This document shows positions 1 through 36,924 of a DNA stretch of 36,924 nucleotides, in pieces (the stretch's first letter is position 1; every line of letters begins with the position of its first letter). The translations under genes and the position numbers were made by a program. The DNA comes from a virus, in IMG/VR virus record IMGVR_UViG_3300044996_000002, positions 1-36,924 of that record, one strand, 5' to 3'. The notes below the pieces were generated by a model that saw only the letters and a list, made by a program, of their open reading frames with translations, was not told where the DNA came from and ran no database searches.

Positions 1-237
1 CGAGGGAGGCCAGATTCTGCCGGAACACCTGCGGCTGGATGTTGCCGTAGATGCTGACGGCCAAGTTCTCGCAGTAGATCGAGCCAGCGCCCACCCGGTC
101 CATCTCGTATTGTTCTGACTCGTAGCTGACAACCCACGCTGACCGATCCTCGCCGCTGGTCTTGTCGGTCAGCTTGCGCACCCATGAGTTCATCTCGTCG
201 AGGTGGCACAGCAGCCCCCGCGGACGGTCTGCCGCTT
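1..237. repeat. Terminal direct repeat, left copy (circularisation overlap)
   Basis: These 237 bases recur at 36688-36924. The only difference I found is position 110 (T) against 36797 (G). Because the repeat lies inside an open reading frame that continues smoothly across the join, it is best read as the overlap of a circular or circularly permuted genome rather than as a physical end. Removing one copy gives a 36,687-bp circle. In the primase gene the mismatch changes Gln (this copy) to His (right copy) at about residue 528. Confidence 0.95.
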
Positions 238-1693
238 GGCGCACCAACTTCTGACTTGTGATGTCGGACACCGTGATCTTGAGCGGCACGGGCTGCGGGG
301 GCATCTCGGGCACATGTGGGGCTTGGTCTGCGCCCAGCATAGCCTCGGGACTGGCTGAGAACTCAAGGAACGCCTTCTTGGCGCTGGCGTAGGCCGCTTC
401 CTTACCCTCCCAGTCCAGCAGTTCCTTACCGTAGCGGGGACGGTCCTCGGCTTCGATGTTCTTCAGGGGAGAGAGCATGGGCCGGGAGCCGGGGGACTTC
501 TTGTCCGCTGGGTCACCGAGAGTCATGAGCCACAGCACTGGGGGCACACGGAAACCCGGCATGAGTTCGAGCCGGATGCGGGCGTCAACGACCCCACAGA
601 CAGCGGCCAACCCAGCGAACAAAGGGACCAAAGGGTCGCAGCCCACGCTTTCTGATATTTCAAGCGACCGCTGGCGCAGGATGCCGGGCCACAAGTCCAT
701 GTTCATGTCGGGGGGCTTGGGGCGCAGGCCGTCCACCACGTCCAGCGGGTCCATGACCGGCACGTCGATCTTGCTGAACAACTCGGACGCATCGGGCAGG
801 GGGCGCTGCCACCCGTGCTGCTTGGCAATGTGGAACAGTGTCCCCAACTTGACAGCGGTGGCCTTGTCCGGTCGAAAGCTGACCCACTGTGTCAGGATTT
901 CCCGCTCACCGGGGTATTTGAACTGGGCCGTGGACGACCACTCGTTCCACAGTTGCAACGCTTGCTCAAGCTGGTCGGTCTGGGTGCCTGCCCAGTGCAG
1001 CGCCATGCCGATGGACACCCACTCGTCACGAGAGCAGTCAGCGGGCACCGCATCGAGGGCTTGCCTGATCTCCTCCCACGAGGCGTCAACCGCGCCGTCC
1101 GTGGCGATGGTGCGCTCTTTGTCCTGCGCCAGCATCCCGCTCCAGAGGTCCAGCAGGGGCTGGGGGATCATGGGCAGACGGGTCCAGTGGCCGCTGCCTG
1201 CCCAGTGGTAGGGTTGGCGTGTTTCGGGGTGGATCGAGGGTGGCAGCACGTCCTGCACCGTGAGGCCGCTGACCGTGGCGCAACGCAACTCATAAGCGGT
1301 GATACCGTTGTGCAGAATCTTTTTACTCGGCAGCGCAGCGCCGAAGGGCATCGAGTACAGCAGCTTGCCATGCCCGGGCTTGCCCGAGTTGATCACCACG
1401 GCGTCGGGTGCATCGTAGAGGGCTTGCAGGTCGATCCCATGATCGGACAGCAGCGTGGTGGTCACAGTCCAGTTGTCGATGTCCAGAGCCATCGTGCCGC
1501 TGTACGCATGGGCCAGCCCGATACCGTAGCCCGGGGGCAGATCGGCTTGGGATTTCAGGGCGTTCTCGCGCAGGTTCCAGCCGGGGGTGCGCGGACCCTT
1601 GGTGTTGGCTGGGATGGGTACAAGGCTCCAGCCATGCCGGATGTAGGCGTCAACGGATGCCGGGTGGGATTGCACAGTATGCGCTGCTGTCAT
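1..1693 (-). CDS. Primase-polymerase / DUF3987 helicase-like protein, N-terminal part
   Basis: This is the first 564 codons of an 833-residue protein that continues across the window edge to 35879. The N-terminal 200 residues form a bifunctional primase-polymerase (archaeo-eukaryotic primase) domain: a GWSLVPIP-type opening near residue 21, the metal-binding ALDIDN motif with D71 and D73, and a GKPGHGK segment with H107. A DUF3987-type ATPase region follows. It has a degenerate Walker A, GDPADKKS at 393-400, and a Walker B-like HLDEM at 497-501. The likely role is primer synthesis and DNA unwinding at the replication fork. The ATG at 1693 overlaps the TGA of a 15-codon leader ORF. The gene is divergent from the replication operon that starts at 1883. 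Domain identity is read from motifs, and the helicase activity is inferred from the family. Confidence 0.88.
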   Translation of the reverse strand, partial: MTAAHTVQSHPASVDAYIRHGWSLVPIPANTKGPRTPGWNLRENALKSQADLPPGYGIGLAHAYSGTMALDIDNWTVTTTLLSDHGIDLQALYDAPDAVVINSGKPGHGKLLYSMPFGAALPSKKILHNGITAYELRCATVSGLTVQDVLPPSIHPETRQPYHWAGSGHWTRLPMIPQPLLDLWSGMLAQDKERTIATDGAVDASWEEIRQALDAVPADCSRDEWVSIGMALHWAGTQTDQLEQALQLWNEWSSTAQFKYPGEREILTQWVSFRPDKATAVKLGTLFHIAKQHGWQRPLPDASELFSKIDVPVMDPLDVVDGLRPKPPDMNMDLWPGILRQRSLEISESVGCDPLVPLFAGLAAVCGVVDARIRLELMPGFRVPPVLWLMTLGDPADKKSPGSRPMLSPLKNIEAEDRPRYGKELLDWEGKEAAYASAKKAFLEFSASPEAMLGADQAPHVPEMPPQPVPLKITVSDITSQKLVRQAADRPRGLLCHLDEMNSWVRKLTDKTSGEDRSAWVVSYESEQYEMDRVGAGSIYCENLAVSIYGNIQPQVFRQNLASL

Positions 1694-1737
1694 ATACTTT
1701 TCTCGCTGGTGATCGCAGTTGCCAGTGGCTTTTTCAT
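1690..1737 (-). CDS. 15-residue leader peptide coupled to the primase gene
   Basis: A short frame encodes MKKPLATAITSEKSI. It has a strong ribosome binding site (AAGGAGAG) about six bases before its ATG. Its TGA overlaps the ATG of the primase-polymerase as ATGA. The primase start has no comparable site of its own, so the leader may supply ribosomes by translational coupling. It could be a regulatory leader or only a re-initiation device. The sequence has no recognisable domain and is too short to be a transmembrane segment with confidence. Confidence 0.55.
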   Translation of the reverse strand: MKKPLATAITSEKSI

Positions 1738-1765
1738 GGAAGTCTCTCCTTCAAGTGAAAATTTA

Positions 1766-1800
1766 CCCCGGGGTTCGCAAGACCTCGGGGTTTTTCTTTT
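1766..1800 (+). terminator. Rho-independent terminator (plus strand)
   Basis: An 8-bp stem CCCCGGGG / CCTCGGGG (one G-T wobble) with a 9-base loop is followed by TTTTTCTTTT. In this orientation it would stop plus-strand (antisense) transcripts coming out of the primase region before the replication operon. Read on the minus strand there is no U tract, so primase transcripts should pass through, but the hairpin then sits just before the leader-peptide ribosome binding site. Confidence 0.7.
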
Positions 1801-1823
1801 CAGAGAAATTTCGTGTTCATGTG

Positions 1824-1851
1824 TTGCATTGTGCCACGAGTGTGCTACACT
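1824..1851 (+). promoter_or_regulatory. Promoter of the rightward replication operon
   Basis: TTGCAT (1824-1829) and TACACT (1846-1851) are separated by 16 bases, and the -10 is extended by TGC. The predicted start of transcription lies about 25 bases before the ATG at 1883. The core GTGTGCTACACTT recurs, with one base changed, at 9163-9175. Confidence 0.6.
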
Positions 1852-1856
1852 TTCAA
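1828..1856 (-). promoter_or_regulatory. Candidate promoter of the primase gene
   Basis: On the minus strand TTGAAA (1856-1851) and CACAAT (1833-1828) are 17 bases apart. The element almost completely overlaps the oppositely directed promoter at 1824-1851, so the two cannot both be occupied. The -10 is weak (four of six consensus bases), so this is a tentative call. Confidence 0.4.
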
Positions 1857-1882
1857 CATCGACACGGAAAATTTTCATCGTC

Positions 1883-2092
1883 ATGACCTTCATCAACAAA
1901 TCTGCGTACCTGACTGTCCGAGTGGCAGACAAGACGCGCCTCAAGTTTCACGCGAAGGCCAAAAAGTTCGGGACACCGAGCGAGGTCTTACGTGAACTCA
2001 TCGACGCATTCATCGAAGATCGCGTCACCATCAACCCACCTGTAACCGGTAATCCCAAGGAGAAACTCTATGTCCCTCGAAGCCAAGATTGA
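1883..2092 (+). CDS. Ribbon-helix-helix-like DNA-binding protein
   Basis: This 69-residue basic protein has a short beta-strand segment (AYLTVRVADKTRLKF) followed by two predicted helices, through TPSEVLRELIDAFIEDRV. That is the layout of Arc/CopG-type ribbon-helix-helix repressors. It would bind DNA as a dimer, probably at a short palindrome. It is the first gene of the rightward operon, directly behind a promoter, which suits an early autoregulator. The frame is open far upstream, but the ATG at 1883 fits the promoter position and the domain boundary. The ribosome binding site is weak (GGAAAA). Its 3' end overlaps the next gene by 23 bases. Which operator it binds is not known; the palindromes at 32242-32798 are one possibility. 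Confidence 0.72.
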   Translation: MTFINKSAYLTVRVADKTRLKFHAKAKKFGTPSEVLRELIDAFIEDRVTINPPVTGNPKEKLYVPRSQD

Positions 2093-2489
2093 AGCCCTGA
2101 CCCACGCTGTCGTGGCACTCACTGCAAAACTGGAGTCTGCCAATGTAGCAGCCCCGGCACCCGTTGCACAAGCATCCGCACCTGTGGCAGCACCTGCCCC
2201 GGTTGCTGCGCCTGTGGTAGCACCTGCACCCGTGGTCGCCGCCCCAGTGATGCCCGCTCCTCCGGCATTCGTGGCTCCCGCACCTGCGGCTGCGCCGGTG
2301 GCTTCTGGTGCACCGTTTACCGACGGCAAAGGTCTGATCGACTACGTGATGACAGCATACAAGGCTCTCGGCCCTCAAAAGGGTGCCATGATCCAAGGCG
2401 TCCTGACTGGTCTGGGTTACCAGAACATCAACGATGTCAAGCCCGAGCACTATGGCGCTCTGTTTGCTGGTGTTGAGGCGCTGAAGTGA
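2070..2489 (+). CDS. Hypothetical protein with Ala/Pro-rich linker
   Basis: This 139-residue protein has three parts: a short amphipathic, coiled-coil-like N-terminus (residues 1-25), a low-complexity Ala-Pro-Val linker (about 27-80), and a compact C-terminal domain of about 55 residues starting PFTDGKGLIDYVM. The ATG follows AAGGAGA at good spacing. It overlaps the preceding gene by 23 bases, and its TGA overlaps the GTG start of the DUF2800 gene. I do not recognise the family. Its place ahead of recombination and replication genes suggests a DNA-metabolism accessory role, but nothing in the sequence proves this. Confidence 0.8.
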   Translation: MSLEAKIEALTHAVVALTAKLESANVAAPAPVAQASAPVAAPAPVAAPVVAPAPVVAAPVMPAPPAFVAPAPAAAPVASGAPFTDGKGLIDYVMTAYKALGPQKGAMIQGVLTGLGYQNINDVKPEHYGALFAGVEALK

Positions 2490-3781
2490 GCGATCACGCC
2501 AAGCTGTCCCCATCGAAGCGCAGCCGCTGGGCCTTGTGCCCCGGCAGCATTCGAGAGGAGGCCAAATACCCTGACACCGGTAGCGGCCCCGCTGCTGCCG
2601 ATGGGACACACTCGCACACGTTGCTGGAGCACTGCATCAAGAACGGCTTGTCGGACCCAATGGATCAGGTGGGGGAAACCTTTGCCGATCATGAGGGTGA
2701 GTTCAAGGTCGATGCGGATCGTGCAGCGCGGGTCAAGGTCGCCATCGAGTACATCCGTGAGCGGTCCATGAACGGCATGTTCAAGGTGATCTCCGAGCAG
2801 CGCGTTGACCCCCAGCACCTGTTGGGTCGTGACGATCTGTCGGGCACCGTGGACTGCCAGATCATCGGCCCTGACTGGATCGAGATCATTGACTACAAGG
2901 ACGGCATGGGTGTGGTGAGCGCCGAGGGTAACCTTCAGCTTGAGCAGTACGGCTACGGGGTGCTGGCAGGCTACAAGCTGCCCGTGAACGTCGAGTACCC
3001 GTGCAAGACGATCCGCATGACCATCATCCAACCCAAGCTGGCTCTGAAGGGCATGAAGCCGATCACCTCGGCTGACCGCGATGTGCGTGACATGCTGACC
3101 AACATGGGTACAATCATCGTGCAAGCTGCCGCAACCGATGCACCGGATGCACCGCTTGTCCCGGGCGAAAGTCAATGTAAGTTCTGCCGCGCCAAAGGCT
3201 CTTGCGCCGCGCTGGCAGGTAACGTAATGAAGGAGGTAGGAATCATGTTCCAACCAGTCGTAACCCAAACACTCGATGTCGCGCAGCAATCTGCCGACAA
3301 AGACCCGGCCCAGATGGACGATGCCCAGATTCGTCAGATCATGGAAGCCGCTCCCCTGATGCGCCAACTCCTCGAAGCCGTCGAGAAGGAAGCCCTGCGC
3401 CGCCTCGAAGCTGGTACTCCCATCCCCGGCCTCAAACTGGTCCACGGTCGTGGCTCTCGTGCTTGGGCGCTACCCGAGGAGGAGATGGCCGAGAAGCTGG
3501 TCAAGATGGGCATCCCCAAAACCGCGATCTACGAAACCAAACTTGTCACCCCTGCCAAGGCTGAAAAGCTGACGTGGGAAAAGCGTGACGGCACGAAGGT
3601 GTCCCTGACCGACCGCCAACTTAAGCGGATGGATCAGGAGTACGTCACCAAGCTGGCTGGCAAGCTGACCGTGGTCCCCGAATCTGACAGCCGTCCCGCT
3701 GTCATCACGAATGCTGCACCGATGTTCAGTGCAGTAGAAGCAGCACCCGCTGCCGAATCCCTGCCCTCGTGGCTTTCTTAA
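2486..3781 (+). CDS. DUF2800 family PD-(D/E)XK (Cas4/RecB-like) nuclease
   Basis: This 431-residue protein matches DUF2800, a RecB/Cas4-like exonuclease family common in phage replication cassettes. Visible features are SKRSRWALCPGS near the start, ADGTHSHTLLEH, then the nuclease core GTVDCQI followed by WIEIIDYKDG (D ... D-Y-K), QLEQYGYGVL, and a C-terminal Cys cluster (QCKFCRAKGSC) that could hold an Fe-S cluster or zinc as in Cas4. The start is GTG in a GTGA overlap with the previous stop, with GAGG upstream. The neighbouring single-strand binding protein and DNA polymerase support a role in end processing during recombination or replication. Confidence 0.85.
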   Translation: MSDHAKLSPSKRSRWALCPGSIREEAKYPDTGSGPAAADGTHSHTLLEHCIKNGLSDPMDQVGETFADHEGEFKVDADRAARVKVAIEYIRERSMNGMFKVISEQRVDPQHLLGRDDLSGTVDCQIIGPDWIEIIDYKDGMGVVSAEGNLQLEQYGYGVLAGYKLPVNVEYPCKTIRMTIIQPKLALKGMKPITSADRDVRDMLTNMGTIIVQAAATDAPDAPLVPGESQCKFCRAKGSCAALAGNVMKEVGIMFQPVVTQTLDVAQQSADKDPAQMDDAQIRQIMEAAPLMRQLLEAVEKEALRRLEAGTPIPGLKLVHGRGSRAWALPEEEMAEKLVKMGIPKTAIYETKLVTPAKAEKLTWEKRDGTKVSLTDRQLKRMDQEYVTKLAGKLTVVPESDSRPAVITNAAPMFSAVEAAPAAESLPSWLS

Positions 3782-3796
3782 ACTGGAGTAATCGTA

Positions 3797-4489
3797 ATGT
3801 CTGAAATCATTTTTCTGAGTAACGTCCGTCTGTCCTTTCCCCACCTCGCCGAACCCCAGAAGCAGGTCAACGAGCAGACCGGTAAAGAGCGCATCTCGTA
3901 CAACTGCGAGTTCATCATGCCGCTCGATCACGCTGGCTTCCAGCAGTTCATGCAAAAGTACGGTGCGATGGCACTGGAGAAGTGGAAAGAACACGCCCAG
4001 ACCGTCATGGGCATGATCCAGAATGACCGCAAGCTGCGCTGCTTCGGTCGTGGTGAGGAGAAGGTCAACAAAAAGACCTTCCAGCCCTACGATGGCTACG
4101 CTGGTCATGTGTTCATCACCGCTGGCCGCGACTCGCAGCCGCAGATGATCCAAGCCGATGGCTCCCCCATCGACCCGGCCAACACGATGGCGTATCAGCA
4201 GCTCGCCCGCAAGATGTATGGTGGTTGCCGAGTCAACGCTGCCGTCAAGCCGTGGCTGCAAGAAAACAAACATGGCCGTGGCATCCGCTGCGACCTGATT
4301 GCCGTGCAGTTCGCTGGCGATGACACACCGTTTGGCGAAGGTGCCGTGGACGCATCGAACCTGTTCGGCGCTGTGGCTGGTGCACCGGGTGCTGTGGCTC
4401 CGGGCTTTGCTCCTGCTGTCCCCGGCTTTGCCGCACCTGTTGCTCCCACCATGCCGATGGGCCTGCCGCCTTTTATGACGGGTCAGTGA
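3797..4489 (+). CDS. DUF2815 single-stranded DNA-binding protein
   Basis: This 230-residue protein matches the DUF2815 family of phage OB-fold-like single-strand DNA-binding proteins. The N-terminal strand ends in NVRLSFPHL, and conserved segments include the region around CFGRGEEK, YDGYAGHVFI and CRVNAAVKPW. The last 40 residues are a flexible Ala/Pro/Gly-rich tail ending in PPFMTGQ. Such tails commonly recruit partner proteins. It lies directly between the DUF2800 nuclease and the DNA polymerase. The start follows TGGAGTAATCGTAATG, a context shared with other genes in this operon. It should coat single-stranded DNA at the fork. Confidence 0.87.
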   Translation: MSEIIFLSNVRLSFPHLAEPQKQVNEQTGKERISYNCEFIMPLDHAGFQQFMQKYGAMALEKWKEHAQTVMGMIQNDRKLRCFGRGEEKVNKKTFQPYDGYAGHVFITAGRDSQPQMIQADGSPIDPANTMAYQQLARKMYGGCRVNAAVKPWLQENKHGRGIRCDLIAVQFAGDDTPFGEGAVDASNLFGAVAGAPGAVAPGFAPAVPGFAAPVAPTMPMGLPPFMTGQ

Positions 4490-4497
4490 TTAACCCG

Positions 4498-4511
4498 GGG
4501 GCTTCGGCCCC
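4498..4511 (+). other. UUCG tetraloop hairpin between SSB and polymerase
   Basis: GGGGC-TTCG-GCCCC forms a very stable 5-bp stem with a UUCG loop in the 40-base gap after the SSB stop codon. There is no U tract behind it. It is more likely an mRNA-stabilising or attenuating hairpin than a full terminator, and it would let SSB be made in excess over the polymerase. Confidence 0.5.
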
Positions 4512-4529
4512 CGTCATCGAGTAACCGTA

Positions 4530-6401
4530 ATGAGTAACGACTATGTGTTCGATATTGAAACATTTCCCAACGTCTTCACGTTGGCGGTTGAACATGCCGA
4601 CGCCCCGCTGCGCTGGATGTTTGAGATCAGTGACTGGCGCAACGACTCCCGCGAGATCATCGAGTTCCTGACTTACCTCAAGCAAACCGATGCCCGCATG
4701 GTGGGCTTCAATAACCTCGGGTTCGATTACCCAGTCCTGCACACCCTGATCCGCATGGGTCATAGTGACGCCAACACGCTGTACCAGAAGGCGATGGCGG
4801 TCATTGGATCGCAGGACGAAGATGGCAGCAAGTGGATGCACCTCGTCAAGCCATCCGACCAGTTTGTCACTCAAATCGACCTGTTCAAGATTCACCACTT
4901 CGACAACAAGGCCCGGGCAACTAGCCTCAAGGTGCTGGAGTTCAACATGCGATCCGACAACATTGAGGACTTGCCGTTCAAGGTGGGCACCACGCTGACC
5001 CGTGAGCAGGTCGAGGTGCTCAAGAAGTACAACCAGCACGATGTGGCGCAGACCAAGGCGTTCTATCACAAGTCGCTGGACATGATTGCGTTCCGTGAAG
5101 AACTGACGCGCAAGTACGCCCGAGATTTTCTTAACCACAATGACACCAAGATCGGCAAGGACTACTTCGTCATGAAGCTGGAGGAAGCCGGTGTTGCCTG
5201 CTACGACTACGGCGACAAAGGTCGCACACCCCGGCAGACCAAGCGTCCAGTGATTCATCTCAAGGATGCCATCCTGCCGTGGATCAAGTTTGAGCAGCCT
5301 GAGTTCAACCGTGTCATGGGCTGGCTCAAGCAGCAGTCAATCACTGAAACCAAAGGGGTCTTCACTGACCTGACCGCAACCATCAATGGATTCACTTTTG
5401 TCTTCGGCCTTGGCGGCATCCACGGCTCCGTCGAATCGGAAATCATCGAGTCAGATTCTGAACACATCATCGTGGACCTCGATGTCACTTCGTACTATCC
5501 GAACTTGGCAATCACGAATGGGTTCCACCCGGCCCACCTCGGCAAAGAGTTCGTCGCCATCTACAAGTACCTGTTCGAGCAGCGCAAGTCGTACCCCAAG
5601 AAGTCCGCAGAATCGGCCATGCTGAAGCTGGCGCTCAACGGCGTCTACGGCGACAGCAACAACCAGTTCTCTGTCTTTTACGACCCGCTGTTTACCATGA
5701 GCATTACGCTCAACGGGCAACTGCTGCTGTGCTTGCTGGCCGAGGGTCTGATGCACATCCCGGGCCTGCGCCTGATCCAAGTGAACACGGACGGTCTGAC
5801 CGTGCGGGTGCCGCGCACTCACAAGGTGCTGGTCGATCTGGCCCGCATGGCGTGGCAGGAGCGCACTGGTCTGAACCTTGAGGAAGCCGTCTACAAGGCC
5901 ATGATGATCCGCGATGTCAACAACTACATCGGTGTGTTCGACCCAGCGTTTGTCAAACCCGGTGACCCCACTGTCAAGCGCAAAGGGGCTTACGAGTGGA
6001 AGGTCGGCTGGCACCAGAATGCCGGTGGTCTGGTCATCCCCAAAGTAGCCGAGAAGGTGCTGGTCGAGGGTGCGCCGATTCGTCAGACTGTTGAGAACTG
6101 GCCCGACATCATGGACTTCATGTTGCGCACCAAAGTGCCCCGCAGCAGCTACTTGGCTATCGAGTGGGACGGTAAAGGTTCCCAGTTGCAAAATACAACG
6201 CGCTACTACATTGCCGTTGGCGGCGGTCGTCTGTTCAAGTGGATGCCGCCTCTCAAGGGTAAGATCGAATGGCGCAAGATCGGCGTCGAGAGTGGCTGGA
6301 GTGTCCAGCCATGCAACGACATCAAGGATGCTGGCAAGCTGCCGGTGGACTTCGACTATTACGTCCGTGAAATTGAAAAACTCACACTGGGGTTAGCATG
6401 A
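4530..6401 (+). CDS. Family B DNA polymerase with proofreading exonuclease
   Basis: This 623-residue replicative polymerase has all three exonuclease motifs: FDIE (D8, E10), NNLGFDYP (D66), and YNQHD (Y167, D171). Polymerase motif A is DVTSYYP (D318), motif B is KLALNGVYG (K366, N370), and motif C is NTDG (D421). The first Asp of the usual DTD is Asn here. It is short for family B, close in size to protein-primed enzymes, but I see no terminal-protein gene nearby and the phage encodes its own primase-polymerase. The ATG follows GAGTAACCGTAATG. The 3' end overlaps DUF3310 by four bases (ATGA). Confidence 0.92.
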   Translation: MSNDYVFDIETFPNVFTLAVEHADAPLRWMFEISDWRNDSREIIEFLTYLKQTDARMVGFNNLGFDYPVLHTLIRMGHSDANTLYQKAMAVIGSQDEDGSKWMHLVKPSDQFVTQIDLFKIHHFDNKARATSLKVLEFNMRSDNIEDLPFKVGTTLTREQVEVLKKYNQHDVAQTKAFYHKSLDMIAFREELTRKYARDFLNHNDTKIGKDYFVMKLEEAGVACYDYGDKGRTPRQTKRPVIHLKDAILPWIKFEQPEFNRVMGWLKQQSITETKGVFTDLTATINGFTFVFGLGGIHGSVESEIIESDSEHIIVDLDVTSYYPNLAITNGFHPAHLGKEFVAIYKYLFEQRKSYPKKSAESAMLKLALNGVYGDSNNQFSVFYDPLFTMSITLNGQLLLCLLAEGLMHIPGLRLIQVNTDGLTVRVPRTHKVLVDLARMAWQERTGLNLEEAVYKAMMIRDVNNYIGVFDPAFVKPGDPTVKRKGAYEWKVGWHQNAGGLVIPKVAEKVLVEGAPIRQTVENWPDIMDFMLRTKVPRSSYLAIEWDGKGSQLQNTTRYYIAVGGGRLFKWMPPLKGKIEWRKIGVESGWSVQPCNDIKDAGKLPVDFDYYVREIEKLTLGLA

Positions 6402-6667
6402 AAGCAAGAGACATTCAAATCGGTGGTGACCACTACAAGAACATGGGCGTTGAGCCTTGGGATGTGGTGGACACATGGCCCATCGAGCAGCGCATCGGGT
6501 TCTACCGTGGTGGTGCGCTCAAGTACGTCATGCGCATGGGCACCAAGGACGAGAACGCACAAGAGATTCGCAAGGGTGCTCACTACTTGCAAAAGCTGGC
6601 TGAAGTGCTGCAAGAACGTGATGACGACATCAAGCACCAACTCGATGCGGGGTGCCGAGGTGCTTGA
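6398..6667 (+). CDS. DUF3310 protein (nucleotide kinase-like)
   Basis: This 89-residue protein has the DUF3310 signature: GGDHYKNMGVEPWDVV at the N-terminus, then a GALKYVMRMGTKD-type core and a helical C-terminus with an HYLQKLAEVL segment. Members are often annotated as nucleotide kinases, but the domain is small and lacks a P-loop, so the exact reaction is unproven. It sits among nucleotide and DNA metabolism genes. It is translationally coupled to the polymerase by an ATGA overlap, and its own end overlaps the VRR-NUC gene. Confidence 0.85.
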   Translation: MKARDIQIGGDHYKNMGVEPWDVVDTWPIEQRIGFYRGGALKYVMRMGTKDENAQEIRKGAHYLQKLAEVLQERDDDIKHQLDAGCRGA

Positions 6668-6962
6668 GAAACAAATTGAATCCAAGGTCTGCGAGTACGC
6701 CAAGACCAAGAACGTGCTGGTCTACAAGTTCACCAGCCCCGCTCGTGCTGCGGTTCCTGATCGTTTGTTCATCCGGCCTGACGGGCGCATGTGGTTCTGC
6801 GAGTTCAAACGCAGTGGTCAAAAACCCACAGAAGCACAGAAGCGTGAGCACCACAGGCTGCGCCAGCACAAGGTGTCGGTGTTCGTCATCGACAACGTAG
6901 ACGAGGGCATGGCGATGGTGGACACGATGGTGATGGGAGCAAAACCCGTGTATCATGGTTAG
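6645..6962 (+). CDS. VRR-NUC domain endonuclease
   Basis: This 105-residue single-domain PD-(D/E)XK nuclease of the VRR-NUC type has an N-terminal helix with the conserved Glu of QIESKV, then VPDRLFI (D39) and FCEFKRSG (E53, K55), and a C-terminal strand VFVIDN. Members cut branched or flapped DNA such as replication or recombination intermediates. The ATG at 6645 has no clear ribosome binding site. A GTG at 6660 in the same frame would give the more family-typical start at LEKQIE. Either way it overlaps DUF3310, by 23 or 8 bases. VRR-NUC next to an SNF2 helicase is a recurrent phage pairing, here interrupted by a homing endonuclease. Confidence 0.85.
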   Translation: MRGAEVLEKQIESKVCEYAKTKNVLVYKFTSPARAAVPDRLFIRPDGRMWFCEFKRSGQKPTEAQKREHHRLRQHKVSVFVIDNVDEGMAMVDTMVMGAKPVYHG

Positions 6963-6983
6963 AGTGCAACTCTGGCAAATATC

Positions 6984-7448
6984 ATGATCACTCAAGCCCG
7001 ACTCCACGAACTGTTTATCTACGACGCAGGCCGACTGCTGCGAATAAAAGCTGTGAAGGGATCACCCATGTTCACAGAGATCGGAACCACCAAACCGAAA
7101 GGGTATCGAGTTGCGGTCGTGGATGGAAAAACGTATCGGGTGCATCACCTCGTGTGGATGTATTTCCACGGGCACTTTGTTCCGGAGTTAGACCACATCA
7201 ACCGTAGACGATACGACAACAGGATCGAGAATTTGCGTCCCTGCAATCATTCCCAGAACCTTGGCAACGCGAGAGCGCGTGTCCACAAATACAAGGGTGT
7301 GACATTGTGCAAAGCCACTGGGAAATGGCGGGCGCAGCTGAATGGACATCTCGGTCGATTTGACACCATTGAGGAAGCAGCACTCGCGTACAACGCAGCA
7401 GCAACCGAGCACTACGGCGAATTCGCACACTTGAACAAGGTAACGTAA
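6984..7448 (+). CDS. HNH homing endonuclease with AP2 domain
   Basis: This 154-residue free-standing homing endonuclease has an HNH_3-type catalytic region (HHLVW at 54-58, ELDHINRRRYDNR at 68-80, ENLRPC) and an AP2-like DNA-binding domain in residues 102-152 (YKGVTL, GKWRAQL, FDTIEEAALAYNAAA, LN). Such genes are mobile passengers. It sits between the VRR-NUC and SNF2 genes, which are normally neighbours, so insertion here is likely. Its TAA shares one base with the SNF2 start (TAATG), so the insertion kept translational coupling. Nothing suggests it is broken. Confidence 0.88.
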   Translation: MITQARLHELFIYDAGRLLRIKAVKGSPMFTEIGTTKPKGYRVAVVDGKTYRVHHLVWMYFHGHFVPELDHINRRRYDNRIENLRPCNHSQNLGNARARVHKYKGVTLCKATGKWRAQLNGHLGRFDTIEEAALAYNAAATEHYGEFAHLNKVT

Positions 7449-8860
7449 TGAAGTTATTGACACCGGAGTTAATGCACGACTACCAGAAAAAACTGGTGAA
7501 TTTTCAATGCACTCGCCCACATTCAATGATCTGGGCAGATATGGGATTGGGAAAGACAGTCACCACTCTTACCTCGATTGTTCACCTGATCAACACCGGC
7601 TTCCTGCGTGGCGTGATCATCGTGGCCCCGATCCGAGTCATCCGGCTGGTGTGGCGGCAGGAGGCTGCGAAGTGGGAACACACCAAGCATCTGCGGTTCA
7701 GCATGGTAGCGGGCACCAAGGATCAGCGCACCCGCGCTCTCTTGCGCCCCGCCGATGTCTACATGATCAATTACGAAAACCTCGGCTGGCTTTCTGAGAC
7801 ATTGCAGACCTACTTCGTCAAAAAGGATCGCCCGATGCCGTTCAACGGAATCATCTGGGACGAGATCAGCAAGATGAAGAACTCCAGCACTAACCGGGTC
7901 AAAGCGTTTCGCAAGATCGCGGACCAGTTCGACTGGACTACGGGACTCACCGGCACCCCTGCCAGCAACGGTTACAAAGACCTACATGGTCAGTTCCTCG
8001 TCGTAGACCGGGGTGAGCGTCTGGGTACCAGTAAGACGGCGTTCCGCACCCGGTTCTACCGCAAAGTGGGACCGTACAAAGAGGTGCCGTATGAGGACAC
8101 CGAGGACACCATCAAGAAGCTGATCGGTGACATCACGCTGGAGATGAGCGCCGAGGACTACAACCCGCTGCCTGACTTGATCGTGAACAACGTGGAGATC
8201 GAGATGCCTGATGATCTGCGCGCCAAGTACGACCGGCTGGAGAAGGAGTTCTTCCTCGTACTCGACAGTGGCAAGGAGGTTGAAGCGTTCAACCAAGCAG
8301 CCCTGACCAACAAGTGTCTCCAGTTCTCCAACGGTGCCATGTACCCGATTGCCGGGATGCCGCTGTGGGAACCGGTGCATGACATGAAGCTGGACGCGCT
8401 GGAGGACATCCTCGACGAGGCGCAAGGGTCGCCAGTGCTGTGCGCCTATGCGTACCGCAGTGACGCCGAGCGCATCATGACCCGGTTCAAGGCGCTGCGC
8501 CCGATCAACTTGACCGAGTGCAAGAGCGAGGCGTCTTTGACCAACGCGATGCACCGCTGGAAGACTGGCGATTGCCAACTGATGATCGGCCACCCGGCGT
8601 CGATGGGTCATGGCATCGACGGTCTTCAGAAGAACGGCCACATCCTCGTGTGGTATGGCCTCAACTGGTCGCTTGATCTGTACGAGCAGTTCAACGCCCG
8701 TGTCCGGCGTCAGGGTCAGGGTGCCCCGGTCATGTGCCACCGCATCCTGATGCAAAACACGCTGGATCAAGCGCAAGCACTGGCCCTCGACGAGAAGGCC
8801 ACAACCCAAGCAGGGCTGCGCAACGCAGTCAAACAGTATCGTCAATCCAAAGGAGTATGA
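7448..8860 (+). CDS. SNF2-family DEAD/DEAH-like helicase
   Basis: This 470-residue superfamily 2 ATPase has Walker A ADMGLGKT (31-37 region), the Walker B position WDEISKMKN near residue 137, motif III TGLTGTPASNG near 167, and motif VI QFNARVRRQGQ near 418. It belongs to the SNF2-like helicases that accompany VRR-NUC and DUF2800 genes in phage replication cassettes. It probably remodels or unwinds replication and recombination intermediates. The start overlaps the HNH stop (TAATG). The TGA lies immediately before the MazG start and overlaps that gene's ribosome binding region. Confidence 0.9.
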   Translation: MKLLTPELMHDYQKKLVNFQCTRPHSMIWADMGLGKTVTTLTSIVHLINTGFLRGVIIVAPIRVIRLVWRQEAAKWEHTKHLRFSMVAGTKDQRTRALLRPADVYMINYENLGWLSETLQTYFVKKDRPMPFNGIIWDEISKMKNSSTNRVKAFRKIADQFDWTTGLTGTPASNGYKDLHGQFLVVDRGERLGTSKTAFRTRFYRKVGPYKEVPYEDTEDTIKKLIGDITLEMSAEDYNPLPDLIVNNVEIEMPDDLRAKYDRLEKEFFLVLDSGKEVEAFNQAALTNKCLQFSNGAMYPIAGMPLWEPVHDMKLDALEDILDEAQGSPVLCAYAYRSDAERIMTRFKALRPINLTECKSEASLTNAMHRWKTGDCQLMIGHPASMGHGIDGLQKNGHILVWYGLNWSLDLYEQFNARVRRQGQGAPVMCHRILMQNTLDQAQALALDEKATTQAGLRNAVKQYRQSKGV

Positions 8861-8862
8861 AC

Positions 8863-9168
8863 ATGAGTTACGCAGAAGTCGAAATGAAAGTGGTGCAGTG
8901 GGGCGAGGCCCGTGGCATCGTGCAGAACGCCACCGCGATGTCGCAGGCCATCAAGACACTCGAAGAAACCACCGAGTTGCTTGCCGCCATCAACAAAAAG
9001 AACCTTGACGAAACCAAGGACGCCATCGGTGACATCGTGGTCACGCTGATCATGGTGTGCGCGGTGCTCGACCTCGATCTGGTGTCATGCCTCAAGGGTG
9101 CCTATGCCGAGATCAAAGACCGCAAAGGGTACCTTACAAAAGAGGGTGTATTTGTCAAAGAAGTGTGA
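8863..9168 (+). CDS. MazG-like nucleotide pyrophosphohydrolase
   Basis: This 101-residue protein has the all-alpha NTP pyrophosphatase motif: LEETTELL (E34, E35, E38), then DETKDAIGDIV (E50, D53, D57), which bind magnesium. Phage MazG proteins hydrolyse (d)NTPs or alarmones and tune nucleotide pools during infection. Two in-frame ATGs lie six bases apart. The second (8863) is chosen because AAAGGAG then sits seven bases upstream, while the first is too close. The gene follows the helicase with a two-base gap. Confidence 0.85.
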   Translation: MSYAEVEMKVVQWGEARGIVQNATAMSQAIKTLEETTELLAAINKKNLDETKDAIGDIVVTLIMVCAVLDLDLVSCLKGAYAEIKDRKGYLTKEGVFVKEV

Positions 9169-9183
9169 TACACTTGTGTCACA
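9164..9183 (+). promoter_or_regulatory. Inverted repeat with extended -10 element
   Basis: TGTGA and TCACA flank a 10-base spacer, with 16 of 20 bases symmetric. Inside is an extended -10, TGATACACT (TACACT at 9169-9174), matching the element at 1846-1851. I see no good -35 at 16-18 bases. It may be a secondary promoter and operator for the small genes at 9208-10374. Confidence 0.4.
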
Positions 9184-9207
9184 TTAACTGCTGAAGGAGT
9201 AACTGTA

Positions 9208-9417
9208 ATGTGGAATGAATTTGTGCAATGGTTCAAGACAGCGTACACAATGCCCAGTGCGGAGCAAATTGCTCTGCGGGAACTGGAGGAGTCCAAGCGC
9301 AGGCTACTTGAAGCCCAGAGCAGCCGTGAGTACGCAATATCTATGTGCAATTATTACGAGTCGAAGATCAAACGTCTTACGACTTATTTGCACAATGCAA
9401 CTCAGGAGCAATCATGA
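9208..9417 (+). CDS. Small coiled-coil hypothetical protein
   Basis: This 69-residue protein begins MWNEFVQWFKTAY. The rest is a charged, probably coiled-coil helix (IALRELEESKRRLLEAQ) ending LHNATQEQS. The ribosome binding site GAAGGAG is well placed, in the GGAGTAACTGTAATG context also used at other operon starts. It follows an inverted repeat and possible promoter. The stop overlaps the next ATG (ATGA). No family is recognised, and function is unknown. Confidence 0.75.
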   Translation: MWNEFVQWFKTAYTMPSAEQIALRELEESKRRLLEAQSSREYAISMCNYYESKIKRLTTYLHNATQEQS

Positions 9418-9686
9418 AACTCTGGTGCGACTGCTGTGACAAGGTTCAGCCCGTTGAAGTGACGGATGAGCGTTGCGCAAAGACCTACGCCGCATACCAA
9501 GACATTGTGTGCACCGAGTGTCGTTTGGTGATTGCATCGGGCAACGATATTCGATGTGACCATGAAGCATGTGCGCGAGTGGTCGATGAAATGGCAGACG
9601 AGATGGAGCGAGAACAAGAACCGAGTTCTACCGTCGCATGGGTCAGGGGTAAAGCCGCAGCAATCCGCGCAAGGGGTCAATCGTGA
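9414..9686 (+). CDS. Small zinc-ribbon-like protein
   Basis: This 90-residue protein has four clustered cysteines in CDCC near residues 5-8 and a CTEC pair near residue 35, typical of a small zinc ribbon. An acidic helix (VVDEMADEMERE) and a basic end (AAAIRARGQS) follow. The ATG at 9414 is chosen over an upstream in-frame ATG because it overlaps the previous stop and has CAGGAG in front. Its end overlaps the next GTG start. It may bind nucleic acid or a protein partner; no specific function can be read. Confidence 0.72.
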   Translation: MKLWCDCCDKVQPVEVTDERCAKTYAAYQDIVCTECRLVIASGNDIRCDHEACARVVDEMADEMEREQEPSSTVAWVRGKAAAIRARGQS

Positions 9687-10165
9687 GAAAACGCAGCAAG
9701 TACAGACCCAAGGGTGTGCGCCTCGATACGATGGGGTACGTCATGGAGAGTCTCAAGCCAGTCACCAAGCACGAGGACTACCTGCTGGACCTCAAGATCA
9801 AGAACTCGCAGGCCATGCTGGCGCTGATGCGCGGATCAGCTACCAAGGGCGACATGGACACCCTGATCGCCATGTCCAACATCGTCGAAGCCCTGTACCA
9901 ACTGGGGTTTGGGTCTGAGTACAAAGACGTGGCAATCAACGGACGCGAGGCGATCTTGAACATTGTGCACCGGGCAGTGACAACCAAGCGGTTCGTGCCC
10001 ACAGCCGAGCAGATCAAGGCGCTTCAGAATCTCATGGAACTGCATGACGCCCAGATGGACGTGATCACGATCAAGGACATGGAGCGGGCGTTGGAGTTTG
10101 CCCGCACCCAGTTCGCCAACAAACGCATGACAGTGCTGCCCAAACTCGAAGGAGTACCGACATGA
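9683..10165 (+). CDS. Conserved phage hypothetical protein
   Basis: This 160-residue, mostly helical protein has a basic N-terminus (MRKRSKYRPKGVRLD). It also has a segment of about 100 residues with GDMDTLIAMSNIVEAL and FVPTAEQIKALQNLMELHD, and a basic C-terminal helix. It looks like a conserved small phage protein that accompanies replication operons, but I cannot name a family. GTG start in a GTGA overlap with the previous gene; the end overlaps the next ATG by four bases. Confidence 0.75.
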   Translation: MRKRSKYRPKGVRLDTMGYVMESLKPVTKHEDYLLDLKIKNSQAMLALMRGSATKGDMDTLIAMSNIVEALYQLGFGSEYKDVAINGREAILNIVHRAVTTKRFVPTAEQIKALQNLMELHDAQMDVITIKDMERALEFARTQFANKRMTVLPKLEGVPT

Positions 10166-10374
10166 ACTGCTGCGACGAGTTTGGGAAATGCCATCAAGGG
10201 TGCAACTGCCCCGTGAGAGTTGCCAAGGTGGGTCAACGATACCCCAAGTATCCCGAGCCGCCGTTTGTGCCCTACCTCAACCGGCAACTCAGGTCACTGG
10301 CGAAGTGGATGCTGTTGGCACTTCTGGGTTGGCTGATCTGGATGCCACTGATTTACTTTGTCTTGCGGGCGTAG
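10162..10374 (+). CDS. Small Cys-rich membrane protein
   Basis: This 70-residue protein has five cysteines in its first 16 residues (CC..., C, CNC) and one transmembrane helix near the C-terminus (WMLLALLGWLIWMPLIYFVL). It is the last gene of the rightward operon. Its 3' end overlaps the 3' end of the leftward holin gene by 22 bases, and no terminator lies between them. Function unknown; a membrane or superinfection-related role is only a guess. Confidence 0.65.
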   Translation: MNCCDEFGKCHQGCNCPVRVAKVGQRYPKYPEPPFVPYLNRQLRSLAKWMLLALLGWLIWMPLIYFVLRA

Positions 10375-10724
10375 AACAGAGTACGATCGCCGAACAGGTA
10401 GAAGCCCACGGCAGCGGCGAAGTTGTCCACCGAGGCGCTGTCCATGTTGTTCAGCTTGAGGGTGGCCCATGTGCCCAGCACAATCACGGCCACCGAGGGG
10501 CGCATGAGGCGCACAGCAGCCTCAACCCACGGGTACGAGGGGTTGGTACCCCCTGCGTCATTCATCGCCTTGAACATGTCCAGATCAAGCTGGCGCATCT
10601 TGACATACTCGTCCACGTTCACCGGCTTGTAGGTGTCGGTCTGGATGAACCGACCGATCAGGGATTTCCCTAAGTCAACGGCCAACGGTCCAAGGGCTGC
10701 GAGTATGGTCAACGGGTCCATCAT
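10353..10724 (-). CDS. Holin of the 3TM (GTA-holin-like) type
   Basis: This 123-residue protein begins MMDPLTILAALGPLAVDLGK, has an amphipathic central region, then hydrophobic segments around AAVRLMRPSVAVIVLGTW and AAAVGFYLFGDRTLFY. The pattern fits the three-transmembrane holin family used by gene-transfer agents and many proteobacterial phages. It would permeabilise the inner membrane and release the endolysin, which lacks a signal peptide. It is the last gene of the late operon. Its start overlaps the endolysin stop, with AAGGAG in front. Confidence 0.75.
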   Translation of the reverse strand: MMDPLTILAALGPLAVDLGKSLIGRFIQTDTYKPVNVDEYVKMRQLDLDMFKAMNDAGGTNPSYPWVEAAVRLMRPSVAVIVLGTWATLKLNNMDSASVDNFAAAVGFYLFGDRTLFYARKTK

Positions 10725-11116
10725 GGATACTCCTTACGAGGTAGTTGGAAGTGTGGCCCATCTTTGAAAGTTCTCCATGCGCCACCCCATTCGATTGGCA
10801 CATCGACCTGCTTGGCCGCTTCCTGCATGGCAGCGTTGATCTTGGCATACAGGGGCCACGACCAATCGACTTGATCATCCACCCAAGCCCCGAGGTCCAC
10901 TGCTTTGGCGAACCCATCGGCTCCGGGGATGTGGCGCGAGTTCATGGTTTGACTGGCTCCAGCCTCCACCAGCTTCTTCTGGCGCACGGGGTCACGGACA
11001 CCTTCGAGTACGGTGAAGTCCACCGTGGTCAGGCTGATTGCTCTTTCAACCACCTTGACCAGATCGGGGTGAACGCCCTTGAGTCTCGCTTTGGATCGGA
11101 CACCAAGGGTGTACAT
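10721..11116 (-). CDS. Endolysin, M15 family peptidase
   Basis: This 131-residue L-alanyl-D-glutamate or D-Ala-D-Ala-type peptidase cuts peptidoglycan stem peptides. Zinc ligands are visible as SRHIPG (H62), KAVDLGAW (D74) and DGPHFQL (H122), with D119 as the catalytic acid in DxxH, as in T5-type endolysin. There is no signal peptide, so it depends on the holin. The ATG at 11116 follows GGAAGG at proper spacing and starts two bases after the preceding stop; a TTG two codons earlier is less likely. Confidence 0.9.
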   Translation of the reverse strand: MYTLGVRSKARLKGVHPDLVKVVERAISLTTVDFTVLEGVRDPVRQKKLVEAGASQTMNSRHIPGADGFAKAVDLGAWVDDQVDWSWPLYAKINAAMQEAAKQVDVPIEWGGAWRTFKDGPHFQLPRKEYP

Positions 11117-11118
11117 GA

Positions 11119-11328
11119 TCAAGCCTTCCAGTGGCTCGTGATCCAGCCGATGACCCCACCGACACCTGATGCGATGGTCATACCCATCCAGAAACCGCCT
11201 TTGGACTTGTTGGCAAGTTCGAGAAGTTGGTCAATTTGGTTTTCCATCTTGTCAATTTTCTTGTCCATTGCTTGTACGCGCTCCCAAAGAACACCGTACT
11301 TCACCGGGTCGATTTCTGGAGTATTCAT
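11119..11328 (-). CDS. Small coiled-coil transmembrane protein in the lysis cassette
   Basis: This 69-residue protein has a coiled-coil N-terminal half (YGVLWERVQAMDKKIDKMEN) followed by one glycine-rich transmembrane helix (GMTIASGVGGVIGWI) and a short basic tail. The layout resembles XhlA-type haemolysin or accessory holin proteins. Because it precedes the endolysin and holin, an antiholin or second holin role is plausible. No Rz/Rz1 spanin pair is seen, and this protein lacks a signal peptide or lipobox, so it is not an obvious spanin. Confidence 0.7.
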   Translation of the reverse strand: MNTPEIDPVKYGVLWERVQAMDKKIDKMENQIDQLLELANKSKGGFWMGMTIASGVGGVIGWITSHWKA

Positions 11329-11329
11329 G

Positions 11330-11560
11330 TCACACCAACGAGTCAGCGATCAGTTTGAGTTCGGGTACACCGGGGGCAGAGTCGATGTCCGACTGGATGG
11401 CGGCATACTTCTCGCGGATGGCCTGACGCGCAGCTTCAGCAGCAGCGGCTTCAGAGGGGATGGTGGCCTTGATGTCCAGAGGCGCGAACTCGGCTGAACG
11501 AGCAGCACGGCGCTTGTCGTGAACGATGGCCTTGGCCTTGTCGATGTTGATGGTGATCAT
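11330..11560 (-). CDS. Small tail-fibre-associated conserved protein
   Basis: This 76-residue protein begins MITINIDKAKAIVHDKRRA and continues with a charged helical region (AAAAEAARQAIREKYAAI). The N-terminal KAKxIxHDKRRAARxxEFxPLD pattern resembles small proteins encoded after fibre genes in Burkholderiales phages, some annotated as fibre assembly proteins. A longer upstream extension exists but is rejected, because this ATG overlaps the preceding stop (ATGA). A role in fibre assembly is inferred from position only. Confidence 0.7.
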   Translation of the reverse strand: MITINIDKAKAIVHDKRRAARSAEFAPLDIKATIPSEAAAAEAARQAIREKYAAIQSDIDSAPGVPELKLIADSLV

Positions 11561-11748
11561 GCTGCGTACTCCCATGCACCACGGAAGGTGCGATCTTCGG
11601 GGATGTCGGATACATCCACGATCTTGTAAGGCTTGCCAGCAGGAACGTCCTTGGCAGCGATTTCCTCGATGCTCAGGCCGCACTCGGCAGCGGGAACGAT
11701 GACGGCCACGCCACCTTCGTCAGTTGGGTAAATGATTCGTTGATTCAT
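11557..11748 (-). CDS. Small conserved protein following fibre genes
   Basis: This 63-residue protein begins MNQRIIYPTDEGGVAVIVPA and ends in DIPEDRTFRGAWEY. It pairs with the 76-residue protein that follows it by a four-base overlap. This two-gene set occurs downstream of tail-fibre genes in related phages, to my recollection, and may help assemble or fold the fibres. A strong AAGGAG lies seven bases before the ATG. No catalytic motif is visible. Confidence 0.7.
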   Translation of the reverse strand: MNQRIIYPTDEGGVAVIVPAAECGLSIEEIAAKDVPAGKPYKIVDVSDIPEDRTFRGAWEYAA

Positions 11749-11760
11749 TGTTTTCTCCTT

Positions 11761-12201
11761 TTAGCGGAAGATGGCTACAAAAACGATAGGTGTGTCCAAT
11801 GTACCCCCTACATTATTTATAGTGTATAGACGAACTGCACTTGCTGTCTGTGCAACACTATCAGCAGGAAGTGCTAAATATCCACCAGAACCAGTACCAT
11901 TTCTTCCGCAAGAAGCTACGGTTGAATAATTCGCATCCGGCATTGCAGTCGTAAAGTTCACCGTGTAATCGCCTGTGCCGTTATCCGTGATACTGGACAC
12001 ATTCCCACTCGCACGAATCGCCACAGTACCAGTTCCGTTGAAGTTCACCCATGCACGGCAGGGGTAGATGGGGGCGGTGCCGGAGACAGTGGCGAACTGC
12101 GCCGAGTTGATGTTGGGCGTGGTGAATGTGGGGCTGGCAACCGTGGTCGCCAGCGTCGATGCGCCAGTGATGGTGCCGTTTCCGTCTATCGTGATTGGCA
12201 T
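11761..12201 (-). CDS. Fibre-like protein with shared tip domain (short paralogue)
   Basis: This 146-residue beta-rich protein has a short N-terminal repeat-like part (ITIDGNGTITGASTL) and a C-terminal domain. Residues from RAWVNFNGTGTVAIRASGN through TAMPDANYS are identical to the next gene upstream. Low-charge, Thr/Gly/Ser-rich composition fits a minor fibre or receptor-binding tip. AGGAG precedes the ATG. The coding DNA of the shared block differs at about a quarter of positions from the paralogue, so this is not a recent duplication. Confidence 0.75.
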   Translation of the reverse strand: MPITIDGNGTITGASTLATTVASPTFTTPNINSAQFATVSGTAPIYPCRAWVNFNGTGTVAIRASGNVSSITDNGTGDYTVNFTTAMPDANYSTVASCGRNGTGSGGYLALPADSVAQTASAVRLYTINNVGGTLDTPIVFVAIFR

Positions 12202-12216
12202 ATTCTTGGCTCCTGA

Positions 12217-12888
12217 TTAACGGAAGATTGCTACACAAGCGTATGGAACGTCTACATTACCAGCAGTGACTCGCCAAGAGGTCATGCGAACCGCAGTAGT
12301 AGACGGAGCCGTTGTTGAGTTAATGTTGAATGATGTTCCGTTTTCTGTTGCATATACGCGGTCGCATTGCGCTGTTACCGAGTAGTTCGCATCCGGCATC
12401 GCAGTTGTGAAATTGACGGTATAGTCGCCAGTCCCGTTGTCAGTGATCGAACTGACGTTACCCGAGGCTCGGATGGCGACGGTACCAGTACCGTTGAAGT
12501 TGACCCATGCGCGAGCAGCATACACGGGCGCAGTGCCCACGTTGCCCAGCGCCGGGGCGCTGGTGCGGTACCAAGTTGTGTTCGATTGGCGGTACACGAA
12601 GCTCATGGCGCTGTTGGCAGGCATCTGGGCAACTTGTGTGCCGCCGATGCTCTGACCCGTGTTGCCGTTAATCGTGAGCGCCGTGATCTCTTGCGTCGTG
12701 GTGATAGTGATCACCATGCCGTCAGCAGGCGAACCCGGCATCGTGATCGTGCCGGTAGCCAGCGTACCCGCAGGCGCTGCGATCAGCGTCGTGGTGCCAG
12801 TTGCGAAGGTGTACGAGAAGCCAGTCGTCAGGACTTGAAAGTCATACGACTGCAATACACCGTTGTTTCCATCAATTTTTGTTGGCAT
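12217..12888 (-). CDS. Fibre-like protein with shared tip domain (long paralogue)
   Basis: In this 223-residue protein the N-terminal 125 residues form a separate beta-rich module (TLIAAPAGTLATGTITMPG, ITALTINGNTGQSIGGT, TTWYRTSA). It resembles fibre shaft or base domains of freshwater Burkholderiales phages. The C-terminal domain carries the 45-residue block identical to the 146-residue protein, then diverges at its end. The variable end is a good candidate for receptor contact. It is co-transcribed with the other three fibre-like genes. Confidence 0.75.
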   Translation of the reverse strand: MPTKIDGNNGVLQSYDFQVLTTGFSYTFATGTTTLIAAPAGTLATGTITMPGSPADGMVITITTTQEITALTINGNTGQSIGGTQVAQMPANSAMSFVYRQSNTTWYRTSAPALGNVGTAPVYAARAWVNFNGTGTVAIRASGNVSSITDNGTGDYTVNFTTAMPDANYSVTAQCDRVYATENGTSFNINSTTAPSTTAVRMTSWRVTAGNVDVPYACVAIFR

Positions 12889-12893
12889 GGTGT

Positions 12894-13493
12894 TTACTCG
12901 TACAAGATGTTGATGGAACCGGCGTCAAAGGTGTCTGTGCCGTTGACGGTGGTGATGCGGACACGGTCGAGGGTGCCGGATAGGACTCTAATACCCCCAA
13001 GTGTGTATGTTGAAGTTGTGCCCGTATCTCCAAGCGTTCCACTACATGACCAAGTGCCAGTAGCTGAATCAACCAATGAAAGAGTTAAAAAACCAATCAA
13101 TGCGGTTGCGGCATTACCTGATCTGACAGTAAACCCTGTGGTATATGCAGAAACGCCAGCAGTTCCTGCATTAATCGAAGACGCAGTACATGCATACCCA
13201 GATGTTTGAACCCCCCCAGATGTGCCAATTTGAATCATGGGGGAACTCGTCCCGTTCGTACTCACCCCGTTGAACATCACCGTAATTCGCTTGACCCACG
13301 AGGGGATGCCGGTGAAATCAATCGAAGTACCCGAGGTGGAGGCAACAGCAGTACCAGACACCAATGTGCCGCTGACACCATTGACAGCAACAGTACCCGC
13401 GCCCGCAGGCATCGTGGCAACAAAGTTGCTGGCCGTGGCTGGCGGATTGATCTCTACCGATCCGCCGCTTGCCGAAACTAATTTAACGCCCAT
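12894..13493 (-). CDS. Fibre-like structural protein
   Basis: This 199-residue Thr/Ser/Gly-rich beta protein begins MGVKLVSASGGSVEINPP. Its N-terminal segment (ASNFVATMPAGAGTVAV) is typical of phage fibre proteins that decorate the tail. The centre contains IPSWVKRITVMFNGVSTNG, a segment common to fibre tip domains. It sits between the head-binding-type 225-residue protein and the two paralogous tip proteins. AAGGAG precedes the ATG. Receptor specificity cannot be inferred. Confidence 0.75.
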   Translation of the reverse strand: MGVKLVSASGGSVEINPPATASNFVATMPAGAGTVAVNGVSGTLVSGTAVASTSGTSIDFTGIPSWVKRITVMFNGVSTNGTSSPMIQIGTSGGVQTSGYACTASSINAGTAGVSAYTTGFTVRSGNAATALIGFLTLSLVDSATGTWSCSGTLGDTGTTSTYTLGGIRVLSGTLDRVRITTVNGTDTFDAGSINILYE

Positions 13494-13502
13494 GACGGCT
13501 CC

Positions 13503-14180
13503 TTAAACGATTGACCAGACGCTGCCACTTGGCACGGTCACAGTGATGCTGTCAGCAACCGAGACAGGACCAAAGGTGCCAGCGTTCTTGTCAGCAGGAA
13601 TGGTGTAGTTCTGCGTCACGATCAAACTATTCTCGAAGAAAATCGTGTCTGCACCACCACCTGTTGCACCACCACCCAATGCGCCCCATGCGCCGTTGTA
13701 CCCCTCGAACTTGGTCGTGGTGCTATTGTACCGAACCATGCCCGCTTCGGGGCTGGCAGGACGCTCACCAGTGGTGCCCACGTTCATGATCGCAGCACCT
13801 GTGCCCTCAAGAGTCAACAGGTCCACCACGTTCAAATTGGTGAAGGTGCCTTCGTTGGGCACCGCGCTGCCGATAGCGGGTGGGGACGCAAACGAGTTGG
13901 TGGTCACTGGGACGGACACGTAATCAACGGTGAACAGCGTCACATCGTTGGCGTCGGTCAGAACGTATTTGTAGGTGGTTGTGTCAGTCAGCCACACGTT
14001 AGCCTGACCCGCCGAGTCCAGAATCACCGGGTTGGTGTTCAGGGTGGCTTGAGTGTTGTCCGTGTACGTGGCAATCGGGGTCGTGGTGCCCGCTGCGTAG
14101 GTGTACAGTTTTCCACCGACAAGAGGCAACCCATCGGTCCCGAAGAACTGGAGTTTGGGGGTTGGGGATAGTGATGCCAT
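13503..14180 (-). CDS. Tail fibre protein with N-terminal attachment domain
   Basis: This 225-residue protein begins with a domain typical of podovirus fibre or tailspike attachment regions (PKLQFFGTDGLPLVGGKLYT, ILDSAGQANVWLTD, YKYVLTDANDVTLF). A Gly-rich stretch near residue 170 leads to a C-terminal strand pair ending VTVPSGSVWSIV. That end closely matches the end of the 690-residue fibre encoded at 19301-21373. The first domain probably docks to the virion and the C-terminus caps a trimer. It follows the ejection protein gene, as fibre genes often do. Confidence 0.8.
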   Translation of the reverse strand: MASLSPTPKLQFFGTDGLPLVGGKLYTYAAGTTTPIATYTDNTQATLNTNPVILDSAGQANVWLTDTTTYKYVLTDANDVTLFTVDYVSVPVTTNSFASPPAIGSAVPNEGTFTNLNVVDLLTLEGTGAAIMNVGTTGERPASPEAGMVRYNSTTTKFEGYNGAWGALGGGATGGGADTIFFENSLIVTQNYTIPADKNAGTFGPVSVADSITVTVPSGSVWSIV

Positions 14181-14214
14181 GTCTTAGTCCTTGTGGGATT
14201 CTAACTAATTGTGG

Positions 14215-16362
14215 TCAGCGCACAAAGTCATTTTCAACATTGCGCTCGGGGGCCAACATATTCACACCAGCAGCAGTACCACCGGTTACCGTGGCGCGGG
14301 CTGGCGCAGTCCATTTCGACGGGTCACCGATCAGTTGAAGCACCTTGCTGCGCTCGGCGGCAGGCAGCGACTCCAACAGATTCGCGGCACCCTCGGGGGT
14401 TTTAAGTGCCTCGGTCAACGTCGCCATTGTCTTCTGACCGATCTTGTTTTCCAAGATGTTCAGCGCCTTGTTGGTCGTTGCAGCCACGGCGCTCAGGTAC
14501 GACGGTAGACGGAACTTGCTCATGTTCTGGAGCAGCAGTTCCTTTAGAGCCGTTTGACCACCCTCGACTTGGGACTTGATGTTGGCGTTGCGGATAACCT
14601 TGGTCGCCTCGGACTGCAAGGTACCTAGCGTATCTTCAGCCAACTCGACTGCGATGTTGTACTTACCCGGACCGAGAATCTTCTCCACGGCTTCGGGGGA
14701 TTCGTTCTGCACGAGTCGCACAAACGCATTCTTGTCGGTTTTCCACAGCTTCAGCGCCTCACCGGTCAACTGCTTCTCGGCAATCTGCTGAGACAGTTTG
14801 GCGTGTTCCTTGAGATACTCGCGGTAGCCCGCACCACCCGCTGCCTCAATAGCATCGTCGATCACGGGCTTCACACGGCTCAAAACGCCAGCGGCGAGGT
14901 TGCGTTGGCTGGTGGCGTCCATGCCGGGGCGAAGCTGCTGGATCGCAGCATTGACCGAGTTCTTACGGATGGCGTCAAGAGCGCGGGCGTCGATGATGCC
15001 GCCACTGCTGGTCCACTTGGCAATATCGTCCGACACGTTGCGCAAAGCACCCAGCAGCACGTCGTTACCAGCAAACTCGGGGTTGTTTGCCACAGCCTTG
15101 AGGCTGCGCACCAGCGGCTCACCTTCGAGGGGTTTGATGCCCACCGAGCGCAGAGCGCCAGCAGCCTGTTCGGCAAACCGAGCACCTTGACCCAGATCGA
15201 GTGAGGCTTGCGCAGCGGCGTTGGACCACTCGTTGAACGCCTTTTCAGCCAGTTCCCCGCCGTAGGTGTACTTGGTCAAACCGACTGGTAGATTCTTTTT
15301 GATCAGGCTCAACCGGGCGTTGGCGGTCGCCAGATCACCCAGTTCCATCAAACGGCGAACCTCTTGCACCTTGGCAGCAGCTTGCTCACCGAGTTCGGCA
15401 GACAGACCCTCCAGACGGGCGACTTCTTTGCCGAGGTTGGCACGGTCAAGAGCAGCCTCGCGCATCGGGGTGGTGACGGTGCGGGCGGCTCCTTTTGCAG
15501 CTTCCGTGGTTGCGCGAACGTCGGCAGCAGTGGTGCCACCGGCCAGCTTGGACAGGGCGTTCAGAGACACTTCACCTTGAGACTTCTCCAGCGCCGCCAA
15601 GAAACGGGGATCGCGCTTGGTGGCTCGGTCGATCAAAGCCTGCCATGTGGGGCTGTTGATGTCCGCAGTAGCTTGCGCGGCGCTTACACCTTGACCTTGG
15701 TTGGCGCGAAGCATATTAAGCGCCTCGGGTAGATCAGGACCAAGAGCATTGCGGGCAATATCCGCAGCTTTGTTTTTGGGGATTTGACGCAGATCGGCCA
15801 GTTTACCCAGTCCTTGCTGAATGAACGGGCCAGCGACTCGACCACCGGCTTCAAACGTGGCACCTTCGAGGATGTTGCGCACAGGCTCAACGACCTGTGC
15901 AGCACCTTGGCGCGGAGCCTTGCCGCCAAAATAAACGTCAGCCAGTTCAAGGGCTTCTTTAGCAATACCGTAACCTAATCCTGCGCCAGCGACGCCACCG
16001 GTTGCAGTTCCCACAGGGCCGAGCACAGTGCCCGCAGTGCCGCCAACAATACCACCACCGGCAGCACCCAGCGCCTCGACTGTGGGGGCGACATATGGGC
16101 GCACTGTTTGCCACCAATTCGGCTCTTGACGAGCACCGGGGATGCCTTCGGGTGCGGCGGTGCGCGGGCGCAGGGATTCAGGCAGTTGAGGTGCTGCGAT
16201 TGCGGGGACGCCGAACTTCACCCGAATGGCTTCCTGCGTGGCAGGGTTTGCATTGGTGAAGTTGGGGTCTTGTGCGGAGAACTTGTCAAAGATGGCCCGC
16301 TTGGTTGCCTCATTGGCGTTGACATAGTTCGGGTCGGTAAGGATCGAAGCCAGATTTGCCAT
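14215..16362 (-). CDS. Ejection (internal virion) protein, P22 gp16-like position
   Basis: This 715-residue protein starts with two copies of a motif of about 20 residues: DPNYVNANEATKRAIFDKF followed by DPNFTNANPATQEAIRVKF. A Gly-rich membrane-active stretch follows near residues 95-130 (GGGIVGGTAGTVLGPVG). The rest is long and helical with many Ala, Gln and Lys. These features fit internal proteins ejected with DNA through the cell envelope. As the third of three consecutive large helical proteins it corresponds in order to P22 gp16. Homology is inferred from order and composition. Confidence 0.78.
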   Translation of the reverse strand: MANLASILTDPNYVNANEATKRAIFDKFSAQDPNFTNANPATQEAIRVKFGVPAIAAPQLPESLRPRTAAPEGIPGARQEPNWWQTVRPYVAPTVEALGAAGGGIVGGTAGTVLGPVGTATGGVAGAGLGYGIAKEALELADVYFGGKAPRQGAAQVVEPVRNILEGATFEAGGRVAGPFIQQGLGKLADLRQIPKNKAADIARNALGPDLPEALNMLRANQGQGVSAAQATADINSPTWQALIDRATKRDPRFLAALEKSQGEVSLNALSKLAGGTTAADVRATTEAAKGAARTVTTPMREAALDRANLGKEVARLEGLSAELGEQAAAKVQEVRRLMELGDLATANARLSLIKKNLPVGLTKYTYGGELAEKAFNEWSNAAAQASLDLGQGARFAEQAAGALRSVGIKPLEGEPLVRSLKAVANNPEFAGNDVLLGALRNVSDDIAKWTSSGGIIDARALDAIRKNSVNAAIQQLRPGMDATSQRNLAAGVLSRVKPVIDDAIEAAGGAGYREYLKEHAKLSQQIAEKQLTGEALKLWKTDKNAFVRLVQNESPEAVEKILGPGKYNIAVELAEDTLGTLQSEATKVIRNANIKSQVEGGQTALKELLLQNMSKFRLPSYLSAVAATTNKALNILENKIGQKTMATLTEALKTPEGAANLLESLPAAERSKVLQLIGDPSKWTAPARATVTGGTAAGVNMLAPERNVENDFVR

Positions 16363-16371
16363 GTGACTTCC

Positions 16372-17772
16372 TTACTTCTTGAGCAGCGGATTGTTCATGT
16401 CAACGCCGCCAGCGGGAGCAGCACCCGGAACACCACCGGGACGGGCGGCGCGTTTCTGAGCGTTCTCGACACCCTTGCGAATCACGTCTTGCAAGTCCAT
16501 CGCGGCGCGGATGAACTCTTTCTCGTCAGTCGAGATAGACATCCGGTTGATGGCGTCGGTACCCTTTTGACCTTCTTTTTCCGTGATGGCACCGCCACCC
16601 TTGAGCGCCTCGAAGGCTTCAAGGAACGAAGCACCCTTGATCTGGTCGAAGCGGGACATGAAGCCCGCAGCGTCGGTGCCGGGAATGAACCGAGCACCCG
16701 GGAGCCAAGTGGCACCCACGGCATTTTGGAAGCCGGGGTGAGGCTTTTCACCCTTGAGTAGTTGACCGGTTTTGGAGTCACGCTTACCAATCAACTCGTC
16801 AATCAGACGAATGCCTTCTTCGGCGCGACTGATGACCTTGGGCAACGCTTGCTGTGCCGTGACATCGCCTTTGGCGATTGCTTCACCCACAGCCTTTGCG
16901 CCAGCCATGCGCTGCTGGAACGCAGGATCGGCATCCCGACGTGCGTTTTCTTCCAGCACGGCAACACGGCGACCTTCCAATCCGATGCGCAGACCCTCGT
17001 TTTTGATTCGTTTCTCATCAAGAGCAAGTTGCTGTTTACTGACATCCAGTCGTTCAACTTCACCCGGAGCCATTGTTTTCTGCTGAGTGCCAACGGTTGT
17101 CAGTTTGCCGGTCAATGGTTCAAAGGTGCGCGATACGACCTGACCACCAATGTCCGTGGTGGACAGTTGCGGCTTGTTCATCTCGATGAACCTGTCAGTA
17201 CCCAGTTTCGATTCAAGAATGAGTCGTTGAAATGCTTCTGGGCCTTGCATTAGAGCATTTGCGATTCGGTCACGCGCTTGGTCTGCTGTTACACCCCTAG
17301 CAGCAAGCACTGGACCGATGATTGGGTCACGATGATTTGCTTCATGCCAAGCAATAAATTTTGCAGGAGCGTTCGGGTCGTTTATGTCAATGGTTTCCAA
17401 AAACTGTCGTTGACGCTTGAGCGCGGCGTCCAGCACTTCACCTTCGGTCTTCTGCTGCGCCAAACGCTGGGTTTTGACTTCACCGAGTTTCTTCTCGATG
17501 TCGGGCAACTTGGACCCGTAGCCACCGGTTGCCAGCGAACTGCGTAGGCGGTTGATGTCCACCTCGCCAGTTTGCGGACTATATGCCTCAGCATATGCAC
17601 GGTTCAATGCGTTGGTGGCTTCTTGCTCACGCTGAGCCTGTTGCATCTGCAACTGAGCCAGTGCGTTCTGCTGCTGCGCACCTTGGATTGCGGCAACTTT
17701 ACCGTACTGAGCCAGTGGGTCTGCAAGTTCGATCCCTCGAACTCCCATTGCAATTGCGGGATTGACAGCCAT
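16372..17772 (-). CDS. Ejection protein, P22 gp20-like
   Basis: This 466-residue helical protein begins MAVNPAIAMGVRGIELADPL and has a Gln/Ala-rich coiled-coil N-terminus (AAIQGAQQQNALAQLQMQQA). P22 gp20 has almost the same length (471), a similar Gln/Ala-rich start and the same position, second of the three ejection genes. It would leave the capsid with DNA and help form the trans-envelope channel. The ribosome binding site AAGGAG is clear. The last residues (GGVPGAAPAGGVDMNNPLLK) are low-complexity. Confidence 0.78.
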   Translation of the reverse strand: MAVNPAIAMGVRGIELADPLAQYGKVAAIQGAQQQNALAQLQMQQAQREQEATNALNRAYAEAYSPQTGEVDINRLRSSLATGGYGSKLPDIEKKLGEVKTQRLAQQKTEGEVLDAALKRQRQFLETIDINDPNAPAKFIAWHEANHRDPIIGPVLAARGVTADQARDRIANALMQGPEAFQRLILESKLGTDRFIEMNKPQLSTTDIGGQVVSRTFEPLTGKLTTVGTQQKTMAPGEVERLDVSKQQLALDEKRIKNEGLRIGLEGRRVAVLEENARRDADPAFQQRMAGAKAVGEAIAKGDVTAQQALPKVISRAEEGIRLIDELIGKRDSKTGQLLKGEKPHPGFQNAVGATWLPGARFIPGTDAAGFMSRFDQIKGASFLEAFEALKGGGAITEKEGQKGTDAINRMSISTDEKEFIRAAMDLQDVIRKGVENAQKRAARPGGVPGAAPAGGVDMNNPLLKK

Positions 17773-17781
17773 GTGTGCTCC

Positions 17782-18486
17782 TTACCCGATATTGGCCGTG
17801 TACGGCACTTGATACGATGGGTATGTCGTCGCAGGCACTGCCGCAGGGGATCGAAGCGCGTTCAGCATGTTCTGACCCTGTGAGTAGTTCAGGTAGGTGC
17901 CCAATCCTTGAGTCAGTGCGTTGGCACCGCCCACATACCCAGAAGCACGAGCAGCAGCGCCGCTTGTAAGGGTTTCCCCTATGTTTTGAGCGGTCTGCAT
18001 ACCAGCTTGACCGATCTGTTGGGCAGTCGTTTGACCTACACCCGCCAGAGATTGCAAAGGTTGCAACCGCGCCGCCCGCTCAGTTTGATACCGGTTGAAT
18101 GCGTTGGAATACTCTTGCGACGCTAGGTCTTGCCCGAATCGCTGAACACCTTTGAGCATCCCGCCAGATAACAGACCACCACGGGCCGCAGCGGATCGCT
18201 CCAGCGCCTTCATGCCTTCAGACATGCGGAAACCATAACCCGGGTCAGCTTGGAACTGCTGCATCCCGAATGGGGTGTACTCTGTCGCCAGAGGCACCAG
18301 CTTGTTGAGGGCAACCTCGCCAGCTTGACGCCACGGTTCAGAAAGCTGCACTTGGCGCTCAAACATGCGCTCTTGCGCTTCGGCAGAGCGATCAGCAGCC
18401 TCAGCTTGCGTACTGGCCGCGCTTCTGGAGGCACTTGCCCCAATAAGAGAACTGCCTACAACGGCACCAGCAACCCAAAAAGTCAT
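17782..18486 (-). CDS. DNA transfer / ejection protein, P22 gp7-like
   Basis: This 234-residue protein opens with a short hydrophobic segment (FWVAGAVVGSSLIGASAS), then a helical region (AEAADRSAEAQERMFERQV). It also has the segment SEPWRQAGEVALNKLVP and a GFRMSEGMKALERSAAARG motif common in phage DNA transfer proteins. Its length is close to P22 gp7 (229), and it is the first of the three ejection genes, as in P22. It likely enters the host envelope with the genome. The start overlaps the end of the cupin-like gene by four bases. Confidence 0.82.
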   Translation of the reverse strand: MTFWVAGAVVGSSLIGASASRSAASTQAEAADRSAEAQERMFERQVQLSEPWRQAGEVALNKLVPLATEYTPFGMQQFQADPGYGFRMSEGMKALERSAAARGGLLSGGMLKGVQRFGQDLASQEYSNAFNRYQTERAARLQPLQSLAGVGQTTAQQIGQAGMQTAQNIGETLTSGAAARASGYVGGANALTQGLGTYLNYSQGQNMLNALRSPAAVPATTYPSYQVPYTANIG

Positions 18487-18950
18487 GGCTGCACCTCGAT
18501 TTCTTTGTGTTTGACCTGATTACCGAGACTGTACATCGAATCGGGTTCCACCTCAACCAGTTCGGCTTCGGCTTCCTCGACAGATTTTGCCTCGATGGCG
18601 TGGAATGTCATGCAAAGCGCGTCAGTTACTGCGTACACCGCTCGCTTTGTCCCGGGTTTACTTTGAAACAAGTGAGGCCCGGTGACCTCTTGCACATTCC
18701 CCTCGCCGTCCGTGATTGCCACGGTTCCAGACACGATGAGGTAGAAGTGTTCTTTTTTGTGAACAGCACCGACAACCAGCACCCCGGCGTGACGAAACAC
18801 CTCGCGGCAGTACATCCCGCCATGAAAGTAGTGTTTGGTCTGGGGTTCGTATTGTGGCAGCTTGGACAATTCTTGCTGCAATGTTTCCACCTTTTGCCGC
18901 ATCATTTGCGGCGGTGCAACATCAAACCCTTTACCGTAAGTCACTTGCAT
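18483..18950 (-). CDS. Cupin-fold protein in the virion cluster
   Basis: This 155-residue protein contains a cupin-like barrel: GGMYCREVFRHAGVLVVGAV, then HKKEHFYLIVSGTVAITDG, and GPHLFQSKPGTKRAVYAV. Candidate metal-binding or active-site residues are H, H and E in the KKEHFY area, but no full cupin metal set can be assigned. Similar proteins occur beside fibre and ejection genes in many phages without a proven role. It occupies the place of P22 gene 14 (head or ejection accessory), but sequence homology to gp14 is not claimed. Confidence 0.72.
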   Translation of the reverse strand: MQVTYGKGFDVAPPQMMRQKVETLQQELSKLPQYEPQTKHYFHGGMYCREVFRHAGVLVVGAVHKKEHFYLIVSGTVAITDGEGNVQEVTGPHLFQSKPGTKRAVYAVTDALCMTFHAIEAKSVEEAEAELVEVEPDSMYSLGNQVKHKEIEVQP

Positions 18951-19291
18951 CAGGTGATCTCCCGCCCGCTGACGCGCATGTTGATGGCGCTGGCAGCACT
19001 AGCAATAGTTGAAATGAATGATGCGGTGGGCATGATTTGTCCGACCAACTCGGGGAACGTGTACACCTCGGAAGCCGCCAAACTCTTGGTCTTGGTGATC
19101 AAGTTGTTGTTGCCCGGTGTGTCCGATCCTGTGACCAAATTGACACTGATGGTGGCCGTGCTGCCACTGATATTTGTCGCGGTGAACTTGTCGATGATGG
19201 TGGCCGAAGCATTCGTCGGGACGATGTACTGCGTGGTCTGAGTGTCTTCGACCAGCTTGGCAGGTACCAGATTTCGTGCTGTGACGGTCAT
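18950..19291 (-). CDS. Small beta-rich structural protein
   Basis: This 113-residue Thr/Ser/Ile-rich protein starts MTVTARNLVPAKLVEDTQTT and has alternating hydrophobic strands (TISVNLVTGSD, VYTFPELVGQIM), with a likely Ig-like or jelly-roll fold. It lies between the large fibre and the cupin-like gene, in the late operon, so it is probably a minor virion or tail component. The ribosome binding site AAGGAA is good; the end overlaps the next ATG by one base. Family not identified. Confidence 0.7.
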   Translation of the reverse strand: MTVTARNLVPAKLVEDTQTTQYIVPTNASATIIDKFTATNISGSTATISVNLVTGSDTPGNNNLITKTKSLAASEVYTFPELVGQIMPTASFISTIASAASAINMRVSGREIT

Positions 19292-19300
19292 ATCATTTCC

Positions 19301-21373
19301 TTAAACGATGGCCCACGACGAGCCGGACGGCACAGTGACCGTGACACCAGAAGCCACAGTAATTCGACCCGCAGACATCGCATTGTTGCCCGACGTGATC
19401 GAATAGTTGGCCGAGATCGTGGCGCTATTTTCCCACAGTCCTTGCGAGGTAATGTTACTACCACCGCCCGCAGCCGCCGCCCACTTGACCCCAGTAGCGG
19501 CAGTCGAGTCGGCTGTTAGCACATAGGTGTCAGTACCTACGGCCAATCGGACATTGTTTGTGCCGTTGTCAACAATCAAATCGCCTTTTGTCGTCGTCGG
19601 GGCCAGTGCGTCAAACGCAGCGGTTTGAGTCGTCTGACCCGTGCCGCCGTTGGCAATCGCCACCACCCCAGTCACGTTGGCGGCAGTGCCGGTCGTGTTT
19701 TGGTTCAGGGTTGGGATGTCCGCAGCCACAATCGCCCGGAATGTGGGCACACCTGCTGATCCGTTGGGTGCAGCCAAGAACCAGTTTGCTGTTTTGCTGG
19801 CGTAGGGGTTCTGGGTGTCGCCGTAGCCCGAAGCCAAGCTGATCGCAGGCGTTGTGCCGCCCGAGGAAACCACTGGCGACGTGCCCGTGACGCTGGTTAC
19901 CGTGCCATCGCCCGTACCGGCACCAATAGCCGTGCGAAACGCTGATGCTGTCAGCGCAGAGATGGTATTGTCGGCGTTAAATCGGGGGAACGTGACCGCG
20001 CTAGGGTTAGTCAGCGTGAACATGTTCTGGCCGACCGTGGTGCCGCCCAGCGAGGTGCGACCAGTTGCCGCAACAAGATTTGTCGCCCCACCATCCCACT
20101 GCAAACGCTCCGAAAACGCAGTGTTCCAGTTGGCTTGACTTGCGTCTGTCGGAATCGAGTAGCCTGCCGTGTAGGACAGCGCCAGCGTACCCGATGTAGT
20201 GATTGGCGATCCACTGATTGACAAACCGGTCGGAACCGTCATTGCCACCGAAGTGACCGTACCACCCGACGAAGGACTGGTGTTGACAATCGTCAAAGCA
20301 CCATCGGAAGCAGTGTTGATCGAAATACCGGTACCTGCGGATAGTGCAGTGTTTTTCCAATACGTTGCGGTACCGTCGTAAGTAAGTATTTGACCGTTAC
20401 TCGGGGTGCTAATTTGAGCATTAGAGTCAGTGCCGCCCAGTGTTGAACCGGGGTTGATGCGAAGCAGAATCGTACCGCCCCCAGCCGAGCCTCCTTTTAC
20501 AACCGCAGCCATCTGCACCTTGACATTCGGCGCAGAGGGTTTGACGTTTGTCAGACCACCTGTGACAGCCGGGTCATACCAGAGAATGTCCCCATCGGCG
20601 TATGCGGAAGTGTTGACATTGCGTAGCGTACCGAATGTCTGCACCAAGCCGAAATCATTCAGCGCCAGTGCTTCGGCAGCGATACCCATGATGTAGGTGC
20701 CATCCGTGACGCCCGTGGCGGGTGCACCTGTTGGCACTCCGCTGGCACCCACAGCGCCCGTGAACATGACCACTTCACCTTTGGCGATAGCTGAGGTTGC
20801 TTTGCAGTAGAAGAATTGGTCTTCACCAATGTGCTGGGTGACGTTGCCGCCTGCCATGCCCAGCCCGAGTGTGTTGTTGCCGTCCCAGCCTAGTTGACCT
20901 GCGGTGAGAGGGGTAGCATAGGTGGTGTCGAACTGCACAAAGTCAGGCGACGAGATGCCGCCTGTTATACCGGTCATGCTTGTGATGTCAGAGTTTGCGC
21001 CCTTGAGAGCAAACGGCGCACCTGCTGCCGTGGTCGAGCCTGTACCCCCGTTGGCTACATTCAGCGTACCACCCAAACTGATCGTGCCACTGGTGGTGAT
21101 CGGACCACCTGTGGTCGTGAGGCCAGTTGTGCCGCCGGACACGTCAACAGACGTGACCGTACCAGACCCACCGCTTCCACCACTACCGGTGTCCGGCTGT
21201 GGCGGGGGACCAATTTGCAAGTCGTCCAGTGATGTTTGGTTACCGCCACTACCAGCAAGGTTGAACAGATTCAGGAAAAACCGATACCACTCGCGTGACA
21301 CCATCCCCGTGCGCGGATCAATGATCTCGACACGATTGGACGGTATATTGGTGATGTTTGGTTCGTTAGGCAT
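19301..21373 (-). CDS. Large tail fibre protein
   Basis: In this 690-residue fibre, residues 1-50 (NRVEIIDPRTGMVSREWYRF) are a conserved virion-docking N-terminus seen in many podovirus fibres. A Gly/Ser hinge follows (GSGGSGGSGTVTSVDVSGG), then a long beta-rich shaft with repeated (V/I)ANGGTG(S/Q)TT motifs. The last 35 residues end VTVPSGSSWAIV and match the C-terminus of the 225-residue fibre. The ATG at 21373 is chosen; an in-frame TTG at 21388 would add five residues. Neither has a good ribosome binding site, so coupling to the upstream gp10-like gene (8-base overlap) is likely. Confidence 0.85.
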   Translation of the reverse strand: MPNEPNITNIPSNRVEIIDPRTGMVSREWYRFFLNLFNLAGSGGNQTSLDDLQIGPPPQPDTGSGGSGGSGTVTSVDVSGGTTGLTTTGGPITTSGTISLGGTLNVANGGTGSTTAAGAPFALKGANSDITSMTGITGGISSPDFVQFDTTYATPLTAGQLGWDGNNTLGLGMAGGNVTQHIGEDQFFYCKATSAIAKGEVVMFTGAVGASGVPTGAPATGVTDGTYIMGIAAEALALNDFGLVQTFGTLRNVNTSAYADGDILWYDPAVTGGLTNVKPSAPNVKVQMAAVVKGGSAGGGTILLRINPGSTLGGTDSNAQISTPSNGQILTYDGTATYWKNTALSAGTGISINTASDGALTIVNTSPSSGGTVTSVAMTVPTGLSISGSPITTSGTLALSYTAGYSIPTDASQANWNTAFSERLQWDGGATNLVAATGRTSLGGTTVGQNMFTLTNPSAVTFPRFNADNTISALTASAFRTAIGAGTGDGTVTSVTGTSPVVSSGGTTPAISLASGYGDTQNPYASKTANWFLAAPNGSAGVPTFRAIVAADIPTLNQNTTGTAANVTGVVAIANGGTGQTTQTAAFDALAPTTTKGDLIVDNGTNNVRLAVGTDTYVLTADSTAATGVKWAAAAGGGSNITSQGLWENSATISANYSITSGNNAMSAGRITVASGVTVTVPSGSSWAIV

Positions 21374-22811
21374 TGGTCGGCGACACAATCAGTTCGGCGT
21401 CCATGATAGCGAGTTTGACCGGATCAGTACCCGAAATCTCATACACCCGGTCGCGCAGTTTGAGCGTCATACCCAAACGTCTCCAAATCACACGACGGTA
21501 GTATTCGCCAATCTTGCCCACCGATGTCCAGTGTTCATTGGACCAAGTGTGACCACCGTCATCCGACCAGCGCAGCATCATCTGCGGATCGCTACCCTGA
21601 CCTGTGTTGGTACCCATGCCCGCCTCGCAGTCGATCTGCAAGCTGTGCTGGGCGGTTCGTTTGAGATTGTTGGTGTTCGGAGGCAACGCTCTCCACGAGC
21701 GCAGCCACTTTTGAATCTGGCCGTTGTCGGAGTATTCGTTCAAATCAAACGCATAGATGTTGCCGTTTTCAAAGTCGCCGACAACAATCTGGTCATCGTA
21801 GACAGCTTGGCAGTTGGAGCGGTGACGCACAAAGTTGCCGTTCTCCCAACCTGCCCGCTCATGCCAAGATTGCGTTGCCACGTCGTAGACCCAAGTGGTC
21901 TGTGCACTCGGGAAAATCAACACATAAAATGCGTGGCCATCCTGTTGGTACGTATAGCCAATCGCATCGGACAAGTTGCCGTATTGCTGAATCTGCCACT
22001 CGACAGCATGAGTCGAGATGCGCTGACCGGTGTAACCATTGGCTCGGTACACGATGCCCCGACCCCGAGCGTCCGATCCCAGCCAGAAGATGCCGTTGTC
22101 CAACTTGGCGACCGAATAAGGGGCAGCGCAGCCGATTTCATTGAACGCGCCTTGGATGCGTTGCAGCGGAAAATCAGGCAGTCCAGCGTTGTACCAAACC
22201 TCGATAGAGTTGGTGCCAAAAAGCCACGCTTCGCGGTGATCCACGATCAATGACACCAGCCCGTCCGGGTTGCCTTCGGCGGTGGCAAAGTCAAGCGGGT
22301 CAACCGACAGACCGTCGAGCAACTGGGTGACCCACACTCGACCGCTGTTCGGCTCGTTGAATACAAAGTAACCATCCAGAAAGCCTACCGTCACAGCGCC
22401 GGGAAAGTCCGGGTCAGTGATTTGAGCAAACACCTCGGTGTCGGCGTTGTAAATGAACCCGTCAGGGTTGCAGGCAATGAAAATCTGAGTGCCGTTGTCC
22501 GACATAGATACCGGTCCGCTACCAGTCACGGTGCCCAACGGTTTGACGCGCCAGCGGGTCGTGTTGCCAATGACGTTGAGTCGATAGAGCGTGTCGCCAG
22601 AGACGGCGTACAGGTACTCCTTGAGCACCCACAGCCCACGAATCGGCCCGTTGCCAGCAGCAACCAGTCGTTTCAGACCCGGGCAACGCGACAAAAACGC
22701 TGCGGTTTTTCCACCCTCGGGTACGAGTTCCGGGTACATATTGACCATGCGATTGTCGGCAGCGTTGACACTGCGAGCTACATAGCTGCTGCCAAGAATC
22801 GGGGTTTTCAT
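21366..22811 (-). CDS. P22 gp10-like packaged DNA stabilisation / tail protein
   Basis: This 481-residue protein begins MKTPILGSSYVARSVNAADN, with the MVNMYPE segment and many beta-propeller-like repeats (for example WVLKEYLYAVSGDTLYRL). These match the phage stabilisation family of P22 gp10 (472 residues). After DNA packaging it closes the portal-tail channel together with gp4. It lies directly after the gp4-like gene, in P22 order. It overlaps that gene by one base and the fibre by eight bases. Confidence 0.88.
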   Translation of the reverse strand: MKTPILGSSYVARSVNAADNRMVNMYPELVPEGGKTAAFLSRCPGLKRLVAAGNGPIRGLWVLKEYLYAVSGDTLYRLNVIGNTTRWRVKPLGTVTGSGPVSMSDNGTQIFIACNPDGFIYNADTEVFAQITDPDFPGAVTVGFLDGYFVFNEPNSGRVWVTQLLDGLSVDPLDFATAEGNPDGLVSLIVDHREAWLFGTNSIEVWYNAGLPDFPLQRIQGAFNEIGCAAPYSVAKLDNGIFWLGSDARGRGIVYRANGYTGQRISTHAVEWQIQQYGNLSDAIGYTYQQDGHAFYVLIFPSAQTTWVYDVATQSWHERAGWENGNFVRHRSNCQAVYDDQIVVGDFENGNIYAFDLNEYSDNGQIQKWLRSWRALPPNTNNLKRTAQHSLQIDCEAGMGTNTGQGSDPQMMLRWSDDGGHTWSNEHWTSVGKIGEYYRRVIWRRLGMTLKLRDRVYEISGTDPVKLAIMDAELIVSPTNA

Positions 22812-23524
22812 CAGAAGTTTCCTGCGTAGATGTTGAACCGCTGCTTGTTCGCCACGATGCCGTAGGGCAGACTCATGATGTCGTTCGGGTTGTTGATCCG
22901 CTTTAAGTTGCGCTTGCTGGTCATGGCAATACGCTGAACTTGTGGCGAAGGTTCAACACCAAACTCAGGGGCGATTTCCATCGCCAAGTTGTACGTGAAG
23001 GCCCGCATGTAACCCGGTGGAAAATGCAGTTCCGTGGTCAAGGCAGCAGGCTGCGTCAGTTCTTGAATGGAGATGAAGTGCCACTCCAAGACCTGCGTGG
23101 GCTTGGGGTAGATGAACATCTCGACATCGGGGAATGTCTCGTTGACAAAGATGACCTGTGGGAAAGTGGACGTGGCGGTCTTGACCGCGATGCCGTTGTA
23201 CTGGTCTTGATTGATGAACTTGATGCCATACGACACGCCGCTAGGGGCGCGGTAGTAGGTGGCATCATCCATGAGAACAGGGCGATTACCCACAAAGTCG
23301 CCAGTGGGACCAAGGGTGCGGCGAATCTCGCCTGCGGGCCAACTGAAAACTTGGTCTTGGGTAGCAAAGACCGACAGCCGCTCGGTGTTCCACGAGTCGA
23401 TCATCTGGTTCATCGCCACAAGGGCGTCTTGGCTGGTTGCGGCTGACGGAGTTTCACTCTCAGCCAGTACACCAATTAGGCGTAACGCCCGGTTAATTTG
23501 ATCGCCTGCGGTGTACGTAGCCAT
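22811..23524 (-). CDS. P22 gp4-like tail accessory factor
   Basis: This 237-residue protein begins YTAGDQINRALRLIGVLAE, continues with MIDSWNTERLSVFAT, and has LHFPPGYMRAFTYNLAMEI near the end, all typical of the gp4 head-completion family. It attaches below the portal ring and begins closure of the filled head. It is longer than P22 gp4 (166), owing mainly to a larger middle region. Good ribosome binding site (GAAGGAAG). It is coupled to the gp10-like gene by a one-base overlap. Confidence 0.87.
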   Translation of the reverse strand: MATYTAGDQINRALRLIGVLAESETPSAATSQDALVAMNQMIDSWNTERLSVFATQDQVFSWPAGEIRRTLGPTGDFVGNRPVLMDDATYYRAPSGVSYGIKFINQDQYNGIAVKTATSTFPQVIFVNETFPDVEMFIYPKPTQVLEWHFISIQELTQPAALTTELHFPPGYMRAFTYNLAMEIAPEFGVEPSPQVQRIAMTSKRNLKRINNPNDIMSLPYGIVANKQRFNIYAGNF

Positions 23525-23525
23525 G

Positions 23526-23771
23526 TCAGCTTCCTTCGGATTCGTCGCTTGCCGAAGTCAGAAAAGATGGGACTTCGTTGGGCTGTTCGATGGGTTGTTC
23601 GGTCACTTTGCGAGACAACTTGTTGCGCACAGGCTTGTCTGCTTTCGGTGCCACCTCGACGGGCGTGTCAGGATTGTACTCGGTCCAACCGTTTTTGACA
23701 TCCTGTTCCATCTCAAGTTCATTGATGGCAACTTTGGCACCGTGAATAGGGTGTACGAGGGTGATGTTCAT
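23526..23771 (-). CDS. Small hypothetical protein between decoration-like and gp4-like genes
   Basis: This 81-residue protein starts MNITLVHPIHGAKVAINELE and has a short ordered N-terminus (through GWTEYNP) and a Lys/Pro/Glu-rich disordered tail ending in SASDESEGS. The ATG at 23771 is chosen over 23783 because GGAGAT is six bases upstream. Such short proteins with a conserved HP.G.(K/R) start occur between coat and gp4 genes in P22-like phages; the role is unknown. It follows a strong terminator, so expression may be lower than coat. Confidence 0.7.
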   Translation of the reverse strand: MNITLVHPIHGAKVAINELEMEQDVKNGWTEYNPDTPVEVAPKADKPVRNKLSRKVTEQPIEQPNEVPSFLTSASDESEGS

Positions 23772-23786
23772 GTGAATCTCCATGTG

Positions 23787-23810
23787 AAAACGGGGCCGAA
23801 GCCCCGTTTT
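23787..23810 (-). terminator. Strong intrinsic terminator in the late operon
   Basis: A perfect 10-bp stem AAAACGGGGC / GCCCCGTTTT with a CGAA loop (TTCG when read on the minus strand) ends in a T run on both strands. It lies between the decoration-like gene and the 81-residue gene and probably reduces transcription of tail genes relative to the coat genes. Confidence 0.85.
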
Positions 23811-23826
23811 ACTATTTGTTCAAGAT

Positions 23827-24234
23827 TTAGGCAATCTTGTACACAGACCAAGCACCATCACCAGTCTTGCGGAACCGGAAAGCTGCGCTAGAAGTGATGG
23901 CGACTGCCACAGCGGCATTGCCACCATCGGTGACACCGGTACCCATCGACAGAGTAACCGTGCCAGAGGAGGTGCCAACGTTCACGATGCTCAGATCGAA
24001 GGTGCTACCAACAGTCGCACTCGACACGGCATTGTCAATGTCCGTGGCAGAAGGCAACGTGTATGTTGCAGCAGAGGTGGAGGGATTGGCATACAAGATG
24101 CCACCAGTGATCTGGGCAGCAGTCAGAGTAGCCGTTGAAGTTGCGGTTTGAGGTGCGTTGGCGTAGCCAATACGAAGTTCATTGCGATTGCCGTCACCGA
24201 CTTGATAACCGCCTGCGCCGTTAGGGAGAGCCAT
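23827..24234 (-). CDS. Head decoration-like structural protein
   Basis: This 135-residue, low-charge, Thr/Ser/Ala-rich beta protein (MALPNGAGGYQVGDGNRNEL, then strands such as TATLTAAQITGGILYANPS) directly follows the coat gene. It is bracketed by hairpins on both sides, as highly expressed virion genes often are. The position and composition fit a capsid decoration or head fibre protein. No named family is recognised. AAAGGAA lies before the ATG. Confidence 0.72.
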   Translation of the reverse strand: MALPNGAGGYQVGDGNRNELRIGYANAPQTATSTATLTAAQITGGILYANPSTSAATYTLPSATDIDNAVSSATVGSTFDLSIVNVGTSSGTVTLSMGTGVTDGGNAAVAVAITSSAAFRFRKTGDGAWSVYKIA

Positions 24235-24266
24235 GATGATTTCCTTTGAAAATGATGTTCAGAAAT

Positions 24267-24284
24267 GAGGGGCCGAAGCCCCTC
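24267..24284 (-). terminator. Hairpin after the coat gene
   Basis: GAGGGGC-CGAA-GCCCCTC forms a 7-bp stem with a tetraloop (TTCG on the minus strand) just after the coat stop codon. The following bases (ATTTCT) are only a weak U tract. It is probably a partial terminator or an mRNA 3'-end stabiliser. Confidence 0.6.
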
Positions 24285-24292
24285 GGTTCAGA

Positions 24293-25501
24293 TTAGCCCC
24301 ACACGCGGCAGCCCATCTGCGGACGGATTGTGTTGTAGCCGTACAGAACGTCAACACGGCACGGCATACGGTCGTTGTTGATGTCGTACTGGCGAACCAC
24401 ACGCAGGCTGATGCCGTTGTGAACGGCACGGCTTGCCATGTCCACACCTTGCGGCAGGAGCAAGTCGGCAGTGGCGAACGCGATAGCGTCACGGTGGTAT
24501 GCAATGTTCTGAGCGTAGCTGGTCGAAGCAGCGCCAACGAACACCACAGCTTTGCTGTTACCGGGGAGGCTGTCCACGGTAGCCAAAGCGTTGCTGGACG
24601 AGTAAATCGGAGCAACGGTGATGGTACCGGCACCAGAGCCGTTCAGGGTCACGTCGGCAGTTGCGACGAACTGGAACAGCGAACCAGTGGATTCACGGGT
24701 CTGCGGGTTGACAGCGTAGCAGTCAGCAACAGTGAACACGTCACCAGTTTTGACCGTAGCGTTGGCACCAGCGCCAGTGATGGCGATGGAAGTAGCACCT
24801 TCGCTGGACACAGCAGCCGAGGTCGTGCCACCAGTGGCAGTGCGCGAGCCGGTGGTGAACGACTTGATCGACTGGCTCATGTTGACTTCATCGTAGCCCA
24901 GAACCTGCTCACCCATCATGCCGTTCTTGAACTGGCGGGAGATCACGTCTTGGGGGTTGAAGAAGCCGGACAGGCCGTTGACCAGCGCAGCGTTGGCGGC
25001 GGGGTTCACGGTCAGGTAGCGCGGCGACATGGTGGCCGCGTTTTCGTTCAGCTTCTGCTGGGCTTGCAGCATCACCAAAGCGGTAGCGGGGGTGGTGCCG
25101 GGGGTACCGACGGAGTTGCCGATTTGCTTGAATGCGTTGGCAACGTCAGCGTCCACGGTGGAGGCCAACTGGCTGATACGAGGCTTCAGAACACGCTCTG
25201 CGAAGTCGTCCAACTGCATGGTCAGTTCGGCAGAGGTGAAGTTGATGCCAACGTGCTTCTGCGATGCCACAGTCAGGGTGGTGTACTGTTCGTTGTCGTC
25301 CTGAGCTTGCAGGGCGGCACCGTCAGTCACCAGAGCGCGGTCAGGCAGGCGAATACGCAGAGTAGAACCAATCTTTGCACCTTCAACAGCGAAACTGTCG
25401 TCGTACTGGCGGTTCACGTTGCGGGTGATCACGAGGTTGTTCTCCAGAATTTCCAGAGATTTGCGCGTGATCATGTCAATGGTAAGAAGGCTGTTTGCCA
25501 T
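24293..25501 (-). CDS. Major capsid (coat) protein, P22 gp5-like
   Basis: This 402-residue protein has the P22 coat family N-terminus (MITRKSLEILENNLVITRNV), the RIRLPDRALVTDG segment, and the strand-rich core with HVGINFTSAELTMQLDDF and MSPRYLTVNPAANAALVNG. P22 gp5 is 430 residues. It forms the HK97-fold T=7 shell in that family. A weak AGGA precedes the ATG. It follows scaffold by 16 bases and ends in a hairpin, fitting high expression. Confidence 0.93.
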   Translation of the reverse strand: MANSLLTIDMITRKSLEILENNLVITRNVNRQYDDSFAVEGAKIGSTLRIRLPDRALVTDGAALQAQDDNEQYTTLTVASQKHVGINFTSAELTMQLDDFAERVLKPRISQLASTVDADVANAFKQIGNSVGTPGTTPATALVMLQAQQKLNENAATMSPRYLTVNPAANAALVNGLSGFFNPQDVISRQFKNGMMGEQVLGYDEVNMSQSIKSFTTGSRTATGGTTSAAVSSEGATSIAITGAGANATVKTGDVFTVADCYAVNPQTRESTGSLFQFVATADVTLNGSGAGTITVAPIYSSSNALATVDSLPGNSKAVVFVGAASTSYAQNIAYHRDAIAFATADLLLPQGVDMASRAVHNGISLRVVRQYDINNDRMPCRVDVLYGYNTIRPQMGCRVWG

Positions 25502-25517
25502 GATTGAAATGTCCTAT

Positions 25518-26315
25518 TTAACGGTTGCGGAGTGCCTGTGCCTTGGCGATCTGTCGTTGACGCTCGGCTGCAATCCACTCTGACGCGCTCATGGTCTGTA
25601 CAGACCGAGGATCAGTGGTGTCAGTGACACCGGGGTTCACAGCGCGGGCACTTACCGGACTTATCGGTGCTGGCGCAGACGTTGTTTTCTTCTGGGGAGG
25701 CTCGGATGCCAGTTTGGCCTCGATCTTCCCAATCTCACGCGCTTGCAAAAGCGGCGACAGACGCGAGATGCGATCAGCTTCTTTAGGATTGCTGCCCAGC
25801 CAATAGGCCAGATCAGGTCCAATGTCGGATGCTTTGATTGTTTCAGCCATTACATCGGTGACTCGAAGCTGAGGGTTGTAGGCGACTTGCTCGAAGTCGT
25901 CATACTTACCACGGGCTTCTTCTTCACGTTCTGCGTAGGCGTCTTCAACCTGAGCGCGTTGCTTTTGGAGTTCTCGCTGCGCGATCAGTTCTTCGGCCTT
26001 CCGCATCGCCAGTGCTTCCGCATAGGCTTCGGTGGACTCAAACTGGTCTGCTGGCGGGAGTTCCGCTGGCACCGACTGCGCAGCTTGCCTTTCGGCCAGC
26101 TTTGCTTGCTGCTCACGTTCCCACTTACGTTGCTCTCTTGCGAGGCGTTTGCCGATCATTGCATCGAGTTCAGCTTGAGTGAATCGCTTCTCCTCTGCTG
26201 TCTCGCCGCCTTGACCTGCGACTTCCGGCGCGTTTTGTGCCTGATCCGTAGTGGCCGTCACTGCGGGGGCTTGCGCGGAGTCAACTTCCGCTAGGTTTTG
26301 GACTTCATCAGTCAT
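25518..26315 (-). CDS. Scaffolding protein
   Basis: This 265-residue acidic, Glu/Gln/Ala-rich helical protein begins MTDEVQNLAEVDSAQ. A KRFTQAELDAMIGKRLAREQ motif is typical of phage scaffold proteins, followed by a long charged coiled coil (REQRKWEREQQAKLAERQAA). A basic C-terminal helix (AAERQRQIAKAQALRNR) is the expected coat-binding end, as in P22 gp8. Located immediately before coat, it guides procapsid assembly and is then released. Its own candidate promoter lies at 26362-26390. Confidence 0.88.
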   Translation of the reverse strand: MTDEVQNLAEVDSAQAPAVTATTDQAQNAPEVAGQGGETAEEKRFTQAELDAMIGKRLAREQRKWEREQQAKLAERQAAQSVPAELPPADQFESTEAYAEALAMRKAEELIAQRELQKQRAQVEDAYAEREEEARGKYDDFEQVAYNPQLRVTDVMAETIKASDIGPDLAYWLGSNPKEADRISRLSPLLQAREIGKIEAKLASEPPQKKTTSAPAPISPVSARAVNPGVTDTTDPRSVQTMSASEWIAAERQRQIAKAQALRNR

Positions 26316-26361
26316 CGCATGTTCCAGTGGAACCCCGGTCTACTGGGCCGGTACAGTTTGT

Positions 26362-26390
26362 ATTACACACGAATTGTTATTCATATGCAA
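26362..26390 (-). promoter_or_regulatory. Promoter for scaffold and coat genes
   Basis: On the minus strand TTGCAT (26390-26385) and TGTAAT (26367-26362) are 17 bases apart. The element overlaps the 3' end of the 88-residue gene and leaves a leader of about 40 bases before the scaffold ATG. It would give capsid genes extra transcription inside the late operon. Confidence 0.5.
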
Positions 26391-26643
26391 TGGTGCATGA
26401 TACCGTGCCGGAAATCACAACATACAGACCCTTGTTGGTGTACATACCATCAAAGAAGTTGTAGTTGCTTCCGGCAACAGCGGCAAACGTGTCGATTACT
26501 TTGGCGTCCGACGTGCTGGCTCTGGCCGAGTCGTAGACCGTAATGGTGCCCGCAGTTGCGGCACTCACAAAAATACCTTTCAGCTTTGCCGCCATCGGCT
26601 TGATCTGAGCGGTGGCGCTGATTTGGGCGTAATTTGAGGACAT
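26377..26643 (-). CDS. Small structural protein upstream of scaffold
   Basis: This 88-residue beta-rich protein (MSSNYAQISATAQIKPMAAK, then GIFVSAATAGTITVYDS and FFDGMYTNKGLYVVISGTVS) has the repeating strand pattern of small phage head or tail decoration proteins. It lies between the DUF5856 gene and scaffold. Strong AAGGAG before the ATG. It is probably virion-associated, but nothing identifies the location. Confidence 0.7.
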   Translation of the reverse strand: MSSNYAQISATAQIKPMAAKLKGIFVSAATAGTITVYDSARASTSDAKVIDTFAAVAGSNYNFFDGMYTNKGLYVVISGTVSCTIAYE

Positions 26644-26655
26644 TAGGGTTTCTCC

Positions 26656-27018
26656 TTATGCGAGGAACTTGAGTTTGTAGAGGGTGCTCAGATACAGGCC
26701 AACGATTTCGTCGATGATGTTCTGGAGCGCGGTGTCAGTCTTTTCGCAGACTTCGTATCGCATCTTCTCGATGTCGGCCAGCGAGTCCTCAAGGAACTCA
26801 ACAATGTTGGTTGTCTTTTTGGCCGACATGAGACTGATAGGGCCAATCAAACCATGACGGCCCTGATAGGCTTCAGCGAACTTGTCGGCCAACTCGATCA
26901 CCTCGTCGTAAAACTCATTCAGGGCAGAGTGCTTGGAAAAGCTGCGGGTGTTCAGATGCACAGAATGCGCGACATCCCGTGCCAAGAACAACGTGCCCAC
27001 GAAATCAGCGCATTTCAT
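26656..27018 (-). CDS. DUF5856 family protein
   Basis: This 120-residue four-helix, ferritin/Dps-like phage protein has the family signature FVGTLFLARDVAHSVHLNT, followed by HSALNEFYDEVIELADKFAE and GRHGLIGP. In the family the conserved His and Glu could bind metal, but no activity is established. Members are found beside structural genes in several phage groups. Here the start overlaps the portal gene by 14 bases, giving translational coupling. AAGGAG precedes the ATG. Confidence 0.8.
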   Translation of the reverse strand: MKCADFVGTLFLARDVAHSVHLNTRSFSKHSALNEFYDEVIELADKFAEAYQGRHGLIGPISLMSAKKTTNIVEFLEDSLADIEKMRYEVCEKTDTALQNIIDEIVGLYLSTLYKLKFLA

Positions 27019-29185
27019 TCATCTCTCCTTGCTCGGGCATCTCACCCATTTCTGGTGGTTCACGCATCTCAGGCGCACCGGCAACCAGATCGCCGGTGTC
27101 TACAGCGGCTGCAATCGTTCCCATCACGATGTCCTGAATCTGCTCGGGGGTCATGCTGGCCTGCACGGCGCTGATACGCTGTGTCTCGGCCTGATACGCC
27201 TTGACCTCGGCTTCAAATTCCTTAATGTTGAGATCGCGGGCTTCCATGCTTTGATTGACGTTTTGCAACATCTGGAACATGTTTTGCATCTCGGCTTGCA
27301 TAGCTTCGATTTGCTGGTTGGCAGCAACCAGAGCTGGGTTGTCCTCATCGGCCAACACTTTCGGGTCCAGAGTTTTCTGGAATCGCTTAGCAAGGTCTTG
27401 AGCACCGGGCCAGTCCATGTTCTTGACAAACAGGTCACCTGCCACTTGCCAGAGTTGCGGGTTGCCCTGCAACAGTTGGGCCATCGACTCCAGAGCCTCC
27501 TGACGCTTGGTGGCGTAGCCGGGGCCGGTAATGACGCGCACATCGTACTTGCCGACAGACGGGTTGTAAATTTTGTCGATGACGACGCCTTCTTGATTCA
27601 CGATCTTCTTGACCGGTTCTTCTTGCATCGGGTTCATCTTGACGGTGGATGGTTCACCGTCTTCACCGATGATGCGGGCAATCCGCTCGGTGTCGTAAAT
27701 CTTGGGGATCAAATCCACCAGTTGACGACCAACATGGCGAATAGCGCGGGCCAGATTATCCACATAGTGATAGGTTCCTACGTCGCCTTCACGCTGACGC
27801 GCAAGGATTGCTTTACCAGAACGCTCATTGCTGGTCATGCCCAGCGAGGCGTTGTACTGGCCGGTGGCCGACTTGATGTCCTCAGAAGCACCCGCCTTGG
27901 CTTGCAGCAGGCCGCTGGAGGCCATCGGAGGCTGTGCTCGCTGGGGTAGCGGCAAGACAGCACCTTGACCGTCTGTAACGTCTGGATTGACCTCCAGATA
28001 CGGCCAGTTCTGGGTGTTGGCAGTCTTCCACTGCTGCTCGTAACCCTCGAACTGACCACCGTAACCAATGAACGGTGCTTTGGGTGCCAGCGCCAGCATC
28101 TCAGCTTCCTGCGACACCCAGTAGTTGTACATGCGCTGGGCGTCTTTGGCGTTGCGCACCAGACCGCTGACGTAGACCCGACCATCGACCTCAAACTCGT
28201 TGCCGACCACGCGCACCACGGGGATGTGAGAGCCAGCCCAATCGCGTTCTTCAAGGATTTCGTAGCCGTTGATCTTGCACCACTTGACCTTCTTGCGGTC
28301 AGACGGGCGCGAACGAAGTGGCTTGCCGAACATCATCCGCAGCGACTTGTCCTCGGGGGTACCGTCAAAAGCGGTCACGTTGCCGGGGTACAGGTTCAGC
28401 GTGGCTTTCTCGTACTCGATGTAGAAGTATTCGGCGATGCGAACCGTGTTCTCGCTGATCCACTGGCTGATTGACTGGTCGCCCACACCCAACGACATCA
28501 GGGTGTTGATGGGAGCGGCGTTAGGATACAGGCGCTCGTATTCGGCTTTGGTCAGGTCTTCCGTGATAAAACACCAACGGGCGTCAGAGCCGGTTGGGTC
28601 TTGAATCAGGGGGTCCATGTAGACCGAGAAACTGTTGCGAATACGGGCGATCTTGATGTCCTGATCGAAGGTGTTTTCGTCGCAGTATTCGGTCAGCAGG
28701 CGAATGTAGCCCTCGCCGTAGGAGACTTGGTTCTCGCAGGCTGTGTCATAGGCCACGTCGGCGTCCGAGATGTACTCGATGTGACGAATCACCCCGTTGT
28801 AGACCTCGGCCACCTCAACATCGCTTTTGTCGTCAGCCGGGATCACCTTGATGCCCGGGCGGTTCATGCGTTGCTCGTTGGTAATCTGCTTGACGTGCTG
28901 GGGCAGCTTGTTGATGGTCAGGCAGGGGCGGGCGTTGATGGTCTGACCCTGCACCGCACCACGGGTCTGGAGCACGTCAGCGGGCCACTGCCACTGGTTG
29001 TCGGGGGAGCCTGCATAGAACCGCAGGTCATCAAGTTCACTCTCGCGTGTCTCGGAAAACGCCGAGATCGCCATCGTCATGCGTGAACGGGCGACGGTCA
29101 GGATGTCCTCGGAACCGCCTTTTGACGGGTACGGGCCGTTCTTTGCCACATTCGCTGCGGCCACGATTCCGGTTGTGTCTTTCAT
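27005..29185 (-). CDS. Portal protein, P22 gp1-like
   Basis: This 726-residue protein is almost the same length as P22 gp1 (725). Recognisable segments are SETRESELDDLRFYAGSPDN near the start, PCLTINKLPQHVKQITNEQR, the central region with MDPLIQDPTGSDARWCFITE, and a long C-terminal helical barrel (NQQIEAMQAEMQNMFQMLQN). It forms the dodecameric ring for DNA packaging and tail attachment. It starts four bases inside the GroES gene end and overlaps DUF5856. Its last residues are low-complexity Glu/Met/Pro. Confidence 0.93.
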   Translation of the reverse strand: MKDTTGIVAAANVAKNGPYPSKGGSEDILTVARSRMTMAISAFSETRESELDDLRFYAGSPDNQWQWPADVLQTRGAVQGQTINARPCLTINKLPQHVKQITNEQRMNRPGIKVIPADDKSDVEVAEVYNGVIRHIEYISDADVAYDTACENQVSYGEGYIRLLTEYCDENTFDQDIKIARIRNSFSVYMDPLIQDPTGSDARWCFITEDLTKAEYERLYPNAAPINTLMSLGVGDQSISQWISENTVRIAEYFYIEYEKATLNLYPGNVTAFDGTPEDKSLRMMFGKPLRSRPSDRKKVKWCKINGYEILEERDWAGSHIPVVRVVGNEFEVDGRVYVSGLVRNAKDAQRMYNYWVSQEAEMLALAPKAPFIGYGGQFEGYEQQWKTANTQNWPYLEVNPDVTDGQGAVLPLPQRAQPPMASSGLLQAKAGASEDIKSATGQYNASLGMTSNERSGKAILARQREGDVGTYHYVDNLARAIRHVGRQLVDLIPKIYDTERIARIIGEDGEPSTVKMNPMQEEPVKKIVNQEGVVIDKIYNPSVGKYDVRVITGPGYATKRQEALESMAQLLQGNPQLWQVAGDLFVKNMDWPGAQDLAKRFQKTLDPKVLADEDNPALVAANQQIEAMQAEMQNMFQMLQNVNQSMEARDLNIKEFEAEVKAYQAETQRISAVQASMTPEQIQDIVMGTIAAAVDTGDLVAGAPEMREPPEMGEMPEQGEMNEMR

Positions 29186-29430
29186 GCGTCAAATACTCCA
29201 AGGGTATGCGCCTCTCGCATGACGAGGAGGTCTTCGCCTTCCCATTGTAAGTCTTGACCAATGGAATCTCCAAACAGTACCCGGTCGCCTACTTTTACAT
29301 CTACGGCATCCGGGCCAGCGGAGACGACGGTGCCGGTACCAGTTTGCTTTTGTCGCAGCAAGATGAAAAGGTCATGCTTCTCCATGTCAGGACGCACAAT
29401 CAGGCAGTCTTGGGTGGCTTGTAGTCTCAT
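29182..29430 (-). CDS. Phage GroES-like co-chaperonin
   Basis: This 82-residue Cpn10-fold protein shows the N-terminal strand (RLQATQDCLIVRPD), a short mobile loop region (EKHDLFILLRQKQT), GTVVSAGPDAVDVKVGDRVL with the conserved VGDxVxF core, and the C-terminal EGEDLLVMREAHTLGVFDA. Cellular GroES is about 97 residues; the roof loop looks shortened. Like T4 gp31 it probably caps host GroEL to fold the coat or another virion protein. No phage GroEL is present. ATGA overlap with the basic protein before it and four bases with portal after it. Confidence 0.86.
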   Translation of the reverse strand: MRLQATQDCLIVRPDMEKHDLFILLRQKQTGTGTVVSAGPDAVDVKVGDRVLFGDSIGQDLQWEGEDLLVMREAHTLGVFDA

Positions 29431-29579
29431 TTTTTGGACTTTGTTGGGGCTTTTTTGGCAGCTTCGCGCTTGACGCTGTACGCGATGGCAACGGCTTGTT
29501 TTACCGGCTTTCCCGACTTGACTTCAGCCTTGACGTTCTTGCGAAATGCGTTTTTCGAGGTGGATTTCACGAGTGGCAT
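29427..29579 (-). CDS. Small basic phage protein (50 residues)
   Basis: This 50-residue Lys-rich protein begins MPLVKSTSKNAFRKNVKAEV. It has a KPVKQAVAIAYSVKREA helix, a pattern shared by short conserved proteins near terminase and portal genes in many phages. The ATG shares a base with the preceding stop (TGATG) and the TGA overlaps the GroES ATG. GCAAGGAGCAAG supplies the ribosome binding site. It may be a DNA-binding or capsid-internal protein; the function is not established. Confidence 0.8.
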   Translation of the reverse strand: MPLVKSTSKNAFRKNVKAEVKSGKPVKQAVAIAYSVKREAAKKAPTKSKK

Positions 29580-29743
29580 CACTTGCTCCTTGCGGGTTTT
29601 TTGGCCGTTTTAGCCGATTCTTTGAACGCCTTGTTAGTGGGCGCTCCGGGTGAGCCGGGTTTGCGCATCTTCTCGCCAGAACCGGCTTTGATGCGCTCGC
29701 GCTTGGCGTGGATTGCAGCATAAAGACCGGGTTTGGTAGCCAT
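29579..29743 (-). CDS. Small basic phage protein (54 residues)
   Basis: This 54-residue protein begins MATKPGLYAAIHAKRERIKA and continues GSGEKMRKPGSPGAPTNKAF. The LYAAIHAKRxRIxAGSGExMRxPG pattern is a widespread short phage protein, typically next to packaging genes. It is probably nucleic-acid-associated given its charge. It is joined to the next gene by TGATG. It starts two bases after the end of the DUF6321-like gene. Confidence 0.8.
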   Translation of the reverse strand: MATKPGLYAAIHAKRERIKAGSGEKMRKPGSPGAPTNKAFKESAKTAKKPARSK

Positions 29744-29745
29744 GA

Positions 29746-30009
29746 TCAGCACTTCCATCGTTTGAGGGATGCCTTGGCCCGCTCGGCTGGACCTTTGGCG
29801 TTTTTGACAACCCCTTCCATGCGGGCACAGAAGCTGGCCTTGCGACCAGCATCGGCTTTCGTCTTTGGGTTGGGGGCGGGAGCCTTCAGATTGGAGCCAG
29901 TCCCGCGGTTGTACTTGGCGCGACCCTTTTCAGTCAGGCCAGCACCCTTGGAGACGGGCAGCTTTTCGCCCTTCTTGACGCTCAGAGAGACACTTTTCTT
30001 CGTTGCCAT
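29746..30009 (-). CDS. DUF6321-like small basic protein
   Basis: This 87-residue basic protein contains LTEKGRAKYNRGTGSNLKAP and ends with RKASFCARMEGVVKNAKGP followed by a KRWKC terminus. The KGR.KYNR.TGS.LK.P and SFCARM motifs are characteristic of DUF6321 phage proteins. The ATG at 30009 overlaps the terminase stop by one base; a longer upstream frame is rejected. It is the first of three small basic proteins between terminase and GroES. Function unknown; a packaging or DNA-condensing role is an inference. Confidence 0.8.
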   Translation of the reverse strand: MATKKSVSLSVKKGEKLPVSKGAGLTEKGRAKYNRGTGSNLKAPAPNPKTKADAGRKASFCARMEGVVKNAKGPAERAKASLKRWKC

Positions 30010-31553
30010 CACGCCCCCATCCAAGATGTTGCAAGGGGTCCATTCTGCGCGTTGCGCCGCTGGACCGTTCGTTCATTGTACTCCCGATGTGCAACAGGGA
30101 AAGCAAAAGTTACGGCGATGGCGTCAGCGGCGTCCGGTGAGGCCAGTCCACGGGCTTTCATTTCCTTCTTGCCCTCCAAGAATATGGTGCCTGCCGAGTT
30201 GGGCTTCTTCATCGGGCCGATCAGATCACCCTTGAGTAGCCTGTCTTGCGGCAAACTGGCCGTCTTGAGCCAGTCACGCATGGCTCCCCAAATCTCGGCG
30301 CGTTTGTTGCCCCACATCACAGGGTTCTTGGCTTTCCAGCCGAAATTCACCCCGCGCACTTTGTACTTCTGCTCGGTCAATCTGTCAAGGATGCCGTAGC
30401 CCAGACCACCCTCGTCGATTACGGTCAGGGCGGGGCGATACTCCTCGATGGCGTCGATGACGTGCCCGACTGTGGTCATGGTGTCGTCGCCACGGAACCG
30501 TTTGATCGCCACGATGTCACGCCCTCGGCGCACGGCGATCACGGTAGAGTCCATGCCGCCCCGGGCTGGGTCTACCCCGATGATCACGGGTGCGGTCATG
30601 TCTTTCCACTGATCCCGCTTCATGGCGTCATCGACGATGTGGGGGCTGATGAACTGGTCTTGCCCGGACTTGGGGAAATCCCCATAGACCTCGACCCGGG
30701 CTTCGTCGGAGTCCTCGCCGTACTCCTCGATGATCTGCTGGTAGATGGTCTTGTCGGTGCCCTCGACGGTGCGGGCGTCAATCTTCTCGGACTCCCAGAA
30801 GTCGCGCTTGTTGCCGTCCACGGCCTCGTAGAAATACCCGGTGTTGCGCCGTCCGTTGGAGAACGCGAACCAATACCGGTCCAAGATGTTCTCGGTGAAG
30901 AAGCCCGCAGCCACGGACCAGATGCTGTCCGGGATACCCGATGCTTCGTCAAAGATCACCATCATGCCGTCCATGTTGTGCACACCGGCGTAGGCGTCTG
31001 GGTTCTCCTCGCTCCACAGCTTCCCCTCGGCACCCCAGTACCGGGTACCTTTACGCAGGTCGCGCTCGACCAGTTCGGTCAACCAGTTGGCAGGATTGAG
31101 CGAGGTAGCCGTGGGTTCCCACCAGTGGGCGTTGATCGCCATTGTGACCCACTTGGTCAACTCACCCCATGTCACTTTGCGCAACTGGTTCTCGCTGTTG
31201 GCCGACACGATCACGCTTGACCCGATCCGGGTGGACAGCATCCACAGGATCAGCCACGACACGAGTGCCGACTTGCCCACACCACGACCGGACGACACCG
31301 CCCGCCTGAGCGCGTCAATCAGATCACCCTCGGTCAGCTTGCCCCGGTTCTCGCGGATGAAGTCCCGTATGCGCCGCAGCGTCCTGCGCTGCCACGCCCG
31401 AGGTGCCTTGAAATGTTCGAGTGGGGTGTTCTTCTGCCCCCAAGGGAACGCGAACAGTACGAACGCCTCGGGGTCGTCCTTGATCGCAGGACTCCACAAC
31501 TGCGACATCAACAGTTGCTCCTCCTCGGGGCTGTATCTCATTTTTTGCATCAC
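30009..31553 (-). CDS. Terminase large subunit
   Basis: This 514-residue packaging motor has Walker A SSGRGVGKS (87-95), Walker B MMVIFDEAS (D202, E203), and an RNase H-like nuclease domain with GVDPARGG (D328), LTVIDEGG (D380) and SPDAADAIA (D474, D477). It translocates DNA into the procapsid and cuts the concatemer. A GTG (31553) directly precedes an ATG (31550); either may start translation. It is coupled by TGATG to a 21-residue peptide gene between it and the small subunit. Relatives with P22-type portals use headful packaging, consistent with circular permutation. Confidence 0.94.
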   Translation of the reverse strand: MMQKMRYSPEEEQLLMSQLWSPAIKDDPEAFVLFAFPWGQKNTPLEHFKAPRAWQRRTLRRIRDFIRENRGKLTEGDLIDALRRAVSSGRGVGKSALVSWLILWMLSTRIGSSVIVSANSENQLRKVTWGELTKWVTMAINAHWWEPTATSLNPANWLTELVERDLRKGTRYWGAEGKLWSEENPDAYAGVHNMDGMMVIFDEASGIPDSIWSVAAGFFTENILDRYWFAFSNGRRNTGYFYEAVDGNKRDFWESEKIDARTVEGTDKTIYQQIIEEYGEDSDEARVEVYGDFPKSGQDQFISPHIVDDAMKRDQWKDMTAPVIIGVDPARGGMDSTVIAVRRGRDIVAIKRFRGDDTMTTVGHVIDAIEEYRPALTVIDEGGLGYGILDRLTEQKYKVRGVNFGWKAKNPVMWGNKRAEIWGAMRDWLKTASLPQDRLLKGDLIGPMKKPNSAGTIFLEGKKEMKARGLASPDAADAIAVTFAFPVAHREYNERTVQRRNAQNGPLATSWMGA

Positions 31554-31615
31554 CAGAACCTTTCAGCTACGTAACCCACAAGCAGTATGGCAACTGCGCC
31601 AATGATCACAGCCAT
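31550..31615 (-). CDS. 21-residue membrane micropeptide between terminase genes
   Basis: The frame encodes MAVIIGAVAILLVGYVAERFW, a single hydrophobic helix with a short charged end. Its ATG shares a base with the small-terminase stop (TGATG), and its TGA shares a base with the large-terminase ATG (TGATG). GGAG lies seven bases upstream. The tight double coupling and membrane character argue that it is translated. Its role is unknown. Confidence 0.65.
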   Translation of the reverse strand: MAVIIGAVAILLVGYVAERFW

Positions 31616-32178
31616 CAGTCATTCTCCAATCTTGGGGTCACGTCAATCACTTCTGCCTCGATCACCCGGGCTTGGGCCTGCGCCAAGGCTTCCGTGATCG
31701 AGATCGTCCCACCCACCTCGATCTGCTTGGTTTCCCCGTACCGCTTCTTGTTGTGGGCACTCATGAGCCACTTGCGCGTGTCGATGCGCAGTTTGTCACG
31801 GTTGACCGTATCGTTCGATGAGGGGTCTATCGCACCCACGCCATCGGCAATCTCAAGAATCTCCCCGGCGATGAACTCGGTGCGCATCTCCTGCGCCTCC
31901 TTGAATCGCTCATGGCGGATGGGGTCACGTTTGACCCAGCGCAGGAAGTCCTCATACGAGATGAGCCTGTGGTCATCCTCGATCACCGATTGCAGGGATT
32001 TGCCGCGATAAATGTCCTCGATTACCCGCTCGAAGATTTGCTCGTATTCGAGGTGCAGCAGTTCTTTCGCGGCCTTGGTGGGACGCGGTGGCTTGGGGTC
32101 TGGGCACGACAGCCAGTTTGGGAGTGGGGTTTCACCGGTGACAACCGTGCCTACAGAAACGGGGTTTCCTTGTTCCAT
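31615..32178 (-). CDS. Terminase small subunit
   Basis: This 187-residue protein has a Pro-rich N-terminus (PNWLSCPDPKPPRPTKAAKE), a helical DNA-recognition region with LQSVIEDDHRLISYEDFLRW, and a C-terminal oligomerisation region (RIDTRKWLMSAHNKKRYG, then an ISITEALAQAQARVIEAEV end). This is the standard pattern of phage small terminases that recognise the packaging site. The ATG at 32178 lies only about four bases from the predicted transcription start and has no ribosome binding site, so initiation may be nearly leaderless. An upstream extension in frame is rejected because it runs through the promoter. Confidence 0.85.
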   Translation of the reverse strand: MEQGNPVSVGTVVTGETPLPNWLSCPDPKPPRPTKAAKELLHLEYEQIFERVIEDIYRGKSLQSVIEDDHRLISYEDFLRWVKRDPIRHERFKEAQEMRTEFIAGEILEIADGVGAIDPSSNDTVNRDKLRIDTRKWLMSAHNKKRYGETKQIEVGGTISITEALAQAQARVIEAEVIDVTPRLEND

Positions 32179-32188
32179 AGTGAGTGGG

Positions 32189-32218
32189 AGTGTACAGCGG
32201 TTTGCTGAGTCTGTGCAA
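32189..32218 (-). promoter_or_regulatory. Late promoter before the terminase genes
   Basis: On the minus strand TTGCAC (32218-32213) and TACACT (32194-32189) are 18 bases apart. The -10 hexamer equals that of the replication-operon promoter at 1846. One copy of the ACCCATTGGGT palindrome lies 24 bases upstream of the -35, where an activator or repressor could act. Confidence 0.55.
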
Positions 32219-32241
32219 CGGTGAGTAAATGGGGTAAGTGG

Positions 32242-32798
32242 ACCCATTGGGTTTTTGATTTTGAAAAAAATTTTCACGGGTTTTGTGATACCGACGTAGC
32301 TGGACCATCGACCCCCTTGGACCTACCCCTCCCCCTTGCGCCCGCGACCCCCGGGCACCACGGCAACCGGCACCCGGGCGCGACACCACGGCACCCGCGC
32401 ACCCGCTGGGTCAGAGAATCGGGGGATTCATTAACCCGCTGGGTTAAGGTGCCCGGGGCCTTTTTGGTTTTTCGGGGTGCACAAAACCCGCGCACCCAGT
32501 GGGTTAGGGGTTCAATCGAAAAGCCGGGGGAAAACTGGGGAAAGGGGCACCCAGTGGGTCAGAGTTCCCGGTTTTGGGGGTGATGGGGACAAAAACCCCT
32601 TTTCGCGCGCACGCGACCCCTTGTTTTATACGATTTTGAAAAAGCACTTATTTTCTGGTTTTCCCAAAATGCACCCCTAGAACCAAAAGGGCCATTTGTC
32701 ACCAGATACACCAAGACACCCCAAACGCTACCCACTGGGTCAGGGAAAACACCTACAATCTTTTTTGGTGTACCCCTTGACATCGTGACCCAGTGGGT
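32242..32798. repeat. Array of seven 11-bp palindromic sites ACCC(A/G)NTGGGT
   Basis: Copies: 32242-32252 (ACCCATTGGGT), 32401-32411 and 32434-32444 (ACCCGCTGGGT), 32494-32504 and 32549-32559 (ACCCAGTGGGT), 32730-32740 (ACCCACTGGGT) and 32788-32798 (ACCCAGTGGGT). Most are followed by T(C/T)A. The 32434 copy extends to a 17-bp palindrome, TTAACCCGCTGGGTTAA. The last copy fills the spacer of a promoter. These are most likely binding sites for a dimeric phage regulator. Confidence 0.85.
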
Positions 32799-32804
32799 TA
32801 CAAT
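32777..32804 (+). promoter_or_regulatory. Strong promoter with embedded operator
   Basis: A perfect -35 TTGACA (32777-32782) and a near-consensus -10 TACAAT (32799-32804) are 16 bases apart. The palindrome ACCCAGTGGGT (32788-32798) occupies the downstream 11 bases of the spacer and touches the -10. A bound protein would exclude RNA polymerase, so this promoter is probably repressed. It reads into the accessory operon beginning at 32853. Confidence 0.8.
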
Positions 32805-32852
32805 GAACCCGTGACACCCGTAAACCGTAACCCCTCGAAAGGAACCGAAACA

Positions 32853-32999
32853 ATGAACCGCCACAAGTTAACCTACGTCGATCTTCACCCCCAGCCCGTG
32901 AAGGTTGAAGAAGCCCCGCCCCTATGGGCGCAAGTGCTGGGGGGCCTTATCGCCGCCGCTGCGCTCTATCTTTCCCTTGTTTTCCTCTTTTCCCTGTAA
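32853..32999 (+). CDS. Small membrane protein, first gene of the accessory operon
   Basis: This 48-residue protein begins MNRHKLTYVDLHPQPVKVEE. Its C-terminal half is one transmembrane helix (LGGLIAAAALYLSLVFLFSL), so the N-terminus is probably cytoplasmic. AAAGGA lies before the ATG. It follows the operator-controlled promoter by about 40 bases, so it should be the most directly regulated product. No family is recognised; early host-membrane modification or exclusion are possibilities without evidence. Confidence 0.7.
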   Translation: MNRHKLTYVDLHPQPVKVEEAPPLWAQVLGGLIAAAALYLSLVFLFSL

Positions 33000-33020
33000 C
33001 CCGTAACCGTAAAGGACTGA
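32992..33020 (+). repeat. Intergenic translation-start repeat, copy 1
   Basis: A 29-base element includes the stop codon of the upstream gene (CCCTGTAACCCGTAACCG) and ends with the ribosome binding site AAAGGACTGA before the ATG at 33025. It recurs at 33832-33860 with one difference (A/G). Confidence 0.8.
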
Positions 33021-33024
33021 CGCT

Positions 33025-33492
33025 ATGAGCAAGAAAGCCGATTACTACATGCAAGCCCCGGGCGGTGAAGTGTTCCGCACTTCGTACCCCGAGTACCACA
33101 AAGAATGCACCCAGTTAACCCGGGCCGAAGGCGAGAAGATTTATCGGGCGCAAGTGCTCACCGAAGCGAAGCGCAAGATTAAACCCGGCCAGAAAATCTA
33201 TTGCACCCTTCGCAGTGTTTCATCTTCGGGCATGTCGCGCCGCATCAGCTTACACACAATTTACAAAGGCGAGTTGATCCCTTTGGACTACACCGCGAGC
33301 GTATTAACCGGGCGCACTTTGTCAGACAAGGGCGGCATTGTGTGCAACGGGTGTGGGATGGATATGGGCTTCGATTTGGTCTATTCGCTGGGGTATTCGA
33401 TTTGGCCCAAAGGCACCCCGAAGGCGCACGGCACCCGCAACGGCCAGCCGGACAAAGACGGCGGCTATGCCCTTAACCATGTTTGGATTTGA
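33025..33492 (+). CDS. Conserved phage hypothetical protein
   Basis: This 155-residue protein has a basic first third (LTEAKRKIKPGQKIYCTLRS), then SVSSSGMSRRISLHTI, a segment that recurs in a family of short phage proteins. Two cysteines lie in a VCNGCGMDMGFDLVYSLGYS region, which may bind zinc or contact nucleic acid. The last residues contain GYALNHVW. The gene is preceded by the translation-start repeat. Function unknown; it is probably an early accessory protein because of its position behind the regulated promoter. Confidence 0.78.
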   Translation: MSKKADYYMQAPGGEVFRTSYPEYHKECTQLTRAEGEKIYRAQVLTEAKRKIKPGQKIYCTLRSVSSSGMSRRISLHTIYKGELIPLDYTASVLTGRTLSDKGGIVCNGCGMDMGFDLVYSLGYSIWPKGTPKAHGTRNGQPDKDGGYALNHVWI

Positions 33493-33503
33493 GGGGGTGC
33501 ACA

Positions 33504-33839
33504 ATGACTCATTGGGAACAAATTAACCGCGAAACCGTGGACGGGTTCGACATCGTTTTTTCAGTTGCACCCGAAGATATGCACCCCGGGGACTCATTCG
33601 ACCCTGAATACTTCGACATCCCCCAGCTATGCGAAGACATCAACCGGGGCCGTTATTCGTGGTTTATCGCCCGGGTGCAGGCTTTCCGCGCCGGGGTTGA
33701 ACTCGCCGCCGACTATCTGGGCGGGTGTCTGTACGACTCCCCCGCCGACTTCGTGAAAGCCGGGGACTACTACGCCGACATGGTGAACACCGTAACCCGC
33801 GAAGCCCGCGCCAAAATCGAAGAACTCGCCGCCCTGTAA
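33504..33839 (+). CDS. Hypothetical accessory protein (111 residues)
   Basis: This acidic protein begins MTHWEQINRETVDGFDIVFS and contains SVAPEDMHPGDSFDPEYFDI and SWFIARVQAFRAGVELAADY. The pattern resembles small phage proteins with a short beta-sheet and one helix. GAGGGGGTGCACAATG supplies the start; the same GGGGGTGCACAATGA string precedes the gene at 34205. No named family and no catalytic motif can be assigned. Confidence 0.75.
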   Translation: MTHWEQINRETVDGFDIVFSVAPEDMHPGDSFDPEYFDIPQLCEDINRGRYSWFIARVQAFRAGVELAADYLGGCLYDSPADFVKAGDYYADMVNTVTREARAKIEELAAL

Positions 33840-33860
33840 CCCGTAACCGTGAAGGACTGA
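33832..33860 (+). repeat. Intergenic translation-start repeat, copy 2
   Basis: This second copy of the 29-base element at 32992-33020 again spans the stop codon of the upstream gene and ends in the ribosome binding site GAAGGACTGA before the ATG at 33864. The only difference is G at 33851 for A at 33011. The 840-base spacing is consistent with an old gene-block duplication or spread of an expression cassette. Confidence 0.8.
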
Positions 33861-33863
33861 AAA

Positions 33864-34208
33864 ATGATTGACCTGTTGAAACTCGAAGCCCCTGAAGCCG
33901 AGCGCATCGCCTACGCTGAAGGGTTCACAATGGCCGCTGAACTGTTCGCCCGTATCGCCGACCTTGAAGCCGAACGGGATGCACTGGCCGGGGAACTTGA
34001 AGACCTGAAGGACGCCCAGCCCGACCCGCGCCAAGTGCAGCAAGACGCGCAAGACCTTGAGCACTTGAAACAGTTCTTTTACGACTGTTTCCAGCGACTT
34101 GCGGGCCATTACCCCGCCCCGTCCGTGACTTCGGACTACGACAAATCCGTGATTTTCGCCGCCATTGAACGGGGCGAAGGACTCGACGCGAACGGGGGTG
34201 CACAATGA
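33864..34208 (+). CDS. Coiled-coil accessory protein
   Basis: This 114-residue acidic protein is almost entirely helical. Its N-terminal half contains a heptad-like stretch (ELFARIADLEAERDALAGEL). A second helix (DLEHLKQFFYDCFQRLAG) and a short tail follow. It probably oligomerises. The stop overlaps the next ATG by four bases. No family recognised. The position in the accessory operon suggests a host-takeover or regulatory function, without direct evidence. Confidence 0.75.
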   Translation: MIDLLKLEAPEAERIAYAEGFTMAAELFARIADLEAERDALAGELEDLKDAQPDPRQVQQDAQDLEHLKQFFYDCFQRLAGHYPAPSVTSDYDKSVIFAAIERGEGLDANGGAQ

Positions 34209-34396
34209 ACCGACCAATGGCCGCACCCCCGTGGGATTCGTACCGATACCGGGGCCGCTATGGCTTCATCATGATCGGGGCGCGGGATACCGCCGAAGCA
34301 CTGACCGAAGCCCGCCGAAGCACTGACGGCCCCGTAACCCTTGACCATCTCGAAAAGTGGGACGGTACCCAGTACACACAAGCCCGGGGGCGCTGA
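34205..34396 (+). CDS. Small hypothetical protein (63 residues)
   Basis: This protein contains SYRYRGRYGFIMIGARDTAE followed by ALTEARRSTDGPVTLDHLEK and ends QARGR. The fold is probably a small alpha/beta domain. The ATG overlaps the preceding stop (ATGA) and is preceded by GGGGGTGCACA. The TGA shares a base with a 24-residue micropeptide start (TGATG). Function unknown. Confidence 0.7.
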   Translation: MNRPMAAPPWDSYRYRGRYGFIMIGARDTAEALTEARRSTDGPVTLDHLEKWDGTQYTQARGR

Positions 34397-34470
34397 TGTT
34401 TACCGCGCTACTTATCGCCATTGTCGGGGCGCTATTGCTCCCCGCGATTGAAAAGTTCCTAGACCTGTAA
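34396..34470 (+). CDS. 24-residue membrane micropeptide
   Basis: The frame encodes a single hydrophobic helix (MFTALLIAIVGALLLPAIEK, then FLDL). It is coupled to the preceding gene by TGATG and ends 25 bases before an intrinsic terminator, so it is the last gene of this transcription unit. Similar coupled membrane peptides are found at 31550 and 35312. Confidence 0.6.
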   Translation: MFTALLIAIVGALLLPAIEKFLDL

Positions 34471-34494
34471 CCCCTGACCCCTTCAACCCCCGAA

Positions 34495-34516
34495 CCCGGC
34501 CCCGTGCCGGGTTTTT
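34495..34516 (+). terminator. Intrinsic terminator of the first accessory unit
   Basis: CCCGGC (34495-34500) pairs with GCCGGG (34506-34511) around a CCCGT loop, followed by TTTTT (34512-34516). It ends the unit started by the promoter at 32777 and separates it from the helix-turn-helix gene. Confidence 0.85.
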
Positions 34517-34539
34517 CTGACCCCGGAGAACCCTAACCT

Positions 34540-34881
34540 ATGACCACCCAGAAAAAACCCCGTATAGCCCGCCCTAACCCGGCCCCGGGCACCTTCGCCG
34601 CCCGGGTCCGCGACACCCTGCACCGTTTGAACCTTGACGAACCCCGCGCCGCTGATTATTTCGGCGTGCCCGTGTTTACCCTTCGCAAGTGGGCCACGGG
34701 GGAGCGTCAACCCGGCGCGGCAGTGCTCCGCCTTTTTGAAGTCCTCGGCATCGTCGAAGCTATGGTCCCCGCGCTCCACGCCTCGCTTTTGCCCTCAGAA
34801 TCGCGTCATGTCGAAAAATCCCGTTCCAAAAGGTCAACCGGTTCAAGTGCCGATTCGGTCATGTCGAAAAATCCCGTTTGA
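34540..34881 (+). CDS. Helix-turn-helix DNA-binding protein
   Basis: This 113-residue protein has a basic N-terminus (KKPRIARPNPAPG) and a Cro/XRE-like helix-turn-helix at about residues 24-72: LNLDEPRAADYFGVPVFTLR, then WATGERQPGA and LRLFEVLGI. It probably binds DNA as a dimer and is a candidate ligand of the palindromes at 32242-32798. The last 30 residues (RHVEKSRSKRSTGSSADS) look disordered and are encoded over a 34-base direct repeat, so the C-terminus may have been altered. It lies directly after the terminator. Confidence 0.75.
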   Translation: MTTQKKPRIARPNPAPGTFAARVRDTLHRLNLDEPRAADYFGVPVFTLRKWATGERQPGAAVLRLFEVLGIVEAMVPALHASLLPSESRHVEKSRSKRSTGSSADSVMSKNPV

Positions 34882-34892
34882 AGGAGTCAACC
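34806..34892 (+). repeat. 34-base imperfect direct repeat (two copies)
   Basis: Copy 1 is 34806-34839 and copy 2 is 34859-34892. Both open with TCATGTCGAAAAATCCCGTT and end with GTCAACC; a few middle bases differ. Copy 2 carries the ribosome binding site and runs up to the ATG at 34893. The first copy therefore looks like a duplicated gene-start region now fused into the end of the helix-turn-helix gene. Confidence 0.75.
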
Positions 34893-35315
34893 ATGAGTAT
34901 CGAAGCAATGAAGCTGGCGCTGGAGGCGTTGGAGTCTATCGGCGATCAGTGGGGGTTTACATCAAAACGCACGGTGCCGAAAAGACTTGAGGCCATCGTC
35001 GCCCTACGCCAAGCCATTGAGCGGGCAGAGCAGGCGAATCAATGGCAAAGCACAGCAGACAAGGTGCAACTGGAAAAAGTACCCGCCAAGGGCGGGCTGT
35101 TACCAGAGCAGGAGCCTGTGGCGTGGAAAGATAAAACATACGGGAACTTGCACCACCAAGATTTTGGAAACTCAATTCCACTATTTGTCGCACCACCAAA
35201 GCGTGAATGGGTAGTGTTAACGGATGACGAGATAGATGATTGTTTTAGGGAATCTACAGGGGACTATTCATTTGCCCAGAATGTCGAAGCCAAACTCAAG
35301 GAGAAGAACACATGA
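34893..35315 (+). CDS. Conserved phage hypothetical protein
   Basis: This 140-residue protein has an N-terminal helical part with MSIEAMKLALEALESIGDQW and LRQAIERAE. A linker with EQEPVAWK, a NIPLF-like strand, and APPKREWVVLTDDEIDDCF follow. This ALEALE ... EPVAW ... PLF.APP.REWV.LTDDEI pattern is widespread in proteobacterial phages, usually without known function. It starts with GAAGGAGTCAACCATG. The stop overlaps the next micropeptide start (ATGA). Confidence 0.8.
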   Translation: MSIEAMKLALEALESIGDQWGFTSKRTVPKRLEAIVALRQAIERAEQANQWQSTADKVQLEKVPAKGGLLPEQEPVAWKDKTYGNLHHQDFGNSIPLFVAPPKREWVVLTDDEIDDCFRESTGDYSFAQNVEAKLKEKNT

Positions 35316-35395
35316 TTGAAATTCACTGGACTGCACTTTTCGCCATCGTGGTTGTGGCACACATTCTGGGGTATTTAAAAGGAAGGATTAAATGA
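35312..35395 (+). CDS. 27-residue membrane micropeptide
   Basis: The frame encodes one hydrophobic helix (IHWTALFAIVVVAHILGYLK) with a basic end. Its ATG overlaps the preceding stop, its TGA overlaps the next ATG (ATGATG), and GGAGAAG lies upstream. This double coupling supports translation. Role unknown. Confidence 0.6.
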   Translation: MIEIHWTALFAIVVVAHILGYLKGRIK

Positions 35396-35640
35396 TGAGT
35401 GGAGATCACAACATGAATCAAAAGCAGAGCAAAATCCATCCAATCAATGCCAAGTGGGACGCCGTTGCCGCACTAACCTGCGCCCTTGAAGAAACTGAAC
35501 CCGATGAACAAGTGATTGTGATAGTGCGAAAGAAAGATATGACTCGATGTAAGTACGCTGCCAACATTACCAACATGGAGGTGCATTGGGAATGCTCACG
35601 ACTCGTCGCCGAGATTGTCACTGGGAGAATGGAGTCATGA
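35392..35640 (+). CDS. Small hypothetical protein (82 residues)
   Basis: The protein contains WDAVAALTCALEETEPDEQV followed by VIVIVRKKDMTRCKYAANIT and ends EIVTGRME. Predicted as one helix and several strands. AGGAAGG precedes the ATG pair; a later ATG at codon 8 is also possible. It overlaps the next gene by four bases. No family identified. It lies in the second accessory unit, where genes are tightly coupled. Confidence 0.7.
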   Translation: MMSGDHNMNQKQSKIHPINAKWDAVAALTCALEETEPDEQVIVIVRKKDMTRCKYAANITNMEVHWECSRLVAEIVTGRMES

Positions 35641-35849
35641 GCACATTCCAATCAAAGGTAACCGAGATCACCATCGAGATGGACGGGCTTCACATCACCA
35701 CGGTGACGAAGCCTGAGCCGCACCCGCACGAGCAGCCGAACGATAACGAAGCCCGCATCGGTGACTTCCACATGAGTCTGTTCACGGCAGAGGAGTGGCA
35801 GGAGTTATCAGTGCTGATTGAGAAAGCGATCCGCGAAGTCACCCGTTAA
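35637..35849 (+). CDS. Small acidic hypothetical protein
   Basis: This 70-residue protein starts MSTFQSKVTEITIEMDGLHI, has a His/Pro-rich linker (TKPEPHPHEQPND), and ends in FTAEEWQELSVLIEKAIREV, a short helix-rich domain. It is the last gene before a bidirectional terminator that also serves the primase-polymerase gene on the other strand. A longer upstream extension is rejected because this ATG overlaps the previous stop. Function unknown. Confidence 0.7.
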   Translation: MSTFQSKVTEITIEMDGLHITTVTKPEPHPHEQPNDNEARIGDFHMSLFTAEEWQELSVLIEKAIREVTR

Positions 35850-35853
35850 ACAA

Positions 35854-35876
35854 AAGGCCCGGTAACCCCGGGCCTT
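35854..35876. terminator. Bidirectional terminator between convergent genes
   Basis: AAGGCCCGG (35854-35862) pairs with CCGGGCCTT (35868-35876) around TAACC. The A run before and the T/C run after make it a short terminator on both strands, ending the accessory operon and the leftward primase gene. Confidence 0.8.
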
Positions 35877-35878
35877 CT

Positions 35879-36924
35879 TCATTCCTCGTCCATGCTGGGG
35901 TCATATCCCTTGACCAGCTTACGCTCGTACCCCTTCTCGATGGCGTAGCGGTAAATGTAGTCGGCGTGGCGCTGCTTGGCCTTGATCACCTTCTCACGGT
36001 ACCCCTTGAACATGGCAGGCAGACTCGGGTTGATGGCCCACACGACCTTCTTCTTGTGCAGTTCGCTCTCCACCTGCACCACCCAGCCCGCTTGTTCGAG
36101 CACCAGCATGGCGTCCATGACCGCCTGATCCTTCTGCCAGTCGGTCTTGCCCTCCAGCGGACGCCGCGCTGACTTCTTGAGGGTGCGCAGGTCCACCATC
36201 TGCGTATCCCCGCTGATCTGGATCACATGATCAATCACCCACTGGTCGAAGTCGTTCGTGATCGCACCGCCCACCTCACCCAGCGCGTACCGGTAAGCCG
36301 GGATCACGTAGCCACGGATCAAGGAGACGACCCTGTGGACAACATCGACGCTCACCTGCGGGGAGAACGGCGACTCGATGATGTGGAACAGCAGAATCAG
36401 ACGGCCAGCAAGACCCTCCAGCTTGCCGAACGCCGTCATGTACTCTGTGCCCGAGTCCAGCACCCGCTCGTCCTGTTTGGCCTGCTCATACCACGATTGG
36501 AACTCGCGGAAAGCTGTGAATGCTTCTGTGGATAACTGGTAGGTCTGGGGTGGCAGCGCGTAGGTCAGGCGCAGGGTGTTCTCCCATGCTGCCGCACTGG
36601 TCATGTACTCGGGGATCGGGTGGCCCAGCTTGGTCTTGCTCCCGCGCAGCACGGCGGGGATGAATCGCTGGAGCAGGCCGTCCGCTGCGAGGGAGGCCAG
36701 ATTCTGCCGGAACACCTGCGGCTGGATGTTGCCGTAGATGCTGACGGCCAAGTTCTCGCAGTAGATCGAGCCAGCGCCCACCCGGTCCATCTCGTAGTGT
36801 TCTGACTCGTAGCTGACAACCCACGCTGACCGATCCTCGCCGCTGGTCTTGTCGGTCAGCTTGCGCACCCATGAGTTCATCTCGTCGAGGTGGCACAGCA
36901 GCCCCCGCGGACGGTCTGCCGCTT
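35879..36924 (-). CDS. Primase-polymerase / DUF3987 protein, C-terminal part
   Basis: This is the C-terminal portion of the 833-residue protein whose N-terminus is encoded at 1-1693. Positions 36688-36924 duplicate 1-237, so the unique C-terminal part starts at 36687. It carries the rest of the DUF3987-type ATPase: the end of Walker B (LDEMNSWVRKL), YESEHYEMDRVGAGSIYCEN, a motif-like VSIYGNIQPQVFRQNL, and a C-terminal winged-helix-like region near residues 720-800. The stop is 35879. An ATG at 36880 is internal and not the real start. It lies next to the terminator at 35854. Confidence 0.88.
   Translation of the reverse strand, partial: AADRPRGLLCHLDEMNSWVRKLTDKTSGEDRSAWVVSYESEHYEMDRVGAGSIYCENLAVSIYGNIQPQVFRQNLASLAADGLLQRFIPAVLRGSKTKLGHPIPEYMTSAAAWENTLRLTYALPPQTYQLSTEAFTAFREFQSWYEQAKQDERVLDSGTEYMTAFGKLEGLAGRLILLFHIIESPFSPQVSVDVVHRVVSLIRGYVIPAYRYALGEVGGAITNDFDQWVIDHVIQISGDTQMVDLRTLKKSARRPLEGKTDWQKDQAVMDAMLVLEQAGWVVQVESELHKKKVVWAINPSLPAMFKGYREKVIKAKQRHADYIYRYAIEKGYERKLVKGYDPSMDEE
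36688..36924. repeat. Terminal direct repeat, right copy
   Basis: This repeats positions 1-237 with one difference (G at 36797, T at 110). Together they show that the window is a full circular genome with an overlap. The mismatch could be a population polymorphism or a sequencing error; in the primase gene this copy encodes His and the left copy Gln. Confidence 0.95.

Follow-up and report, generated by a model that had tools for sequence, protein, structure and literature searches.

In phage lambda, one protein, CI, represses one promoter and activates another. In Bacillus phage phi29, the early regulator p4 binds several inverted-repeat sites (CTTTTT-15 bp-AAAATG) placed between the divergent early and late promoters A2c, A2b and A3. 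These sites overlap the early promoters. A3, the late one, has a poor -35 and is p4-dependent, and p4 works with p6 (PMC3100819). The operator of the antitoxin MqsA is ACCT-N3-AGGT, in its extended form TAACCT-N3-AGGTTA (PMC5422877, PMC4901048). The phage site described here is ACCC-N3-GGGT. It has the half-site order and the 3-base spacer of the MqsA operator, differs from it by one base in each half (inner T to C), and occurs in many copies connected with the control of phage genes. As with phi29 p4, the sites overlap a strong promoter of early type and precede a promoter with a poor -35, and the array would do a similar job. Unlike in phi29, the putative regulator is a small helix-turn-helix (HTH) protein and the sites number mostly 3 to 10 per locus (17 in one fragment); the published p4 structure is unlike the all-helical fold predicted for the HTH protein. 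As with CI, a single protein could act as repressor where its site overlaps a promoter and as activator where its site lies beside a -35; the protein is another one, the sites are more numerous, the target is a terminase promoter, and the annotation of the relative DSL-LC05 lists no lysogeny genes. A preliminary description of this DNA could name no described equivalent, which is too strong, since p4 does the same job and MqsA has the same operator geometry (PMC3100819, PMC5422877, PMC4901048).

The window analysed is the whole IMG/VR phage record of 36,924 bases. A motif scan finds seven ACCC-N3-GGGT sites, each of 11 bp, within 557 bp. Judged by the list of open reading frames, they lie in the only large non-coding stretch of the record, as the preliminary description had it. 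The proximal (left) site, ACCCATTGGGT, is at 32242-32252. Four central sites follow, ACCCGCTGGGT at 32401-32411 and 32434-32444, and ACCCAGTGGGT at 32494-32504 and 32549-32559. On the right, the upstream site ACCCACTGGGT (32730-32740) stands 58 bp before the promoter site ACCCAGTGGGT (32788-32798); a spacing of 58-61 bp is by far the commonest for this pair, found in 35 of 44 relatives. Counted on both strands, the matches number 12, where shuffled sequences predict 0.28 and not one of 100 shuffles gives as many. The preliminary description had reported seven copies at these positions and no full match elsewhere; both points are confirmed, and the scan of the whole record finds no exact match outside the array, in coding regions or elsewhere. 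One-mismatch copies beyond the array occur at 8 scattered places in the record. A blind palindrome scan ranks ACCC-3-GGGT first among the families of the window, and first or second in most relatives. The candidate binding sequence for the HTH protein would be ACCCANTGGGT.

Conserved in relatives. Among 80 loci fetched through the terS protein, all but a few of those that extend far enough have the array upstream of terS, and most relatives whose TerS identity is as low as 35-65% still carry it; the lack of conservation that the preliminary description had named as damaging is thus not observed. The closest named relative of the record is Phage DSL-LC05 (OR003940), with 70% DNA identity over the region and six exact sites in the same place. 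It has an HTH homologue, annotated 'repressor protein C'. It belongs to the proposed family 'Luchaoviridae' from lake metagenomes and is metagenome-assembled, with no isolate; the passages of its paper that were consulted mention neither the array nor a role for the HTH homologue (PMC10611076). Searches found no cultivated close relative of the phage. The HTH profile had no match among genome contigs, so no host was identified.

On the left, the array faces terS, the gene for the small terminase subunit (Sf6-type), located at 31615-32178 on the minus strand and first in the leftward set of packaging and capsid genes. The predicted leftward late promoter (32189-32218, minus strand) consists of a -35 TTGCAC (32218-32213), an 18-bp spacer and a -10 TACACT (32194-32189), followed by the terS ATG at 32178. 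The proximal site is 23 bp upstream of the -35; the 24 bases of the preliminary description are correct within a base. In aligned relatives the ACT before the terS ATG is invariant (ACTATG) and a -10-like hexamer starts 15 or 16 bases before the ATG, from which a terS leader of only a few bases is predicted. The left -35 is usually poor, 3 of 6 consensus matches being the commonest score. The gap between the -35 and the nearest site is mostly 3-5, 13-15 or 24-25 bp; one locus each has 7 and 19 bp, and three have 57-58 bp. Overlap with the -35 is never seen, the gap being 3 or more in every measured locus. Distances from site to ATG cluster at 42-46, 52-55, 62-65 (the class of the window), 85 and 96-97. 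Their phase strength at 10.5 bp, the best of the periods tried, is R=0.863 (n=88 different upstream sequences). As controls, central-site spacings are unphased (R=0.085) and the distance from the ATG to the right site gives R=0.285; the phase between the two outer sites is weak (R=0.37). The printed p-values for phasing treat the sequences as independent, which they are not, and the argument therefore relies on the magnitude of R and on the tree. Placed on the TerS tree, the distance classes need 40 changes, and identical TerS proteins carry different classes; the steps thus arose, or were exchanged, many times. Repeated indels and promoter recombination between phages would each fit this tree. 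Steps of 10.5 bp suggest activation from the same helix face at the left promoter, and the proximal site is the proposed activator site. Just upstream of it, at about 32255-32295, are A-tracts and a TCAC-N7-GTGA inverted repeat. This stretch is kept in array-bearing relatives and, in a looser form, in array-less ones, and may be a candidate site of another factor.

On the right, the predicted rightward promoter (32777-32804, plus strand, 11 of 12 consensus matches) precedes a gene set that includes the HTH gene. TTGACA (32777-32782) is separated by a 16-bp spacer from TACAAT (32799-32804), and the site at 32788-32798 fills the last 11 bp of that spacer, in agreement with the coordinates given in the preliminary description. 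In most of 51 different contexts with an upstream TTGAC, the site abuts the -10 and the spacer is of 16 to 18 bp; the near-perfect right -35 of this set is partly by construction, because the search required TTGAC. Of 83 loci that carry at least three sites and were taken without this selection, 51 fit the -10-abutting register. Contexts of the rightmost site from 30 of the other 32 show many cases that overlap or run into the -35 (for example TTGACCCAGTGGGT and ACCCAGTGGGTTGACA), and a few remaining loci, such as L021, have no clear promoter there. Across relatives, several registers are thus found in which the right site abuts or overlaps the -10 or the -35. Repressors usually sit over the core promoter; by its position the right site would be a repressing, autoregulatory one. 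Terminator-like patterns in the region are no commoner than in shuffles, and one transcript from 32804 to 34540 is assumed. Between the two right-hand sites, at about 32741-32776, many relatives share a AGGGAAAACACCTAGAAT-like sequence with a T-run after it; the AGGGAAAACACCTAGAAT-like stretch is kept in L094 and L099 despite loss of the upstream site.

The proposed binder is the HTH regulator of 113 aa encoded at 34540-34881 on the plus strand. The HTH core covers residues ~18-84, with the recognition helix at ~45-53. The predicted structure has a confident five-helix core (pLDDT block means 93 to 96, residues 21-80). In a profile search against PDB, MqsA is the best match (E 0.0004 to 0.001), ahead of HigA and other Xre-type regulators; fold comparison puts HigA2, MqsA and similar structures nearest, with intermediate scores throughout. 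The Pfam MqsA model gives 19.8 bits, the cutoff being 30, and the HigA and Xre families match too. The zinc-binding domain of MqsA is not found: the 113 residues include no cysteine and leave no room for the domain. The protein is therefore not an MqsA and is at most a relative of its HTH part, a relationship that is possible and would be confined to the HTH domain. The adjoining gene (34893-35315) has no Pfam match up to E 0.01, to the MqsR toxin or to any other family. In the C-terminal tail (residues ~88-113 of the window protein), SVMSKNPV is retained by many homologues and repeated in L079; other homologues have C-terminal tails of PKRPRGR type instead.

The reading we favour, and consider fairly probable, is that an early MqsA-like HTH protein represses its own operon and activates the late genes through the seven operators. 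The strong rightward promoter (32777-32804) would fire unaided and yield the transcript carrying the HTH gene. As the protein builds up, its dimers would occupy the palindromes. At the site within the promoter, the bound protein would close rightward transcription, its own synthesis included. Upstream of the weak leftward promoter, and on the helix face from which it can reach RNA polymerase, it would switch on terS together with the packaging and structural genes. The threshold would probably be set by the central sites, through cooperative binding or protein titration. A regulatory switch had been suggested in the preliminary description, and this part of it is well supported. The sites, their conservation, their tracking of the HTH gene, the overlap with the right promoter and the phasing on the left are observed features. 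The main rival, judged unlikely, keeps the same binder and makes it a repressor only, which blocks the right promoter directly and the left one by looping, as part of a lysis-lysogeny or delay circuit. Helical phasing taken by itself fits looping as well, the outer sites have their weak mutual phase, and the homologue in DSL-LC05 is annotated as a repressor. However, the left site is clear of both -35 and -10 in all measured loci, while the right site overlaps its promoter; a poor left -35 suits an activated promoter, and no integrase is annotated in DSL-LC05.

Two binders had been put forward in the preliminary description, the HTH protein (34540) and a ribbon-helix-helix (RHH) protein (1883). 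The first is favoured, because it tracks the array. Where at least 3.6 kb are present upstream of terS (67 loci), array and HTH gene occur together in 58, neither occurs in 4, the array alone in none, and the HTH gene with fewer than three exact sites in 5; in L142-type phages, which have the gene and few exact sites, degenerate copies of the site are visible. In the converse search, nearly all loci fetched with the HTH protein that contain the terS-side region have the array. Among 21 genomes, the HTH gene is the sole window gene present in nearly all array-bearing genomes and absent from both array-less ones (G010 and G011). In G004 only the C-terminal end of the HTH protein is found, at the contig start, the gene apparently being split by the contig end. 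Binding of the sites by the RHH protein or by a host regulator is thereby made very improbable: the RHH gene is conserved among the phages, but it persists (60-68% identity) in the array-less G010 and G011, and so does not track the array as the HTH gene does. The RHH protein was dropped as the binder.

The sites might alternatively be iterons of a replication origin, a reading to which we give very little credence. They are intergenic repeats beside an AT-rich conserved inverted-repeat element, and spacings of 22 bp are common among the central sites. Against this, PolB, the SNF2 helicase and the DUF3987 protein are retained in array-less phages, two of the sites are wired into promoters, and GC skew shows no clear turn at the array. 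The DUF3987 gene (35879-36880 and 1-1700) seemingly lies on the minus strand and runs across the record ends; in the corresponding place in DSL-LC05 a primase/polymerase is annotated on the plus strand. The inverted-repeat element (~32587-32700), located between the central and right sites, is the second conserved element of the region. It consists of arms GACA...CCCTTT and AAAGGG...TTGTC, enclosing a loop of ~80 bases in many relatives, including the array-less L082 and L084. Arm sequences vary between phages and are often still complementary. RNAalifold gives only 9 pairs, 3 of them showing double changes, and its covariation term is close to zero; with so few pairs and almost no covariation score the element is not called an RNA, and Rfam has no match over the region. 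Candidates for its function are an origin, a pair of protein sites and an RNA. Least credible of all is the reading that the small terminase binds the array as a packaging (pac/cosB-like) site: the array adjoins terS in nearly all relatives, and in several phages terminase sites lie near terS, but array-less phages keep TerS at ~80% identity while the HTH gene is gone, and the sites are built into promoters at fixed registers.

On the TerL tree the array-less phages form one clade, and the joint absence of HTH gene and array thus counts as one evolutionary event. Because this clade retains the rest of the layout, exchange of the regulator together with its operators is possible. More tentatively than for the mechanism itself, we suggest that a large uncultivated group has a novel phage switch, in which a small antitoxin-like HTH protein shuts off its own early promoter and, bound at helically locked positions, opens a near-leaderless terminase promoter; regulator and operators perhaps form an exchangeable module. 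For phages known solely from environmental sequence, the array offers a testable rule for capsid timing, composed of one small protein, one 11-bp site and two promoters. The left site, which has shifted repeatedly by 10.5 bp, provides a natural experiment on promoter architecture, readable from sequence, and in unannotated relatives the 11-bp site could help to tell early from late gene sets. Replacement of the regulator in the array-less clade was entertained as a guess only, the candidate operators being inconsistent: a pair of GTGTnAC...GTnACAC palindromes, 58 bp apart, has the strict pattern in L082, and this pattern is absent from L084 and L073, where only a looser resemblance is seen. 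No candidate for an alternative regulator was recognised by eye among the ORFs of that clade. Upstream of terS, the array-less L083 and L084 encode a protein of ~185 aa (MLINVTTLKALLLFA...) with a likeness, by eye, to a sliding clamp.
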